A stretch of DNA of 64,000 nt from contig JAIQZU010000035.1 of assembly GCA_021776915.1 (NCBI GenBank), positions 1 through 64,000 of the forward strand. Reading direction: 5' to 3'. Below are positions 1-64,000 of the stretch, one piece after another. The notes under the pieces are model-generated. The model had not been told where the DNA came from. It searched no databases and saw nothing but the letters and a program-made list of their open reading frames with translations. How positions within the stretch are numbered: position 1 is the first letter of the stretch; each line of letters starts with the position of its first letter. A program made the position numbers and the translations under genes. The DNA is from Candidatus Scalindua sp. (GTDB lineage: Bacteria; Planctomycetota; Brocadiia; Brocadiales; Scalinduaceae).

Positions 1-161
1 GCGCCAATCATTATTCATTGATATCTGTAGCTGATGTATTCTACTCTGTTCCAAGTGAGTATGCCTACAGACAGTTAGATGTGTTGATTACCATCAAAGA
101 GATAATTGTGACATTTAAAAAGCAAGAAATTGCCAGGCATCCCAAAGGGGTCACCCATTAG
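1..161 (+). pseudogene. C-terminal tail of an IS21-type (IstA) transposase
   Basis: An open frame enters from the left edge and stops at 159-161. Its translation contains YSVPSEYAYRQLDV and ends ARHPKGVTH, the typical C-terminal beta-barrel signature of Mu/IS21 IstA transposases (family knowledge). Only about 52 residues are present, so it may be a full gene truncated by the window or a remnant. What follows is a degenerate transposon region, which makes a decayed insertion sequence plausible. Confidence 0.6.
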
Positions 162-194
162 TAGGCTCCTGTCAAGCACAAAAAACCTCCCTTG

Positions 195-242
195 CACGAA
201 AAAAGAGAATCTTTTTTTCGTGTTATCATTTTTAATGATAAC
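195..242. terminator. Tandem hairpins downstream of the IS21-type tail
   Basis: Two perfect stems lie back to back. The 10-bp stem 195-204/213-222 has a T-rich right arm, and the 9-bp stem 222-230/234-242 has a 3-base loop. The first could end transcription of the transposase fragment; alternatively the pair is part of an insertion-sequence end. Confidence 0.4.
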
Positions 243-309
243 AGGGATTTTAGATTGAAGTTTTAGTATTTTGTTTTATACAAAAACAATACTTGCTACA
301 CTTTGTATA

Positions 310-423
310 ACTCGCAGGAGGATAGGGCAACGCTGGAGAGCGACCCGAGCGCCATGCGAGTGGCTGTGCGGATGGAGAGAGGCTATTCTTTCTGTGTAGC
401 CCTCTCTTTCTTTAATTCATCCG
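310..423 (+). ncRNA. Candidate structured RNA, two stem domains
   Basis: No open frame is present here. Domain 1 is closed by 310-316/355-361 (ACTCGCA/TGCGAGT) and contains GGG 325-327/CCC 344-346 around a CGCT-GGAG-AGCG hairpin (331-342). Domain 2 is closed by 369-374/418-423 (CGGATG/CATCCG) and encloses an imperfect stem pairing GAGAGAGGCTA (375-385) with TAGCCCTCTC (397-406). Such nesting suggests a folded RNA. The strand is chosen only by convenience because stems are symmetric. I do not recognise a family; it could also belong to a transposable element. Confidence 0.35.
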
Positions 424-540
424 TATAGTCTTATAAGCGATAAACTCAATCTACTATAATTCAAATCGGTGTTACCAATAACCATTCAAAGTTTTCAAAA
501 CCTTAACATATTATCCACACCCTTATTTTCTGCGTTTTTA

Positions 541-775
541 GATACGGATTACGTTTCCGCTCCAGTCACCCATCCGGTTCAAAGCTTTCATCCGAGTTAA
601 TCCTTTCGGAAGTGAACTCGCTGCTCCTGGCAAATTCATGCCCCAGAAAATCCTCGGTTCCATGCATGCGTCCAATTGATTTTTACAAATCTTATGGCTC
701 TATGTCCAGACATTTGTGGCTCACAGCACCTGCCCGACTACGTCATTCAGGCGGGTAGGCAGAAATGTAATTAAA
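541..775 (-). ncRNA. Candidate IS110-associated structured RNA
   Basis: This gene-free stretch lies immediately beyond the 3' end of the minus-strand IS110 transposase. Read on the minus strand it contains a hairpin closed by CGAGTT/AACTCG (593-598/615-620) whose inner TCC-GAAA-GGA loop (601-610) is a GNRA tetraloop, and a second stem CGGA/TCCG (545-548/556-559). IS110-family elements carry a non-coding RNA in a terminal non-coding region (family knowledge); assigning that role here is inference. A REP-like palindrome (729-760) has intruded. Confidence 0.35.
729..760. repeat. REP-like palindrome
   Basis: CCTGCCCGAC at the left and CAGGCGGGTAGG at the right form an imperfect GC-rich hairpin in AT-rich surroundings. 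Close relatives occur at 29857-29885, 31797-31824, 49714-49744, 51111-51140 and 54641-54666. It is probably one of the REP-type elements mobilised by RAYT proteins such as the one at 2363. Confidence 0.6.
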
Positions 776-955
776 ATTTTTTCAAACTTTTTTGTCTCTA
801 TCGATGGAACAGCTTTCCAATCAAACCTTGTGGCTTGGCTACCAACCCCAGTACCGGTTCACTGTCCCATCTAAAATTAGTTTTACATGTATTCCTTACA
901 ATAAATGTATAACCCAAAACGCAATCTTTTATTTCTGTCTCTACAGCCCAAGTCA

Positions 956-1525
956 TTACCTAAATAGCATTTTTGAATCAAAATCGATCTGATCCTTCAC
1001 GATAAAGTAACACGCCCTGGCAACCTTGTTGCTTAATGCCTTTGTCGCTACGATCTGATTTGTTTTAGACACCTTGCGTTGGTGCCAACTTCTGGCTTGC
1101 GGACAATAACGCTTCATAAAGTTAGCGGCTTCTACATATGCCCACGCTAGATACTTGTTTCCGTTCTTTTTGTTGTTCTCGCCTTTCTTCTTACCATTGG
1201 ATACTTTCTTAGATGACACACATCTACAATACGACGAATAATTTGATACCGATTGAAATCGATTTATCTCTCCGGACTCAAGCATTATGGTTATACCCAG
1301 TATGTTGCCAATGCCTGGCACTGTTAATAATTTCTCAAACGGGTATCGCAACTTTACCTCTTTTATCACTGCCTTTTCTATCGCATCTATCTGACAATCT
1401 AAAAACTCCATTACATTACAATTACTTTGAGCTGACATTACCAAATGTTTGTCTGAAAACATTATATTCAACTCTCCCTCACCAAGCTTTTTTGCCTCAC
1501 TCCCCTTAAGCTTCCTTCCTGAGCA
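956..1525 (-). pseudogene. IS110-family transposase, C-terminal part (copy A)
   Basis: The minus-strand frame encodes the Transposase_20 half of an IS110 enzyme: LLTVPGIGNILGITIMLESG, a helix-hairpin-helix-like motif followed by SYCRCV and the conserved AFNKVARACY-like segment near the end. It begins with residues MFSDKHLVMSAQSNCNVMEF, which overlap in homology, not in position, with the end of copy B at 1638-2226. The N-terminal RuvC-like half is absent from this copy, so it cannot work alone. The 1384-1525 segment is similar but clearly not identical to 1638-1779, so the two pieces derive from diverged relatives. Confidence 0.75.
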
Positions 1526-1526
1526 T

Positions 1527-1640
1527 CTGGGGTCACACCTTGATTTGTGATTATAAATTTGACAATTGAATATAGTCTGCTATCATTCCTACTATGACAA
1601 GGCCATGGCGTATTGAATTTGAAGGGGCTTACTATCACAT
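1527..1640 (+). pseudogene. 5' fragment of a REP-associated tyrosine transposase
   Basis: From the ATG at 1594 the plus strand reads MTRPWRIEFEGAYYHI, the hallmark N-terminus of RAYT/IS200-like transposases (compare MSRPLRIQYPGAWYHI at 2363). The frame then runs directly into IS110 sequence at about 1638. Positions 1527-1593 would be its upstream region. Only about 16 codons survive. It is wedged between two homologous IS110 segments. Confidence 0.65.
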
Positions 1641-2226
1641 CTATCTGGCCATCTAAAAACTCCATTACATTACAATTACTTTGTGCTGACATTACCAAAT
1701 GTTTGTCTGAAAACATTATATTCAACTCTCCCTCATCCAGTTTTTTTGTTTCTCTTGCCTTCAGCTTCCATCCTGTATTACGGTTAACCATACTTTGCAG
1801 GCTTAAGATATAGGCTGTTCTATGTTGCACCAACATCATACGTTTTCTGAGTAGGTCTCTTATCGGACGAATATCTTTCGGATAAATATATCCTTCGGGT
1901 AGTATTCCCAACCTTAACATATGTGCTAACCAGAATGAGTCCCATTTATCGTCAGTATATTTCATCCCGGAATATTGCTGCATCTGGGATGGATTGGCAA
2001 GATGTACATTGTATTTCTTGTCCATTAACCCATCTACCAGCCAATACCAATTGTATGTTGACTCTACCACTACTCCTTTTATCTTCCTCTTAAATGGTTT
2101 TAATGTGTTTAATACCATGTCCAAATCGTTTGGCAGTTTTTTACTCAGAATCCGACAGTCTTTCTTGTCTATAATTCCTATAAAGTTGTTATCCGAATGT
2201 AAATCTATCCCTACATAATAACTCAT
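1638..2226 (-). pseudogene. IS110-family transposase, N-terminal part (copy B)
   Basis: The frame starts at ATG 2226 with MSYYVGIDLHSDNNFIGIID, the first Asp motif of the DEDD/RuvC-like catalytic domain. It continues through VVVESTYNWYWLVDGL and YTDDKWDSFWLAHMLR (further acidic residues) to about residue 196. After that, homology stops and the frame reads into the reversed RAYT fragment, producing a spurious tail until 1468. The start is preceded by GGAGGTGC, a good ribosome binding site. With copy A it would rebuild roughly one full-length enzyme, but the two are out of register and separated. Confidence 0.8.
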
Positions 2227-2248
2227 TACAGCACCTCCTTAAAAAATT

Positions 2249-2291
2249 GTTAACAATATAATTAATATCAACATTATGATATATTGTTAAC
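2249..2291. promoter_or_regulatory. 12-bp perfect inverted repeat between the two transposase genes
   Basis: GTTAACAATATA (2249-2260) and its exact reverse complement (2280-2291) flank a 19-base AT-rich spacer upstream of the IS110 start. It could be an operator, part of an IS110 left-end RNA, or a subterminal repeat of the neighbouring RAYT element. Confidence 0.45.
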
Positions 2292-2362
2292 TTGCAGATG
2301 CCTACTATATGATTATCAAGTCTGCCGTTGACTTAACTGTTAAATAATGCTATATTGTTTTT

Positions 2363-3343
2363 ATGTCAAGACCGCTTAGGATACAATATCCGGGTGCCTG
2401 GTATCATATTATGAACAGAGGGCGGCGGCGGGAAGTCATATTTCCAAAGAAAGAAGACTATCTCGCCTTCATCGAGGTTTTAAAGGAAGCCGTATCATTA
2501 TGGAATATTAAAATAGCCGCATATTGCTTGATGCCCAACCATTATCATCTTTTGATCCAGACACCTGAAGGAAATCTTTCACGATGCATGAGGCATATAA
2601 ACGGAGTTTACACACAGAGATATAATCGCAGAAACAGGCATGACGGCCAATTATTCAGGGGTCGGTATAAATCTATCTTATTAGATAGTGACAATTATCT
2701 GACTGTCTTGGTAAGGTACATACACCGCAATCCGTTACGGGCTAAAATGGTTAACCGGCTAGAGGATTATGCATGGAGCAGCCATAATGGATATCTGTCA
2801 AATTCTTCTAAATGGAACTGGTTAAACAAAGAAGTTTTTTTGCAGTTATTGACACATGATAAATCGAAGCGGTTGAGAGAATACAGGGAGTTTATAGGCA
2901 AGGAAGATTCAGAAGAGATAGTCAGTATTTTTTCAAGGAAAAATGCTCCGTCTATACTGGGAACTGAGAAATTTGGAGACTGGGTAAAAGAGAAATATTC
3001 TGCTTTATTGTTTAAAGAAGAAATCCCTGACTCAAAGGAACTGATTCCAGGCAGGGAAGAAATCAAACTTGCCGTTTGCAGAGAATACAAAGTTGATATC
3101 ACATCGTTATATGGTATCCATCGGGGGATAATTAATGAACCGAGAAATGTAGCGATTTTTTTGACAAGGTGTCTACGGCGAGATTCTTTGAAAGAGATAG
3201 GGAAAGAGTTTAAGGTTCCTAATTATAGTAGCGTGAGCAGTATAATCGAGAGTATGAAGGTACATTTGGCTGACAACAAAAAACTGAAAAAACAAGTTGA
3301 TAAGATAAAAAGGAATTTGCAGTTAAGCCATAAGCAGACTTGA
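2363..3343 (+). CDS. REP-associated tyrosine transposase (RAYT, TnpA-REP type)
   Basis: A full-length 326-residue single-strand transposase of the HUH/Y1 class. Its N-terminus is MSRPLRIQYPGAWYHIMNRG, the HUH motif is in NHYHLLIQTP (His60 and His62), the likely nucleophilic Tyr lies in the GVYTQRYNRRN segment, and the conserved YIHRNPLRAKMV follows. The C-terminal third (EPRNVAIFLTRCLRRDSLKE) resembles the DnaA C-terminal helix-turn-helix found in many RAYTs. Such enzymes process REP palindromes (family knowledge), and REP-like palindromes are plentiful in this window. Its end overlaps the 3' end of tilS tail to tail by 21 bp. Confidence 0.85.
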   Translation: MSRPLRIQYPGAWYHIMNRGRRREVIFPKKEDYLAFIEVLKEAVSLWNIKIAAYCLMPNHYHLLIQTPEGNLSRCMRHINGVYTQRYNRRNRHDGQLFRGRYKSILLDSDNYLTVLVRYIHRNPLRAKMVNRLEDYAWSSHNGYLSNSSKWNWLNKEVFLQLLTHDKSKRLREYREFIGKEDSEEIVSIFSRKNAPSILGTEKFGDWVKEKYSALLFKEEIPDSKELIPGREEIKLAVCREYKVDITSLYGIHRGIINEPRNVAIFLTRCLRRDSLKEIGKEFKVPNYSSVSSIIESMKVHLADNKKLKKQVDKIKRNLQLSHKQT

Positions 3344-4798
3344 CCCCTTTGCCCCCATTATTAATAATTTTTTTGTTTCCTTTGTAATTCGGATACGATC
3401 ATCAATCCGGAATCCTACTATCCATATTGGCTGGCCGTTCATAGTTACTATTGGAACGGTGTCACGTTCCAGCACAGGAATCTTATTGTTTATGAAAAAA
3501 TCCTTTACCTTCTGAATCCCCGTAGAACCCAATGGCCAGAATTTGTCTCCCTGCCTTCTTGTCCTGACCGTAAGCGGCATGCTGATCTTATCAAAATCTA
3601 CAGCTTCGTCATATTTTGTCCTGCTTCGTTTAAACCCTTCCAGAAATCCATTCTCAATTTCTCTGATCTCCATTCTTATCCTGCAGTTCATATCAACAAG
3701 ACTTGTTTCTCCAGGTATTTTAATTACAGCTTCTTTCAAAACGGGACTTTCTTCTATATAGTACTTTTCCTTTGAAAGATGCAATTTGCCGTCTTCTATC
3801 TTGATATTCAGGTAGCCTTTAACGACAGTATTCACGGGCGTATTCTGATAATTAAGTATACTTAAAATGTTTTTATAATTTTTGTAACCAAGCTTCTTAA
3901 GGGGAATATTTAGCCTGACTATTGCTTCTTTAATAATAATCTGTTGTAAAATCTGCGGTACTTCTTTTAATTTGTGAATATCCAAAACTATTTCACTTAG
4001 AATTTCATCTGTTTCTCCCTCTATGTTCAGCAAAACTTTCTTGAATAAATCTTTTGCTTGTGCCTCCAGGAAGTCATAATTTTGTGTGGCAGTTTCACCT
4101 AATTTAATCAGGGACCTTTTTACCCCCGCATTGTAATTTTTTTCAAGGAGAGGGATGAGTTCTGCTCTAATCCTGTTTCTGAATTGATCTGTTTTAAAAT
4201 TTGTTGAGTCTACTCTATAAGAAAGACCCTTCTCTTTCAAATAAGCAACGATGTCCTTACGCCATGTGAATAGCAGGGGACGAACAAGGTCAATTGTTGA
4301 AAACGGTGTAAGTTTTCGCCTCGGCTTCATACCGCTTACGCCCACAATCCCGGTACCGCGGATTATCCTGTGCAGAATTGTTTCTGCATTGTCATCGGCA
4401 TTATGACCCACTGCAATCACGTTAGCGCCAACTCTTTTCGCCGCACTTTCAAAGAATTTATACCTCTCTTCCCGTGCCGCCTCTTCCAGGGACATTTTAC
4501 TATCCCGGGCAATTTCTTTAACGTCTCTTCTTTCAGTAACAATTGACAGTTTAAACTTTTTTGCAAGATTGTTCACAAATTGTGCATCATCTTCCGATTC
4601 CTTTCCTCTGATTAAGTGATTCAGGTGTGCTATGAAAATATCAGAATAAGCGGGGATTACACGATTTGCATCAAAAATCAGACTCAGTAAAGCGACTGAA
4701 TCCGGTCCGCCGGAAACACCCAATAAAACCTTGTCATTTGCCCTGAAAAGATTATATTCCTTGATAACGGCAGCAACCTGCTTTTGCAATTGCAACAT
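3323..4798 (-). CDS. tilS: tRNA(Ile)-lysidine synthase
   Basis: An ATP-dependent enzyme that converts C34 of the CAU-anticodon tRNA-Ile to lysidine. The N-terminal PP-loop motif GVSGGPDSVALL (residues 27-38) and the HNADDNAETILHRIIRGTG segment are diagnostic; the TilS C-terminal domain ends near GFRIDDRIRITKETKKLL. I start at ATG 4798 (MLQLQKQ), with GGGAGG upstream; a TTG at 4828 would add ten residues without a better signal. The last ten or so residues (MGAKGSSLLMA) look non-native and coincide with the edge of the RAYT element, suggesting that insertion replaced the original C-terminus. Confidence 0.9.
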   Translation of the reverse strand: MLQLQKQVAAVIKEYNLFRANDKVLLGVSGGPDSVALLSLIFDANRVIPAYSDIFIAHLNHLIRGKESEDDAQFVNNLAKKFKLSIVTERRDVKEIARDSKMSLEEAAREERYKFFESAAKRVGANVIAVGHNADDNAETILHRIIRGTGIVGVSGMKPRRKLTPFSTIDLVRPLLFTWRKDIVAYLKEKGLSYRVDSTNFKTDQFRNRIRAELIPLLEKNYNAGVKRSLIKLGETATQNYDFLEAQAKDLFKKVLLNIEGETDEILSEIVLDIHKLKEVPQILQQIIIKEAIVRLNIPLKKLGYKNYKNILSILNYQNTPVNTVVKGYLNIKIEDGKLHLSKEKYYIEESPVLKEAVIKIPGETSLVDMNCRIRMEIREIENGFLEGFKRSRTKYDEAVDFDKISMPLTVRTRRQGDKFWPLGSTGIQKVKDFFINNKIPVLERDTVPIVTMNGQPIWIVGFRIDDRIRITKETKKLLIMGAKGSSLLMA

Positions 4799-4846
4799 GT
4801 TAAAACTATATCCCTCCCATATAAACAAGTCAAGAGTAGAAAATAT

Positions 4847-4874
4847 TTGACATCAGTTAGATGTTAAGTAGAAT
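4847..4874 (+). promoter_or_regulatory. Sigma-70-like promoter for the 4922-7276 gene group
   Basis: TTGACA (4847-4852), a 16-bp spacer and TAGAAT (4869-4874) stand in the divergent space between tilS and the plus-strand group, about 48 bp ahead of the first start codon. Confidence 0.5.
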
Positions 4875-4921
4875 AAACCTGAAAGTTTATACAGCATCCG
4901 GTTCTGGGGGGCTATCATATA

Positions 4922-5113
4922 ATGGAAGATCTGAAAAACAGGCTTAAGTTATTAGAAAGTGATTTGAAGAAGCTCGAAAACCGCTTGAAAAAAGGCCTTG
5001 CGACAGGAACCAGGAAAGACTGGGAGCATATTCTGCACCAGACAAGAAAGATTGAGGAGCTGGCAATCTCACAATTAACAATTCTAAGGCTTCAGGACAA
5101 AAAAACCACATGA
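4922..5113 (+). CDS. Small coiled-coil protein of unknown function
   Basis: A 63-residue, highly charged protein with a leucine heptad pattern in its first half (MEDLKNRLKLLESDLKKLEN), so probably a short coiled coil. A run of six G's (4907-4912) precedes the ATG by 9 bases. The next gene, a coiled-coil lipoprotein, starts 16 bases after its stop, so the two are probably cotranscribed from the promoter at 4847. I do not recognise a family. Confidence 0.6.
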   Translation: MEDLKNRLKLLESDLKKLENRLKKGLATGTRKDWEHILHQTRKIEELAISQLTILRLQDKKTT

Positions 5114-5129
5114 CAAATGGAGGAATCCC

Positions 5130-5894
5130 ATGAAGAAAATGAGTTCTAGGTATTGGTATGTATTAGCAACTGTTATGATTTCCATTGGATTTCTAAGTTC
5201 AGGATGTCTCCATCTCAACAAATTATCCTCTGGGCAAAGCAAAACCGAAAGAATTAATATGCTGGAAGAGAAGGTGGACTCTTTATCTGGTAGCATTGGA
5301 AGCTTAACTACTGAAAATCACGAACTGAAAAAAAATCTTATTAAACTGGAGACAGTCAAGAATCAGCTAAACGAAGAATATACACAAATAAAGGACAGGC
5401 AGATTGCTATCGAAGCAGCACAAACGTCACAAAACGAGGCACGTAGCCGTCAGGAAGATGAATTGGCAGAAACAAGGAGTTTGCTTGAAAAAGTCAAACA
5501 ACAGCTAACTCTGGTTGAAAAGGATAAAAATAACCTCAAGGCAAAACTGGAAGGATTAGAGGCTTCTCGTAAGAAAGCTGCAGAAACAGAGGCAGTTGCC
5601 GCTAAAGCCTCCGCCCCTGAAAAGGAAAAAAGCAATACAGACGAGAGCAGGGAAAGCCTGACAAAAGAAACACAAGAAGAACAAAAAACATCTCTTGTCG
5701 AAGATCTGCTGGATAAGGCAATTCAACTATATAGAGAGGAAAATTTCGAAGAGGCAATCGCAAAATGGGAAGAAGCCATAGCGCTTGATCCCAGCAAGCT
5801 CGAAGCAAAATTTAACATAGAAATTGCACAAGACAGGATTAAAGAAAAACAAATACAAGAAGACTTAAAATCCTCTCGTACCCAGAGAAAATAA
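5130..5894 (+). CDS. Coiled-coil/TPR lipoprotein
   Basis: 254 residues. The N-terminus has a hydrophobic stretch ending in the lipobox LSSGC (Cys near residue 26), so it is predicted to be lipid-anchored. Residues about 40-160 form a long Glu/Lys-rich coiled coil, followed by a low-complexity Ala/Glu linker. The C-terminus contains one TPR-like repeat (LYREENFEEAIAKWEEAIAL, LDPSKLEAKFNI). GGAGGAATCCC precedes the ATG. This architecture resembles envelope scaffold lipoproteins; no specific function can be assigned. Confidence 0.75.
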   Translation: MKKMSSRYWYVLATVMISIGFLSSGCLHLNKLSSGQSKTERINMLEEKVDSLSGSIGSLTTENHELKKNLIKLETVKNQLNEEYTQIKDRQIAIEAAQTSQNEARSRQEDELAETRSLLEKVKQQLTLVEKDKNNLKAKLEGLEASRKKAAETEAVAAKASAPEKEKSNTDESRESLTKETQEEQKTSLVEDLLDKAIQLYREENFEEAIAKWEEAIALDPSKLEAKFNIEIAQDRIKEKQIQEDLKSSRTQRK

Positions 5895-5940
5895 GTGAAA
5901 CATGGAGAGGGGTTTGGATAAGTCGGGGGAAGTTTGAATC

Positions 5941-6666
5941 TTGGCAAAATGGAAGGGTAAGGCAATTGGTGCAGGTTTAGGCTTTCTGTTCGGAGGCCCT
6001 TTTGGGGCAATTCTTGGTACTATAACGGGTGATTTTTTTGATAAGGCGACCCTGACCACAGGAATGCCTGTTAGTAATCACGACAGATCTTTAAATTTTA
6101 TAACACACCTGGTCGGAATACTTATATCAATTGCCAAAGCAGACGGACGCATAAGCACACAGGAAACTAATGTGATAGAAAGGGCATTCGTAAGTTTTGG
6201 CTTTAGAGGAGAAGACCTGAGCTTTATCAGAGATTTAATCAAACATACCTCCAGAGCAGACTTGGATTTACAGGCCGTATGTTATGAATACAAACAATAT
6301 TCCAATTACGAAGAAAGGCTTTCTTTATTGCGAATTGTCTATATGGTTGCATTTGCGGACAAAGAGTTTCATAGAAATGAAGAAAGTTTGATAAACCGCA
6401 TCATAGGATATTTAGAAATTAATGCAGAAGATGCATTTGAGATACGAGGAGAATTTTGCAGTGATAACGATAAACATTTTAAAATCTTGAATGTTACAAG
6501 AAACTCTTCTATTGAAGATATTAAAAAAGCGTACAGGCTTTTGTCAAAGAAGTATCATCCCGATAGAGTTTCTCATCTGGGAGAAGAGTTTGCTGTGCTG
6601 GCCAGTGATAAGTTTCAAAAAATTAATAATGCTTACGAAGAAATAAAGAAGGAAAAAAGGTTTTAA
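5941..6666 (+). CDS. djlA: DjlA-like TerB/DnaJ co-chaperone
   Basis: The N-terminal 35 residues are a glycine-zipper membrane segment (AIGAGLGFLFGGPFGAILGT). A TerB-like helical domain follows (residues about 55-165), then a C-terminal J domain (about 178-241) with KKAYRLLSKKYHPDRV carrying the HPD motif needed to stimulate DnaK. That order is the DjlA architecture. The start is TTG 5941 with GGGGGAAG about 8 bases upstream. It lies between a lipoprotein and an exported protein, consistent with an envelope-stress role, which is inference. Confidence 0.8.
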   Translation: MAKWKGKAIGAGLGFLFGGPFGAILGTITGDFFDKATLTTGMPVSNHDRSLNFITHLVGILISIAKADGRISTQETNVIERAFVSFGFRGEDLSFIRDLIKHTSRADLDLQAVCYEYKQYSNYEERLSLLRIVYMVAFADKEFHRNEESLINRIIGYLEINAEDAFEIRGEFCSDNDKHFKILNVTRNSSIEDIKKAYRLLSKKYHPDRVSHLGEEFAVLASDKFQKINNAYEEIKKEKRF

Positions 6667-6682
6667 TATGGAGGTAAAATAA

Positions 6683-7276
6683 ATGTGCAAAAAAACAGTT
6701 ATTGTTTTGGCTTTTTTTGCCATAATGAGTTTAGCTTGTAAAACAGCGTATTGTATGTCCATTAATTTAACGGTTGATCAAATAAATGAGGCCATCAAAT
6801 ATGGGAATACTAATAAACTTAGAAGCCCAAAAGATTTTGCAGAGCCCTGGGTAGTTCGCCTTGATGAAAAAAATGGCTGGGCCACTTTATGGACACCATA
6901 TCACAATGTCGCCTTTAAAGCAAAGAAAGCAGCTGTTGAAAGACGGGAACTATCCCAAGGAGAAATATTAAGGGCATTACATGTCAAGGAAAGCTTGACT
7001 TTTGTTGTATCAGTGTTCGGTGAATATATGGAGTTTGCAAGAGGCTATAACGCTATCCTCTACTCCGAAGGTAAGGCTGTATATCCAATTTATTCGTATT
7101 TTCCGGAATTTGCAGAACCCAGCAGTTTTTATCCGGAAGAACCGGCATATGTAGCAGGATGTGTATACAAATTCTCGATTGAAGACGTAAGCCAGAATTC
7201 AGAGACAAGATTGTTGGTTACTTCTCCTGAAGGAAAAGAACTTGAGTTTGTCTTCGACCTTGTAAATGTAAAATAA
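6683..7276 (+). CDS. Exported protein of unknown function
   Basis: 197 residues beginning with a signal peptide (KKTVIVLAFFAIMSLACKTAYC). The body is a soluble mixed alpha/beta sequence without a motif I recognise; NLTVDQINEAIKYGNTNK resembles the start of several secreted hypothetical proteins. A GGAGG precedes the ATG. It follows the DnaJ-like gene by 16 bases and is probably the last gene of that transcription unit. Confidence 0.65.
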   Translation: MCKKTVIVLAFFAIMSLACKTAYCMSINLTVDQINEAIKYGNTNKLRSPKDFAEPWVVRLDEKNGWATLWTPYHNVAFKAKKAAVERRELSQGEILRALHVKESLTFVVSVFGEYMEFARGYNAILYSEGKAVYPIYSYFPEFAEPSSFYPEEPAYVAGCVYKFSIEDVSQNSETRLLVTSPEGKELEFVFDLVNVK

Positions 7277-7357
7277 TCTCTATAGGTCGGTTTTCCACCC
7301 GGATCTATAAACATTATGTGGAAATGGTAAAAGGTAAGGCAGGAAATGGGTTAAAGC

Positions 7358-8356
7358 TTATAGCGTAGGAGTATCATAATTCTTTGAGGAATATTCTGAT
7401 ACTTTATACATCTCAACATCATAGTCTACCATCATCCTCACTAATTCTTCAAATCCCAGCCTGGTCTGCCATTTTAGTTCATTTCTTGCTTTGGTAGAGT
7501 CCCCTAATAGTAAATCAACTTCTGCGGGTCTTACAAACTTTGGGTCAATAACAACGTAATCCTTCCAGTTCAAGCCTACATGATCGAAGGCAACTTCTAC
7601 CAATTCTTTGACAGAGTGGGCTTCGCCGGTTGATATAACATAATCTTCGGGTTCATCCTGTTGAAGCATTAACCACATGGCTTCTACAAAATCACCCGCA
7701 AAACCCCAATCCCGCTTTGCATCAAGATTGCCCATCCTCAATTCATTTGACAACCCCATCTTAATTCTGGCTACGCCGTTTGATACTTTTCTGGTGACAA
7801 ACTCCAGACCCCTTCTTGGAGATTCGTGGTTAAAGAGTATTCCGGAACAACAAAACATATCATAGCTTTCTCTATAATTTACAGTAATCCAATGAGCATA
7901 TAACTTCGCAACTCCATAAGGGCTCCTTGGATAAAAAATTGTTTGTTCATTCTGTGGCACTTCTGCTACCTTGCCAAACATCTCACTGCTGGACGCTTGA
8001 TAGAAACGTATTTTTTTATTTACCAGCCTTATTGCTTCTAATATTCTGGTAACTCCTAATGCGGTAAATTCGCCTGTCAAAACCGGTTGGTTCCAGGAGG
8101 TGGGGACAAACGATTGTGCGCCCAAGTTGTAAATCTCATCCGGGCGGCTTCCTTCAATTGCCTCAATTAAAGAGTTTTGATCAAGCAGGTCTCCCTGGAC
8201 AAGCGTTATGTCGTCCTGGATATGCTTAATTCTCTCAAAATTACTTGAACTACTTCGGCGAACGATACCGTGAACTTCATAATCTTTTTTTAGCAGAAAC
8301 TCTGCTAAATAGGAACCGTCCTGTCCAGTAACACCCGTAATTAAGGCAGTCTTCAT
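7358..8356 (-). CDS. gmd: GDP-mannose 4,6-dehydratase
   Basis: Converts GDP-D-mannose to GDP-4-keto-6-deoxymannose, a precursor of fucose, rhamnose or perosamine in surface glycans. The NADP-binding motif GVTGQDG (residues 8-14), SSSEMFG with the catalytic Ser/Glu, and [10 protein letters not shown] (YxxxK) are present. Length (332) is normal for the short-chain extended family. A promoter-like pair is visible upstream. No GDP-fucose synthase is adjacent. Confidence 0.93.
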
Positions 8357-8417
8357 TTTTTATATATATTATAAAAACTCTTGTTCTGGTGCTTTAACGA
8401 TTAAACCATTGCCAAGT

Positions 8418-8446
8418 ATACTAAATATACTACTAACGGCTGTCAA
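8418..8446 (-). promoter_or_regulatory. Promoter-like pair upstream of gmd
   Basis: On the minus strand TTGACA (8446-8441), a 17-bp spacer and TAGTAT (8423-8418) lie about 60 bp before the gmd start codon. Confidence 0.4.
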
Positions 8447-8465
8447 TAACATTTTAAACTATTTT

Positions 8466-9842
8466 CTATAATCCATCCAGTATTGCATGACATAAGTCAG
8501 TTAGCGAATCGTCTCTTGCTCCCATAACCAGTATGCTGTCATTAGGAATTGCTCTTTGCCTGACTTCGGTTATTATGTCATCCCTTTCAGGGATAAAAAA
8601 TGCATTTACCCCCTTATTTTTCAGTTCTTCAATAATTTCTTTTGACGATATTCTTTTGTGTGCCGTTCCACCCGCATAAAAAATCTCAGGCATATAAAGA
8701 GTATCGGCAGGTAAAAGTTTCCCGGCAAAGGCAGATATAAACTCATCTCTCAGGAATTCTGTTGGGACATAACCGTGTGGCTGAAATACTACTATTAATC
8801 TTTCACTGCTCAACCTTACGGCATCAATTGCCGCCTGAATCTTCCTTGGATTATGTGCATAATCATCTATCACTTTTATCCCGTTTTTTTCACCAACAAT
8901 TTCCATTCGCCTTTTAGTGCCTTTAAATGATCTCAACGCTTTATTGATCTCCTTATCTGAGATACCTTCTGTCTGTGCGACAGCGATTGCGGCAAGTGCA
9001 TTAAAAACATTATAGCGGCCCGGGAGATTTATTTCAAAATCATTGCCATTCATTTCAAATCTTGACCCGAAAGGATTACAGGAAATCTGAGAAGCCCTGA
9101 CATCGGCCTTGCTACTTTCTCCGTATTTGATAACTTCTTTGGGTTTACCGTTAATTCTTATAAAACTAAAGCAACTTTCATTAATTATTACGGTACCAGA
9201 AGTATTCTCGGCAAATTTACTGAATAGGACTCCAAGTTCTTCTACTGATTTATGATCCTTGGATAAGTCTGTTATAACTGAAACTTTTGGCATATAATTA
9301 ACCAAGCTGCCATCACTCTCATCAGCCTCAATTACAATTTTTTCTGAATTCCCAAACCTGGCGTTACCCAAAGACTTTTCTGTGATATAATTTCTTCCAT
9401 ATCCGCCTCCAACAACTGTCGGATCGTAGCCTGCCTGATCAAGAATCCACGATGTCATTCCACATACAGTAGTCTTGCCATTGCTGCCGCCTATTGCAAT
9501 CCCGTATTTTTTGTTGAAAATACTTCCAAGTAATTCAGACCTTTTGATTATTCGAATGTGTTTCTGTGTTGCAATCTTCAAATCTGGATTACCTTCTTCT
9601 ACCGCACTGGAAACAACTGTAAAGTCTAGAGTATTTTCTATTCCTGTTCCATCCTGGGGGTAAAGTTTGATACCTTGAGCTTCCAGCTTATGAAAGACTT
9701 CCGGTGTTTGTTTTTTATCATTTCTCCTGTCTGAACCACTAACAAAGTGTCCCTGTGATTGAATAATCTGAGCAAGTGCACTCATGCCGATTCCGCCAAT
9801 CCCAACAAAATGATATCTTAATTTTTCTTTTGTATCCGACAT
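8466..9842 (-). CDS. Mur ligase, MurC/Mpl-like
   Basis: 458 residues with the three Mur-ligase domains. The Rossmann motif GIGGIGMSALAQII is at residues 14-27, the ATP loop is GSNGKTTVCGM (MurC usually has GTHGKTT), ADESDGSL follows, and DDYAHNPRKIQAAI is the C-terminal domain signature. It is predicted to join L-alanine (MurC) or a murein tripeptide (Mpl) to UDP-N-acetylmuramate in peptidoglycan synthesis or recycling. The altered P-loop, short length and lack of mur neighbours favour Mpl or another side-branch ligase over core MurC, but the sequence does not settle it. Confidence 0.75.
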   Translation of the reverse strand: MSDTKEKLRYHFVGIGGIGMSALAQIIQSQGHFVSGSDRRNDKKQTPEVFHKLEAQGIKLYPQDGTGIENTLDFTVVSSAVEEGNPDLKIATQKHIRIIKRSELLGSIFNKKYGIAIGGSNGKTTVCGMTSWILDQAGYDPTVVGGGYGRNYITEKSLGNARFGNSEKIVIEADESDGSLVNYMPKVSVITDLSKDHKSVEELGVLFSKFAENTSGTVIINESCFSFIRINGKPKEVIKYGESSKADVRASQISCNPFGSRFEMNGNDFEINLPGRYNVFNALAAIAVAQTEGISDKEINKALRSFKGTKRRMEIVGEKNGIKVIDDYAHNPRKIQAAIDAVRLSSERLIVVFQPHGYVPTEFLRDEFISAFAGKLLPADTLYMPEIFYAGGTAHKRISSKEIIEELKNKGVNAFFIPERDDIITEVRQRAIPNDSILVMGARDDSLTDLCHAILDGL

Positions 9843-9862
9843 ATCAATAATAATGTAACACT

Positions 9863-10006
9863 TAAAATTTTGTAATTATTCAATATCAAGTGGAATGATT
9901 TATCCTTCCTTTCGGAAGGATTCCAGTGCTAACTCCTGGAATCCCTGCGAAAGCGGGGTTTATACTCTCATTAAACTGCATGATATTGAATAATTACAAA
10001 ATTTTA
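9863..10006. repeat. 144-bp element with 26-bp perfect terminal inverted repeats
   Basis: Positions 9863-9888 and 9981-10006 are exact reverse complements over 26 bases. The interior contains two further hairpins: TCCTTCC/GGAAGGA (9903-9909/9914-9920) and ATTCCAG/CTGGAAT (9920-9926/9936-9942). The element fills nearly the whole space between the deoB stop and the Mur-ligase start. It looks like a MITE-type insertion, or a very strong processing or termination structure. Confidence 0.75.
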
Positions 10007-10008
10007 TC

Positions 10009-11184
10009 TCAATTGCTTATCAGTTCAGTGAAAAAACTTTTTCCTTTATCAAGTTTTGATTTCAGCAATGCCTCTGATACAGTGGCACCAATGTCCGCAA
10101 AGGTATTACGAATGCCAAGAGATCCCGGTTTATTTAACTTCTTTCCAAAAACCAAGAGAGGAACATATTCACGTGAATGATCTGTGCCGGGAGTAGTAGG
10201 ATCACATCCATGATCGGCCGTAATAATGATAACGTCTCCAGCTTTTAATGCATCGACAATCTCAGGCAAATTTTTGTCAAATGACTCTAACGCCTCTGCG
10301 TAACCCTCTGGATTATTTCTATGCCCGTATTTCATATCAAAGTCAATCAAGTTTGTAAAAATAATTCCCTTAAAATCTTCCCTGATACTTTCTATCGTCT
10401 TTAAAACACCCTCACTATTATTAGAAGCATGTATTTCTCTTGTCAGCCCTCTGTGTGCGAAAATATCACCAATTTTACCGACACCAACAACTTCATATCC
10501 TTTTTTTACGGCCTTGTCCAACACCGTTTCTTCTGGTGGAAGCAAAGAGAAATCTCTCCGTCTTTCTGTCCTGGTATAATTCCCATTTTCCACTATAAAC
10601 GGCCTGGCAATAACCCGGCCGACATTGTGTTTACCTTTTAATATATCCCGGGCATAATTACACATTTCGTATAATGATTCTACCGGTATTACATCCTCGC
10701 ACGCAGCAATCTGGAAAACACTGTCTGCGGATGTATATACAATCGGGTAGCCTGTTTTAATATGCTCTTCGCCTAATTCCTTTATTATTTCTGTACCCGA
10801 TGCTGTTTTATTGCCCAATATGGGCTTGCCAATAGCCGTAGTAAATTCTTTAATAACATCATCAGGAAAACCATCCGGATAAGTAGGAAAAGGGGTTTCT
10901 GTTATAACTCCCATAATCTCCCAATGACCGGAAGTTGTATCCTTCGCAGCGGAAGCTTCAATCATCTTGCCATAAAAAGCCTTTGCATCAACTTCTTTAG
11001 AGACGCCAGGAATATCCTCAATCTTCCCAAGACCAAAACTCTCAAGGTTAGGAACGTTCAGGCCTCCGACAGCCTTGGCAGTGTTTACTAATGTATTGCT
11101 GCCTTCATCCCCGAATTTATAAGCGTCCGGTAGTTCTCCGATTCCAACGCTGTCAAGAACTATAATAATTATCCTGTCTATCAT
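10009..11184 (-). CDS. deoB: Phosphopentomutase
   Basis: Interconverts ribose/deoxyribose 1- and 5-phosphates in nucleoside salvage. The alkaline-phosphatase-superfamily metal sites are visible: [14 protein letters not shown] at the N-terminus, [11 protein letters not shown] with the phosphorylated Thr, and [19 protein letters not shown] near the C-terminus. The length of about 391 is typical. I use ATG 11184; the preceding TTG codon is equally possible. Its stop lies three bases from the 144-bp inverted-repeat element. Confidence 0.93.
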
Positions 11185-11406
11185 CAATATGATTAAAACC
11201 TTTCTACCTTACTATTATCTAACGCCAGGCGAAGGCATACCCGGTCAATAGAACTTGCAAGTTCTTTGTGTGTGAGGCTATGACGGTATCGGTTAATACA
11301 GATAATTTTGATCGCTTGAACGAAGTTATAAAACGTTATGAGAATTAGGTATGTAGCAGGGAAATGCACTGTCTCGTTAAGGCTTATTATGTTTATAATG
11401 TTGTAC

Positions 11407-11643
11407 CTATATAAAAGCTCTTTTGATAAAACCAAGTACAATAAACACAACGATGGGAGAAATGTCTATCCCCCCTATAGAAGGAATTACACGCCTGACT
11501 GGCTCTAGAACCGGTTCGGTTATTTTATATAGAAAAGTTACTGCCTGACTATGTGGATTGTGAGGAATCCATGTTAAGACGATCCTTACGATAAGCACTA
11601 TTTCATAAAGCCCTATAAGTTGTCCGACCCAACTAAGTCCCAT
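11407..11643 (-). CDS. yggT: YggT-family membrane protein
   Basis: A 78-residue protein with two hydrophobic segments and the family motif RIVLTWIPHNPHSQ plus ITEPVLEPVRRVIP, GGIDISPIVVFIVL. YggT proteins are small inner-membrane proteins linked to division or osmotic tolerance in some bacteria (family knowledge). The 219 bases between its stop and the deoB start show no convincing coding frame. Confidence 0.85.
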   Translation of the reverse strand: MGLSWVGQLIGLYEIVLIVRIVLTWIPHNPHSQAVTFLYKITEPVLEPVRRVIPSIGGIDISPIVVFIVLGFIKRAFI

Positions 11644-11835
11644 AGAATATACTCAAATATTAAAAAAATTACTCACTTAACACCGGATGGATACTAACAA
11701 TTATTATCATTCATGGCAACAAAAAATTTATCATAAGCTATCAAGCGCTGATAGATAAACATTTTTTTGTAGATCACACATAACCTATTCCTTGAAATTA
11801 TTATATTTAGTTGATAGAATCTGCATCGCACAATT

Positions 11836-12423
11836 ATGAATAATATGAAATCTAAAAATAACGAATTGAGTATTAAGTCCACCACCAAGACTATAATAAA
11901 CGAAATAGATTACGTCCTGGACGGCATAAAGGAAGAGGAATTTGAAAAGTTTGTTAAGGCCATCAATTCATCAAAGAATATATTTGTAACCGGTCAGGGT
12001 CGCTCCGGGTTAGTTGCCAGAACGTTTGCCATGCGCCTGACGCACATAGGATTTTCATGTCATGTGGTCGGAGACACAACAACACCAAACATTGATAAAG
12101 GCGACATGCTTATTGCCTGCAGTAGTTCCGGTACAACTTCGATTACCTGCCATATCGCAGGACTTGCAAAGCGCCTGAACGCACAGGTTGTCGTAATAAC
12201 TGCGCATCCGGACTCTGAATTATCTAACTACGCAGGCCTGACTATTGAAATACCGGCAAGGGAAACCGATCAGGTTATACAATCTCAACTTACAGCACAA
12301 TTTCGAAGTACATTGTTTGAACAGGCGTGTCTTGTATACCTTGATGCAGTGATCTTAACGCTCGTACGCTTGCTAAACAGAGAAGAAATGGAAATGACAA
12401 AGAGACATGCCAATCTGGAATGA
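11836..12423 (+). CDS. hxlB: 6-phospho-3-hexuloisomerase (SIS domain)
   Basis: A 195-residue SIS-domain protein. [18 protein letters not shown] and [19 protein letters not shown] are the sugar-phosphate binding loops, and the C-terminal [19 protein letters not shown] matches the hexuloisomerase branch. In the ribulose monophosphate pathway it isomerises hexulose 6-phosphate to fructose 6-phosphate. The usual partner, hexulose-6-phosphate synthase, is not visible in this window. Its start (11836 or the ATG three codons on) lacks a strong ribosome binding site. It lies 31 bp upstream of aspartokinase. Confidence 0.8.
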
Positions 12424-12454
12424 AATTATATAAATCATAATTCCCGAGAATACA

Positions 12455-13675
12455 GTGCAATTAATCGTCCAAAAATTCGGTGGAACATCAGTAGCAGATG
12501 CGGCATGCATGAAAGCGGCAGCCAGGCGCGCTGTCGACGCACATTCTGCCGGTAACAGGGTCATTGTCGTTGTTTCAGCGCGGGGAAAAATGACTGATGA
12601 GTTATTGGAATTAGCTTACGAAATCAATGAGAATCCTTCAACGCGCGAACTTGATTCACTACTTTCTACAGGCGAGCAGATGTCAAGTGCGCTTATGGCA
12701 ATGGCAATCCACTCTTTAGGTTCTCCCGCAGTATCTTTTGTAGGCAGACAAATTGGGATCACAACAGACAGCTTTCATACAAAAGCAAGAATAGTTAATA
12801 TAAAAGTCGACCGCATATTAGAAGAGTTGTCAAAGAATAAAATAGTAGTAGTTGCCGGATATCAGGGTGTAGATGAGAATGACAATATAACAACTCTGGG
12901 ACGCGGGGGATCTGATACCAGCGCAGTTGCCCTTGCGGCCTTGCTCAAGGCCGACATATGTGATATATATACCGATGTTGACGGAATATTCACTGCCGAC
13001 CCGCGCATCGTTCCCAGGGCGAGAAAACTCGACAAAATATCCTATGATGAAATATTAGAATTGGCAAGTATGGGAGCACAGGTTGTTCATGTACGGGCTG
13101 TTGAATTTGCAAAAAAATATAACGTCCCTATCCGGGTAAGACCCAGCTTTAATAATGGTAAAGGAACCCTTATATGCAAAGAGGTAAGCGAAATGGAAAA
13201 TATAGTTGTCAGTGGAGCAACCGTAACAAAAAATGATGCAAAAATAACCATAATCGGAGTATCTGATAAACCCGGGCAGGCGGCAAAGATATTTCATGAA
13301 CTTGCAAAAGCAAATGTAAACGTAGACATGATCATCCAGAATATCAGCGCCCATGGATTGACAGATGTAACATTTACCGTACAGAAAGAGGATATGTCCC
13401 TTGCCCTGGAAACAACAGAAAGAATAAAGAAAGAAATCCAGGCCAAAGAAATAGTTGCCGATGACAAAATTGCAAAACTTTCAGTTGTGGGTATCGGTAT
13501 GAGGACTCATAGTGGAATAGCGGAAAAAATGTTCAAAACATTATCTGACGAAAAAATTAACATACAAATGATCAGTACTTCGGAGATTAAGATATCATGT
13601 GTTATAGAGGAAGGACAAGCGGAGAAAGCCCTTAATGCAGTACATGATGCATTCGAGCTTGATAAAGAGGAGTAA
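12455..13675 (+). CDS. lysC: Aspartate kinase
   Basis: Phosphorylates aspartate in the first step to lysine, threonine and methionine. The N-terminal [13 protein letters not shown] and the [16 protein letters not shown] nucleotide/aspartate site are intact. Two ACT domains occupy residues about 265-400 ([19 protein letters not shown] and [17 protein letters not shown]), implying feedback control. The start is GTG 12455. The length of 406 is normal for the monofunctional enzyme. Confidence 0.95.
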
Positions 13676-13701
13676 GGGCGAACGTCCGTTCACCCCTGCT
13701 T

Positions 13702-14637
13702 TCATTTTTGCAGAACACTTCTAAAGTATTCTATCGTCTTTTTCAATCCATCGGTACGTGATACCTCAGGTATCCAGTCCAGCAGTTTCTTTGCCTTTGT
13801 TATGTCCGGCTGTCTACATTTCGGATCATCAATTGGTAACGGTTTAAAGATGATTTTACTTTTGCTTCCCGTCATTTCCACAATCTCTTTTGCCACATCT
13901 ATTAACGTTATCTCTGTCGGATTCCCTATATTCACCGGTTCGGTAACATCTGAAACCAACAACCTGTATATTCCCTTCACTAAATCGGAAACGTAACAGA
14001 AGCTTCTTGTCTGTGAACCATCACCAAAAACGGTTAAGTCTTCCCCATTAAGTGATTGTGAAATAAATGCGGGCAGCGCCCTGCCGTCATTTATCCTCAT
14101 CCTGGGGCCATAGGTGTTAAAGATTCTCACAATCCTGGTATCAACACCATGGCTTCTGTGGTATGCCATAACCATAGCCTCCGCAAATCTTTTTGCCTCA
14201 TCATAGACACCCCTTGGGCCCACGGGATTTACGTTTCCCCAGTAATCTTCCGGTTGAGGATGAACAAGCGGGTCGCCATAAACCTCTGATGTAGATGCCA
14301 GAAAAAACCTGGCTTTCTTGCTTTTTGCGACTCCGATTGCATTCAACGTTCCCAATGAACCAACCTTTAAAGTCTGGATTGGAAACCTCAGGTAATCCAG
14401 GGGGCTTGCGGGTGATGCAAAATGCAAGACATTGTCTATCTCTCCGCCAATATAAATATACTCACTAACGTTATGTTTAATAAACTTAAATTTCGGATTG
14501 CCAATACAGTGTTCAATATTTTCTGTGGACCCTGTCAGCAAATTATCGATGCATATCACATCGTGCCCTTTTTCCATTAAATAATCACATAAGTGTGACC
14601 CAAGGAAGCCTGCGCCCCCGGTAATCAGTGTTCGCAT
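13702..14637 (-). CDS. uxs: UDP-glucuronate decarboxylase (UDP-xylose synthase)
   Basis: A 311-residue extended short-chain dehydrogenase. [15 protein letters not shown] binds [23 protein letters not shown] is characteristic of UXS enzymes, STSEVYGDP and [10 protein letters not shown] carry the catalytic Ser and Tyr/Lys, and [26 protein letters not shown] follow. It makes UDP-xylose for surface polysaccharide, matching gmd nearby. It converges with lysC (27 bp between stops). Confidence 0.92.
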
Positions 14638-14825
14638 ATTTTTGTCCTGTTTAATAAGGCTTCAGATTCACAAGATATCTGCATGATTTTACAAGGTTAT
14701 TTCAACCGTGCAAGAAGAAAAGCATCATATTAGATACAAATACAAATTGACAACGTCTAATGGTTTTAATAAACTATCCTACTATATACTTAATATTTTT
14801 AAAATTAACAGAGAAGATTTTCAGC

Positions 14826-16031
14826 ATGTCGATATCACAATTAGTAAACAAAATCAAACCTTCTGCGACGTTATCTATAACCAGCAAAGTAAAATCCCTG
14901 ATTTCAGAAGGCATAAATGTAATAGGCCTTAGTGCGGGAGAGCCGGATTTTGATACTCCGGAAGAGATAAAGCTTGCGGCAATCGAATCTCTAAAAAGCG
15001 GTTTTACAAAATATACGCCCACATCCGGTATTATAGAGCTGAAAGAAGCTATCTGCGACAAACTGTCGAAAGAAAACAATATAAGTTATACGCCCCAACA
15101 AGTACTTGCTTCGTGCGGCGCCAAACAGGCAATTTATAATTGCCTCCTTGCCTTATGTAATGATGGCGATGAGGTTCTGATTCCCTCGCCATATTGGGTA
15201 AGCTATCCGGAACAAGTTGTCCTTGCAAGGGGGGGGGCTGTATTCATTAATTCCTCCGATGAGAATGACTTTAAGATTACAAAAAGTGATGTCGAGCGCA
15301 ACATAACAAACAAAACAAAGGTACTTATAATAAACAGTCCCTGTAATCCTACCGGTAGTGTTTATACAAAAGAGGAACTTTATGAAATAGTAGATGTTGC
15401 AATTAACGCCGGTTTGTATGTTATATCAGATGAAATCTACGAAAAAATTATATATGATGGGGTTGAACACTTTAGCCCGGCTTCATTTGGTAAAGATTTC
15501 CTTGAGAAGCTGATTACCGTAAATGGGTTTTCGAAAACATATTCGATGACGGGTTGGCGAATTGGTTATGCAGTTGGTCCTGTCGATATTATAAAAGCGG
15601 CTACTCTCATCCAGGATCATTCGACTTCAGGCCCAAACTCTTTTACCCAGAAAGCGGCAGTAACGGCCTTACAAGGGGATGGAAAAGCGGTTAAGGATAT
15701 GGTTGCAGAATTTGATAAGAGAAGAAGATACATTGTAGAACGGCTTAATAATATAGACGGAATAACCTGCATGTTACCCAAAGGCGCTTTCTATGTATTT
15801 CCAAATGTATCTGCCCTGTATGGTCGAGATATCTGCGGCCAAATGGCGACTAACTCGGTGGATTTATCAAATTTAATCCTGGATAAAGCCCGAACGGCCG
15901 TTGTTCCCGGTGAATGCTTCGGTTCTGACCATCACGTCAGGATTTCATACGCAACATCCATGGAAAATATCAAGGAGGGAATGGACAGGATGGAGAAATT
16001 CCTGTCTGAAGGTATTCCACATGAAGGCTAA
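14826..16031 (+). CDS. aspC: Aspartate aminotransferase, class I/II fold
   Basis: A PLP-dependent transaminase of the AAT Ib type. GLSAGEPDFDTPEEI is at the N-terminus, NSPCNPTGSVYT and SDEIYEKIIYDG mark the cofactor pocket, NGFSKTYSMTGWRIGYA contains the PLP lysine, and VRISYATSMENIKEGMDR holds the substrate Arg. I start at ATG 14826 (MSISQLVNK), which gives the family's usual length of about 401; the frame is open 22 codons further upstream but that part looks non-coding. The enzyme could also use prephenate. Confidence 0.9.
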   Translation: MSISQLVNKIKPSATLSITSKVKSLISEGINVIGLSAGEPDFDTPEEIKLAAIESLKSGFTKYTPTSGIIELKEAICDKLSKENNISYTPQQVLASCGAKQAIYNCLLALCNDGDEVLIPSPYWVSYPEQVVLARGGAVFINSSDENDFKITKSDVERNITNKTKVLIINSPCNPTGSVYTKEELYEIVDVAINAGLYVISDEIYEKIIYDGVEHFSPASFGKDFLEKLITVNGFSKTYSMTGWRIGYAVGPVDIIKAATLIQDHSTSGPNSFTQKAAVTALQGDGKAVKDMVAEFDKRRRYIVERLNNIDGITCMLPKGAFYVFPNVSALYGRDICGQMATNSVDLSNLILDKARTAVVPGECFGSDHHVRISYATSMENIKEGMDRMEKFLSEGIPHEG

Positions 16032-16140
16032 TTAAATGCATGGGAAATTCAATAATAATATTGATCACACTTCGACTCCGCTCAGTGTGACGTCATTCCG
16101 AGCGGAGTCGAGGATTTTTGTCGTGATAGCAACCTGATTT
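16032..16140. repeat. Dispersed two-hairpin repeat, copy 1
   Basis: It begins with AAATGCATGGGAAATTC. It carries the hairpin CTTCGACTCCGCTCA (16070-16084) with CCGAGCGGAGTCGAG (16098-16112), and ends with a small GTCGTGATAGCAAC hairpin. Copies with the same order lie at 17566-17673 and 39882-39992; a rearranged relative is at 51262-51335. Here it sits between convergent genes and may double as a terminator. Confidence 0.75.
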
Positions 16141-16192
16141 GTTATGATACTCCTCTGGTCTTATGTTTTGGCATGCCCTGAATTAGACCGTA

Positions 16193-16429
16193 CTATTTTT
16201 TTAGTATTTCCACCTTCCAGACCTCCGGTCCGGTTAGAATATATTCCCACTCTAATTGGCCGGTACGTTCTGCGTCCAACTGGTACTTTAATGGTTTTGG
16301 ATCGTGATCATTTATCAGTATCATCTTATCTCCAGGTTGCAGAGAATCAAAGGTGTCAAAAATCTTTGGGTGTCTTTCGCGTGGTGGAATATTTTGTACG
16401 TCCAGTGTTATAACGTTGCCTTCGCTCAT
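16193..16429 (-). CDS. DUF2249 protein
   Basis: A 78-residue protein matching the DUF2249 pattern: LDVQNIPPRERHPKIFDTFD, then SLQPGDKMILINDHDPKPL and a C-terminal WEYILTGPEVWKVEI. These small proteins are often fused to or encoded beside hemerythrin and nitric-oxide response proteins (family knowledge). It is the last of four small minus-strand genes running from 17423. Confidence 0.85.
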   Translation of the reverse strand: MSEGNVITLDVQNIPPRERHPKIFDTFDSLQPGDKMILINDHDPKPLKYQLDAERTGQLEWEYILTGPEVWKVEILKK

Positions 16430-16502
16430 TTGCTTTGTCCTTTCCTAATTTATAATATTTACTTAGAATCTTTAACTTAAATTTCTGACAGGTTAGAAGC
16501 CT

Positions 16503-16811
16503 CTATGCTTTAGATATGACACTCACCAAAGCCGTTAGCTTTGACTTAGCTTTGATAGAGCGGGATTCACCGCTTTCAAATAATATAAAAGTGCCTTCTT
16601 CTATATCCTGCTCTCCATCATCTGTGACAACAGAACCATTACCAGAATTAATTATGGCTATTACCTTTTGTTCTTTGGTGTCTTCCAGCGCTGATTGGCC
16701 TTCTTCCATACAAAGGAAGTCGGTACAAACTTTTTGAGAATCATATAAATTTGTCGATACTACGTTTTCTTCTGAAAATTTTGTAACTTCTTCTAGTTTA
16801 AACTCTCCCAT
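16503..16811 (-). CDS. Small cupin-like protein
   Basis: About 102 residues from ATG 16811 (MGEFKLEEV), which has GAGGGG seven bases upstream. The frame is open further left, but that part overlaps the neighbouring gene. The translation shows a single cupin-like beta barrel (IINSGNGSVVTDDGEQDIEE, then GTFILFESGESRSIKAKSKL) without the classic metal-binding histidines. It is adjacent to, and probably paralogous in fold with, the cupin at 16822. Confidence 0.6.
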   Translation of the reverse strand: MGEFKLEEVTKFSEENVVSTNLYDSQKVCTDFLCMEEGQSALEDTKEQKVIAIINSGNGSVVTDDGEQDIEEGTFILFESGESRSIKAKSKLTALVSVISKA

Positions 16812-16821
16812 TTCAATCCCC

Positions 16822-17118
16822 TCAGCTAACGTGAACGGCGACGGCAACCAGTCTCTCCACTCCCTTGATACCCCTTTTTGATCCTTCAGGAGCAACCACA
16901 ACCGAGCCTTTTGTCACACTTATCTCTTCATCATCCAGATACATAATCCCTTTCCCCTCCAGTACATAAAAAATACCGGTGCCACTGGGATGTGCCGGTA
17001 TTTCCTGGCCTAGCTCTAAACATATCAAAGGTGCCTTTGCGTCAGGGGCGGCGCATAAGATTTGTGGACGAAATTGTTCGTTAAATTGTACTTTCTCTTG
17101 TAATTTTATAAGATTCAA
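16822..17118 (-). CDS. Cupin-domain protein
   Basis: 98 residues from TTG 17118, which is supported by GGAGGGAG eight bases upstream. LELGQEIPAHPSGTGIFYVL and GKGIMYLDDEEISVTKGSVV form the two cupin motifs; motif 1 has a single His and motif 2 lacks one, so metal binding is uncertain. Spacing to the next gene is 10 bp. Similar stand-alone cupins occur in redox and nitrosative-stress operons, so a sensor or small enzyme role is only inferred. Confidence 0.75.
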   Translation of the reverse strand: MNLIKLQEKVQFNEQFRPQILCAAPDAKAPLICLELGQEIPAHPSGTGIFYVLEGKGIMYLDDEEISVTKGSVVVAPEGSKRGIKGVERLVAVAVHVS

Positions 17119-17174
17119 ATACTCTCCCTCCTAACAAATTTCCAGCTTTAGAAAAATCCTTAGACCCAGGCCGG

Positions 17175-17423
17175 TCAAGAGGCCTTTGAATCAACCTCCT
17201 TTTGGGCCGCTTCAATTAATTCGTTAACAAACATTTCAACATCGGTATTGTGCATCATACACGCCAGGTTTACGTCTTCCGTGCCAAATGCGGGACAATC
17301 AAAACAGCTCTTTCCAAAATGTTTTGCGAACACCTCTCTCGTAGCCGGATATTTTTCCGTTACCTCACCTGTTGTCATTTCTTTTGTTATGTTGACTTTG
17401 TTTGTTCCCTCTGGTTCTTGCAT
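17175..17423 (-). CDS. DUF1858 redox-disulfide protein
   Basis: The C-terminal 60 residues (TGEVTEKYPATREVFAKHFG, then KSCFDCPAFGTEDVNLACMM) are the DUF1858/hybrid-cluster-associated domain with a CxxC pair. I start at ATG 17423 (MQEPEG), preceded by GGGG at good distance. An upstream ATG at 17495 would add a hydrophobic segment but lacks a ribosome binding site; if it were used the protein would be membrane-anchored. It is the first gene of the four-gene small-protein cluster. Confidence 0.75.
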   Translation of the reverse strand: MQEPEGTNKVNITKEMTTGEVTEKYPATREVFAKHFGKSCFDCPAFGTEDVNLACMMHNTDVEMFVNELIEAAQKEVDSKAS

Positions 17424-17565
17424 GTATGTTGTCCCCACTTTTCTTAGTTTATAAAAAAAGAGTCCAATGAGAATGGCAAGTCCAGAATATACCATTTACA
17501 GATGAGAGAGTCAATTATTTTAATTCATTGCGGTTTTATAGTCACTGTGATCCATTACGAACTGA

Positions 17566-17673
17566 TAATTAAATGCATAGGAAATTCAATGTGACAACTT
17601 CGACTCCGCTCAGTTTGACGTCATCCTGAGCGGAGTCGAAGGATAGCCTTTTTTCGCGAAGCGACTTAACTTG
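17566..17673. repeat. Dispersed two-hairpin repeat, copy 2
   Basis: It has the same layout as copy 1: AAATGCATAGGAAATTCAAT, a 15-bp hairpin arm CTTCGACTCCGCTCA with TGAGCGGAGTCGAAG, and a terminal TCGCGAAGCGA hairpin. It lies between the divergent DUF1858 gene and the phosphatase at 17762, about 90 bp ahead of that start. Confidence 0.8.
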
Positions 17674-17761
17674 TCCAATAATTATACACTCCCGTCAAAA
17701 CTCCATTTCCTTTTTAATATTGAAACATTTATCTAAAAGAATTAGAATTCCCACTTGTAGC

Positions 17762-18586
17762 ATGAATAATAGAAAAATAATTGTATTTACGGATATGGAT
17801 GGTACGCTCTTGGATCATAGTACCTACTCTTTTTCTGAGGCGGAAGATGCCTTAGAGTTATTGAGAAAAAAGGGGGTGCCGCTTGTTTTATGTTCCAGTA
17901 AATCCAGGGATGAAATAAAGGTCTATCGCAAGAAACTGTCAAATAAGGAACCATTTATATCAGAAAATGGAGGGGCTGTATTTATTCCTGAAGGATACGA
18001 TGGCTTGAAATGCGAATTTGATAAAATTGATGATGGTTATTTTGTGATAGAGATTGGTTCCAAATATCAAATGCTTGTAGATGCTTTTGAAAAAATAAAG
18101 AGAAAAACAGGTATAAATATTAAGAACATTGCCGAATTTACTATAGACGAAATTGTTGAGTTAACAGGTTTGAGCAGAGAAGAGGCTTTTCTTGCTCAAA
18201 AAAGAGAATATACATTGCCTTTTATTATTTATGGAGGAGAAGATGATGTTAAGATTCTAAAAGATGAGATATTGTCATTTGGCCTTAATTATACTGAAGG
18301 CGCAAGGTTTGTACACCTTATGGGCGGTAATGATAAGGGAAAGGCTGTAAAGATTCTGGTGGATATCTTTAAAGAAAACTCTCCGGAGAAAAGGATAACT
18401 ACTGTTGGTCTCGGCGATAGTTTAAATGATCTACCGATGTTGGAAGTAGTAGATAAAGCATTTCTCGTGAAGAAAGAAGCGGGAAACTACGAAGAACGCA
18501 TAAAGGTTGAAGGCCTGGTTTACATCGATGGGATAGGGCCGGTTGGCTGGAACAAGGCAGTTTTGGGCTTGTTTAATAATAACTAA
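17762..18586 (+). CDS. Glucosyl/mannosyl-3-phosphoglycerate phosphatase
   Basis: A HAD-superfamily (Cof/IIB type) phosphatase of about 274 residues. VFTDMDGTLLDHSTYSF holds the nucleophile and acid/base Asp pair, VLCSSKSRDEI is motif II, SENGGAVF is the substrate-loop signature shared by MpgP/GpgP, and VGLGDSLNDLPML is motif IV. It removes phosphate from the product of the neighbouring synthase to give the free solute. I use ATG 17762; an in-frame TTG at 17720 has no clear Shine-Dalgarno. The substrate (glucosyl rather than mannosyl) is inferred from the neighbour. Confidence 0.85.
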   Translation: MNNRKIIVFTDMDGTLLDHSTYSFSEAEDALELLRKKGVPLVLCSSKSRDEIKVYRKKLSNKEPFISENGGAVFIPEGYDGLKCEFDKIDDGYFVIEIGSKYQMLVDAFEKIKRKTGINIKNIAEFTIDEIVELTGLSREEAFLAQKREYTLPFIIYGGEDDVKILKDEILSFGLNYTEGARFVHLMGGNDKGKAVKILVDIFKENSPEKRITTVGLGDSLNDLPMLEVVDKAFLVKKEAGNYEERIKVEGLVYIDGIGPVGWNKAVLGLFNNN

Positions 18587-18657
18587 CTCAATTATTAGTT
18601 GAATCCGGGGATTACAATCTATCTGTCATGACTCATAAATAGAGGGAGGTTTGTATC

Positions 18658-19866
18658 ATGGGAGACTTTCATCAGTCAGGAGAAATTACAACACTACACA
18701 GATTTGGCAGCAGGGATATTACCAGGCTGGAGGCCGAAATAAAGAAGCTCTCACGCCTGCGACCTATTGCCCTTGTGTTGCCGACAATCTTTTCTGAATT
18801 GGAAGGCACCGCTTTGCCAAATATTCTAAGCGAACTAAAGGAGGTTAAGTACTTAAAACAAATCATAGTAGCCCTGGGCAGGTTTAATAAAGAACAATTT
18901 AAATATGCAAAGAAATTCTTTTCTGTCCTGCCTCAGGAGCTGACGTTGATATGGAATGATAGCCCCAGGATGAAGAAACTTTACAAACTGCTTGACGAAA
19001 AGAATGTTTCCGCTGGCGCTGACGGCAAGGGAAGATCTGCATGGATGTCTTACGGTTATGTCCTGGCAAGTGAAAAATCAAAGGTAATTGTTTTGCATGA
19101 CTGTGACGTCCAGACGTACGATAGAGAATTTCTTGCACGGTTATGTTACCCGGTTGTCAATCAAGATCTGGATTTCGAATTTTGCAAAGGATATTACAGC
19201 CGTATTACTGATCGTATGCATGGCAGGGTAACCAGGCTCCTTGTGACGCCCCTGTTGAGGGCGTTACGCAGGTTATTGGGAGACCTGGATTTCTTAAAAT
19301 ATATGGATAGTTTCAGATATCCTCTGGCAGGAGAATTTTCCATGTTAGCGGACCTTGCAAGGGTAAATAGAATCCCCGGTGATTGGGGGCTGGAGGTAGG
19401 AGTTCTTGCAGAGATATACAGGAATTGTTCCAGGAAAAGGATATGTCAGGTAGATATATGTGAAACATATGAACACAAACACCAGCCGCTCTCTGAAGAA
19501 GATGTTACAACGGGATTGATGAAGATGGGCATAGACATCACCAGGACAATTCTTACTACAATGGCAAGCGCCGGTATAATATTCAATGAAGGTTTCTTCC
19601 GGACATTAAGTATCACATATCTAAGGACAGCCCAGGCATTCATTGAAAAGTATGAAACTGATTCAGCAATAAATGGGCTATACTTTGACAGGCACATGGA
19701 AACAAAGGCAGTAGAGGCCTTTACTAACGGGCTCAAGATAGCGGGAGATCAATTTCTTGAAGACCCAAGCGGTTCACCACTCATACCGAACTGGAGCAGG
19801 GTAACTTCAGCGATACCTGATTTCTTTGAAAAGCTTATTGATGCAGTTGAGAAGGACAATAAATAA
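18658..19866 (+). CDS. gpgS: Glucosyl-3-phosphoglycerate synthase
   Basis: A 402-residue GT-A glycosyltransferase of the GT81 type that transfers glucose from an NDP-glucose to 3-phosphoglycerate. VIVLHDCDVQTYDREFLARL contains the DxD-type metal motif, KGRSAWMSYGYVLA the donor-binding loop, and FRYPLAGEFSMLADLARVNR plus PGDWGLEVGVLAEIYR match the family core. The ribosome binding site is GAGGGAGG. It follows the phosphatase by 71 bp, completing a two-step glucosylglycerate pathway. Confidence 0.88.
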   Translation: MGDFHQSGEITTLHRFGSRDITRLEAEIKKLSRLRPIALVLPTIFSELEGTALPNILSELKEVKYLKQIIVALGRFNKEQFKYAKKFFSVLPQELTLIWNDSPRMKKLYKLLDEKNVSAGADGKGRSAWMSYGYVLASEKSKVIVLHDCDVQTYDREFLARLCYPVVNQDLDFEFCKGYYSRITDRMHGRVTRLLVTPLLRALRRLLGDLDFLKYMDSFRYPLAGEFSMLADLARVNRIPGDWGLEVGVLAEIYRNCSRKRICQVDICETYEHKHQPLSEEDVTTGLMKMGIDITRTILTTMASAGIIFNEGFFRTLSITYLRTAQAFIEKYETDSAINGLYFDRHMETKAVEAFTNGLKIAGDQFLEDPSGSPLIPNWSRVTSAIPDFFEKLIDAVEKDNK

Positions 19867-19907
19867 ATACTTAAAGCTTAAGGAAATTCCATTACAAAAA
19901 ATAGAGT

Positions 19908-21092
19908 ATGAACGGTATAAAAATAAAAGATAACATATATTGGGTTGGTGCATTAGACCCTGAAATGAAAATATTTGATATAGTTTTCAAGACTGATCAT
20001 GGAACTACCTATAATTCTTATCTTATTAAGGATGAGAAAACTGCATTAATAGATACGGTTAAAAAGCCTTTTACTGATGAATTCATTTCGAGGCTTAAAT
20101 CGCAGGTTGATCTCAAGGATATTGACTATATTATTGTTAATCATGCAGAGCCCGACCATTCAGGCGCACTTTTAGAGTTGTTAAAGTATGCAGGCAATGC
20201 GAAGATCATGGTTTCAAAAGCTGGCGGACATTTACTGAAAGAAATAATCAATGTACCGGTTGATCTGACAATTATTGAAGAAGATACCGTGGTTGATCTT
20301 GGTAGTTGCAAACTTAGATTTATATCTGCACCATACTTACATTGGCCGGATACTATTTGGACCTATTTAGAGAAGGAAAAGATTCTTTTTACGTGCGATG
20401 CATTTGGTTCACATTTTTGTGATGAAAGGATGTTTGATGATTTGGTCGGTGATTTTGACTATCCTTTTCGCTATTACTATGACAGTATAATGCGTCCGTT
20501 TAAGCCGCATATCCTTAAAGCTATTGAAAAGATCGGGGAATTGGATATTGATATTATTGCAACAGGACATGGGCCGATTATACGTAAAGACCCCCGGAAG
20601 CATATTGAAAGCTATCGTAGCTGGAGCCAGGTCCAGACAGATGCGATAAAGAATGTTCTGATTCTGTATGTCAGCATATATGGAAGTACAAAAAGTATGG
20701 CAGAAACCATCTCCAAAGGAGTATCAGAGGTAGGTGTGAATACCAGAATATTAGATATGAGTGATTCAGATCATCAATTTATCAGGGATGCCATTGAAAA
20801 GGCAGATGGTATAATTGTTGGCGCACCGACAGTTGCAGGCGATGCTCCCAGGCCTGTCTGGGATGCTCTTTCCCTTCTTTCGACAGTTAAATCCAGGATT
20901 AAGTTGGGGTCTGCTTTTGGTTCTTATGGTTGGAGCGGTGAAGCTGTGAAAATGATTGAAGATAGATTAAGCGGGCTGCACATAAAGCTTCATAAACCTT
21001 CCTTAAGAATAAAACTGATTCCAGATGACAATATTTTGAAAGAGTGTCAGAAATTTGGAAAAGAGTTTGCAATGGCTCTGGAACAAAAATAA
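19908..21092 (+). CDS. Flavodiiron protein (oxygen/NO reductase)
   Basis: 394 residues: an N-terminal metallo-beta-lactamase domain with diiron ligands in VNHAEPDHSGAL, LHWPDTIW, FTCDAFGSH and ATGHGPII, followed by a C-terminal flavodoxin domain (YVSIYGSTKSMAETIS, GAPTVAGDAPRPVWDAL). Such proteins reduce O2 to water or NO to N2O in the cytoplasm of anaerobes. No rubredoxin or flavin-reductase partner is adjacent. Its placement inside the solute cluster is unexplained and may reflect a shared stress regulon. Confidence 0.92.
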   Translation: MNGIKIKDNIYWVGALDPEMKIFDIVFKTDHGTTYNSYLIKDEKTALIDTVKKPFTDEFISRLKSQVDLKDIDYIIVNHAEPDHSGALLELLKYAGNAKIMVSKAGGHLLKEIINVPVDLTIIEEDTVVDLGSCKLRFISAPYLHWPDTIWTYLEKEKILFTCDAFGSHFCDERMFDDLVGDFDYPFRYYYDSIMRPFKPHILKAIEKIGELDIDIIATGHGPIIRKDPRKHIESYRSWSQVQTDAIKNVLILYVSIYGSTKSMAETISKGVSEVGVNTRILDMSDSDHQFIRDAIEKADGIIVGAPTVAGDAPRPVWDALSLLSTVKSRIKLGSAFGSYGWSGEAVKMIEDRLSGLHIKLHKPSLRIKLIPDDNILKECQKFGKEFAMALEQK

Positions 21093-21116
21093 ATATAATA
21101 TTATAAAAAGTATAAG

Positions 21117-22448
21117 ATGAAGATGCTTAATCTCAGGAAGCACGCAGATGAAATTTTAAAGCATGTATTAAGTACATTAGACCCAGAGTCGTTAGTTAAG
21201 AAGAAAGTCAGTATTAATGGTTCAACACTTTCAGTGAATCAAAGGGAGTACAACCTCAAAGATTATGAACATATCTATGTGATTGGCGGCGGCAAGGCAT
21301 GCGCTCCGATGGCTAAAACAATTGAGGAAATTCTGGGAGACAGGCTGGAAGACGGTATAGTCGTTGTGAAGTACGGCCACAGTCTGCCACTTAAGAAAAT
21401 TAAGATTATTGAGGCATCACATCCACTCCCGGATGCAAAAGGTCTGGAAGGCACTTCTGAGATTCTCAGACTTTTATCCAGGACGGGCGAAAAAGACCTG
21501 GTTATCTGCCTTATTTCCGGTGGTGGTTCTGCCTTACTGGTACAACCGCATAAGGACGTAACCTTACAGGATGTACAGACAACTTCTAATGAATTACTGG
21601 CCTGCGGCGCTGCGATTGATGAAATTAATGCCGTAAGGAAACACTTGTCAACAATAAAGGGCGGACGCCTTGCACACGCTTCATACCCTTCAACATTGAT
21701 CACACTGATACTGTCGGATGTAATCGGTGACCCGTTGGATATTATAGCGTCCGGTCCTACCGTACCGGATGAGAGCACTTTCGACGATGCTTGTAAAGTA
21801 ATTAGAAAGTACTCATTGGAAGGCAGGATACCCGACAACGTTCGTAAACTTTTAAAGAAGGGACAAAGTGGAGAGACCGGAGAAAATCCTAAAAAGGGAG
21901 ATAAAATATTTACTAATACACAAAATGTAATCGTCGGTTCCAACAAGATAGCGCTGGAAGCGGCTAAAGAAAAGGCTACAGATTTAGGGTATAATACTAT
22001 AATCCTTTCATCTATGGTACAGGGAGAAAGTAAAGAAGCTGCAATATTTTTCTCTGCTATTGCTAAAGAGGTTTACCGTACAGGAATACCGGTCTCTAAA
22101 CCAGCATGCATCATTGCTGGAGGTGAGACTACTGTTACCATTAAGGGCAATGGAAAGGGTGGGAGAAACCAGGAATTTGCACTCTCTGCGGCTATGGAGA
22201 TAGAAGGATGTGACGGCATTGTTGTTTTAAGTGCAGGTACTGATGGTACTGACGGCCCGACAGACGCTACAGGCGCAATAGTTGACTCTAATACCTGTAA
22301 AGAAGCCAGAGAAAGATTTCGTCTAAAGCCGGAAGAATCTTTAAGCAGAAATGATTCTTACAATTTTTTTAACAAGACCGGAGAACACATAATTACGGGC
22401 CCTACCCTGACTAATGTGATGGATATAATGATCTCTTTAATAAATTAG
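21117..22448 (+). CDS. Glycerate 2-kinase (MOFRL family)
   Basis: 443 residues with the GckA/MOFRL two-domain layout: VIGGGKACAPMAKTIEEIL near the N-terminus, LISGGGSALL, LSDVIGDPLDIIASGPT, and the C-terminal MOFRL domain (GGRNQEFALSAAMEI, SAGTDGTDGPTDATGAIVD). It phosphorylates D-glycerate to 2-phosphoglycerate. It starts 24 bp after the flavodiiron gene and is followed by the hydrolase with only 6 bp between stop and start. In context it would recapture glycerate released from glucosylglycerate. Confidence 0.9.
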   Translation: MKMLNLRKHADEILKHVLSTLDPESLVKKKVSINGSTLSVNQREYNLKDYEHIYVIGGGKACAPMAKTIEEILGDRLEDGIVVVKYGHSLPLKKIKIIEASHPLPDAKGLEGTSEILRLLSRTGEKDLVICLISGGGSALLVQPHKDVTLQDVQTTSNELLACGAAIDEINAVRKHLSTIKGGRLAHASYPSTLITLILSDVIGDPLDIIASGPTVPDESTFDDACKVIRKYSLEGRIPDNVRKLLKKGQSGETGENPKKGDKIFTNTQNVIVGSNKIALEAAKEKATDLGYNTIILSSMVQGESKEAAIFFSAIAKEVYRTGIPVSKPACIIAGGETTVTIKGNGKGGRNQEFALSAAMEIEGCDGIVVLSAGTDGTDGPTDATGAIVDSNTCKEARERFRLKPEESLSRNDSYNFFNKTGEHIITGPTLTNVMDIMISLIN

Positions 22449-22454
22449 TTCACT

Positions 22455-23807
22455 ATGACTCATTCTGAACCTGACAGGCAATCATTCCACAAAGACATCG
22501 AAAATGAACTTGAAGCACATTTCAGGATTATCCAATCGTGTTCTGTAAAGATGGATGATGGAAAACGAATATTGCTGGCTGCAAGGCCTGAGTCAAGGTA
22601 CCCTTATTTTTATCCGCGTGATGCTGCCTGTGCATCCGGGCTTTTAGCATATCTTTCTACTTCCGGCCTTTCTATTGCCGATGATGCATACGGGTTGCTC
22701 GAGACCATTGCAGGCTTTGTGTTGAAGGTATTGAGGGATGACGGCTATATCGGGCAAAGATATGCACTCTCTGGTGAAGAAAAAAGCATTTATAAGCAGG
22801 AAGATAATAACGCACATGGCTTAATCATCCTTTCAAATTATCTGCTTACTGCAAAGCTGCGGGAAAGCGAGATTCAAGACATAGACAGGCTTCTCCTCTC
22901 AATGAAGAATGCTTCACAATTTGCCATCAAAAATTATTACCGTCCGGAGATAAATCTTTTTCATTCCACTACATCTATTCACGAATCTGCTCTTGAAGAA
23001 GGGTTCAGTTGCTGGACTAATTTTGCATATCTAAGGGCCTTTACTCTTGTTTCCAGGGTAAATGATGAATTAAATGCTCCCGATATTATTCCGAATAAGA
23101 TACTCACATTTAAATCAGCCTTTAAGCACAACCTGTTTAGTATAATGGTGGCAAACAGTAAATTTTTGAGACGTATAGATGAGAAAGGTAATTATGACTT
23201 CAAACCGGATTTTACACTTTTAAGCCCATTCTATTTTGAATTTGGAAATGAGGTTAAAGATTATCTTGATAATAGTGTAAACTTTCTGGAAAGACAGCTA
23301 TGGGATCCTGAGCTAGGGATGATTCAGCGATACCTGCCATTCAGTGGAGATATGGAGATACACACTCACGCGGGTAATGGACCCTGGCTTCAATACACGG
23401 CAATACTTGCCCAATACCATTACTGGTGTGAGAATACTAAAAGGGGAGATGAGTTAATGGGCCTCATTGATGGCTATAAGAATGAAAAAGGAGAAATCCC
23501 TGAACATATTTCTACCTGTAAAAGGTTTGATACATTTATAGAATCTGAATGGAAGTCGGGGCTTGATTTTTCCAAGGAGTTTGACAGCCACATCCTTCAG
23601 GACGGCCTGGACTTTGACAAAATTTTAGAGGAAGCCAATAATATGCATAGGGCCTATAACGAAGTGGCAAACAAATGCATGATACCTGATGTCACGATGG
23701 AAGAGGGTGGGTATGTCATGTTCGTTACCCCGTTGATGTGGTCACATGCGGAATACATGAAAGCGTTGTTATCTAAACATGGTCTTTACTATGTCAACAA
23801 TCTTTAG
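22455..23807 (+). CDS. GH15-like (alpha/alpha)6-barrel glycosidase
   Basis: 450 residues resembling glucoamylase-type GH15 enzymes: ARPESRYPYFYPRDAACASG near the N-terminus, SIHESALEEGFSCWTNFAYL containing a candidate catalytic acid, and the C-terminal FVTPLMWSHAEYMKALL. It has no signal peptide, so it is cytoplasmic. Beside the synthase, phosphatase and glycerate kinase, the attractive reading is hydrolysis of glucosylglycerate to glucose and glycerate. Known glucosylglycerate hydrolases are GH63, so this would be a different family; a trehalase or alpha-glucan role is the alternative. Confidence 0.72.
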   Translation: MTHSEPDRQSFHKDIENELEAHFRIIQSCSVKMDDGKRILLAARPESRYPYFYPRDAACASGLLAYLSTSGLSIADDAYGLLETIAGFVLKVLRDDGYIGQRYALSGEEKSIYKQEDNNAHGLIILSNYLLTAKLRESEIQDIDRLLLSMKNASQFAIKNYYRPEINLFHSTTSIHESALEEGFSCWTNFAYLRAFTLVSRVNDELNAPDIIPNKILTFKSAFKHNLFSIMVANSKFLRRIDEKGNYDFKPDFTLLSPFYFEFGNEVKDYLDNSVNFLERQLWDPELGMIQRYLPFSGDMEIHTHAGNGPWLQYTAILAQYHYWCENTKRGDELMGLIDGYKNEKGEIPEHISTCKRFDTFIESEWKSGLDFSKEFDSHILQDGLDFDKILEEANNMHRAYNEVANKCMIPDVTMEEGGYVMFVTPLMWSHAEYMKALLSKHGLYYVNNL

Positions 23808-23882
23808 AAAACATGAATGGAGATATAAGAAACTTGTACTTTCAAGGTCATATAACTCAACGTTTGTTTGTGCTGACAGTCC

Positions 23883-24473
23883 TTAAAACCCTATTCTATC
23901 TATAAGTTGTTCGTAGGGGAAGTTTTTACCGGGACATGCTGTGCCTTTTTGGACTACCTGGTTATGCATGATGATGTTTGATTCGGGAATGTTATATCTT
24001 TTTGAAATATAGTCGACCAGGCTTACCAAAGATCTGAATTGTTTTTTTGTGGGCTTCTTATCCTTTTCAAAATTTCCAACAAGACAGATGCCGATAGCGA
24101 TTCTATTAAGATCCATATTAGCCGTGTGCGCGCCGTGAATCTGTTTTTTCCATCTATCGCCCACTTCAATCTTGCCATTGCCCGAACCGTTGCCATTGCC
24201 GATAACAAAATGGTAGGCCAGGCCTTCCGGCCACTTTCTCTTTTTTCTGTGGTACCTGTCAAAACGCCTTGCATTTCCTGCATCAGTGGCGCTGTGATGT
24301 AATACTACGTATTTCCATTCATTTTCATCGACATCTACCCTGCATAACTTCTCAATGTCAATGGTAAGCGGTTTCCTTTCAATACCGATAAACGGCAGGT
24401 AAATGAAAAGCCCTATTGCAGTGATAAGCATGGCAATTGAAAATATTATAACGTGTCGTTCAACTATCTTCAT
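23883..24473 (-). CDS. N-acetylmuramoyl-L-alanine amidase (PGRP/T7-lysozyme fold)
   Basis: 196 residues: one N-terminal membrane segment (VIIFSIAMLITAIGLFIYLP), then an amidase-2 domain. Zinc ligands are visible as His in VVLHHSATD, His in IIMHNQVV and Cys in GTACPGKNFP. A short glycine/asparagine-rich loop (IGNGNGSGNG) lies beside the active site. It would cut the amide bond between muramic acid and the stem peptide at the outer face of the membrane, and implies that this organism has peptidoglycan. Confidence 0.87.
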   Translation of the reverse strand: MKIVERHVIIFSIAMLITAIGLFIYLPFIGIERKPLTIDIEKLCRVDVDENEWKYVVLHHSATDAGNARRFDRYHRKKRKWPEGLAYHFVIGNGNGSGNGKIEVGDRWKKQIHGAHTANMDLNRIAIGICLVGNFEKDKKPTKKQFRSLVSLVDYISKRYNIPESNIIMHNQVVQKGTACPGKNFPYEQLIDRIGF

Positions 24474-24679
24474 AGCATCATTCAGTGGGATATGAATACC
24501 GTGACCAGATATTGGTACATTAAAAAACCCTTTAAGGCAATATTTTATAGAAATTTTGGAATATTAAATCAAGGTTAATATAACTGTAAATCAATGCTTA
24601 CCTTGACACTTTATTATTATTGTGATAGGATTCAGCAATAATATCAGGATTTATTCTGTCTGTAAAGGATTACACATCA

Positions 24680-26932
24680 ATGGCTTATGAAAAGTTTGCT
24701 GAAGTTGTATTGGACATACCTCTTAATAAGAAATTTCACTACAAGATTCCACCATCCTTTATAAACCAGATCGAGATTGGTAAAAGGGTTAGAGTTCCCT
24801 TCGGAGGGAGAACAGCCGTAGGGTATTGCGTTGGGCTAACCGATAAATCGGATGTTAAAACAATTAAGGATATAATCCGCGTAATTGATATAAAGCCTAT
24901 ATTGAATTCCAAAATGCTGGGGATTGCGGAATGGCTGGCCAATTTTTATTTCTGTGGCTGGGGTGAAGCCCTGGAAACTTTTCTTCCATCCGTTGTAAGA
25001 AAGGGCATTAACTCCAGGACAGTATGCGTAGTCAGATTGTGTAAAGATGGAGTATCCGTAAAAGAGATGATTTCCACAATCAAAAAGAGAGCGCCAAAAC
25101 AGGCAAGAGTACTGGAGATTCTCTCTGAGGCAGGAGAAATGACATTTCCGGAATTAGCAAATATCAGTAATTGCAAAATGGACAGTATTAACAGGCTTCG
25201 AGATAGAGGGCTGATTATTCTTGATAAAAGAAAAGTAAATGATTCCCTCTTTGCCGGAAAACATTTTAAGAAGACATGCCATTTACAGTTAACCGGAGAA
25301 CAGGAAGTAGCGGTTAACCTCATCAAGAGAAAATTGATGGAAAGACAGTTTGGCGCTATTTTATTGAAAGGGGTTACAGGAAGCGGCAAGACAGAGGTTT
25401 ATCTACAGGCAATCTCAGAAGCGATTACTATGGGACTTAAGGCAATAGTTCTGGTTCCTGAGATATCTCTCACACCACAAACTATTGAAAGGTTTAAATC
25501 TCGTTTTGATAGAGTAGCCGTCCTGCATAGCAGCTTGACTGACAGGCAGAGAAGCGATCAATGGTGGGATATCAAGAATGGTAATGCAGACGTAGTTATT
25601 GGCGCCCGTTCAGCAGTATTTGCCCCTCTGGAAGATGTGGGAATAATCGTAATAGACGAAGAGCATGAGAATACATTCAAACAGGACACATCCCCGCGTT
25701 ATAATGCCCGTGACGTGAGCATGATCAGGGCAGAGTATGAAAACGCCCTGGTTGTACTTGGCTCCGCTACACCGTCTCTTGAGAGTTTTAATAATGCCGT
25801 TATTGGTAACTATGAATATGTCACCCTGAAAAATCGGGTTGGAAATAAACCGCTTCCCAGGGTGGAAGTAATTGATATGCGCCACGAAAAGTACAGGGGT
25901 AAAAACCAGAAATATATATCTAATTATCTGGAACTTTGTATGAAGCAGTGCCTTTCTAAAAAAGAGCAGGTGCTGTTGTTTTTGAACAGGCGCGGATTCT
26001 CGCCTTTTATAAGTTGTAGAAGATGTGGATTTGTACTAAAATGTAAAAGGTGCGATATATCTTTGACCTACCATAAAAAAAAGGACGCCGTAATATGTCA
26101 TTATTGTTTTTCGGAAGAACCTGTTCCCGGAAAATGTCCTGAATGCTGTTCTCCCGGCATAAGTTTTCTGGGTGTTGGGACAGAAAGGATGGAGGAAGAT
26201 ATCAGGGCCAGATTCCCTCAGTACAAACTTTTGAGGATGGATAGCGATACCATGAGGAGACGGGACTCTCATGAAAAAGCGCTGAACGCTTTTGGTCGTG
26301 GCGATATAGACATACTTCTGGGTACCCAGATGATTGCAAAAGGCCTTGACTTTCCGAACGTCACATTGGTTGGTGTGCTTTCTGCTGATACAATTGTCAA
26401 TATGCCTGATTTCCGGGCAGGTGAGAGAACATTCCAACTGCTTTGTCAGGTAGCGGGAAGGACAGGAAGAGGCCCCAAAGGTGGACAGGTTGTAGTTCAA
26501 ACTTATAATCCGGAACATTATAGTATTAAGTGTGCTGCTTTACATGACTTTGACGGGTTTGCCAAAAAAGAACTTGAATATAGAAAGCAACTTTATTATC
26601 CTCCTTATGGAAGACTGGCCAGGATTGTCTTACGCGGAAAGAAGGATCAGGATGTTAAAAAAAAGTCCATTGATATTGCTGATAAATTGAGAGAGGCAAT
26701 ACGATTGACTATCGGAGCGGCCCAATCAGACAGGCACAAAAATGAAGTGGAAGTTTTGGGGCCTGCACCTGCGCCGATTGCAAAGGTAAAAGACAATTTC
26801 AGGTGGCACTTAATAGTGAAGGCGGATAATTCTGAAAACTTGAGTACGATTTTAAAGAATATTGAAAATGAAAATAAACATTCAAAAAAGGTCCAGATTA
26901 TGATAGATGTGGATCCTTATGCTTTGTTATGA
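24680..26932 (+). CDS. priA: Primosomal helicase PriA
   Basis: 750 residues. The 3'-DNA-binding N-terminal domain starts EVVLDIPLNKKFHYKIP; helicase motifs include GVTGSGKTEVYLQ (Walker A), VIDEEHENTFKQ (DEEH box), GSATPSLESF and QVAGRTGRG. The zinc-binding insert carries CRRCGFVLKCKRC, then CHYC and CPECC. It restarts stalled replication forks. The spacing to guaB is 11 bp, so the two are probably cotranscribed. Confidence 0.96.
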   Translation: MAYEKFAEVVLDIPLNKKFHYKIPPSFINQIEIGKRVRVPFGGRTAVGYCVGLTDKSDVKTIKDIIRVIDIKPILNSKMLGIAEWLANFYFCGWGEALETFLPSVVRKGINSRTVCVVRLCKDGVSVKEMISTIKKRAPKQARVLEILSEAGEMTFPELANISNCKMDSINRLRDRGLIILDKRKVNDSLFAGKHFKKTCHLQLTGEQEVAVNLIKRKLMERQFGAILLKGVTGSGKTEVYLQAISEAITMGLKAIVLVPEISLTPQTIERFKSRFDRVAVLHSSLTDRQRSDQWWDIKNGNADVVIGARSAVFAPLEDVGIIVIDEEHENTFKQDTSPRYNARDVSMIRAEYENALVVLGSATPSLESFNNAVIGNYEYVTLKNRVGNKPLPRVEVIDMRHEKYRGKNQKYISNYLELCMKQCLSKKEQVLLFLNRRGFSPFISCRRCGFVLKCKRCDISLTYHKKKDAVICHYCFSEEPVPGKCPECCSPGISFLGVGTERMEEDIRARFPQYKLLRMDSDTMRRRDSHEKALNAFGRGDIDILLGTQMIAKGLDFPNVTLVGVLSADTIVNMPDFRAGERTFQLLCQVAGRTGRGPKGGQVVVQTYNPEHYSIKCAALHDFDGFAKKELEYRKQLYYPPYGRLARIVLRGKKDQDVKKKSIDIADKLREAIRLTIGAAQSDRHKNEVEVLGPAPAPIAKVKDNFRWHLIVKADNSENLSTILKNIENENKHSKKVQIMIDVDPYALL

Positions 26933-26943
26933 GGTGTTAAAAA

Positions 26944-28473
26944 ATGCCAGAAAATGGTTTTAGTGCAGAAGAATTTTTCGGAGATGGCGGTGGGCTGACA
27001 TACAGTGACTTTATCCTGTTGCCTGGTCATATAGGTTTTCCTACTGAAGATGTTGATATAGAAACAAACCTTACAAGAAATCTCAGGATAAAAAGACCCC
27101 TCGTCAGTTCTCCCATGGATACTGTATCAGAGTCAAAGATGGCAATCTATCTGGCCCTGCTGGGCGGAATAGGCATTATACATTATAACAATTCTATTGA
27201 AGAACAGGCCAGTGAAGTCAGGTTGGTAAAAAGATTTGAAAACGGGTTCATTACTGACCCTGTAACACTCAGCCCTGAGAATACAATCTCAGATGTTGAC
27301 AAAATTAAAAAGACATACGGATTCTCCGGTATACCAATAACTGAAGACGGGACTTTAAAGACTAAACTAATAGGTATCGTTACACGGAGAGACATAGATT
27401 TCGAAACAGATAGAACAAAAAAGTTACGTGAAGTTATGGTCGACCGGCTTGTTACGGCAAACGCCGGTATTTCCCTTGCAGAGGGAAATAAAATACTAAA
27501 GGAATCCAGAAAAGGCAAGCTGCCTTTAGTTGATAAAAATGGATGTCTTGTGTCCTTAATGAGCAGGACAGATTTATTGAAAAATGAAGATTTTCCATTT
27601 GCCTCAAAAAACAGAGAAAAACAGTTGTTGGTCGGAGCCGCAGTCTCAACACGGGATGAAGACAGGGAGAGGCTTAAAGAGCTGGTAGATGCGGGAGTAG
27701 ACGTAATAGTGATTGATGCTTCCCAGGGAGACTCAATTTATCAGTATAATATGATAGAGTATATAAAGAAGAATTACCCGGCCCTGGAAGTCGTGGGTGG
27801 AAATGTTGTAACTGCCAGACAATGTAAATCACTCATTGATAAGGGAGTGGACGCCCTGCGTATAGGGATGGGATCAGGTTCTATCTGTATTACACAGGAA
27901 GCCATGGCAGTGGGACGTGCCCAGGGTTCTGCGGTTTACCACTGCGCAAAGTTTGCAAGAGAGTATGCAGGGATACCGGTAATTGCTGATGGAGGGATAG
28001 CAAACATAGGTTACATAGTTAAGGCGTTATCATTGGGTGCGAGTACCGTAATGCTGGGTTCTATGCTTGCCGGTACGAATGAAGCTCCCGGCGACTATTA
28101 TTATGAGGGTGGTGTCAGGCTGAAAAAATATAGAGGGATGGCATCTTTAGAGGCAATGGACAAAGGTGGTGACAAAAGGTATTATGCAGAAGACAACAAT
28201 AAGATTAAGATCGCACAGGGAGTATCAGGTACGGTAGTTGATAAAGGATCAGTAACCCATTTTGGCGAGTATATTATAAAAAGCTTACTGCATGCGATGC
28301 AAAATCTTGGTTATAAGACAATAAAAGATCTGCATAACGGAATTTATGATGGAACTCTCGCTTTTGAGGCCAGGTCACCTTCTGCTCAGGGGGAAGGGGC
28401 TGTCCATGATTTACATTCATATACTTCACCTGATGCTGCATTGTTTTACCCTCATGATAGAAAAAGGGGATAA
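26944..28473 (+). CDS. guaB: IMP dehydrogenase, eukaryote-like type
   Basis: 509 residues: TIM barrel interrupted by a CBS pair (about 105-215). It oxidises IMP to XMP in GMP synthesis. The catalytic loop reads [12 protein letters not shown] with the active Cys, as in animal and fungal enzymes, where common bacterial forms have GPGSICTTR. Other eukaryote-type stretches are [36 protein letters not shown] and [15 protein letters not shown] near the C-terminus. This likeness is judged from memory of the human sequence. Transfer or an ancient shared subfamily are both possible. Confidence 0.95.
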
Positions 28474-28575
28474 TTTTTAAGATGTATGGTGGACAATACC
28501 AACCATTATTTATTGGGCTTATCAAATTTCAATAAAATAATTTTAACGCGTAGTCTATGGGGCATATACTTTGTC

Positions 28576-29022
28576 ATGATTAAAAATATAAAATATTTCA
28601 GTTTCCTGGCTATTGTTGCAGTTATTTTTGTTTCAGCCGGTTGCGTGACCAGATCAATAACCGTAAAGACAAATCCCAGTAATGCGCTGGTATATATTGA
28701 TGATAAGCTTACCGGTGAAAGTCCGGTTACGATACCTTTTACATATTATGGTACCAGAAAAATAATGATAGAGAAAAGGGATGAGGATGGAAGGCTTACC
28801 CATGAAAGAACAACAGTATTTGAAAAAATAAAGGCGCCCGCATACGAGATCTTTCCGCTGGATTTCTTCTCCGAAGTATTATGGCCGCGCGAGATAAAAG
28901 ACGAGCATATCTTAAATTATGATTTAGTTAAATTAGAGCCATTGTCGATTAAGGAACAACAGGGAAATGTAATGAAAAATGCGGAAGAGTTAAGGCAAAG
29001 GGTCTATGCACCGGATTTTTAA
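28576..29022 (+). CDS. PEGA-domain lipoprotein
   Basis: About 148 residues from ATG 28576, the start that puts the signal peptide at the N-terminus (IKNIKYFSFLAIVAVIFVSA followed by GC, a lipobox). The frame extends upstream but without signal features. The PEGA domain follows: SITVKTNPSNALVYIDDKLT, then GESPVTIPFTYYGTRKI. Such surface lipoproteins are of unknown, probably carbohydrate-contacting, function. A C-terminal 60-residue segment follows the domain. Confidence 0.75.
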   Translation: MIKNIKYFSFLAIVAVIFVSAGCVTRSITVKTNPSNALVYIDDKLTGESPVTIPFTYYGTRKIMIEKRDEDGRLTHERTTVFEKIKAPAYEIFPLDFFSEVLWPREIKDEHILNYDLVKLEPLSIKEQQGNVMKNAEELRQRVYAPDF

Positions 29023-29173
29023 TAGTTATCAAATTACCACCTCTCGTCCGAGACTTTGCTCGAAAGAAAAAACGCCTTCGAGGTAGTCCATGTTATTCTG
29101 TTTTCCATTTTTTCTTTATATAACATTTTGCGAAGCAAACCAAAAAAGTTAGCGACCGAAGGAGCTAAGTTTT

Positions 29174-29818
29174 ATGAAAATGGCGTTAACCCCCACAATA
29201 ATTTCTTCTCTCTTATTCTTTTTCATTGGTCAGATTGTTAATGCCGGTGAAGATGATAGAAAGAAATGGAACAAACGTTATGACGCCATGGAGTACATAT
29301 ACGGAAAAGAGCCTATCAGGTTCCTGAAGGAAAATATTAGTTTTTTGACTAAAGGCAAGGCCCTGGTCCTTGCTATGGGAGAAGGAAGAAATGCGGTATT
29401 TCTTGCCGGAAATGGATTTGAAGTTGATTGTTGTGATATCTCTGAGAAAGCTGTCGAGAAGTGTGAATCTTTAGCCTTGGAGAGTGGTGTGATCTTAAAT
29501 GCATTTACAGCGGATCTGGAGGAATATAAGATACCGGCTGATAAATACGATCTTATTACGTGCTTTTATTACACACAAAGAGATCTTATTCCTCAAATCA
29601 AGGAAGGCCTGAGGGAGGGCGGCATAGTTATGTTTGAGACATATACCATTGATCAGCTGAAGTATGAAAAAGATGCCCCCGGACCTAAGAATCCGGACTA
29701 TTTATTAAAGCATAATGAACTGCTTAATTTCTTCAGAGATTTTCATATTCTTTATTATAGAGAAGGTGAGATTGCAGAGAATAAGTCAGTAGCAAGTTTG
29801 ATCGCACAAAAGAAATAA
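29174..29818 (+). CDS. TehB-like SAM methyltransferase with an apparent signal peptide
   Basis: 214 residues. A class I methyltransferase fold is clear: GKALVLAMGEGRNAVFLAGN (SAM motif I), DCCDISEKAVEKC, ADLEEYKIPADKYDLITCFY and GGIVMFETYTIDQL. The closest familiar relatives are TehB/thiopurine-type enzymes. Its first 25 residues (ALTPTIISSLLFFFIGQIVN, then AGEDD) form a convincing cleavable signal, unexpected for a SAM-dependent enzyme. If the true start were later the domain would begin close to the next Met (MEYIYG). Confidence 0.8.
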   Translation: MKMALTPTIISSLLFFFIGQIVNAGEDDRKKWNKRYDAMEYIYGKEPIRFLKENISFLTKGKALVLAMGEGRNAVFLAGNGFEVDCCDISEKAVEKCESLALESGVILNAFTADLEEYKIPADKYDLITCFYYTQRDLIPQIKEGLREGGIVMFETYTIDQLKYEKDAPGPKNPDYLLKHNELLNFFRDFHILYYREGEIAENKSVASLIAQKK

Positions 29819-29856
29819 GATTCATGTTTGCCAGAATAACAAAGTTTTATCTATGT

Positions 29857-29885
29857 ACCCGCTCGAACGATGCAGTCGGGCGGGC
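29857..29885. repeat. REP-like palindrome
   Basis: ACCCGCTCGAACGATGCAGT followed by CGGGCGGGC is a GC-rich imperfect palindrome of the family also seen at 729-760 and 31797-31824. Confidence 0.5.
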
Positions 29886-29964
29886 ATTTGTGAAAATTCG
29901 TGACCTGTTAATTTGAAATATACTTTTCAGACTAACATTTCTATGAGTTGGGGGAGTTGCCAGT

Positions 29965-30852
29965 TTGGGTAATAAAACAGTTTCAACAATCATTGAAAAA
30001 ATCGAATCTATGCCTACTTTGCCAACCGTAGCGTTTCGTGTCATGGAGATTACTGGTGATTCGAAGGGTTCGGCAAATGATCTCATGAAAATTATCAGTC
30101 CGGATATATCCCTTACTACAAAGATACTTAAAATTGCCAATTCCCCACTTTATGGTCTTGCAAGAGAAGTATCATCACTCCAGCACGCATTAACTATTTT
30201 GGGTTTCAAAGAAATTAGAAACCTGGTTATATCTACAGTCGCAGTTGAGAATTTTAAAAACATCGAGCAAGATGGAAGATTTGATGTTAAGAAATTCTGG
30301 AAGCATTCATTCTGTTGTGGTCTTGCAGCAAAGATTATTGCGGCAAGTTTTATGAATAAAAGCAATGAATTATTTGTGGCAGGTCTCATTCATGATATAG
30401 GAAAACTGGTCATATACATTGCCTTTCCTGATGAATTTATGAAGCATCAAGAAGCTATGAGTTCTTTGAAATTAAAATATATATCCTTTGATGCAGAGAA
30501 GGACTTTTTTGAGATGTCTCATGATGAAGTCGGGATGAGGCTTCTGGAAAAGTGGATGTTTCCGGAAAACCTGATAGCGGCTGTCGGTTTTCATCATCAG
30601 CCGCAGTACGCGTACGGGGACCATCTTTATCCAATAGTTGTACATGTTGCCGATATCCTCAGCCATATTTACGAGGTGCAGGTGCAGGAGGAAGAAGACG
30701 ATACTCTGGAGGTCGAGCCTTTCTACAATGATATTGTAAAACTGTCTCAGCTTTATGAGATAAACTGGAATGTGTCTGACATCAGCAAATTCCAGCAATC
30801 CCTGGCTGAGAGTATGGAAAAAGAGGCTGATACCATGAAACTGTTCTTTTAA
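29965..30852 (+). CDS. HDOD-domain protein, paralogue 1
   Basis: 295 residues with an HDOD domain over most of the length: MPTLPTVAFRVMEITGD, ISPDISLTTKILKIANSP and LFVAGLIHDIGKLVIYIAF with HD residues, then VGFHHQP. It starts at TTG 29965 with GGGGGAG upstream. HDOD proteins are signalling scaffolds, usually without hydrolase activity. A very similar protein of exactly equal length is at 43448-44335, at the far end of the signalling island. The C-terminus of both ends EKEADTMKLFF or its near copy. Confidence 0.88.
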   Translation: MGNKTVSTIIEKIESMPTLPTVAFRVMEITGDSKGSANDLMKIISPDISLTTKILKIANSPLYGLAREVSSLQHALTILGFKEIRNLVISTVAVENFKNIEQDGRFDVKKFWKHSFCCGLAAKIIAASFMNKSNELFVAGLIHDIGKLVIYIAFPDEFMKHQEAMSSLKLKYISFDAEKDFFEMSHDEVGMRLLEKWMFPENLIAAVGFHHQPQYAYGDHLYPIVVHVADILSHIYEVQVQEEEDDTLEVEPFYNDIVKLSQLYEINWNVSDISKFQQSLAESMEKEADTMKLFF

Positions 30853-30929
30853 GGCAGGACAGCAGGGCAGGGTCAGATTTTTAATCTTGATATTGTTAAG
30901 CCTCGGAATGAATTATTCAAATATCAGCC

Positions 30930-31109
30930 TTATATACTAACCTTCCAACTTGGATCAAAACGGGCATGGCAGCTTGGACATATCAGGATGATCTTACACT
31001 GTTCTTTTGTTTGCCGTACAAATGAAGTATGAAAACCATCCTCGTACCCGCATTCAGGACAAACATGAAGTTCCTCTTCTATTGTTATCTGCTCCGGTTT
31101 CTTATCCAT
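30930..31109 (-). CDS. 59-residue zinc-ribbon protein
   Basis: A short frame: start at 31109 (MDKKPEQ), GAAGGG upstream, stop at 30930. It contains two Cys pairs, VCPECGYED and ICPSCHARF, spaced like a zinc ribbon. It may be a small regulator or an accessory to the redoxin gene that precedes it on the same strand (ATG 31730, stop 31179). No close family is recognised. Confidence 0.65.
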   Translation of the reverse strand: MDKKPEQITIEEELHVCPECGYEDGFHTSFVRQTKEQCKIILICPSCHARFDPSWKVSI

Positions 31110-31178
31110 AACATTTTCCCTTCTTTATAATTTCATTGTTACTATCCGTCCGCATAATTGGCCATATATATTCTCTAA

Positions 31179-31730
31179 TCACTCCTTCCACTTAATCGAA
31201 CATCCCATTGATGGATATTGATTGGGAGACGGTTTCTTTCCTTCAAGCAACGCTTCGATGGCATCGCTTAAATCATGCGACGTTACCATATCCGGTTCCT
31301 GCCAGTTGTCATCTATCTGGCCGTGGTAGCATAGTTCTCTTTCCTTGTTGTAAACATATATGTCAGGAGTGCATTGAGCCTGATATTTTCTTGCTACGGA
31401 TTGATCCTCGTCTCTTAAATATGGAAAATTGTATCCTTTTTCTTTCGCCCTCTTGACCATATTTTCGAAATTATCTTCAGGATATTTAATGCTGTCGTTC
31501 GGGTTGATCCCCACAAACTGAACATTTCGTTCTGCAAATTTCTCCTGTAACTGGACAAGCCTGTCATCCACAGCCTGAACATAGGGGCAGTGGTTACACA
31601 TAATGACTACAACTAAAACTTCTTTGTCGTCATAGTCAGCAAGGGAGTGCATTTCACCGTCTATACCCTTTAAGCAGAAATCGATTGCCTTCGTCCCCAA
31701 TGGTACATTTATTGATTTCAGTAAAGCCAT
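31179..31730 (-). CDS. Thioredoxin-family redoxin (AhpC/TSA type)
   Basis: About 183 residues from ATG 31730 (MALLKSINV), preceded by GGAGGTC; upstream codons belong to a repeat-rich region. ALVVVIMCNHCPYVQAVD-like sequence (here VLVVVIMCNHCPYVQAVDDR) contains a CxxC redox pair, and DEDQSVARKYQAQCTPDIYV is the conserved cis-Pro region. The family includes cytoplasmic peroxiredoxin-like and thiol-disulfide proteins; no signal peptide is seen. Zinc-ribbon gene 30930 follows on the same strand. Confidence 0.85.
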   Translation of the reverse strand: MALLKSINVPLGTKAIDFCLKGIDGEMHSLADYDDKEVLVVVIMCNHCPYVQAVDDRLVQLQEKFAERNVQFVGINPNDSIKYPEDNFENMVKRAKEKGYNFPYLRDEDQSVARKYQAQCTPDIYVYNKERELCYHGQIDDNWQEPDMVTSHDLSDAIEALLEGKKPSPNQYPSMGCSIKWKE

Positions 31731-31796
31731 TTTGACCTCCGGATTAAAAATATTGTAAAAAGTGGAAATAAAAATGTAGGTTGGGTGAAGTGCAAT

Positions 31797-31824
31797 GCCT
31801 GCCCGACTCGTCATTCAGGCGGGC
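31797..31824. repeat. REP-like palindrome
   Basis: GCCTGCCCGACTCGTCATTC followed by AGGCGGGC is nearly the same sequence as the REP at 729-760. It sits just upstream of the redoxin gene. Confidence 0.6.
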
Positions 31825-32015
31825 ACCCAACAAAAATATACATATCTTAATTCAATGACATCATCGACCCTTTGAAATCCTGCAAGCTATGGAAATCTAT
31901 ATCAAATCAAGGTTAGATCACCTGAAGGCGGTTTCAAACTACAACAAGGCGCAATACAAATTGCTTGTAGCAATGGGGGAATGATTTGTAATTATGTAAA
32001 TTTATTTTCTCCTGA

Positions 32016-32210
32016 ATTGAGCGATTTCGCCCGCCAGAATGAGTATCGGGCTGGTAGCCGCAACCTTAAGGTAGCGTAACTTACACAAATCCATCAGGTG
32101 ATGAAAAACGCAGGCTACCCGCCTGCCCGCCCGGCGATGCCGTTCGGACGGGTACCTATTCGGGCAGGAAGCCAGCGGCTACAACGGCATGTAAAATAAA
32201 ATCGCTCAAT
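32016..32210. repeat. 195-bp REP cluster with 12-bp terminal inverted repeats
   Basis: ATTGAGCGATTT (32016-32027) and its exact reverse complement (32199-32210) bound a segment rich in CCCGCC and GGGCGG palindromes (32030-32165). It adjoins a truncated vapC frame, so it probably inserted there. Between it and the redoxin gene (31825-32015) I see nothing coding. Confidence 0.6.
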
Positions 32211-32323
32211 ATAGGTGTATTAAGAGCCTTTAAGACGTCACCCAAATCTTTTTTATCTTTAAACTGAGGGCTTAATTCTGAGTAAATAATCTCATTAATT
32301 ACTAAAGCCCCGCAATCATCTTC
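32211..32323 (-). pseudogene. Remnant of a VapC-type PIN toxin
   Basis: Read on the minus strand from 32323, just inside the antitoxin stop, the frame gives EDDCGALVINEIIYSELSPQF, typical of residues about 35-55 of PIN-domain toxins. The N-terminal 30 or so residues with the first catalytic Asp are missing, and at about 32210 the frame enters the repeat element (open to a stop at 32156). The antitoxin is therefore an orphan. Confidence 0.6.
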
Positions 32324-32528
32324 CTCTTATTTCCTCTATATATTTGGCTGTATCTTCAGGAGAATTTAGAATCCCCGTGACTTTATCTACCGGATGTATC
32401 ATACTCTTTTTTCGAAGCTGTATTGTTCCGTCGAGTTCTACAAATTCGACTTCAACATCTGTCTCTCGCCCATATTTTTCCCTGATCCTTTTAGGTATTG
32501 TTATCTGCCCTCTTTCCGATATTTTCAT
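32316..32528 (-). CDS. AbrB/SpoVT-type antitoxin
   Basis: 70 residues with the swapped-hairpin DNA-binding fold: MKISERGQITIPKRIREKYG followed by FVELDGTIQLRKK. It is the antitoxin half of a VapBC-like pair (family knowledge). The toxin directly downstream is truncated at both ends, so the protein probably persists as a harmless regulator or is decaying. Confidence 0.85.
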   Translation of the reverse strand: MKISERGQITIPKRIREKYGRETDVEVEFVELDGTIQLRKKSMIHPVDKVTGILNSPEDTAKYIEEIRGR

Positions 32529-32730
32529 AGCATATTCCTATTCAGAAAATTCATATTTTATATATCGCATATTCGTACTCAGTTTATATGTGTAATTATT
32601 GCATGTCAATAAAATAGTCAATAATGTAAACCATGACGTTGCCTGAAAATTATACATGGCAAAACACGGCCTGTTAACAAAATAGTTTAACCATCATCGG
32701 ATTAAGGTTTTAGAATAATCAAGGACATGC

Positions 32731-32806
32731 TCCTCTCTTCCCCGGACAAAAGACGCCGAGGGCTTTTCGAGAGGATCCCAATATTGGATTCCTCTCGAAA
32801 GAGAGG
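32731..32806. repeat. Copy of the 72-bp repeat family (E3), diverged
   Basis: It contains TTCCCCGGACAAAAGACGCC, GAGGGCTTTTCGAGAGGATC and CCTCTCGAAAGAGAGG, related to the repeats at 39771-39842 and 40425-40496. The rest of the 32529-33253 gap is AT-rich, with no coding frame I trust, and presumably contains the promoter of the hybrid kinase. Confidence 0.6.
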
Positions 32807-33253
32807 CCTGCCGCAGGGCAGGGAAAAACGAACTCTACAATATAATAGCTTAAGACATAAACATTCTGTTTAAAATAACAACAAAAACTACTGCAATAAT
32901 TTCTTTTATTCATATCTAATTTTAGTTACCGGCTTCCATTTTAAGTTTACCCCCTTTCAGAAATTAATTTATAAATGAGATTTCCCGTTAATTGACATAA
33001 ATATTGGTATATCCTCCTTCATAATATCACTTGTAAGTATTTGCAAAACAGGAGCTTATAAGAGAAGGGTTTTCATTTAACGAATAAGGTATTTATTAGA
33101 TTTATCCTGGTACCGGGATGCAGTATAAAATGTCCGATTATTAAACATTCTAAACCCTGAGTTGGCAACTGTTTTGCGCTTTAAGCTAAACGCTTCAGGG
33201 AGCAATCCCTTATCATTCGATAATAAGCCTGGGTTATTTATTAGAGGACATAG

Positions 33254-36200
33254 ATGAAGACACTGAAATCTCAAATCATCATTGTTTCAACGCTATTAGT
33301 ATGCGTGTTGGTTGTACTGTTTGTGATGTCTTTGAGAAGATCTTTTGAAGTGCATAAGAATTCAGAGAAATATGCACTAAAAAATAAAATAAGCGGCCAC
33401 TTGAATACTGCAGCAGGCTGGCAGGCTATTGAACGCGGTTACGGAGCCACAATAATAGGGAGCGGCGAGGGTGATTCGTCTCCCCTCTACCCGAAATTCC
33501 TTGAAATGGGCGAGAAAGGAGATGCCGAAGTCTTACAAGCTCATGAGCAAATGAAGGAATTATTGAGTTTAAAAGAAGATAAAGCGTTTGAAGATATACT
33601 GCATAGTTGGGCCATGGGATACGGGGACCTCCAGGATTCCCGGCCCAGAATCGCACATAAAACCATTTCCAAATATGAATGGCTCGCAATAGCCACCCAT
33701 AACATTAATAATGAATTTGATCTGCGCAATTCTACCTTTACTCCACAAAAACGTGAAGAGGAAATACTCTACGTGAATAATGTTCTGCGTCCCAATATTG
33801 CAAGGTTGTGCGAATACGCAGGGCTGGAACGCGCTCTCGTTGGCAATTCCATCGCATCAGGGACGCCTATTTCCATTGAGACCAAAAATGAAATTAAGCA
33901 CTACCGTTCCATCGTGGAGGAGTCCCTTGGCCAGGTACTGCTTTTAAAAAGTCTGTCTTTTACTTCAAACCGGATAAAACAGGCTTTTGAGACATTTGAT
34001 GAAGAATTCCTGCAATCATTTGAACTATTGAGAGAAGAGGTTTTTTTATCAAGCGAAAGGCAAGAAAATGAAGTAAGCGCAGATTATCCGGTAAGCGCTT
34101 CGGCATGGTTAGACGCAGCGACAAAGGCGATCAATACGGGATTGGCTGTCTCAAATATTGCCGGTGACGAGGCAGATACAATTATATTGGAAATGAAATC
34201 TGCTGCAAAAAGAAAAGTACTAACCAATATCTCTATCTTTGTCTTTAATGTTTTGATCTTTGGTTTTTTTGTCTGGTGGTCAAGAAACCGGGTTTTAAAA
34301 CCCATTCTGCAGTTAACCGGGGTTACACAAAAGATAGCTGAAGGCGACCTTTCATATAGAGCCGATATTACATCAGGAAACGAGATAGACACCCTGGCGG
34401 CTGACTTTAATAAAATGGCCGGGAAGCTTACGAGTGAAATCTCTGATCATAAGGAAACAATGAAGGCATTAATAGAATCGTCAGAAAGTTATCGTAAACT
34501 TATAGGGACTGCACAGGATGCGATTATAAGGATTGATGAAGGCGGAATGGTTAATGTCTGGAATGAATCGGCAGAAAGAATCTTTGGATATTCGGAACGT
34601 GAAATTATAGGTAAACCGGTAACAACCATTATACCCGAAAGTTACAGGAAGCAGCACGAAAATGGACTGCGGCAATTCATAAAAACAGGTGACGCCAGGA
34701 TTATGGATAAAACAGTAGAAGTTTACGGAATAACGAAGGAAGGGATTGAAGTTCCGATAGAAATGTCTCTGGCATTTCAAAAGGACAAAGATGACCATTA
34801 TTCTTTTATGGCTATTATCAGGGATATAACTGAAAGGAGAATGAAGGAGGGAGAAATTAAGAAGCTATCTTATGCGATAGAGCAAAGTCCGGTTTCTGTT
34901 GTTATTACGGATACCGAAGGCAATATAGAATATGTTAATAGAAAGTTTACGCAGGTAACCGGATATTCTTACGAAGAGGTCATAGGTAAAAATCCAAGAG
35001 TACTGAAATCAGATGAGACAACATCTGAAGAATACAGGGAACTTTGGGAAACCATTACATCCGGGAAAGAGTGGCGGGGAGAATTTTGCAATAAGGATAA
35101 GAATGGGGCAATCTATTGGGAATCTGCGTCTATTTCACCGGTCAAAAACGATGCAGGTGTTATAACTCATTTCATTGCTGTTAAAGAGGACATTACCGAA
35201 CATAAACAAATTGAAGAAAACCTACGTAAGTTGTCTCAGGCCGTAGAACAGAGCCCCAGCTCAGTTATGATTACGGATACCGAAGGCATAATTGAATATA
35301 TCAATCCCAAGTTCACAGAACTGACCGGTTACACTCCTGAAGACACTTTTGGACAAACCCCGCGTATATTAAAATCCGGTAAGACCACGCTTGAAGAATA
35401 CAAAAACCTGTGGAAATCTATTAAATCTGGTAGTGAGTGGCACGGGGAGTTCTGCAATAAGAAGAAGAACGGTATACTTTACTGGGAGCATACGTCCATT
35501 TCGCCGGTCAAAAATGATAAAGGCAACACTACTCATTTTGTTGCAGTCAATGAAGATGTTACAGAACGCCGGCAGATGGAGGAAATGTTGAGGAGGAGTG
35601 AAAAAGTTGCTATGGTAAAAATGAAGGATGCTCACGAAGCTCAAGAAAGGGCTGAAGGCCTGGCAGTTACAGAGGAAACTCTGGGCAAACTCTTACTCCT
35701 GACGCTTCAACCACTGGGTATGCAGAAATTTCTCAAGCAGTCGCTGGAGATGCTACATTCTGTGCCGTGGCTGGGCAATATGCCCCGTGGCGGCATATTT
35801 ATGACCGACAAAACAGAGCAGGAAACAACCCTGAAACTTGTTGCTACGCATAATCTTGAAGCAGAGTTGAAAACATTATGCGCACAGGTTCCGTTCGGGA
35901 AATGTTTATATGGCCGCTCTGCAGCAATACGTGACATTCAATTCTCTGAGCGCATAGATTTTCGCCACGATATTCGCTTTGAAGGCATGAAGCCGCATGG
36001 ACATTACAACATACCCATAATGCAGAAAAGCGAAGTGCTCGGGGTGTTGGTGCTGTATCTTCCTGAAGGCCACAAACGGGAGGAGAATGAGGTAGTATTT
36101 CTGCGTCAATTTGCAAACGTTTTGAGCCTTGGCATTACAAAGAGGTATGGAGAGGATGCACTGAAGAAGGCCAAAATCGCAGCCGAGACGGCCAGCAAGT

Positions 36201-38185
36201 CCAAGGGTGAGTTTCTGGCTAACATGAGCCATGAGATACGCACGCCAATGAACGGTATAATAGGCATGACGGATATTCTGCTGGACTCGAAGCTGACTCG
36301 TGAACAGCGTGAATTTACAGCTATCGTTCGCAACAGCGCCGATGCGTTATTGACTATTATCAACGACATCCTGGACTTCTCCAAAATAGAAGCAGGAAAA
36401 ATGGAACTGGAGAACATAGATTTTGATTTACATATTACAGTGGATGGCACCATCGACATCCTTGCTGTCAAGGCGCATGAGAAGAATCTGGAATTATCCT
36501 GCTTTATTGATCCGGAAGTTCCTTCTTTGTTAAGCGGCGATCCCGGCAAGTTGAGACAGGTGATCATTAACCTGGTTAGTAATGCAATAAAATTTACGAA
36601 TGATGGTGAGGTAGCCATCAGTGCAACCCTGGCGGAAGAGACAGAATCGCATATTACTGTTCGGTTTTCTGTCCGGGATACCGGCATTGGTATTCCTGTT
36701 GATCGTATGGATCGTCTGTTTAAGTTGTTTTCACAGGTGGATGCCTCCACTACAAGGAAGCATGGTGGCACCGGCCTGGGGCTGACTATCTCTAAACAGA
36801 TTGTTGAGTTAATGGGTGGCCAGATTGGTGTGGAAAGTAAAGAAGACAAGGGATCGACATTCTGGTTTACGGTAGTAATGGAAAAACAGCCTCATGAGCA
36901 GCAGCAGCCAATAGAACTGGGTGATATAAAAAACATACGTGTGCTTGTTGTTGATGACAACGACACAAATCGACAAATCTTTAGAAAATACCTCGAATCC
37001 TGGCATTGCCGGGTAGAAGAGGCCGACTCGGCAGTAGAAGCTATGAAGGAACTGAGTGATGCTGTTAACGTGGATGATCCGTTTAAGGTTGTATTGCTTG
37101 ACTATTGTATGCCAGAGGTGGATGGAGAATCCCTATGCAGGGCAATCAAGGAGGATCCACAACTAAAGGACTTGATCCTTGTGATGATTACTTCCATCGG
37201 TAGGCGCGGAGATGCCGAACATTTCAGGCGACTGGGATTTGCGGCGTATCTGATTAAGCCGCTTAAAAAATCACAGTTGTTAGATTGCCTCAGGCTGGTT
37301 ACAGGAGAATCGGCAAGTACCGGGAAACACACAGCCGGCCAGATAGTCACGCAATATTCTATATCTGAAGATCATAAACGGCGTGTCAGCATCCTCCTGG
37401 CAGAGGATAATATGGTCAATCAGAAGATTGCCCTGCGACTTATAGAAAAAAAGCTTGGATTCCATGCAGATGCGGTTACCAATGGTAAGGAAGCCCTTCA
37501 ATATCTGGAGAAGAAGGATTATGATATTGTTTTGATGGACTGCCAGATGCCGGAGATGGACGGTTATGAGGCCACCAGGAAGATTCGTGATGAGAATTCA
37601 TCTGTCAGAAACCACAGAATTCCTATTATAGCCATGACGGCTAACGCCGTAAATGGTGACCGGCAAAAGTGTCTTGATGCAGGAATGGACGATTACATCG
37701 CCAAACCAATTAACCGTCAGGAATTTACCAATGTAATCAAACGGTATCTCCGGAACGGAAGACAATTTCGGAATGCGGATTGCGAAGTGCGGAATGAAAG
37801 AGATGAATCCGAAATCCCTGCCTTGCCGGCAGGCAGGCGAAATCTGAAATCTGAAATTGATATGCCGGAAACGATTTATTCAGAATATGCAGATGATACA
37901 GATCTGGCGGAACTTATTGATGAGTTTGTTGCCGGGCTGAAAGAGGATATAGTGTCTATGCGCAAGGCATTGGAGTGTGGCGACCATGACGGCCTACGAC
38001 GGCTTGCGCACCAGATGAAGGGTGCGGGAGGTAGTTATGGGTATTCGATGTTGACAGAAGCGGGAAAGGAGATTGAGAAAGCGGCAAAGGAGAAAGATTA
38101 TAAGACAGGTATTATTGCTTTGGACAAGCTTGAAGCATATTGTCATGCCGTAGTACGAGGCAGAGAAATACAGGTTAAACAATGA
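33254..38185 (+). CDS. Hybrid sensor kinase: NIT-like, HAMP, 3 PAS, GAF, kinase, 2 receivers, Hpt
   Basis: 1643 residues. TM1 (about 9-28) and TM2 (about 323-343) bracket a helical sensor with two ER-G/ER-A motifs (AIERGYGATIIGSG, AGLERALVGNSIASG), resembling nitrate/nitrite-sensing NIT domains. Then HAMP (345-398), PAS at about 410, 534 and 656, GAF (810-960), HisKA with His993 in MSHEIRTPMNG, ATPase with NLVSNAIKFTNDGE, receivers with Asp1283 and Asp1429, and Hpt with His1586 in LAHQMKGAGG. The linker at about 1507-1536 is made of repeat DNA in frame. GAGGACATAG precedes the ATG. It heads a signalling island ending at 44335. Confidence 0.9.
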   Translation: MKTLKSQIIIVSTLLVCVLVVLFVMSLRRSFEVHKNSEKYALKNKISGHLNTAAGWQAIERGYGATIIGSGEGDSSPLYPKFLEMGEKGDAEVLQAHEQMKELLSLKEDKAFEDILHSWAMGYGDLQDSRPRIAHKTISKYEWLAIATHNINNEFDLRNSTFTPQKREEEILYVNNVLRPNIARLCEYAGLERALVGNSIASGTPISIETKNEIKHYRSIVEESLGQVLLLKSLSFTSNRIKQAFETFDEEFLQSFELLREEVFLSSERQENEVSADYPVSASAWLDAATKAINTGLAVSNIAGDEADTIILEMKSAAKRKVLTNISIFVFNVLIFGFFVWWSRNRVLKPILQLTGVTQKIAEGDLSYRADITSGNEIDTLAADFNKMAGKLTSEISDHKETMKALIESSESYRKLIGTAQDAIIRIDEGGMVNVWNESAERIFGYSEREIIGKPVTTIIPESYRKQHENGLRQFIKTGDARIMDKTVEVYGITKEGIEVPIEMSLAFQKDKDDHYSFMAIIRDITERRMKEGEIKKLSYAIEQSPVSVVITDTEGNIEYVNRKFTQVTGYSYEEVIGKNPRVLKSDETTSEEYRELWETITSGKEWRGEFCNKDKNGAIYWESASISPVKNDAGVITHFIAVKEDITEHKQIEENLRKLSQAVEQSPSSVMITDTEGIIEYINPKFTELTGYTPEDTFGQTPRILKSGKTTLEEYKNLWKSIKSGSEWHGEFCNKKKNGILYWEHTSISPVKNDKGNTTHFVAVNEDVTERRQMEEMLRRSEKVAMVKMKDAHEAQERAEGLAVTEETLGKLLLLTLQPLGMQKFLKQSLEMLHSVPWLGNMPRGGIFMTDKTEQETTLKLVATHNLEAELKTLCAQVPFGKCLYGRSAAIRDIQFSERIDFRHDIRFEGMKPHGHYNIPIMQKSEVLGVLVLYLPEGHKREENEVVFLRQFANVLSLGITKRYGEDALKKAKIAAETASKSKGEFLANMSHEIRTPMNGIIGMTDILLDSKLTREQREFTAIVRNSADALLTIINDILDFSKIEAGKMELENIDFDLHITVDGTIDILAVKAHEKNLELSCFIDPEVPSLLSGDPGKLRQVIINLVSNAIKFTNDGEVAISATLAEETESHITVRFSVRDTGIGIPVDRMDRLFKLFSQVDASTTRKHGGTGLGLTISKQIVELMGGQIGVESKEDKGSTFWFTVVMEKQPHEQQQPIELGDIKNIRVLVVDDNDTNRQIFRKYLESWHCRVEEADSAVEAMKELSDAVNVDDPFKVVLLDYCMPEVDGESLCRAIKEDPQLKDLILVMITSIGRRGDAEHFRRLGFAAYLIKPLKKSQLLDCLRLVTGESASTGKHTAGQIVTQYSISEDHKRRVSILLAEDNMVNQKIALRLIEKKLGFHADAVTNGKEALQYLEKKDYDIVLMDCQMPEMDGYEATRKIRDENSSVRNHRIPIIAMTANAVNGDRQKCLDAGMDDYIAKPINRQEFTNVIKRYLRNGRQFRNADCEVRNERDESEIPALPAGRRNLKSEIDMPETIYSEYADDTDLAELIDEFVAGLKEDIVSMRKALECGDHDGLRRLAHQMKGAGGSYGYSMLTEAGKEIEKAAKEKDYKTGIIALDKLEAYCHAVVRGREIQVKQ

Positions 38186-38511
38186 AAAAAGACAAAAAAC
38201 AAATTAGGTTGCCAAAAGCAATGACTTATGTAGCCGCATGGCTTTAGCCTGCGTTCGCCAGACTGATAGGCGGACGGCTACAAGTTTGAAATCCTCCCGC
38301 CCTGGCGGGAATCGAAATGTTCAGGAAATCCAAAAACCGAAATAGTCGAGGCATCTTGCCTCGGTGTAGTATACGTCAGGCAGGATGCCTGACCTATAAC
38401 TTAAAGAGAATATCGAATAATGAACACAGAATAATGAATTCTAAATTCGATGTTTAATATTCATTGTTCAACATTAAATAACGGTTTTCCTAATATGAAA
38501 GGATTTTAGAA
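38186..38511. other. Non-coding, repeat-rich spacer
   Basis: No gene. It holds several short palindromes: GCCTGCGTTCGCCAGACTGA followed by TAGGCGGACGGC; GAGGCATCTTGCCTC at about 38348; and GTCAGGCAGGATGCCTGAC at about 38376. AT-rich low-complexity sequence leads to the next gene. Confidence 0.6.
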
Positions 38512-39639
38512 GTGAAGGTATTAATTGTAGACGATAATCCGAAGGCCCTGGCTATTGCAAAAGCACGTCTGAAAAAGGAAATGCTTGAGATTTTCTGTGT
38601 GGAAAGTGGGAAACGCTGTGTAGAGATAGCCCGCAAGGAAAAGCCTGATTTGATCCTTCTGGATGTGGATATGCCTGATATCTCTGGATTCGAAACATGC
38701 CTTATACTACAGAGTGATAATGACCTTTGCATGATTCCGATTATTTTCCTTACCGCTGCAGATGATAGTAAAAGCCGTATCAAGGGGCTGGATTTAGGGG
38801 CCGTGGACTATGTCACAAAACCTTTCGATGCATTTGAATTGCAAGCCCGCGTGCGTGCCGCTTTACGGACTAAACAACTTCAGGACCAGTTGTCAGCATT
38901 CAATCAAAAACTGGAAGAACGAGTAGAGCAGCGAACATCTGAGATTGAAAAGCTTCTTCGACAAAAAGATGCATTTGTCAATCAGCTTAGTCATGATCTG
39001 AAGACGCCATTGACTCCGCTTGTAGCGCTTTTACCTATGGTAGCCAATCGAATCGAGGATATAGAATTGAAGAGGATGCTCGAACTGGCAATGGATAATG
39101 TAGACTATATGAAAAATCTGACTGAAAAGACACTGCAACTCGCACGATTAAATTCATCCGGCGTACAATTGAAACTTGAGAGAGTTGATTTCGTAAGAGA
39201 AATCAAGAATACCATTGACAGCCTTTCACCTCTTTTTGAAGAGAATGGTATCAGTGTTGTGAATAATATTACCCCACCACTTGTTGTCGAGGCAGACAGG
39301 ATGCTGATCAAGGAATTAATCAATAACCTCGTCAGTAATACCGTTAAATATACAAATGGAGTCGGGACCGTGACGTTTAGCAGCTTTCTTAATAATGGTA
39401 CTGTGGGAATATCCATCACAGATACAGGGATAGGGATGACCATGGAACAGCAAAAGCGTGTATTCGAGGAGTTCTATAAGGCGGATGATGCGCGAAATGA
39501 CCGTTCCTCTACCGGATTGGGTCTTGCCATCTGCAAGAGCATAATCGAAAAACATGGAGGATCCATAAGGGTGGAAAGCACCGGATCAGGAAAGGGTACA
39601 ACAATGCATTTTACGCTACCAACTATTCAAGATGAATAG
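38512..39639 (+). CDS. Receiver-histidine kinase fusion protein
   Basis: 375 residues from GTG 38512. An N-terminal receiver (LIVDDNPKALAIAKARLKKE; phospho-Asp in LILLDVDMPDISG; KPFDAFEL) is followed by a coiled coil, a HisKA domain (FVNQLSHDLKTPLTPLVALL) and an ATPase domain (ELINNLVSNTVKYTNG, DTGIGMTMEQ, STGLGLAICKSIIEKHGG). It has no membrane segment, so it is a cytoplasmic kinase that could be driven by phosphate from the upstream hybrid kinase. It is probably part of the same relay. Confidence 0.92.
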   Translation: MKVLIVDDNPKALAIAKARLKKEMLEIFCVESGKRCVEIARKEKPDLILLDVDMPDISGFETCLILQSDNDLCMIPIIFLTAADDSKSRIKGLDLGAVDYVTKPFDAFELQARVRAALRTKQLQDQLSAFNQKLEERVEQRTSEIEKLLRQKDAFVNQLSHDLKTPLTPLVALLPMVANRIEDIELKRMLELAMDNVDYMKNLTEKTLQLARLNSSGVQLKLERVDFVREIKNTIDSLSPLFEENGISVVNNITPPLVVEADRMLIKELINNLVSNTVKYTNGVGTVTFSSFLNNGTVGISITDTGIGMTMEQQKRVFEEFYKADDARNDRSSTGLGLAICKSIIEKHGGSIRVESTGSGKGTTMHFTLPTIQDE

Positions 39640-39659
39640 CAATTTCGGACTGTTGAATT

Positions 39660-39706
39660 TCCCGCCTGCCGCCTGTCTGCCGTTAAGCAGGGACGGGCAG
39701 GGGATT
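39660..39706. repeat. REP-like palindrome cluster
   Basis: CCCGCCTGCCGCCTGTCTGC, CGTTAAGCAGGGACGGGCAG and GGG form overlapping GC-rich stems right after the receiver-kinase gene. Confidence 0.45.
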
Positions 39707-39770
39707 GCGGATTGAATGAAAAAAATAATCATAACAGAGTACAAAGAAATTGAGGGATTAGTTTAGTGTC

Positions 39771-39842
39771 GGATTCCTTGCGAAAAGTCCTCGGCGCCTT
39801 TTGTCCGGGGAAGTAAGGCTGCCTCACTTTCGAGAGGATTCC
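39771..39842 (+). repeat. 72-bp repeat, left copy (E1)
   Basis: It starts GGATTCCTTGCGAAAAGTCC and ends TTTCGAGAGGATTCC. It matches the reverse complement of 40425-40496 at 71 of 72 positions; the single difference is at position 826. The two copies flank the lone receiver gene. Confidence 0.9.
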
Positions 39843-39881
39843 AGAGTTGCCAGCTTGTCAGGCGGGTGTGTGAGGATTTGT

Positions 39882-39992
39882 AATTTAATGTACAGGAAAT
39901 TCAATGTTGTTAACACTTCGACTCCGCTCAGTGTGACGTCATCCTGAGCGGAGACGAAGGATAGTCTTTTGTCGCGATAGCGACCTAACTTG
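39882..39992. repeat. Dispersed two-hairpin repeat, copy 3
   Basis: AATGTACAGGAAATTCAATG, then CTTCGACTCCGCTCA with TGAGCGGAGACGAAG, then GTCGCGATAGCGAC. It ends directly at the ribosome binding site of the receiver gene at 40009, so the terminal hairpin may affect that gene's expression. Confidence 0.8.
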
Positions 39993-40008
39993 AATGGAGC
40001 AGGAAAAA

Positions 40009-40383
40009 ATGGATAAGCAAATAATGATTGTGGATGACGATCCGTCTATCCGGGAAACGGTGAAGATTGTCCTTGGCGCCGGTGGATATTCAATCTGTGC
40101 CGTCGATAGTGGAGAGGAATGTCTGGATAAATTACGAAGTGGTTTTCGGGGTTTGATTCTTATGGACATTATGATGCCTGAAATGAACGGATGGGAGACA
40201 ATCGCAGCGATTGAGGATGAAGGATTGCATGGGGAAAATGTTATCTGCATGCTCACAGCGGTGCATGATCCGGGTCCGGAACTTGAAAAACTGACAGAGA
40301 GAGTGATGGACTACATAAGAAAACCCTTTGCTTCCGAAGAACTATTGGGAACAGTGTCAGAATATCTTGCGTATGTGCAGTAG
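40009..40383 (+). CDS. Single-domain response regulator
   Basis: About 124 residues from ATG 40009, with AGGA in good position; an ATG at 39994 is alternative. A complete CheY-like receiver: IMIVDDDPSIRETVKIVL with the acidic pair, phospho-Asp in LILMDIMMPEMNG, MLTA with the switch Thr, and the Lys in YIRKPFASEEL. It has no output domain, so it probably shuttles phosphate. The gene is framed by inverted 72-bp repeats. Confidence 0.9.
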   Translation: MDKQIMIVDDDPSIRETVKIVLGAGGYSICAVDSGEECLDKLRSGFRGLILMDIMMPEMNGWETIAAIEDEGLHGENVICMLTAVHDPGPELEKLTERVMDYIRKPFASEELLGTVSEYLAYVQ

Positions 40384-40424
40384 GAAAGGTACGGCGGAGC
40401 CACAACTAAAGTGTCTACCCGACT

Positions 40425-40496
40425 GGAATCCTCTCGAAAGAGAGGCAGCCTTACTTCCCCGGACAAAAGGCGCCGAGGACTTTTCGCAAGGAATCC
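40425..40496 (-). repeat. 72-bp repeat, right copy (E2)
   Basis: Inverted partner of 39771-39842. The pair spans 726 bp and encloses the two-hairpin repeat and the receiver gene. Confidence 0.9.
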
Positions 40497-40583
40497 AGAA
40501 ACATAGAATTTCTAATAATAGGTTTTTCTAATTTTTTTCTTTGCATCCTCTGCGTCTTTGCGGTGGGCAGAACTGTACAAATA

Positions 40584-41150
40584 ATGAAAAAACGAAATAT
40601 TGTTATTCTAGGAATATCAACGGGTGGTCCCAAGACACTGAGGACTTTTTTCGATGGTATGCCACTTCTGGATGGAAGTATCGTGCTTGTTCAGCACATG
40701 ATAAAGTGTGCAAACAAGTCATTATGTGAGTCATTAAATAGTCTAACTGAAATGGAGGTTAGAATTGCCTGTCATGGAGAAACTATTAAACCGGGGGCAG
40801 TATACTTCGCACCAAGTGAGGTTCATCTGGAACTTGTGAACAATCAAATAATTCATCTGGTCAACGGCCCAAAGGTGTGTTACGTACGTCCTGCTGTGGA
40901 TGTAACGATGAAATCAATCAAAAGAAATAATGAAGATAATATCATTGGTATTATTATGACAGGCATGGGAAAGGATGGGGCGGATGGGATAAGTCATATT
41001 AAATCAGTTGGGGGAACTACGTATGCCCAGGATGAAAAAACCAGTGTGATCTGGGGAATGCCGAAGGCTGCCATCGGTACTGGACATATAGATTATATCC
41101 TTTCTACGGATGGCATTCGTAACAAACTGATTTCACAACTGGGAAGTTAA
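40584..41150 (+). CDS. Stand-alone CheB-type methylesterase domain
   Basis: About 188 residues from ATG 40584 (an in-frame GTG at 40563 is the alternative; neither has a strong ribosome binding site). The catalytic triad regions are clear: LGISTGGPKTL (Ser), LVQHMIK (His) and IIMTGMGKDGADGI (Asp). The usual regulatory receiver is missing, but a lone receiver gene lies immediately upstream. No CheR or chemoreceptor is present, so the target of this esterase or amidase activity is unknown. Sequence upstream resembles the CTCTGCGTCTTTGCGGT repeat type. Confidence 0.87.
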   Translation: MKKRNIVILGISTGGPKTLRTFFDGMPLLDGSIVLVQHMIKCANKSLCESLNSLTEMEVRIACHGETIKPGAVYFAPSEVHLELVNNQIIHLVNGPKVCYVRPAVDVTMKSIKRNNEDNIIGIIMTGMGKDGADGISHIKSVGGTTYAQDEKTSVIWGMPKAAIGTGHIDYILSTDGIRNKLISQLGS

Positions 41151-41186
41151 ATTTAAAAGTACAAACCTGATCAAAATGGAGGAAAG

Positions 41187-41540
41187 ATGCAAGAAGATAA
41201 GTCGGTTTTTGATAAGGACGAGGCGCTCAAAATGTTTGAAGGCGATGAGGAATTTTTAAAAGAACTGGTAGAAATATTTATTAACGATGCTCCTGAACAC
41301 ATGTCCGAAATAAGAGAGGCTATTGATAGCCGTAACAGCAAAGCTCTTGAGAAATCTGCCCACAAACTGAAGGGAGCTGTGGCTAATTTCTGGAGGAACG
41401 CCACAACTGACACAGCCTTTAAATTAGAGACAATGGGCAGGGAAAATAACCTGGATGGGGTTGAAGAGGTTTATGATGCTTTGGTGAAAGATGTAGAGCT
41501 CCTGATGAATGCACTGGAGGAGTTTGTGAAATCAGAATAG
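41187..41540 (+). CDS. Hpt phosphotransfer protein
   Basis: 117 residues with one histidine phosphotransfer domain: FLKELVEIFINDAPEHMSEI and SAHKLKGAVANFWRNA, where His in AHKLKG is the phospho-acceptor. GGAGG precedes the ATG. It could pass phosphate from the hybrid kinase to the receivers at 40009 and 41666. Confidence 0.9.
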   Translation: MQEDKSVFDKDEALKMFEGDEEFLKELVEIFINDAPEHMSEIREAIDSRNSKALEKSAHKLKGAVANFWRNATTDTAFKLETMGRENNLDGVEEVYDALVKDVELLMNALEEFVKSE

Positions 41541-41665
41541 TGTTTAACTAAACGCTACGCAAGGCCCCGCTGAGCGTGCTAAGGCTGAATTTACATTTTG
41601 CATTGATTTTGATTTAAGATTATAATCCTGGTTCATTTACTCCTGATAATAAAAGGATATTAAAT

Positions 41666-43300
41666 ATGAAAGTATTAATTGCAGATGATGAGAACATCTC
41701 ACGGCGTAAATTAGAAAAGTTTCTGGGCGACCTGGATTACAGAGTTATATCATGTAAGGGGGGTCTCGAAGCCTGGGATGTTATTCAGTCTGAAAATGCA
41801 CCGAGCCTGCTGATTCTCGATTGGATGATGCCTGGCCTGGATGGTATGGAGATATGCCGCAGGGTCAGAGAACTGGCCAGGGAACCATATACATATATAT
41901 TGTTACTTACCTCGAAAGGCGAACAGGAGGATATTATCAAGGGAATGGAAGCAGGCGCCGACGATTATATCACCAAACCATTTAATCAAAATGAACTCCG
42001 GGTGCGCCTGGCAGCGGGGAGGCGTATTGTTGAATTGAACGAAGATCTTTTGAGTATGCGCAACAACCTGGCAAGGCAGGCAATCTATGATGAGTTGACG
42101 GGTATATATAATCGTCATTTTATGGTAGAAACTCTTGAAGAAGAATTTTCCCGTGCCCTGAGATACCAGACAGAGTTATCATGTATTCTACTCGATTTAG
42201 ATTGTTTCAAGGAAATAAACGATACCTTCGGACATGCCTTTGGTGATCTGGTATTGCGTGAGTTTTCCGCCTGTTTGAAGCAGGAGGCGAGAAAAACAGA
42301 TATTCCATTTCGATATGGAGGGGAAGAATTCATGTTGCTTCTACCAAATACCGATGTTGGCGGGGCGCTGAATGTAGCAGAAAAAATTCGTTCTGCCTGT
42401 GAGACAAAAAAATATGACGATGGAAACAATGTAACAACTGTAACTGTAAGCTTAGGAATAGCATCTGTGAAACATCATCAACTAGTTGATGGCAAAGAGC
42501 TTATGGCATTTGCAGACAAGGCCCTTTACCGTGCCAAGACAGAAGGAAGAAACAGGGTTGAGGTTTATATGAAGGAACGTTACGAACAGTTTAAGGATGG
42601 AGAATTTAGCGATGACAAGGATTTCAAGTACCTGAAGGAAAACCTTTCGTTGGTTTTGGAAAAAACAAAAAGAGCATCTATAGAATCTTTGAAACTTTTG
42701 ACCCGTGATATGGTTGATGATGAACACAAGCAACATAACCACTATGTCAAACAATACATTAACCTCATTGGTGAAAAGCTTGCTCTTCCCCCTTCTATTA
42801 TTGAGACCTTTAAACGTGCTGCAACCCTTCATGATAACTTCAAGGTTTTACTGAGAAGGAATTTAAAAAATAAAAATAAAGTATTGAATACTGAAGAAAA
42901 GATTGAGATCGAAGACCATCCTTATATGTTGTCAGAACTGATCGGATTGTTCGATTTCTTCAGTAACGAAAAATCGATACTTTTGTACCACCACGAAAAT
43001 TTTGATGGAACCGGCTATCCTGGAGAACTTAAAGAAAATGAAATTCCACTTGGCGCACGAATATTTGCCATAGCTGATGCAATTGCGGCAATGTTAACTG
43101 AACGGTCATACAGGAAGAAGCTTTCTCCGGAGAAAATTATTGAAGAACTTGCTGATAACGCCGGAAAGCAGTTTGACCCCCGGCTGGTTTCTCTGTTTTT
43201 CGATATGATTGAGAAGCAAAAAATGCTTCCTGTACCTGTAGAGGTTTTAACAAAGGCGAAGGAAAGGCTGCGTGAGGTTAGGCGAAAAGGTAATTGCTAA
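41666..43300 (+). CDS. Receiver-GGDEF protein with a divergent HD-GYP-like domain
   Basis: 544 residues. The receiver (VLIADDENISRRKLEKFLGD; Asp in LLILDWMMPGLDG; KPFNQNEL) is joined to a GGDEF domain with an intact active loop RYGGEEFMLLLPN, so it should make cyclic di-GMP when phosphorylated. The C-terminal domain resembles HD-GYP (LYHHENFDGTGYPGELKENE), but the HDxGK metal motif is LHDNFKVLL, lacking Gly and shifted in hydrophobicity, so phosphodiesterase activity is doubtful. It is the probable output of this island. Confidence 0.92.
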   Translation: MKVLIADDENISRRKLEKFLGDLDYRVISCKGGLEAWDVIQSENAPSLLILDWMMPGLDGMEICRRVRELAREPYTYILLLTSKGEQEDIIKGMEAGADDYITKPFNQNELRVRLAAGRRIVELNEDLLSMRNNLARQAIYDELTGIYNRHFMVETLEEEFSRALRYQTELSCILLDLDCFKEINDTFGHAFGDLVLREFSACLKQEARKTDIPFRYGGEEFMLLLPNTDVGGALNVAEKIRSACETKKYDDGNNVTTVTVSLGIASVKHHQLVDGKELMAFADKALYRAKTEGRNRVEVYMKERYEQFKDGEFSDDKDFKYLKENLSLVLEKTKRASIESLKLLTRDMVDDEHKQHNHYVKQYINLIGEKLALPPSIIETFKRAATLHDNFKVLLRRNLKNKNKVLNTEEKIEIEDHPYMLSELIGLFDFFSNEKSILLYHHENFDGTGYPGELKENEIPLGARIFAIADAIAAMLTERSYRKKLSPEKIIEELADNAGKQFDPRLVSLFFDMIEKQKMLPVPVEVLTKAKERLREVRRKGNC

Positions 43301-43447
43301 AATCAAGTGAAATGAGAGCATTCCCAAATTATTGTACAGAGTTGTTTTTTTGGAGTACAGTGACTGTGTCACTGCTTTAACACGCATCATCACGGATGAT
43401 GCGCTCCATATTATATTATATTTTTAAAACTTGGGGGACCAACCAGT

Positions 43448-44335
43448 ATGGGTTCTAGTGCAGCGTCAACACTCATTGCCCAAATTGATTCTATGCCGAC
43501 TTTGCCAACCGTGGCGCTTCGTGTCATGGAGGTTACCTCTAATCCGGAAAGTTCAGCAAATGATCTTATGGAAATTATTAGTCCGGATATATCCCTTACT
43601 GCAAAGATACTTAAAATCGCCAATTCTCCATTTTATGGCCTTACCAGGGAGGTGTCCTCCCTTAAACACGCATTAACTATTCTGGGTTTCAAAGAAATAA
43701 GAAACATGGTCATATCTGCCGTCGCATTTGAGAGCTTTAAAAATTTCAAGCAGAATGATAAATTTGATATCAATAAATTCTGGAGGCATTCATTCTGTTG
43801 CGGCCTTGCGGCAAAGATTATTGCGGTTGATTTAAAAAGTTCAAGTAGTGAATTATTTGTGGCAGGCCTCATTCACGATATAGGAAAACTGGTTATGTAC
43901 ATTGCCTTTCCCGTTGAATTCTTGAAACTGGTGGATATGATGAGTCCTCTAAAATTAAAATATACGGCCTTTGAGGCCGAGAAGAACGTATTTGAAATGA
44001 TCCATGATGAAGTTGGAATGAAACTTCTGAAGAAGTGGATGTTTCCGGAAAGCCTGATTACGGCTGTTGGTTTTCATCATCATCCTCTGGAAGCAGACAA
44101 AAAATCTCTTTTTCCAATAATTGTACATGTTGCCGATATCCTTGCTCATGTTCACGAGATGCAGGCGGAAGAGGAAGAAGACAGTATTATGAATAATGAA
44201 CTTTTTTACAGTGACATTGTGACTCTGTCAAAGTCATTTGGGATAGATTGGAAGGTGTCTGACCTGAGCAGGTTACAAAACGCTCTGTCTGATAGTATGA
44301 AAAAAGAGGCTGACGCCATGAAGTTGTTCTTTTAG
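43448..44335 (+). CDS. HDOD-domain protein, paralogue 2
   Basis: 295 residues and colinear with the protein at 29965 throughout (same length, most residues identical by eye, for example SPDISLTAKILKIANSPFYG and ELFVAGLIHDIGKLVMYIAF). GGGGGACC precedes the ATG. It ends the signalling island. The pair points to a duplication and separation by about 13.5 kb. Confidence 0.88.
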   Translation: MGSSAASTLIAQIDSMPTLPTVALRVMEVTSNPESSANDLMEIISPDISLTAKILKIANSPFYGLTREVSSLKHALTILGFKEIRNMVISAVAFESFKNFKQNDKFDINKFWRHSFCCGLAAKIIAVDLKSSSSELFVAGLIHDIGKLVMYIAFPVEFLKLVDMMSPLKLKYTAFEAEKNVFEMIHDEVGMKLLKKWMFPESLITAVGFHHHPLEADKKSLFPIIVHVADILAHVHEMQAEEEEDSIMNNELFYSDIVTLSKSFGIDWKVSDLSRLQNALSDSMKKEADAMKLFF

Positions 44336-44367
44336 CAGGTTGGGTGAAGCGTAGTAAGTAGAAAAGT

Positions 44368-44457
44368 AAGTAGTGTGAGGTCTTGTCATGTTAAATAAAA
44401 TTTGAGTTTTTATTATGAAAAAACAGGAATGTATCATGTCAAGACCTGACACTACTT
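44368..44457. repeat. 90-bp inverted-repeat element
   Basis: AAGTAGTGTGAGGTCTTGTC... at 44368-44390 and its reverse complement at 44435-44457 match at 21 of 23 positions. The arm contains AGGTCTTGACATG, like sequences I associate with ends of RAYT-mobilised elements. It lies between convergent genes and may also terminate transcription. Confidence 0.65.
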
Positions 44458-44472
44458 TACTACTTTACTACT

Positions 44473-45549
44473 TTATTTGATCTCCTTCATGAGAGATTCA
44501 ACTTCCTCCCATACCATTTCAGAAGTAATACTTTCCATGCACTCATGGGTTCTGCACTCATATCTCAGGCAAGGGCTGCAGGAAATTTTCATGCCCGTAA
44601 CAATGCGGCTTTTGGACTTTGCATTATAAGGACCGTATCGATAATAGTTTTCCGGCCCAAAGATAACGACAAACGGTATATTTAATGCATCGGCAATGTG
44701 GAAAGGCCCTGTGTCATTTGAAATAAATAATTGAACCCGTTCCAAAAGGGCGCCAAGTCTGCCAAGCGGAAATCCGATTGCCAGGAGGGGTTCAACATCA
44801 TTAAGTTCATCATTTATCTTATTCACAACGTTATCATTACTTCCGCCAGTAAGAATAATCTGAGCTTTGTATTTCTGGTATGACTTTCTTGCTACCTCAA
44901 TAAACCCTTCACTTTTCCATTGTCTGGTAGGAACGAACGCCCCGGGCTGCATGGCCACGATTGTCCTGTTGGCGCTAATCCCTGAATCCAGCAGCCAGTC
45001 GTTTATAAATTCTCTATCTTCCGTAGAAATATAGAATTCTTGTTTTGTATCGTCAGCTTCCGCCCCTATTGCTCCGGCAATCAGCAGTTTTCTGTCAACC
45101 TCATGGACTTTTCCAAAAAGGTCGTCATGCACTTTGACATCCAGAAAAAATCCCTTTCCGTCAGAATTCCTGCCGACTCTGTTTCCTGCGCCCACACATA
45201 TATAAAATATATATCTCAGCAGAGATGATTTCCATGATTCAATAGCCTCCAGATCTATCATCATGTCAAACCTCTCCTTGCGTAAGGACCATAATAATCG
45301 TAAGTTTGAGAATACTTGATTATAGATAGACCTTGACGGGCCTTTGCTGAATGACTCCAGCTTAAAATACAGAATCTTATCTGCATAACGTTTATTGTTC
45401 AAAGCCAGCGCAGACCTTGGAACGGTGAGTAAAGTAATTTCGCTGTTTGAAAATTTTTTACGTATGGCTTTTAAAGCAGGTGTTGACATTATCATGTCAC
45501 CAATCCCGCCTGCTTCCATTATTAAAATTTTATTATATTCACCGTGCAT
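44473..45549 (-). CDS. Glycosyltransferase family 9 protein (heptosyltransferase-like), distal
   Basis: 358 residues. The GT9 signature is IMEAGGIGDMIMSTPALKAI at the N-terminus; ISNDTGPFHIADALNIPFVV is the donor-site motif, and SCSPCLRYECRTHECMESIT is the Cys-rich tail shared with the neighbour. Such enzymes add heptose or related sugars to lipopolysaccharide core in the cytoplasm. It is the last gene of the minus-strand operon, 18 bp after the paralogue. Confidence 0.88.
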   Translation of the reverse strand: MHGEYNKILIMEAGGIGDMIMSTPALKAIRKKFSNSEITLLTVPRSALALNNKRYADKILYFKLESFSKGPSRSIYNQVFSNLRLLWSLRKERFDMMIDLEAIESWKSSLLRYIFYICVGAGNRVGRNSDGKGFFLDVKVHDDLFGKVHEVDRKLLIAGAIGAEADDTKQEFYISTEDREFINDWLLDSGISANRTIVAMQPGAFVPTRQWKSEGFIEVARKSYQKYKAQIILTGGSNDNVVNKINDELNDVEPLLAIGFPLGRLGALLERVQLFISNDTGPFHIADALNIPFVVIFGPENYYRYGPYNAKSKSRIVTGMKISCSPCLRYECRTHECMESITSEMVWEEVESLMKEIK

Positions 45550-45567
45550 TTTGATTCTGAAGAAGAT

Positions 45568-46758
45568 TTATTTTCTTGATTGACCAATTAAATTCTCGTT
45601 TGAACTTAGAAGGTTTAAGTCCTTTAGTTGTCTTGTTACTGCGGCCAAAAATTCATCTGTCGTAATCAACTCCATACATTCATGTGTCTCGCAAATCCCC
45701 TTTTTACATGGGCTGCAATCCAGGTCTTTTCTCAAGACTATGTGATTATCTCCGCGCGGCCACCAGTGGAAAGGGATGGTAGGCCCCATTGTTGAAACTG
45801 TCGGGATATTTAAAGCTGTTGCTATGTGGAGAGGCCCGGAGTTATTACAGAGAAAAAGATTACAATGGCTCATGACAGAAATAAATTCCCTTAGATTAAG
45901 TTCTTCAAGAATGATGGGTTTTCTAGCAGCACAATCTTTAAATCCTGATATTAGCGATCTTTCATCCCGACCGCCAAAAAGGATTACTTTTATACCATAG
46001 CCGGCTATCAGAGAATCGGATATAGCCGCAAATCTTTCTACAGGCCATCTCTGGCTCTCATAATTTCCACCCGGATGTATGCCAATAATTCTATCTTCCG
46101 GATTTACTCCAGCTTTTTTCAGGATTCTGGAAGCATTTTCTTTTTCATCTACACTCAAAAAGATTTCCGGTTGTTCTTTATTTGCCTTTACTCCTATACA
46201 CCCTATCAAGCCGAGAATGTAATCAATCATATGTTTTTTGTCGGTGGAAACAGGAAAAGTATTTGAAGCATACCTTATATTATAAAAAAATCCTCTTCCG
46301 GCAAACTCGAAACCAAGCCTGTACTTATTCCCAACAATACGGGTTATAAATGATGTGTTTAGTTCATAATCAAGATATGGATCAATAACAAGGTCGAATT
46401 CACTTTTACGTATATCCTTAAAGAAAGATAACCTGTTGTTCAGGCTTTTGTATTTATTCTCTCTGTCATAAACCAATATGTAATCAATAAACGGATTATT
46501 GATTACTATATTTTTATTTACCGGATTAGCCAGCACAGTAATTTTTGCATCAGGCCACTTTTCTTTTAAGGCTCTATAGATCGGCGTTGTCATCACCATA
46601 TCGCCGATCCTGTCGAGTCGAATGACTAATATATTCTTGATATTTGCATCTGACAAATCTTCCTTAGTATAAGTCTTTGTAAAAAGGCGCAAACCTCCGA
46701 ATATGAGATTCCTGAGCGTAAGATACAAATCTTCAATTTTTCTATTTCTCGAGTTCAT
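45568..46758 (-). CDS. Glycosyltransferase family 9 protein (heptosyltransferase-like), proximal
   Basis: 396 residues: NILVIRLDRIGDMVMTTPIY at the N-terminus, GIHPGGNYESQRWPVERFAA in the middle, LCNNSGPLHIATALNIPTVS in the donor site, and DCSPCKKGICETHECMELIT at the end. It is a paralogue of 44473. It precedes that gene in a glycan operon that also includes a GT4 enzyme upstream. Confidence 0.9.
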   Translation of the reverse strand: MNSRNRKIEDLYLTLRNLIFGGLRLFTKTYTKEDLSDANIKNILVIRLDRIGDMVMTTPIYRALKEKWPDAKITVLANPVNKNIVINNPFIDYILVYDRENKYKSLNNRLSFFKDIRKSEFDLVIDPYLDYELNTSFITRIVGNKYRLGFEFAGRGFFYNIRYASNTFPVSTDKKHMIDYILGLIGCIGVKANKEQPEIFLSVDEKENASRILKKAGVNPEDRIIGIHPGGNYESQRWPVERFAAISDSLIAGYGIKVILFGGRDERSLISGFKDCAARKPIILEELNLREFISVMSHCNLFLCNNSGPLHIATALNIPTVSTMGPTIPFHWWPRGDNHIVLRKDLDCSPCKKGICETHECMELITTDEFLAAVTRQLKDLNLLSSNENLIGQSRK

Positions 46759-46771
46759 TTTCGTTATAGGC

Positions 46772-47211
46772 CACTAAGTCACAAAGCCACTAAAAACTAA
46801 ATAATTATTCGCTTTATACCGTCTTTAATATACTTCCTATTGAAATTGACGAGAAAACCTAAACGCTTTCCAGTAAGTTTCAAATGACTCAATATTTGTG
46901 CCTCCCAAACTGGATTTATATTATCAACTGCTTTAAGTTCACAGATGATAAGATTCTCAACTAATACATCCAATCTTAAGCCTTCATCAAACATCATACC
47001 ATCATAAACAATAGGAACTTCTACTTGTCTTTGATAAACCAGATTCCTTTTTGAAAGCTCATGACAAAAACAAGCCTCATATATTTTTTCAAGTAAGCCG
47101 GGACCTAATTCCTTGTGTACACAATATGCTGCATCAACAATTTTTGTCGCTATTTCTTCTTCTTTTTTGGAAAGTAGTTTGTACATTTTAGTATTGCTTT
47201 GTGTCTTAGTG
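46772..47211. repeat. GxxExxY cassette bounded by inverted repeats
   Basis: CACTAAGTCACAAAG (46772-46786) and its inverted partner at 47197-47211 match at 14 of 15 positions and lie tightly around a single gene. The family of CACTAAG-ACACAAAG repeats also appears as a remnant near 40535-40562. This looks like a one-gene mobile cassette inserted between glycosyltransferase genes. Confidence 0.5.
46797..47186 (-). CDS. GxxExxY protein (PD-(D/E)XK nuclease-like fold)
   Basis: About 129 residues from ATG 47186 (MYKLLSKKEEE); the longer frame to 47240 reads through repeat sequence. The name-giving motif is GPGLLEKIYEACFCHEL, and the nuclease-like core is RLDVLVENLIICELKAVD with the D...ExK pattern. 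The function of the family is unknown. It is flanked by inverted repeats and is unrelated to the surrounding glycosyltransferases. Confidence 0.85.
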   Translation of the reverse strand: MYKLLSKKEEEIATKIVDAAYCVHKELGPGLLEKIYEACFCHELSKRNLVYQRQVEVPIVYDGMMFDEGLRLDVLVENLIICELKAVDNINPVWEAQILSHLKLTGKRLGFLVNFNRKYIKDGIKRIII

Positions 47212-47232
47212 CCTTGGTGGCAAAATTGAATT

Positions 47233-48381
47233 TTACACAACCTTGTTTTCCAACAACTCTAAATAGACATTTTCTGTCTCTTTTATATTCCGTTCAATCG
47301 TAAACATCGCCTCAACTCTTTTTCTTCCTGCGTTTCCGTACTGTTCTGCAAGAGCTTTGTTATTTAAAAGCTTCATAATGCATTTTGCCATTTCTGATGA
47401 GTCTCCCGGATCGACCAGTAAACCGGTAACACCTTCCTGTACAACCTCCGGTGTGCCTCCCGCATTTGTTGCCACAAGGGGTTTTCTCATTGCCATAGAC
47501 TCAAACAGTACCCTGCTGCAGGCGTCTATTCCCGACGGTAGTACGATCACGTCCATGCTTGCAAGGATTTGTGGAATGTCCTTTCTAAATCCGGTAAAGA
47601 TGGTTTTCTTTTCAATTCCTTTCTCTACTGACATTGCATAGAGCGATTTTTCCAGTGATGGATTATTAAATGCCTCGCCAACAACCAGAAAACGTACATT
47701 CTTAAAATCCTGTAGAATAATCCTTGCACTCTCCAGGAAATACTCATAGCCTTTTTCCGGATCTATACGGCCTACAGTTCCGATTACGAGTTCGTCTTCG
47801 TCAATGTTAAATTCTTTTCTAATTACTTTTCCGCTTAGTTCTTTTAATTCGGGATCAAATTCTCTTAAGTCCACACCATTTAAAATTATCTTAATTCTGG
47901 TATCTATTTTTTCTTTTGTGAATCTGTTCCTGACTGCGCTTGAATTGCAAATAATCCTGTCCGGTAAAAAGGAAAAAATATTGTCACTGTCGAATCTTCC
48001 TCTTTCAAGACATCTCTCATGCCATACTATGGGAACGTCTTTTAATTTTGCAGCAATTGCACCAAAGAGATTGGAACGAGGCTGGTTTGAGTGGATCAGA
48101 TTTATCTGCCTCTTTTTTATGATATCTATGAGATGCCTGACGGTATTATAAATCTGTACAGGATTTGGCCATCTTATACCTGGGAATTGAACAAAGTCCG
48201 GAGTGATTTTTAGTTTTTCCAGCTCATCTATGAAAGGTCCTTCTTTAGAGCAGGTAAAGTGGGGTATAAAAAGTTTCCTATTTAATCCCTTCACTAAATT
48301 CAATAAACTTATCTCGGCCCCACCCATTATTGATTCATTGTGAAGATAGAGGATATTAAACTTTTTACCATCATTAACCAT
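47233..48381 (-). CDS. Glycosyltransferase family 4 protein
   Basis: 382 residues with a GT-B fold: YLHNESIMGGAEISLLNLVK at the N-terminus, IGTVGRIDPEKGYEYFLESA for the nucleotide-sugar domain, and VLPSGIDACSRVLFESMAMR (EX7E motif region) near the C-terminus. It probably builds the same surface glycan as the two GT9 enzymes. The acceptor and donor are unknown. Confidence 0.88.
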   Translation of the reverse strand: MVNDGKKFNILYLHNESIMGGAEISLLNLVKGLNRKLFIPHFTCSKEGPFIDELEKLKITPDFVQFPGIRWPNPVQIYNTVRHLIDIIKKRQINLIHSNQPRSNLFGAIAAKLKDVPIVWHERCLERGRFDSDNIFSFLPDRIICNSSAVRNRFTKEKIDTRIKIILNGVDLREFDPELKELSGKVIRKEFNIDEDELVIGTVGRIDPEKGYEYFLESARIILQDFKNVRFLVVGEAFNNPSLEKSLYAMSVEKGIEKKTIFTGFRKDIPQILASMDVIVLPSGIDACSRVLFESMAMRKPLVATNAGGTPEVVQEGVTGLLVDPGDSSEMAKCIMKLLNNKALAEQYGNAGRKRVEAMFTIERNIKETENVYLELLENKVV

Positions 48382-48424
48382 GTAAGCTTTTAATAAACGT
48401 TATAAGGCAAATTTATGTTTGTAA

Positions 48425-49390
48425 TTATATTTGCGGTTCTGCCTTGCCTACAGTCTTAAGCCAAAAGTGTCTGATAAGACTCTTTATTACGCGAATGAAA
48501 TCAAAACCTATCGGCGATAGGTTCGGGAGGATAAAATCATGTACTTTAACAAAAGGCAGGTCTTCACCGACTATTTCTATCTCAGATAAATTCTGTTCAC
48601 CTATTCCCAGTCTTTTTGCAGCCCTGAGAATGGGGACTTCTTCCGGGCGAACCGAAAGCAGCTCCGCCACTACTCTGTCCACCGCAATAACGTCTATCCC
48701 GCCGACAACTAATGAAACGTTTTTCGGCAAACCGCCGGAAGGCCCCGTCTTCTCCATAGCCATAACACTATCGACTATGGTAAATGATGGTTTAACCAAC
48801 TGGTAATTAGCGATCAACATATCCGCATACCACTCCAGATCATTTTTTGCCTTGAAGTGCCGCCACGCCTTTTGCTTCCCGCTTACGCATCCATACAAGT
48901 TTTTAACTCCTGCTGTAAAGAGGACCTGGACATGGGCCTTGAGTTTAGGGAGGTTGATTATGGCGTCAACATCCAGTGCCTTGCCAGAAACTGTCAGGGA
49001 AAATTCTTTGCCCCCACAGTTAATGGATGCCTTTCTGGGCTTGTCCAGTTCAATAAGATCAATACCCAGTTTTTCTGCAACCTTATCCAGTCCTACACGT
49101 CTGGCTATTTTTCTTACAGAGCCAAAGCCAGGGCTGTCTCCTATAACGGGTGTGGCTCCTGCTTCAATAACCATTTCTGCGACAGTCTCTACAACAACTG
49201 GATGTGTAATCACGCAATCTTCAGTTTCGCTTTCCTTCAGGAAATTTGGTTTTAGAAGAACCTTTGATCCTTTTTTGACAACGGTTTCAATTCCGCCAAA
49301 ATAAGAAAATGTTTTGTTTATTGCATTGCGGATATCTTCTTTAGAGTAATTTGTACATTTTACCAGTGAGACTTTAGTCAAGTTTGTCAT
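48425..49390 (-). CDS. DUF362 protein
   Basis: About 321 residues from ATG 49390 (MTNLTKVSLVKC), which has GGAG six bases upstream; an ATG four codons earlier is the alternative. The family pattern is visible: VLLKPNFLKESETEDCVITH, GATPVIGDSPGFGSVRKIAR, INLPKLKAHVQVLFTAGVKN and VDRVVAELLSVRPEEV. The catalytic role of this family is unknown. The ferredoxin-like Cys motifs present in some members are absent. It is the first gene of the minus-strand operon. Confidence 0.85.
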   Translation of the reverse strand: MTNLTKVSLVKCTNYSKEDIRNAINKTFSYFGGIETVVKKGSKVLLKPNFLKESETEDCVITHPVVVETVAEMVIEAGATPVIGDSPGFGSVRKIARRVGLDKVAEKLGIDLIELDKPRKASINCGGKEFSLTVSGKALDVDAIINLPKLKAHVQVLFTAGVKNLYGCVSGKQKAWRHFKAKNDLEWYADMLIANYQLVKPSFTIVDSVMAMEKTGPSGGLPKNVSLVVGGIDVIAVDRVVAELLSVRPEEVPILRAAKRLGIGEQNLSEIEIVGEDLPFVKVHDFILPNLSPIGFDFIRVIKSLIRHFWLKTVGKAEPQI

Positions 49391-49763
49391 AATACTCTCC
49401 ATTTATTCATTTAATATTAATGTCCATATATACTTTTTAACTTTCTACCACCTTTCCGTTAACTGTTTTGTCACATAGCGGCCTTCTGCAAGTTTACTGT
49501 TGAATTATAGTCTATGTCTGTCGTAATATAATGTCAAGTACGTTTTACCCACGAAAATCACGAAATATCACGAAAGGATTTCTTTTGTGTTCTTTTCATG
49601 TGTTTTGTAGGTTTTTTTGAAAAACTATTCATAGCCGCAACCAAATTTGAAATACCTAAAGTTGAAAAATAAAAAATTTATTTTTTGCCACGACTTTAGT
49701 TCACTTCAAACTTCCTGCCCGAACTGCTTGGCAGGCGGGTAGGCACTTTTAACTTTTTATGAC
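49391..49763. other. Divergent intergenic region
   Basis: No coding frame. It should hold the promoters of DUF362 (minus) and mtaB (plus). The segment at about 49548-49610 (ACCCACGAAAATCACGAAAT...) resembles the CACAAAG-type repeats, and 49714-49744 is a REP-like palindrome 20 bp before mtaB. Confidence 0.5.
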
Positions 49764-51098
49764 ATGAAAACTTGCGCATTTATCACTCTTGGGTGTAAAG
49801 TAAACCAATACGAAACCCAGGCATTAAGGGAGGCCATTATATCAAATGGATATGAAGAGGCCTCCATGAGTTCTCCTGCTGATTTATGCGTCATAAACAC
49901 GTGTACTGTCACTTCCACGAGTGATGAAAAGTCACGACACCAAATCAGGAAAGTTATAAGAAATAATCCGGACGCAACCGTGATTGTTACAGGATGCTAT
50001 GCCGAGTCAGATGCAGAGGCAATTAAGAAAATTGATGGCGTCGGCTATGTCTTTGAAAAGGGCAAAGAGAGTAGGATAATTGATTTTGTTAAAAACGGGT
50101 CTCTTTCCGATAATAATTCCGTACCGGTTTCAAGCAGCATTAGAGAACCGTATACAAAGGAACTGCGCCGTAATGAATCTGCATTCAACTTGAAGGTTAG
50201 TAAGTTTGACGGCCATACCAGGGCATTCCTGAAGATTGAAGATGGATGTGATATCTTCTGTTCTTACTGTATAATTCCTTATGTCAGAGGGAAAGTCATA
50301 AGTAAGAAGATAGGCGATATTCTTTTTGAAGCAGAGCAACTGATAAGCAACGGCTATAAGGAAATTGTACTTACGGGTATACATCTTGGAGCATACGGTA
50401 AGGAGGTGGGATATAAATTTAATATTATAAACGTATTAGAAGAACTGCAAACCCTGTCTGGGTTAGAGAGGATCAGACTTAGCTCTATAGAGGTAAATGA
50501 GATTACGGATAGCCTGATTGACATAATTGCAGATTCAGATAAGGTCTGCCCTCACTTTCATCTTCCCCTTCAGAGCGGAGATGATTACATCCTGAAGCGG
50601 ATGAACAGAAAGTATAACTCTGCTCAATATCTCAAGACATTGGAAAAGATTAAAGAAAGACTGGAGCTGCCTTCAATATCGACAGACGTAATGGTTGGCT
50701 TTCCAGGGGAGGAGGAAAAACATTTTGAAAATACACTGAGGCTTTGTGAACAGGCCGGATTCAGCAGAACACACATCTTCCCTTATAGTCCACGCGAAGA
50801 CACTCCTGCGGCTAAAATGCCTGGCCATTGCAAACCTTCCGAGACTAAGGCACGAAAGAAGGAACTTGAATCTCTGACAGCAGAAACATCTTTAAGATAT
50901 AAGAAATCGTTTATCGGGAGAAACATAAGTATCCTGGTAGAAAGAACCAGAGACAAGAAAACAGGAAAACTGTGTGGTTATTCAGACAGGTATATAAAGG
51001 TTTTATTTGACGGCACTGATGATTTAATGAATGAAATTGTAGATATTTATGTAGAAAGGGTCTTGCCTCAGTTTGTTATGGGTAAGTGCCGTGTCTAA
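49764..51098 (+). CDS. mtaB: tRNA t6A37 methylthiotransferase MtaB
   Basis: 444 residues. It adds a methylthio group to t6A37 of ANN-decoding tRNAs. The UPF0004 domain starts FITLGCKVNQYETQALRE with the first Fe-S Cys, NTCTVTSTSDEKSRHQIRK the second, GCYAESD the third; the radical-SAM motif is CDIFCSYCIIPYVRG. A C-terminal TRAM-like domain includes ILVERTRDKKTG. Length fits the family. Confidence 0.94.
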   Translation: MKTCAFITLGCKVNQYETQALREAIISNGYEEASMSSPADLCVINTCTVTSTSDEKSRHQIRKVIRNNPDATVIVTGCYAESDAEAIKKIDGVGYVFEKGKESRIIDFVKNGSLSDNNSVPVSSSIREPYTKELRRNESAFNLKVSKFDGHTRAFLKIEDGCDIFCSYCIIPYVRGKVISKKIGDILFEAEQLISNGYKEIVLTGIHLGAYGKEVGYKFNIINVLEELQTLSGLERIRLSSIEVNEITDSLIDIIADSDKVCPHFHLPLQSGDDYILKRMNRKYNSAQYLKTLEKIKERLELPSISTDVMVGFPGEEEKHFENTLRLCEQAGFSRTHIFPYSPREDTPAAKMPGHCKPSETKARKKELESLTAETSLRYKKSFIGRNISILVERTRDKKTGKLCGYSDRYIKVLFDGTDDLMNEIVDIYVERVLPQFVMGKCRV

Positions 51099-51110
51099 CA
51101 GTATAAAATT

Positions 51111-51140
51111 ACCCGCCCGGATGAATCCATTCGGACGGGC
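51111..51140. repeat. REP-like palindrome
   Basis: ACCCGCCCGGATGAATCCAT followed by TCGGACGGGC. It is followed at about 51182-51205 by another GC-rich stem (GTCCGCCTGTCGGCAGACAG). Confidence 0.5.
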
Positions 51141-51261
51141 AAAACTCAAATAACAAATTTCAAACAAATCTCAAATCACAATGTCCGCCTGTCGGCAGAC
51201 AGGGATGACCAAAATCAGTTTGTTTAGGAATTTTGAATTTTAGTAATTGGAATTTGTTTGT

Positions 51262-51335
51262 TATCCTTCGACTCCGCTCAGGATGACGCGACACTAAATA
51301 CTAAGGATGACGTCACACTGAGCGGAGTCGAAGTG
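51262..51335. repeat. Rearranged copy of the two-hairpin repeat
   Basis: CCTTCGACTCCGCTCA (51263-) and TGAGCGGAGTCGAAG (ending 51333) are inverted arms now separated by about 40 bases containing GGATGACG twice. It sits about 25 bp before the phospholipase D-like gene. Confidence 0.7.
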
Positions 51336-51358
51336 TTATCTATATATTAAACTACAAA

Positions 51359-51946
51359 ATGAAGCTAAATAAAATATCCACCATCATATCATGTACAATC
51401 CTCATTTTCATTTCGGTTTTATTGTGCGAGATAAGGCCTGTTTATTCTCTGCCGGCAGATGATGTAATCCCACTCGTTGATGCAGAATATTATCCGGCAG
51501 TCCATAAGGCATTGGCCAATGCCAGAAAGTCTATATTATGTGTTATGTACATGGCAAAGCTGAATCCAAAGTATACGGGAGGCGATGAGTATCAACTGGT
51601 TCTTGACCTCATAAATGCACATAAGAGGGGTGTGGAGGTTCGGGTAATTTTCGACCAGAACGTTAAATTCTGGGAAAAAGGCAAAAAGAGAAACGTAATA
51701 GAAAAAAAGAGTGAATACGCATATGAACTGCTTTCAAAAAATGGTGTTCCCGTCTTTTATGATAACGAAAACAAGGTAACCCATAACAAGGTACTGATTG
51801 TTGATAAGTACATAACAATCATTGGAAGTACAAACTGGACTTACAGTGCATTGAGAAAAAATCATGAGGCGTCTGTAATGATAAAGTCCAGGAGTGTTGC
51901 GCTTGCATTTGAAGGGCAATTTGAAAAAATAGAGAGAGAACGTTAG
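51359..51946 (+). CDS. Exported phospholipase D-like protein
   Basis: 195 residues with a signal peptide (ISTIISCTILIFISVLLCEI) and one HKD motif: THNKVLIVDKYITIIGSTNW. Single-HKD proteins of this size act as dimers, for example Nuc-type endonucleases and certain phospholipases (family knowledge). It is probably periplasmic. Substrate unknown. Confidence 0.83.
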   Translation: MKLNKISTIISCTILIFISVLLCEIRPVYSLPADDVIPLVDAEYYPAVHKALANARKSILCVMYMAKLNPKYTGGDEYQLVLDLINAHKRGVEVRVIFDQNVKFWEKGKKRNVIEKKSEYAYELLSKNGVPVFYDNENKVTHNKVLIVDKYITIIGSTNWTYSALRKNHEASVMIKSRSVALAFEGQFEKIERER

Positions 51947-52057
51947 CTAAGTAGTGTAATAATAATAGCATAAAAATATCTTGCATTAATAAATACGCTT
52001 TGTTATAAAAGAAAGTTTCGAAACTTCAAAAGGCTTAAATAATATTGGAGGTTCCTG

Positions 52058-52717
52058 TTGATCATAGCGATCGATGGGCCGGCTGGGTCTGGAAAAAGTA
52101 CTGCGGCAAAAGGATTGGCTGAGCGTCTCGGTTTTACGTATCTTGATAGTGGTGCAATGTATAGAGCCTTTACATGGAAAGCCCACAGCGTGGGCGTTGA
52201 TTTCGGTGATAAGGAAGGGCTCCTTAAGTTGCTGAATGAGACCAACATCAGGATAGACTGCTCGGCAAATGGCACAGAGGTATTTGTAGATGGTATTAAT
52301 GTAACAAAAGAGATAAGACAACCGTCTATAACTGAAAACATACATCATGTGTCCAGCCTGGAGTTTGTCCGAAAGAAAATGGTTAAACTCCAGAGAGACT
52401 TTGCAAGGGGAAAAGACATTGTTGCCGAAGGCAGGGATATGTGTACGGTTGTCTTCCCTGATGCAGATAAAAAAATTTACATGGATGCAGATATCAGTGA
52501 AAGAGCGAAGAGGCGTCATTCTGAACTCAAGACTAATAATGATGCAAGCGACATAAATAATGTAGTAGATGACCTTAGCCAGAGGGACCACAGAGATTCG
52601 ACAAGGCAGTTCGCCCCACTTAAAAGAGTACCTGACGCCTTCTACCTTGACACAACGAACCTGAACGCAGAAGGAGTAGTCAGCATTTTGATTAAAGAGA
52701 TTAAGTTAAGTCCTTAA
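52058..52717 (+). CDS. cmk: Cytidylate kinase
   Basis: 219 residues from TTG 52058, supported by TTGGAGG seven bases upstream. IIAIDGPAGSGKSTAAKGLA is the P-loop, YLDSGAMYRAFTWKA the CMP-binding site, and AEGRDMCTVVFPDADKKIYM follows. It phosphorylates CMP/dCMP. cmk-rpsA order is a common bacterial arrangement. Confidence 0.95.
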   Translation: MIIAIDGPAGSGKSTAAKGLAERLGFTYLDSGAMYRAFTWKAHSVGVDFGDKEGLLKLLNETNIRIDCSANGTEVFVDGINVTKEIRQPSITENIHHVSSLEFVRKKMVKLQRDFARGKDIVAEGRDMCTVVFPDADKKIYMDADISERAKRRHSELKTNNDASDINNVVDDLSQRDHRDSTRQFAPLKRVPDAFYLDTTNLNAEGVVSILIKEIKLSP

Positions 52718-52782
52718 TAAAAACTTTAAATTTTAAACTTATTTAGCAGCATATAAACTTTATTTTTCGGAGAATTATTTTA

Positions 52783-54555
52783 ATGGTCAACAAAATTATT
52801 TTAGAAGAATACGAAATTAATCAGGAAGAAATAGAGAGGGAACTTGAAGAAATAATAGGAGGTGACAGCCTTGAAAAGATTGAGGCAGTCTTCGACACTT
52901 CAGTTAAAAAGTTCGATTTAGGAACGATTTTAAAAGGCAGGATACTGGGTGTTATAGGTAATAACGTAATATTAGACACGGGATATAAATCAGAAGGAAC
53001 AATTCCGCTCTCTGAATTTGATAGTACTGAAGATGCTGAAATAGGGAATGAGATAGAGGTAATGCTGGAGTCATTTGAGGATGACACAGGTTTAATCCAG
53101 ATTTCAAAACGTAAGGCAGATCGTATTCGTGGTTGGGAGAAGGTTGTTGACAAATATAAAGAAGGGGACGTAGTAACAGGTAAAGTTGTAAGAAAGATAA
53201 AGGGTGGATTGCTGGTAGATGTAGGTATACCAATCTTTTTGCCGGCATCACAAATTGATGTGAAGCCTCCCGGTGAGATAGCTGAGTATATTGGTACTGA
53301 AGTGACGTGCAAAATATTAAAGATAGATGAAGTACAACAGAATATTATAGTATCAAGAAGAAAGCTTATAGAAGAAGAACGAAATAAGCTGAAGCGAGAA
53401 TTCCTGGATAATGTTGAGGTTGGGCAGGTTGTGAATGGCGTAGTTAAGAATATTGCAGACTTTGGCGCATTTATTGACCTTGGCGGCATAGACGGGTTGC
53501 TTCACATAACAGATATGAGCTGGGGGAGGATTAGTCATCCTTCAGAAATGTTAGCAATCGGCGATGAGACAGAAGTAAAGATACTTGATATAGATGCAGT
53601 TAAGGATAAGGTCTCTCTCGGTCTAAAACAGAAAACAGAAAACCCATGGGCAAACGTAGAGGAAAGATATCCAATTGGGTCAAAAATTAAAGGACAAGTG
53701 GTGAACATTATGTCATATGGAGCCTTTGTCAAACTGGAAACCGGTATAGAAGGGCTGGTACATATTTCTGAAATGTCGTGGACAAGACGTATAAATCATC
53801 CTTCAGAAGTGGTTGCCATTGGAGACTCTGTTGAGGCCATAGTATTAAATATAAACAAGGATAAAGAAGAAATTTCCCTAAGTATCAAGCAAGTTGAGCA
53901 AAATCCATGGACAAATATAGAAGAAAAATACCAGCCGGGAATCACAATAAAGGGAAGAGTCAGGAATCTGACTAATTACGGCGCCTTTATAGAAATAGAT
54001 GAAGGCATAGACGGTCTTCTTCATATATCAGACATGTCATGGTCGAAAAAAGTTGCGCACCCTTCAGAAATAATAAAAAAAGGTGATAAGATAGAAGTTA
54101 AAATACTGTCAGTTGACAAGGAGAAGAAAAGGGTATCATTAGGTATTAAACAACTTACAGAAGATCCATGGAAGAAAGAGATACCGGAAAAATATTCTGT
54201 CGGAGATACTGTAAAAGGCAAGGTTACCAAGATGACTGATTTTGGTGCATTCATAGACATGGGTAGCGGCCTGGAAGGATTATTGCATATTTCAGAGGTA
54301 TCTAATGAAAAGATTAAAAAGCTTGAAAGCGTTCTTTCCATCGGACAGGAACTGGATGTAAAGATTGTAAAGATAGAGCCGGAGGCGAGAAAGATAGGCC
54401 TTAGCCTTAAAGGTGTTACGAACGCGTCAGTACAGGAAACCCAACCACAGGAAGAACAATCGCAGGAAGAACAAGCCGATACAGAAGCTTCTGAAGAAGT
54501 TATCGAAGACGCTATTGAAGAAAAGGGTGGTGAAGCGGAAGATGAAAATGTATAA
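52783..54555 (+). CDS. rpsA: Ribosomal protein S1
   Basis: 590 residues with six S1/OB repeats, starting at about residues 47, 132, 218, 303, 389 and 475. The latter four share the pattern GAFIDLG-GI-GLLHI-DMSW. An acidic Gln/Glu-rich C-terminal tail (about 555-590) follows. It binds mRNA on the small ribosomal subunit. The ribosome binding site GGAG lies upstream of ATG 52783. Confidence 0.95.
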   Translation: MVNKIILEEYEINQEEIERELEEIIGGDSLEKIEAVFDTSVKKFDLGTILKGRILGVIGNNVILDTGYKSEGTIPLSEFDSTEDAEIGNEIEVMLESFEDDTGLIQISKRKADRIRGWEKVVDKYKEGDVVTGKVVRKIKGGLLVDVGIPIFLPASQIDVKPPGEIAEYIGTEVTCKILKIDEVQQNIIVSRRKLIEEERNKLKREFLDNVEVGQVVNGVVKNIADFGAFIDLGGIDGLLHITDMSWGRISHPSEMLAIGDETEVKILDIDAVKDKVSLGLKQKTENPWANVEERYPIGSKIKGQVVNIMSYGAFVKLETGIEGLVHISEMSWTRRINHPSEVVAIGDSVEAIVLNINKDKEEISLSIKQVEQNPWTNIEEKYQPGITIKGRVRNLTNYGAFIEIDEGIDGLLHISDMSWSKKVAHPSEIIKKGDKIEVKILSVDKEKKRVSLGIKQLTEDPWKKEIPEKYSVGDTVKGKVTKMTDFGAFIDMGSGLEGLLHISEVSNEKIKKLESVLSIGQELDVKIVKIEPEARKIGLSLKGVTNASVQETQPQEEQSQEEQADTEASEEVIEDAIEEKGGEAEDENV

Positions 54556-54640
54556 ATGACCGGAAGGGTGGGCCATTATGCTGTGTCATCACTCTGATCA
54601 TACTTAAAAGAAGATTAACCGGCATGTCTCTCTTAACGTC

Positions 54641-54666
54641 CCTGCCTACCGGCAGGCAGACGGGCA
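54641..54666. repeat. REP-like palindrome
   Basis: CCTGCCTACCGGCAGGCAGA followed by CGGGCAG, essentially the same core as the palindrome read in frame inside the hybrid kinase at 37815-37840. Confidence 0.55.
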
Positions 54667-54777
54667 GAAAAATATACTAAATATTGAATCTCATTCCTGA
54701 AGTAATATGCTGACAGACAGGAGTATCACTTTCCGGTTGAACACATGATAGAATATATTAGAAAGGAAGAGTAAGAA

Positions 54778-55287
54778 TTGCTCAAAGATCTGGTTCGTGA
54801 TATTCCCGATTTCCCCAAAGAGGGAATTGTTTTTAAGGATATAACTCCACTATTACAAAACCCTTCGAGTTTGAAGGAAATTGTCAACAAAATTTCTGAT
54901 CACTATGCGAATCAAAAAATCGATGTAATCGTGGGTGCAGAAGCGAGGGGATTCCTTTTTGGTCCCGCAGTCGCTATAAACTTAAACGCAGGATTTGTAC
55001 CGGTCAGGAAACCGGGAAAGCTTCCCTATGAAACAGCAAGCATGACATATGAGCTGGAATATGGTACTGATACACTTGAGATACACAAAGACGCAGTAAA
55101 AGCCGGTGATAATGTTTTGATGCTGGACGATCTTTTAGCAACCGGTGGAACTATGGCCGCCAGTTGTAAATTAGTAGAATCGCTTGGCGGTAAAATTGTG
55201 GGATGTGCTTTCTTAATCGAACTGGGTTTCCTGAATGGAAAAGAGAGATTAAGCAAATATGATATCTTCTCTCTGATTCAATACTGA
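54778..55287 (+). CDS. apt: Adenine phosphoribosyltransferase
   Basis: 169 residues from TTG 54778 with GGAAGAG upstream. RDIPDFPKEGIVFKDITPLL is the N-terminal APRT signature, VGAEARGFLFG the PPi loop, and VLMLDDLLATGGTMAASCKL the PRPP-binding motif. It salvages adenine to AMP. A strong terminator follows. Confidence 0.95.
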   Translation: MLKDLVRDIPDFPKEGIVFKDITPLLQNPSSLKEIVNKISDHYANQKIDVIVGAEARGFLFGPAVAINLNAGFVPVRKPGKLPYETASMTYELEYGTDTLEIHKDAVKAGDNVLMLDDLLATGGTMAASCKLVESLGGKIVGCAFLIELGFLNGKERLSKYDIFSLIQY

Positions 55288-55314
55288 AGTAATAATTTAG
55301 AGTGTTCGATATTG

Positions 55315-55347
55315 AGGCCGGCATTATGTTGATTGCCGGCCTTTTTC
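55315..55347 (+). terminator. Rho-independent terminator after apt
   Basis: AGGCCGGCA (55315-55323) pairs perfectly with TGCCGGCCT (55334-55342), followed by a T run to 55346. Confidence 0.9.
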
Positions 55348-55371
55348 AATTTGACATGAATTGTTGAAGAA

Positions 55372-55413
55372 GCGCCCGTAGCTCAGATGGATAGAGCGAC
55401 GGTTTCCTAAACC
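55372..55413 (+). tRNA. tRNA-Arg(CCT), 5' half, interrupted
   Basis: GCGCCCGTAGCTCAGATGGA and the following 22 bases give the acceptor 5' strand, D arm, 5' anticodon strand, loop TTCCTAA with anticodon CCT, and the first three bases (ACC) of the 3' anticodon strand. From 55414 the expected GTAGGTC, T arm and acceptor 3' strand are absent, and nothing like GGTTCGA follows within 150 bases. This is the chromosomal side of an integration site in the anticodon region. Confidence 0.85.
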
Positions 55414-55473
55414 CCTCAAGTGAGCTAAAGAGTTTTTCAGTTTAGTTGTATCTGTTTTATTCTGTTTAGGTTT

Positions 55474-55520
55474 AAGGCCAATTCAGGGAGTAATCATACT
55501 TTCCTGTTTTGGCCTTTTTT
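55474..55520 (+). terminator. Terminator in the element's left end
   Basis: AAGGCCA (55474-55480) pairs with TGGCCTT (55510-55516), with an inner CAGGGAG/CTTTCCTG extension and a T7 run. It would stop transcripts that read from the tRNA promoter into the element. 55521-55786 shows nothing coding. Confidence 0.75.
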
Positions 55521-55786
55521 TGTTTATTCAGTTCACAATCTGGTTCACACTCATAAGGAAATGTGTCATGACGTGGATAACTTAAGTTAAGACTCTTTTC
55601 CTTCCTACAACCTCCCCGGTTGATCCTGCCTATACTCCTAAAATTTTGTATTTCAAGGCGTGATTGTGAACTGCTGTATGTATGGCATGGATAATAGAGG
55701 CATACAATATATGTTCCTGTCAACAGGTAGTACTCTTTCTATTGGATGTGTACTATATGTTGACACTGAACATAACATAACGGATA

Positions 55787-56014
55787 TTATAGGACGTTAG
55801 ACGATTGTCTAGCGTTTTTACTCTTTAAACCTGCCTGTTTGCACTTCTCATTTACCTTGTATTTCTCCACAGACACGGTCTTGACTAGCGTCATGTTGCC
55901 CACCTTAATGAACCCTATGTTACCACGTTTTATTGCTTCATAGACGGCTTGCCTGTTTATACCCAACTTTTTAGCTGCTTCTGTGGCTGACATATATTTA
56001 TCAAATTTACTCAT
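55787..56014 (-). CDS. Excisionase-like HTH protein
   Basis: 75 residues with a MerR/excisionase-type winged helix: YMSATEAAKKLGINRQAVYE, then AIKRGNIGFIKVGNMTLV. The C-terminus is basic. Being the gene nearest the left junction it is well placed as a recombination directionality factor, although it might simply be a repressor. An imperfect palindrome CGTTAGAC/GTCTAGCG (55795-55814) overlaps its 3' end. Confidence 0.75.
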   Translation of the reverse strand: MSKFDKYMSATEAAKKLGINRQAVYEAIKRGNIGFIKVGNMTLVKTVSVEKYKVNEKCKQAGLKSKNARQSSNVL

Positions 56015-56276
56015 GATTTAAGTGTAATAAACGCTAGTAAATTGTCAAGTATATTATTTGCCACTTTTCAGGTTTTTTTTGTTCGGATATCTTAGAGACT
56101 AAGGGATTCCTTCGTCTATTTTAAATGTAAAATGACAATATATTGAATCCAGTATGATAAATTTACAACTCTTAAATAATATTGGTTAAATAGGTTCCCT
56201 AGATTAACCAAGCAGATACTATTGACGGTTAGCTGTTCACACTCTCAGCACAATACGTAGCCATCAATATGGTTGG

Positions 56277-56548
56277 GGGAGGGCAAAGCAGATTTGAGCG
56301 CCTCAGAATCGATTCTATGAAGTCATTTATGAGAGTTTCTTTAATCACTCGTGGTTTTTGGTATGTGGCCGTGAATATAAGATGACTAGTATCTCATTTA
56401 AAAAAAGAAATTTAAGAGAAATCCACGTTTTGCTGGGCTTCATTAACTCCACAGATTTATTTCTAGTTCTTACCAGCGCCTAAACGGCGGTTTCGTTCGC
56501 TTACGCTCACAGTGTCCCTCACCAGCCCCCACCCTGCTTTGCCCTCCC
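56277..56548. repeat. Inverted repeat pair enclosing a gene-free segment
   Basis: GGGAGGGCAAAGCAG (56277-56291) and its exact reverse complement (56534-56548) are separated by 242 bases without a coding frame. The region 56015-57331 as a whole has no gene I can support. Confidence 0.55.
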
Positions 56549-56865
56549 ATTTTAACCTTTAGTACATCTCCCCTCTATCTGTACTTTTTCTTTAAATGAA
56601 CATTCTTTTTCTGGAGGGCGCAGGTTGTGTTGGTTTCGGGATTATTTGTATATTTTATTGTTTCACCCGAGTAAAAAAGCTAAGAAATTACAAGTAGGCA
56701 GATCAAGCCCACCCTCCATCCAACGTCCGCTTCTCAAGCAAAAATGTCATTTTGATATTAAGACATATTTATCGCATTCTATTGGGATCACTTCATGAGG
56801 CCGATAAAAAAGTCTTTAAAATATATGACCTTTTGCCCTGGTGTCCTCCCTAAGAGAAAAGGAGT

Positions 56866-57035
56866 CGCCCCGCACAGTAATAATAGTGGTGAAGCAGTAG
56901 GCTGAACAAGGTTTTAAATAAACAGTGCCGTCCGATAATGGCTTATTATCGTACAGAACTGTTTATAATTATAACTGACCAAATTACATAAACTATTTTA
57001 TGCAATCTTCACCACAACTATCACTGAGCGGGGCG
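56866..57035. repeat. Nested imperfect inverted repeats, possible origin or structured RNA
   Basis: The outer arms 56866-56894 and 57007-57035 match at 25 of 29 positions (CGCCCCGC...GTGGTGAAG). Inside, ATAAACAGT/ACTGTTTAT (56918-56926/56958-56966) encloses CGATAAT/ATTATCG (56933-56939/56945-56951) with a 5-base loop and symmetric 6-base internal loops. Confidence 0.6.
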
Positions 57036-57045
57036 AAATTATTCT

Positions 57046-57076
57046 ATGATGATGAACCTTCGATTTTCATCATCAT
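57046..57076. repeat. 10-bp perfect hairpin
   Basis: ATGATGATGA (57046-57055) pairs with TCATCATCAT (57067-57076) around an 11-base loop, 10 bases from the nested repeat. No T run follows, so it is not an obvious terminator. Confidence 0.5.
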
Positions 57077-57331
57077 CGGAAATTTTCTACGGTCTAAAAA
57101 ATCACGCCTAAACATTTTTTTTCGTCATAATTCTGCAAAATCCTTCTAATTCGTTCTGCAGGTTCGCTTCTGCCTTGCGAAAATAGCTCTTGCCGTATTA
57201 ATGCATATCTCAAATATACTTCATTTAGATCAGGTGATCTGATTCTTAGCGGTTGACAAATAGACAGAGGGTTGTATAAAATCATGGAAAGAAGAAGATA
57301 ATCTTAACATCCCCGGAAGAAAGGAGAAATC

Positions 57332-57946
57332 ATGGGTGACTCTTTTGCGAGACGTGCCTGGACAGACGCAAGGGTTTTAACACGTTCCTGCGAATCACTT
57401 CTCGGTATTTGCTCCGGTATGTTGGCCGATGAAGACCTGAACGACAAAGAAGTCAGATATCTCGACAACTGGCTTGACAACAATCGAAATATAGCCACAA
57501 CCTGGCCTGGTGAAGTTGTATATTCCCGCATCAAAAAAATACTCACTGATAACATTATCACCGATGAAGAACGAGAACATCTCAAGCAAACGCTGACAGA
57601 ATTAATAGGAGGTACTCTTCAGGAGACGGGGGCAGCCGGTGGGTTATCAACAAGCCTTCCTCTTAACGAAATAGATACTATCGAAATACGGGACAATATA
57701 TTCTGCTTCACCGGTAATTTCCTTTACGGTACTCGCAAAAACTGCGAACGTGCGATTACCGAAAGAGGCGGTCTTGCCATTCCAAGGATAAGAAAGGATT
57801 TGGATTTTCTCGTTATAGGTACAATGACCAGCAGAGACTGGGCACACACCAGTCATGGCAGGAAGATAGAGAATGCCATCGAGTTCCAGAAAGACAACTG
57901 CCTTATCTTCATCGTAAGCGAAAAACAATGGGTAGAATCCTTATAA
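57332..57946 (+). CDS. BRCT-domain protein
   Basis: 204 residues. The C-terminal half is a BRCT domain: DNIFCFTGNFLYGTRKNCER, then AITERGGLAIPRIRKDLDFL and VIGTMTSRDWAHTSHGRKIE. The N-terminal half is helical (GICSGMLADEDLNDKEVRYL), as in proteins related to the BRCT of NAD-dependent DNA ligase. GAAAGGAG precedes the ATG. It probably binds DNA ends or partner proteins in the element's DNA metabolism. Confidence 0.8.
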   Translation: MGDSFARRAWTDARVLTRSCESLLGICSGMLADEDLNDKEVRYLDNWLDNNRNIATTWPGEVVYSRIKKILTDNIITDEEREHLKQTLTELIGGTLQETGAAGGLSTSLPLNEIDTIEIRDNIFCFTGNFLYGTRKNCERAITERGGLAIPRIRKDLDFLVIGTMTSRDWAHTSHGRKIENAIEFQKDNCLIFIVSEKQWVESL

Positions 57947-58084
57947 AACACATAAACACATCAATCCCGCTCCACAGGATTAAGCCTGCTGGCCGCAAAT
58001 CCCCTCTTAGCATGTTCAGATGCCACAGATATACATCTTCCTAGACACGCTTCTACGTACCTGTTCAGGAACTAATTTTCCCTC

Positions 58085-58112
58085 TTGACTTCTTTTCAGA
58101 AAAGAGTAGAAT
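58085..58112 (+). promoter_or_regulatory. Promoter-like pair ahead of a hairpin terminator
   Basis: TTGACT (58085-58090), a 16-bp spacer and TAGAAT (58107-58112). Transcription would start at about 58119 and meet the hairpin at 58149 after about 30 bases, suggesting a small RNA or an attenuated leader for the RadC-type gene. Confidence 0.4.
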
Positions 58113-58148
58113 CCAAGCATCCTAGAAACACGTTGCACCTAAATAAGC

Positions 58149-58203
58149 TTGATAACAATAAGGCCGGTTCCTTCTAGGAGTTGGCCTTTTTTATTGTTAT
58201 CAA
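58149..58203 (+). terminator. Extended hairpin with T run
   Basis: TTGATAACAATAA (58149-58161) pairs with 58191-58203, and GGCC (58162-58165) with GGCC (58183-58186). A T6 run begins at 58187, so AAGGCC...GGCCTTTTTT is a classic terminator within a longer stem. Confidence 0.75.
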
Positions 58204-58207
58204 AACG

Positions 58208-58277
58208 CCCGTGAACCTGGTGGTACCGGAAACGGCCACGAGAAAGCTTCGTGTTTTCTAGGACAGGTGAACACGGG
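58208..58277 (+). ncRNA. Candidate structured leader upstream of the RadC-type gene
   Basis: CCCGTG/CACGGG (58208-58213/58272-58277) and ACCTG/CAGGT (58215-58219/58264-58268) close a junction. It contains CCG-GAAA-CGG (58226-58235, GNRA tetraloop) and CACGA/TCGTG (58237-58241/58249-58253). TATTTTTATT follows, then the ribosome binding site. Multi-branched folding suggests RNA-level control of the downstream gene. Confidence 0.45.
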
Positions 58278-58300
58278 TATTTTTATTGGGGGATTTTGTT

Positions 58301-58783
58301 ATGGCAGTCAAAAAGGAGAACGGAATATTTATTCGTGAAGTTTCTGTTAGGTATAAGAGAAAGAGGGTGTCTAAAAAAACACATTCTTTTATTGGGAAGC
58401 ACACTTCAAATGCTGACAGAGTAGTAAAGATGCTTTACAGAGATATGCGGCAGGAAACGGTTGAAAAATTTCTTGTAATTCATTTAAATAGTGAAAACAT
58501 AATTGAATCTTTTCAAACGGTAAGTATTGGTACTTTAAATCAAGCTACGGTTTACAAAAGGGAGGTCTTTAAAGCTGCAGTGGTTGCAAATTGTGCCTCG
58601 ATAATCTGTGTTCATAATCACCCATCGGGGAAGTGTATGCCAAGTCTTGAAGATAGAAAAATAACCGAAGAATTGAAGGCGGCAGGAAGCCTTTTAGGCA
58701 TAAAGGTACTTGACCATATAATTATTGGGGATGGCGAGTATTATTCATTTAGTGCGAAGCGCAATGAGCACGTTTATATTTGA
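58301..58783 (+). CDS. RadC/JAB-domain protein
   Basis: About 160 residues from ATG 58301 with TGGGGGA upstream; a TTG at 58286 would add five residues. The JAB metalloprotease-like fold is clear: TVSIGTLNQATVYKREVFKA and the metal motif CVHNHPSGKCMPSLEDRKIT. The helix-hairpin-helix part of chromosomal RadC is missing and is replaced by about 45 basic residues. Such short RadC forms are common on mobile elements; their function is unproven. Confidence 0.88.
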   Translation: MAVKKENGIFIREVSVRYKRKRVSKKTHSFIGKHTSNADRVVKMLYRDMRQETVEKFLVIHLNSENIIESFQTVSIGTLNQATVYKREVFKAAVVANCASIICVHNHPSGKCMPSLEDRKITEELKAAGSLLGIKVLDHIIIGDGEYYSFSAKRNEHVYI

Positions 58784-58789
58784 AAGGGG

Positions 58790-58885
58790 GTGATAGGAAG
58801 AAGGGAGAAAAAAGCTGGCGACTATGTAAGAAAGATATGGCTTGGAGTAATGTTTGGTATTTTGTGGCATTTTACTAATCGTTAA
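58790..58885 (+). CDS. Possible 31-residue membrane peptide
   Basis: GTG 58790 to stop 58885, just after the RadC-type gene. The translation has a basic start (IGRRRE-like, VIGRREKKAGDY) and a hydrophobic end (IWLGVMFGILWHF). The ribosome binding site is too close to the start codon, so the call is weak. Confidence 0.25.
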   Translation: MIGRREKKAGDYVRKIWLGVMFGILWHFTNR

Positions 58886-58907
58886 CCATATCAGGAGGAA
58901 AAGGTAA

Positions 58908-59090
58908 ATGGAAAATTTAATTACTGTAAATGAGGCGGCGGAGTTGCTGGGCTTGAATGTGGAGTCGGTGTACCGGCGTTGCCGCCTTAGAGAAATACCG
59001 TGTTTTAAGATCGGGCGGACGTATAGGTTTAAGGAGTCGAAGTTGCTTATATGGCTTGAGTCTAAAGAGCAGATGAAGCGTATGAAATAA
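58908..59090 (+). CDS. Excisionase/helix-turn-helix protein (HTH_17 type)
   Basis: 60 residues: LITVNEAAELLGLNVESVYR, then RCRLREIPCFKIGRTYRFKE, the standard excisionase-type winged helix. AGGAGGAAAAGG precedes the ATG. It is the second such protein in the element, on the opposite strand from 55787, and may regulate the replication module. Confidence 0.82.
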   Translation: MENLITVNEAAELLGLNVESVYRRCRLREIPCFKIGRTYRFKESKLLIWLESKEQMKRMK

Positions 59091-59134
59091 AGGAAATCTT
59101 GCAATTGCTTAGGAGAAATTTATAATTAATTCAA

Positions 59135-59221
59135 ATCGGGACTAGAGTCGTACGCTCGAACGCTGGTACTCCACCAGTTGTCCCGATCTCTTACCCTTGG
59201 AGAGTTACGAGGAGAGGTAAC
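59135..59221 (+). promoter_or_regulatory. Folded leader with the ribosome binding site in a hairpin loop
   Basis: ATCGGGAC/GTCCCGAT (59135-59142/59180-59187) closes a three-way junction. Its arms are GAG-TCGTACG-CTC (59145-59157) and CTGG-TACTCCA-CCAG (59163-59177). Downstream, GTTAC/GTAAC (59204-59208/59217-59221) holds GAGGAGAG in its loop, directly before the ATG at 59222. Confidence 0.45.
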
Positions 59222-60361
59222 ATGTCAAATACTCTAAAATTACTTGACGATTTGGAAAAGTTGAATGGGTTGCCCTTGGAAAGGGAAGGTCAGGAGATTA
59301 AAAACAGCTTAAAGGAGTCGATAAGTGATGAAATGAAGAAGAAAGTCGAGGGCATTATAAATCCTTATATAATGATCAAGGGTAATAGAGATGAAGCTAT
59401 AAAATTGGCCGCATACATTTATCTTGAAAAAAGTACAGTTTACTCTGATGTCTATTTGCATGAAGAACATAATAAAGCTGCTGTAAGCCTTCTTAGAAAA
59501 GCAAAAAAGGGTGAAAGTATTTACCTTGCATTGTTCCACACACGGAAAACGAAGTTCTCCATAGGAGATAGAAATAAATTAACAGGAAAACGCACACTGA
59601 CGCATAAACTTATGGACCCAGTACCAATAACATATTGTAAATACGTAAACAAGAAGACCGGCCGTTATGATAAGTGGTCTTTCTGTATCGACTATTATCA
59701 ACACGGTTTGGTTCGAGATGATTTCTACTACAAAGGCAATAGACACAGACCTGCTATTGTTAAGGGTGAACCTATAGAAATAATTTACCAGAATGAGTTT
59801 CGATACGTAGACCGGAAGAAATCACGTCCAGAAATTCTTAATACGCTCAAAATAATAGATGAGGGGAATACGTCTATGACTTATTGTGACATGCTTAAAT
59901 TCAAGAACACAGTGTTTTTGTTGGATTTTATGAAGGGAATTAAGGATGAGGATATTGATTGTGACGCATTATTGGAATTTTCTAATGAATTACATGAGTT
60001 AAGAAAAAGTATGCCAGGATCATTAATTATTCACATCGATAAAACAAAGAAATGGCCTAAATACTTCCTTGAACAGCTTGAAGTGATCCCGGCTGGCAAG
60101 ACAAAGACTGTTCGGGAAAAAATAGGTGCAGAGCAGAAGAATCTAAAAAGAGGGGGAAAACAAAATAAAGTACCATATGAAAAATTGATTCCCTATGTAA
60201 AGAAAAATTTGTCGTACCTCAGATCACCTGAAGGAGGGTCACTAAAAGGAGGTGCCTTGCAAGAAAGAATGCAGAAGGATGTAAAAAAACAATTTGAAAA
60301 AAAATATGAGAAAGGAACAATGCGAAATCTGATTTCTGATATTAATACTGGAAAAAAATAG
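59222..60361 (+). CDS. Element protein of unknown function, 379 residues
   Basis: I do not recognise a family. The protein is basic and soluble with no signal or membrane segment. The N-terminal third is helical and charged; the middle contains aromatic-rich stretches (YDKWSFCIDYYQHGLVRDDF, YYKGNRHRPAIVKGEPIEII); the C-terminus is Lys/Gln-rich with RMQKDVKKQFEKKYEKGTMR. The basic character and the neighbouring replication genes suggest nucleic-acid binding, which is inference. Its translation may be controlled by the hairpin at 59204-59221. Confidence 0.7.
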   Translation: MSNTLKLLDDLEKLNGLPLEREGQEIKNSLKESISDEMKKKVEGIINPYIMIKGNRDEAIKLAAYIYLEKSTVYSDVYLHEEHNKAAVSLLRKAKKGESIYLALFHTRKTKFSIGDRNKLTGKRTLTHKLMDPVPITYCKYVNKKTGRYDKWSFCIDYYQHGLVRDDFYYKGNRHRPAIVKGEPIEIIYQNEFRYVDRKKSRPEILNTLKIIDEGNTSMTYCDMLKFKNTVFLLDFMKGIKDEDIDCDALLEFSNELHELRKSMPGSLIIHIDKTKKWPKYFLEQLEVIPAGKTKTVREKIGAEQKNLKRGGKQNKVPYEKLIPYVKKNLSYLRSPEGGSLKGGALQERMQKDVKKQFEKKYEKGTMRNLISDINTGKK

Positions 60362-60455
60362 AGATTTTACATTTTGTTGTCATTTTTCGAATTTGAAAAA
60401 TGACGGCAAAATTACGGCAAAATGAAGGTATTTTTTTGAATTATAGCAGTTCTGA

Positions 60456-60484
60456 TTGACATAACAAACAAACAGACTTTTAAT
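60456..60484 (+). promoter_or_regulatory. Strong promoter of the replication operon
   Basis: TTGACA (60456-60461), exactly 17 bp, TTTAAT (60479-60484). It lies about 65 bp before the ribbon-helix-helix gene. Confidence 0.65.
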
Positions 60485-60524
60485 AGACTTGTAGACTTAA
60501 ATGAGTTTACAGGTCTTTTTTTTT
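60485..60524 (+). terminator. Terminator overlapping the start of the replication-operon transcript
   Basis: AGACTTGTAGACT (60485-60497) pairs with 60504-60516 over 13 bp (two G-T pairs), followed by nine T's (60516-60524). It could end the transcript of the 379-residue protein gene. A transcript begun at about 60491 would lack part of the left arm and might escape. An additional 10-bp hairpin is at 60379-60404. Confidence 0.75.
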
Positions 60525-60546
60525 AATTCTTTTTGGAGGATCGGCA

Positions 60547-60723
60547 ATGGTATACAAGCAGAATCTTCATGTTTTGGTCCCGATTGACCAGTTTGAGCAG
60601 TTACGGCGGCTAGGCCATAAGATGAACATATCACGTTCAGTGCTGGCGAGGGAAGCGATTTCCATGCTATTAAAAAAGTACAACAAGAAAATACATAACG
60701 AGGAGGTTACGAATGTCATATAG
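60547..60723 (+). CDS. Small ribbon-helix-helix DNA-binding protein
   Basis: 58 residues from ATG 60547 with GGAGG at good spacing. The fold pattern is HVLVPIDQFEQLRRLGHKMN, then ISRSVLAREAISMLLKKY, typical of CopG/Arc-type regulators of element replication. It overlaps the next gene by 11 bp, so the two are translationally coupled. Confidence 0.75.
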   Translation: MVYKQNLHVLVPIDQFEQLRRLGHKMNISRSVLAREAISMLLKKYNKKIHNEEVTNVI

Positions 60724-60892
60724 TGAAAAAGGGCTTTTGCACCGGCTCAAAAGACTCGGACTCCAAGAGGGGTCTAGTAATTATAAAGACTACGAGAAGG
60801 CGAAGAAGGAAATCCGTAAAATTGCAAACAATTCCGATGAATACGAAAAATTAACCAAGTATGCCAAAGATCATTTTAGATGCCAATACTAA
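60713..60892 (+). CDS. Small charged protein coupled to the primase
   Basis: 59 residues from ATG 60713, with GAGGAGG just upstream inside the preceding gene. The protein (YSEKGLLHRLKRLGLQEGSS...) is basic and helical with no recognised motif. Its stop TAA is immediately followed by the ATG of the primase-helicase, so the proteins are probably made in fixed ratio and may interact. Confidence 0.7.
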   Translation: MSYSEKGLLHRLKRLGLQEGSSNYKDYEKAKKEIRKIANNSDEYEKLTKYAKDHFRCQY

Positions 60893-63088
60893 ATGAATCT
60901 CGACAAAATTAAAACAATTCCGATTGTCCAGGTTGCTGCACAACACCTGGGGCTATCCGTTGATAAAAATAATAAGCTCCGATGCTTTAATGCGTCAGCA
61001 CATAAGCAGGGTGATCTACATCCATCCTTAAGCCTTGACATCTCGAATAACCGTTTCAAATGCTTTTCTTGCGGTGTTTCAGGTAGTACTATCGATCTTA
61101 CCATGGGATATAAAAGCGTGGATATTAAGCAGGCAGGGAGGGAGTTAGAAAAAACATTTTTCAGTGAAGATGTGAAAGAGAAGGAGTATTCCCTCCATGC
61201 TATTCAAGGTTGGAATTTGGACAAGAAAATATTTGATGAACTATATGATTATGGTCCATACATCAAAGTACGATTCAGGGATCCGGAAAATAGAAAAGAT
61301 AAATTAGATTTATTTTTCACAAAGACATCTTCCGGTAAATTCGTCAAGGGCCGGAAATGTGAGCCTATGCTTTTTAATCAGCAAGATGTTGAATCACGCC
61401 CAGGTGAAAAAGTACTATATGTTGAAGGTGAAGCTTGCGTCAACGCAATGAAGTCCCTAGGATATCTTGCCTCAACTGCAGGCTCTGCAACAATTACACA
61501 TAAAACATTCACACCTGAAATGATTTTGAAATTACAAAATCGTGACATCATAATCCTTCCAGATGCCGACACGCCCGGTCTTCAACTCGTGACAGATATG
61601 GCTTCCCTCGTGAATGCTACGGTCAAAACTTTACGTGTCGTAGATATTAGGCCTGCCTGGCAGAGTACCTTTAGCGAAGAAATGCCGGAAAAGGCAGACA
61701 TAAAAAATTTCATTGAAAAGTATAGAGTAAGCCACGGCGATGAAGGATTAAAGCAAAGTATAGACTCGATGATCGTTGGCGCCAAGCCAGTCGAGATGCC
61801 AGTCATTGCTAACAATGACAATGGGTCAAATCCATCAGGCTATTTTATAAAAAAAGTATTTATTCCACAGTTCGTAACGGAAGATGTTCTGAAAAGTCAT
61901 AAGCTTCTATATGCTCAGAAACAATTTCACGAATACGTTGATGGCTATTACAAACAAATCGACACAGATAATATTCTGGAGATTGCTAAAACCTTATTGG
62001 GTACACAGAGTCGGAATAATCGACTTAACGAAGTTTTAACAGACGTAAAGCTATCAGTATTATTAAATGAAGGTAAGCAGCTTAATGCCCGGACGGAATA
62101 CATTAACCTGCAGAACGGCATGCTCAACTGGATCGAAAAAAAACTATTACCGCATGCCCCTGATTACCTCTCGACAGTTCGCATAAATGCAAACTATAAC
62201 CCTGATGCTCAATGCCCCCACTTCATGCAGTTTCTTTGTGAAGTATTAGAACCGGATGTTATACCCTTAATCCAAGAGCTAATAGGCTACTGTTTGATTC
62301 AGGATACACGTTTTGAAAAAGCCTTTTTATTGATAGGGAAAGGGGCTAATGGGAAGGGTACATTTCTCGGTGTATTAAGGTTTCTTTTAGGACCCGAGAA
62401 CGTTAGTGATATTCCCTTACAAAATCTGGCCGATCGTTTCAGTACAGTGCAGTTACATGGGAAGCTGGCGAATATTTTTACAGACATTAGCGCAACAGCT
62501 ATGAAGGAAACTGGCTATTTTAAAGCTATAGTGAGTGGCGATAGATTGACTGGAGAACGGAAGCATCAGGATGCCTTCAGCTTTCAACCATTCGCCAGGC
62601 TAATTTATTCTTGTAATGAAATCCCTCGCTCTTACGATCGTACATACGCTTTTTACAGAAGATGGGTGCTGGTACCCTTTAACAAAACATTCGCAAAGAA
62701 TGAAATTGACAGATCACTTAAATCTAAACTACTGGAAGAACGAGACGGCATCCTCATCTGGGCGGTTGAAGGATTGCACAGATTATTCAGACAGCAAGAT
62801 TTTTCAATGTCAGAAAGTTCGAACGATCTTATGAATACATACAAGGTAACAAATGATAATATTTTACAGTACGTGTCTGACAGATGCATTCTAGGTGACA
62901 ATTATCACGTGGATAAAGTTGTTTTCTACGATAATTACAAAGACTATTGTAACGAGAATAACCTCAGGGCTATGAGTCAGCGAAAATTAAATTCAGAATT
63001 ACTGGAAAAGTTTACCAGCGTACATGAAATAAGAGGGGGGTTCTCGCGTAAACGTACATGGAAGGGGATTGGTTTGAATGAAAATTGA
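60893..63088 (+). CDS. P4-type primase-helicase
   Basis: 731 residues. An N-terminal CHC2-like zinc finger (RCFNASAHKQGDLHPSLSLD, FKCFSCGVSGSTIDL), a TOPRIM domain (KVLYVEGEACVNAMKSLGYL, IIILPDADTPGLQL), a D5_N region, and an SF3-type ATPase with Walker A IGKGANGKGTFLG, then ANIFTDISATAMKETGYFKA and LIYSCNEIPRSYDRTYAFYR. It would prime and unwind the element's own DNA at its origin. The iteron-like array lies directly downstream. Confidence 0.93.
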   Translation: MNLDKIKTIPIVQVAAQHLGLSVDKNNKLRCFNASAHKQGDLHPSLSLDISNNRFKCFSCGVSGSTIDLTMGYKSVDIKQAGRELEKTFFSEDVKEKEYSLHAIQGWNLDKKIFDELYDYGPYIKVRFRDPENRKDKLDLFFTKTSSGKFVKGRKCEPMLFNQQDVESRPGEKVLYVEGEACVNAMKSLGYLASTAGSATITHKTFTPEMILKLQNRDIIILPDADTPGLQLVTDMASLVNATVKTLRVVDIRPAWQSTFSEEMPEKADIKNFIEKYRVSHGDEGLKQSIDSMIVGAKPVEMPVIANNDNGSNPSGYFIKKVFIPQFVTEDVLKSHKLLYAQKQFHEYVDGYYKQIDTDNILEIAKTLLGTQSRNNRLNEVLTDVKLSVLLNEGKQLNARTEYINLQNGMLNWIEKKLLPHAPDYLSTVRINANYNPDAQCPHFMQFLCEVLEPDVIPLIQELIGYCLIQDTRFEKAFLLIGKGANGKGTFLGVLRFLLGPENVSDIPLQNLADRFSTVQLHGKLANIFTDISATAMKETGYFKAIVSGDRLTGERKHQDAFSFQPFARLIYSCNEIPRSYDRTYAFYRRWVLVPFNKTFAKNEIDRSLKSKLLEERDGILIWAVEGLHRLFRQQDFSMSESSNDLMNTYKVTNDNILQYVSDRCILGDNYHVDKVVFYDNYKDYCNENNLRAMSQRKLNSELLEKFTSVHEIRGGFSRKRTWKGIGLNEN

Positions 63089-63094
63089 CATAAA

Positions 63095-63346
63095 TCCCAG
63101 CTTTGGGGTCGTTGATCCCAAGTTGATCCCGGAAGCAATCCCAAGTTAAGTCCTTATACTGTAAAGCTTGTCCCAGGTATCCCAAGTTGTTTTCTATATA
63201 TCGCATAAGAAAATTAAAATAAAGAAGAAGTAAAATATATAAAAGAATGTCTACTAAACTTGGGATACTTGGGACGATATATATAAACATATTCTATGGC
63301 AATAGTTAACTGTCACAGAAGAATCCCGGGTATCCCAGCTATCCCA
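63095..63346. repeat. Iteron-like array of TCCCA motifs, candidate origin
   Basis: TCCCA/G motifs start at 63095, 63116, 63127, 63139, 63171, 63180, 63324, 63333 and 63342, with inverted copies at 63261 and 63270. Several are in the longer form TATCCCAAGTT or its inverse. An AT-rich stretch (63185-63250) lies in the middle. Array plus AT-rich segment next to the primase gene fits a replication origin. Confidence 0.6.
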
Positions 63347-63364
63347 GAAACAGGATTTACAAAA

Positions 63365-63730
63365 ATGACCGATCTGTTGGAAAAGTTTAACACGGTTCAT
63401 AATCCAAAAGCTACATTTGATGCAGAATGCACACAAATGTTTGATAAGGCTATGATGGTTCTGAATGGAAACTACATTGCAGGCACCTATGATTATATTT
63501 CTCACAATCGAAAAGAACTGTATCAGAAAATTGTAAAGCTTGAGGGTGGATTGGAGAAGTTTTGGGGAAAGGGTATAGAGGCTTTCAGGGAGGTCTTGAC
63601 GGCATATTACAGATTGACTATGGATTGCATCAGACTTCACAGAGAATCAATAAGCATGTCTCAAACAGACGAGCCAAAGGAAAGGCAGCCTGACAGCGTT
63701 CTGGCCGTAAGCAATCATGGCGGGCAATGA
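63365..63730 (+). CDS. Element protein of unknown function
   Basis: About 121 residues from ATG 63365 (MTDLLEKFN), with AGGA upstream. An earlier in-frame ATG at 63296 would translate the TCCCA repeats as IPGIPAIP, which is unlikely to be native but cannot be excluded. The protein is helical and charged (LYQKIVKLEGGLEKFWGKGI, EAFREVLTAYYRLTMDCIRL) with no family I recognise. It is transcribed in the same direction as the primase. Confidence 0.55.
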   Translation: MTDLLEKFNTVHNPKATFDAECTQMFDKAMMVLNGNYIAGTYDYISHNRKELYQKIVKLEGGLEKFWGKGIEAFREVLTAYYRLTMDCIRLHRESISMSQTDEPKERQPDSVLAVSNHGGQ

Positions 63731-64000
63731 CGCTAACGCCTGGAGCCTTGCAGTATGGACGCCGGCTGCCTGGTTAAGTTATTGTGAAGGCATCGCGTTA
63801 ACCTGATTTAAAAATTCTAGAATTTTTATTTCGTCAACCGCCTAGTTTTCGTTTTGGTTGACACACAGAATGCCTGTAAGGTTCTATTCTGGAAGCCTTT
63901 GAAATGAATATACAACTTTTGAATTGATAACAATTTCTGGCTGTGATGTTCGTTTTTACCGGCCTGAAAACGAAATTATTTCGTGTTTGAGGCAAGGCAG
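63731..64000. other. Gene-free right edge
   Basis: Two hairpins are visible: AAAAATTCTAGAATTTTT at about 63810-63828, which could terminate the preceding gene, and GTCAACC/GGTTGAC at about 63835-63861. No frame is convincing. Confidence 0.4.

Follow-up and report, generated by a model that had tools for sequence, protein, structure and literature searches.

A tRNA-Arg(CCT) gene split by an integrative element in Candidatus Scalindua, with a new 5' half of the gene probably supplied by an element at the site

What becomes of a tRNA gene when an integrative element breaks it in the anticodon arm and leaves no 3' half behind the break? The question is raised by a stretch of 64,000 nucleotides of DNA from a marine anammox bacterium, judged by apt to be a Candidatus Scalindua; this stretch, here called the window, is C29:1-64000 of a contig that runs to 65649 in a draft metagenome assembly (G000; 3.79 Mb in 89 contigs). 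Read directly from the sequence, positions 55372-55411 on the plus strand are GCGCCCGTAGCTCAGATGGATAGAGCGACGGTTTCCTAAA, the 5' half of tRNA-Arg(CCT) starting at the first base of the acceptor stem, with the anticodon stem of the half at 55399-55403. The block ends at 55411, one base past the anticodon loop, after which the contig continues CCCCTCAAG; the CCGT/TCGT stem of the gene is not there, and CCCCTCAAGTGAGC occupies the place of the 3' strand of the stem and of the T arm. ARAGORN called no tRNA anywhere in the window, and there is none on the remainder of the contig. A first-pass annotation of this DNA had described the gene as intact to three bases past the anticodon loop and then divergent. 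The divergence is as described, but the extent is shorter, as identity with the rebuilt copy of the gene (see below) stops at 55411; for the bases at 55412-55413 the sole match is the ACC stem form that some relatives have.

The annotation had suggested looking for an uninterrupted allele in related genomes, and one is present at 11/11 of the same-genus loci. In every same-genus genome where the place could be found, the order is apt, tRNA-Arg(CCT), TPR gene and rluD without interruption, with the complete tRNA gene about 90 bp after apt, followed by a TPR membrane protein and then by the pseudouridine synthase RluD. In ten of the 11 relatives, the left flank is 86-93% identical up to and including the tRNA half. 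Since the same chromosomal place is uninterrupted in all 11, the stranded half is not a chance resemblance. An intact 3' half within the element, adjoining 55413, would have spoken against a broken gene; it was looked for, and none is there. Judged by sequence comparison, the interruption of tRNA-Arg(CCT) at 55372-55411 is confirmed as real.

The other part of the gene lies on a second contig of the same genome. A complete tRNA-Arg(CCT) is found at C14:117963-118036, and its first 40 bp are identical to the half in the window, while the two 5' halves differ both before and after these 40 bp. The shared core, which had been put at about 11 bp, is thus the whole 40-bp 5' half, of which the 11 bp are the right edge. 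The TPR gene and rluD of this genome are on the same contig (C14:113971-116273), so that C29 and C14 appear as the two sides of one interrupted locus. Displaced fragment and complete cognate tDNA have the same orientation with the 5' fragment upstream, the two contigs being joined by synteny with the 11 genomes. Directly before the complete gene, and in the same direction, lies a tyrosine integrase gene whose frame enters the tRNA, so that tRNA sequence makes up the final 12 to 13 codons and the anticodon loop provides the stop codon, TAA. The open reading frame ends in ...PYAPVAQMDRATVS before the stop (the C-terminus of the protein is also given as ...ISPYAPVAQMDRATVS), and it is open from the contig end to this stop inside the att block, with the N-terminus beyond the contig. 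A complete tRNA-Arg(CCT) is therefore standing at an integrase end with an apparently element-derived 5' half, which is fused to the integrase gene.

The first-pass annotation had offered two outcomes, a new 5' half at the other end of the element or destruction of the gene, and the C14 locus bears out the former. Had the gene been destroyed, with the missing half absent from the element, AGG codons would have to be read by tRNA-Arg(TCT) alone, and a tRNA-Arg(TCT) that could read AGG by wobble is indeed present (C33); the complete tRNA-Arg(CCT) on C14 in the right chromosomal context refutes this reading at the sequence level and makes it very unlikely. The annotation had also proposed to see whether a promoter comes with the replacement half. 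The replacement half is present, but a scan of the DNA directly before the rebuilt gene, of a kind that covers Planctomycetota promoters poorly, showed no clear sigma-70-like promoter; the yield of the promoter scans was no higher than expected of shuffled sequence.

Taken together, we consider it highly probable (roughly 0.92) that element A, as we call the element that begins in the window, integrated into tRNA-Arg(CCT) and stranded its 5' half, while an element-borne 5' half rebuilt the gene at the integrase end. Element A, with phage- or satellite-like genes and a tyrosine integrase at its right end, would have recombined into the anticodon loop of the chromosomal gene, its integrase joining the anticodon loops of attP and attB. 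On the integrase side of the crossover, the elements at this site would bear the tRNA 5' half in a 40-bp copy; the crossover itself probably lies within the anticodon loop by analogy with the known Islander site A sublocation (PMC4383910). The original 5' half would be left stranded behind apt as attL, the feature seen in the window, and the new complete gene at the integrase end would be attR, composed of the element 5' half and the chromosomal 3' half. The working gene would be supplied by the element that adjoins the chromosomal 3' half. With the carried half lying on the integrase side, the rebuilt gene would stand at the integrase end, and, because that half is the 5' one, the native upstream region would stay with 55372-55411 and the rebuilt gene would have to be transcribed from the element. 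Its expression would presumably come from an element promoter, either through the integrase transcript or from a nearer promoter.

The features of the locus are collected in Table 1. Within the 10.2 kb of element A that can be seen, an integrase, an AlpA-like regulator and a primase-helicase are found, with no structural gene among the open reading frames tested; the element may be a P4-like satellite or a PICI. The catalytic R, HxxR, H and Y set can be read directly in the C29 integrase (TGMR; HDLRH; LGHK...RYSH), which is a predicted tyrosine recombinase. Every copy of GTTCACA[AC]TC that the window contains (4/4) falls within the first 0.85 kb of element A, and the motif also occurs beside the C14 integrase. 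The c4-2 RNA, which sits just upstream of the RadC gene, is possibly a phage C4-type regulator.

Table 1. Coordinates of the features at the interrupted tRNA-Arg(CCT) locus; positions are those of the window unless a contig is named.
Feature	Position	Strand	Evidence or remark
apt (adenine phosphoribosyltransferase), left chromosomal flank	54778..55287	+	neighbour of tRNA-Arg(CCT) across Scalindua genomes, 78-96% aa identity
Displaced tRNA-Arg(CCT) 5' half, attL, 40-bp att identity block	55372..55411	+	100% identity over 40 bp to C14:117963-118036
Anticodon loop TTCCTAA, anticodon CCT at 55406-55408	55404..55410	+	read from sequence; presumed crossover (overlap) region
Element A	55412..64000, on to contig end C29:65649 (~10.2 kb seen)	+	left-end homology to G001 element in tRNA-Arg(ACG); integrase PF00589
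Two direct arm-site-like repeats GTTCACAATC / GTTCACACTC, 12 bp apart	55531..55552	+	more copies at 55671 (-) and 56235 (+)
HTH_17 protein, possible excisionase/regulator	55787..56014	-	PF12728 E=1.4e-8; PHROG excisionase 5.6e-6
phrog_3989 protein	57332..57946	+	E=6.5e-67
c4-2 RNA (Rfam RF02944)	58204..58283	+	48.4 bits, gathering 41
RadC/JAB-domain protein	58286..58783	+	PF04002 E=5.7e-41
AlpA-like HTH_17 protein	58908..59090	+	PF12728 E=4.3e-14
Phage/satellite-type primase-helicase (Zn ribbon, D5_N, DUF5906)	60893..63088	+	profile matches
Element A integrase, runs off contig	C29:64544-65649		Phage_integrase PF00589 E=5.1e-36; homologue on C14

The surroundings of the site have further features of their own. 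About 1.7 kb between the rebuilt tRNA gene and the TPR gene on C14 is not found beside this tRNA in relatives; a 1.4 kb cyclic-nucleotide/HDOD-like gene, absent there in relatives, lies in this interval at about 116300-117960 (L228). This extra interval speaks against the preferred reading, as do the missing overlap of C29 and C14 and the lack of a clear sigma-70-like promoter. In S. rubra, a decayed 3' remnant of an integrase gene, with 76% DNA identity to the C14 integrase, is present just before tRNA-Arg(CCT), and integrase remnants flank the intact tRNA gene there (L090, 4016-4250 and 4419-4733), one co-directional and one antisense. Remnants at both sides would point to repeated past insertions at this gene. 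Elsewhere in the genome under study, the only other two matches to TTTCCTAAACC, on C46 and C88, were considered as right ends and rejected, as no tRNA half lies alongside either. C46:126077-126092 on the minus strand (L002) reads GTTTCCTAAACCCCTC, which agrees in all 16 bp with element A at its left junction, and C46 also has, out of order and about 100 bp away, a 13-mer of the left end of element A.

A homologous element occurs in another Scalindua genome (G001), where it is inserted in tRNA-Arg(ACG) with a displaced 5' half at C34:11219. Its left end shares 85% identity with the window over a span of 182 bp that takes in the tRNA half, and has paired repeats GTTCACAATC and TTCACACTC; no tRNA 3' half was found just inside it. 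At C56:1531, the rebuilt tRNA-Arg(ACG) comes right after an integrase with 76% identity to that of C29, and the frame of this integrase ends about ten bases inside the tRNA. The G001 element would thus illustrate how the target has changed and the carried half with it. It also bears on whether the window holds a chimeric join at 55411, which the first-pass annotation had named as a reason to doubt the split and which might be suspected in a draft of 89 contigs where C29 and C14 both end inside integrase genes. Since a second genome has the same left end behind the displaced 5' half of a different tRNA, and relatives have an orthologous flank as far as the break, misassembly is exceedingly improbable.

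Whether one element or several occupy the site is less certain. The C29 and C14 integrases share 71% identity over their comparable part. A tree of 48 relatives pairs the C29 integrase with that of the G001 element as sisters, with full support (100/100), and places the C14 integrase as sister to one in another genome, G010. Because the two integrases differ, at least two elements are probably present in tandem. The left end of the G001 element matches that of C29 and their integrases are sisters; on this basis C29 most likely holds one element almost complete, and C14 the end of a second one. The two contigs do not overlap, and the right end of element A lies beyond C29. No contig of this genome was found to match the C29 end beyond the C14 integrase, and no second primase was found in the genome. 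A single element with two integrase genes, of which C29 and C14 would be the two ends, would account for the one displaced half and one rebuilt gene that are seen, and the GTTCACAATC arm motif is common to the C14 integrase and the C29 left end. However, the left end and integrase of C29 look like a complete unit in view of the G001 match and the fully supported sister integrase (100/100), and in G008 a displaced 5' half lies behind what appears to be the 3' end of another integrase gene (L265), a tandem-like arrangement. We therefore regard a single element as rather unlikely and prefer a tandem array, whose order across the contig gap, like the right end of element A itself, would follow from these comparisons.

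Islands of the same kind are found at other tRNA genes. In G014, probably S. rubra, an island in tRNA-Thr(CGT) that carries the 5' half is whole on contig C22 over about 14.8 kb, with the displaced half at 32019-32056, the start of the rebuilt gene at 17285 (minus strand) and the integrase adjoining the rebuilt gene. Displaced tRNA-Thr(CGT) 5' halves are also present in G004 and G008, and the pattern recurs, with a displaced half, in tRNA-Lys(CTT) of G021 on two contigs. In G004, two displaced tRNA-Thr(CGT) 5' halves lie 4.9 kb apart (C116:5745 and 10610; L267 and L261), one of them decayed and each coming after a short repeated stretch, which is probably a tandem array. Two contigs of IMG/VR have an integrase, then a tRNA-Arg(CCT) 5' half and then non-tRNA DNA, an attP-like order, and these phage-like contigs suggest that attP sites with a 5' half may exist outside this lineage. 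A scan of IMG/VR with the integrase as query gave no match. Viral contigs with a tRNA-Arg(CCT) 5' half but no 3' half were noted there (L204, L205, L209, L210, L212 and L213), and in L205 the half lies 22 bp beyond the end of the integrase gene, again in an attP-like order.

How common either carried half is can be gauged from 32 loci with a complete tRNA at the integrase end, a sample of draft metagenome assemblies picked by similarity to the C29 integrase rather than a census: the tRNA is antisense to the integrase (3' half carried) in 25/32 and in the same sense (5' half) in 7/32. A displaced 5' half was seen for 4/7 genomes and targets (Arg-CCT, Arg-ACG, Lys-CTT and Thr-CGT), Arg-TCT of G008 being left out. 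That most relatives of the integrase carry the 3' half (25 loci with the adjacent tRNA antisense to it) might suggest that the window is a decayed junction of an ordinary island carrying that half. Against this, no 3' half is present in the element from 55412 onward, the G001 relative also has none just inside its left end, and the rebuilt gene is at the integrase end, where integrase and tRNA run in the same direction. These observations render such an island extremely unlikely; carriage of the 5' half is the reading we retain.

Within the integrase family, sister pairs of opposite type occur, and the integrase of G010, sister to that of C14, reads into a tRNA-Val 3' half. On the integrase tree, carriage of the 5' half requires four changes, each forced by well-supported branches. 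A motif on the integrase side of the tRNA, TAAGTC[ACT]TT, lies 17 to 18 bases before it in loci of the 3' type and 10, 20 and 22 bases before it in three loci of the 5' type; 17/22 of its occurrences in 105 kb fall within the 40 bases adjoining a tRNA. A second motif, GTTCACA, is found further in and also at the left end. Both motifs are putative integrase-binding sites, whose position would be kept whichever tRNA half intervenes before the core. A third layout, with no complete tRNA at the integrase end, is seen in L171, L175, L235 and L241: in L171 and L175 the integrase adjoins a displaced tRNA-Val 3' half, and L235 and L241 have the same integrase ending. In G000, a lone tRNA-Val-like 3' half (C79:694-766, L229; 31 bits) near a truncated integrase resembles the displaced end of an island of the 3' type.

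We lean slightly towards the view that, in one clade of anammox integrases, attP has changed repeatedly both in the half it carries (3' or 5') and in its target tRNA, with the integrase-side signals kept. The near-symmetric anticodon arm could be read either way, the half on the integrase side would become the carried half, and the 5' mode would place the host tRNA under the transcriptional control of the element.

The arrangement at this locus is of a known but uncommon kind and is the mirror image of the usual one. It had been noted in the first-pass annotation that most elements targeting tRNA genes carry the 3' half, in agreement with Islander, where 3760 of 3919 islands have a 3' tRNA fragment and 159 a 5' fragment (Hudson, Lau and Williams, PMC4383910); the class with a 5' tDNA fragment is treated earlier in Williams 2002, as cited in later papers. 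The Scalindua elements resemble the 5'-fragment islands of Islander in their tyrosine integrase, their site in the anticodon loop, the displaced 5' fragment opposite a rebuilt tRNA gene and the tandem arrays. They differ in that here the 3' and 5' types occur side by side in one integrase family and one bacterial order. Our literature search found no Scalindua case of a 5'-fragment island.

Among integrative plasmids of the Thermococcales, those like pTN3 share the tRNA 5' half, about 41 bp, as their site (PMC5495485), and in the archaeal pTN3 the integrase promoter reportedly drives expression of the rebuilt tRNA (PMC8371274). As in pTN3, the 5' half is shared here and the rebuilt gene lies behind integrase DNA, away from its own promoter (PMC5495485; PMC8371274). 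However, the archaeal integrase gene of pTN3 is split on integration, whereas the C14 integrase is not visibly split and has its stop codon within the shared block. Integrases of the SSV and Mx8 type extend across attP (cited in PMC4383910), and the overlap of integrase coding sequence with the attachment site is a likeness to them; SSV, in contrast, carries the 3' part of the tRNA gene and has its integrase gene split (PMC8371274). In the tRNA-dependent lysogeny of actinobacteriophages, a separate complete tRNA gene is carried and the core is short (10 bp in Fionnbharth) (PMC10865867). There too integration breaks a tRNA gene and the element must make good the loss, but the Scalindua elements bring half a gene and rebuild the target with it, and no complete tRNA gene is present in the element on C29. 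In bacteria the rebuilt tRNA gene keeps its promoter with very few exceptions, and cases that lose it are seldom met (PMC8371274).

That a single integrase family has repeatedly exchanged the half it carries may be new. With both modes, sister pairs of opposite type and a whole island of the 5' type on one contig, the switching of halves and the transcription of the rebuilt tRNA become testable. Where the 3' half is carried, the host tRNA keeps its own promoter. Elements with the 5' half remove that promoter and must supply one, and the host tRNA would then be hostage to the element.
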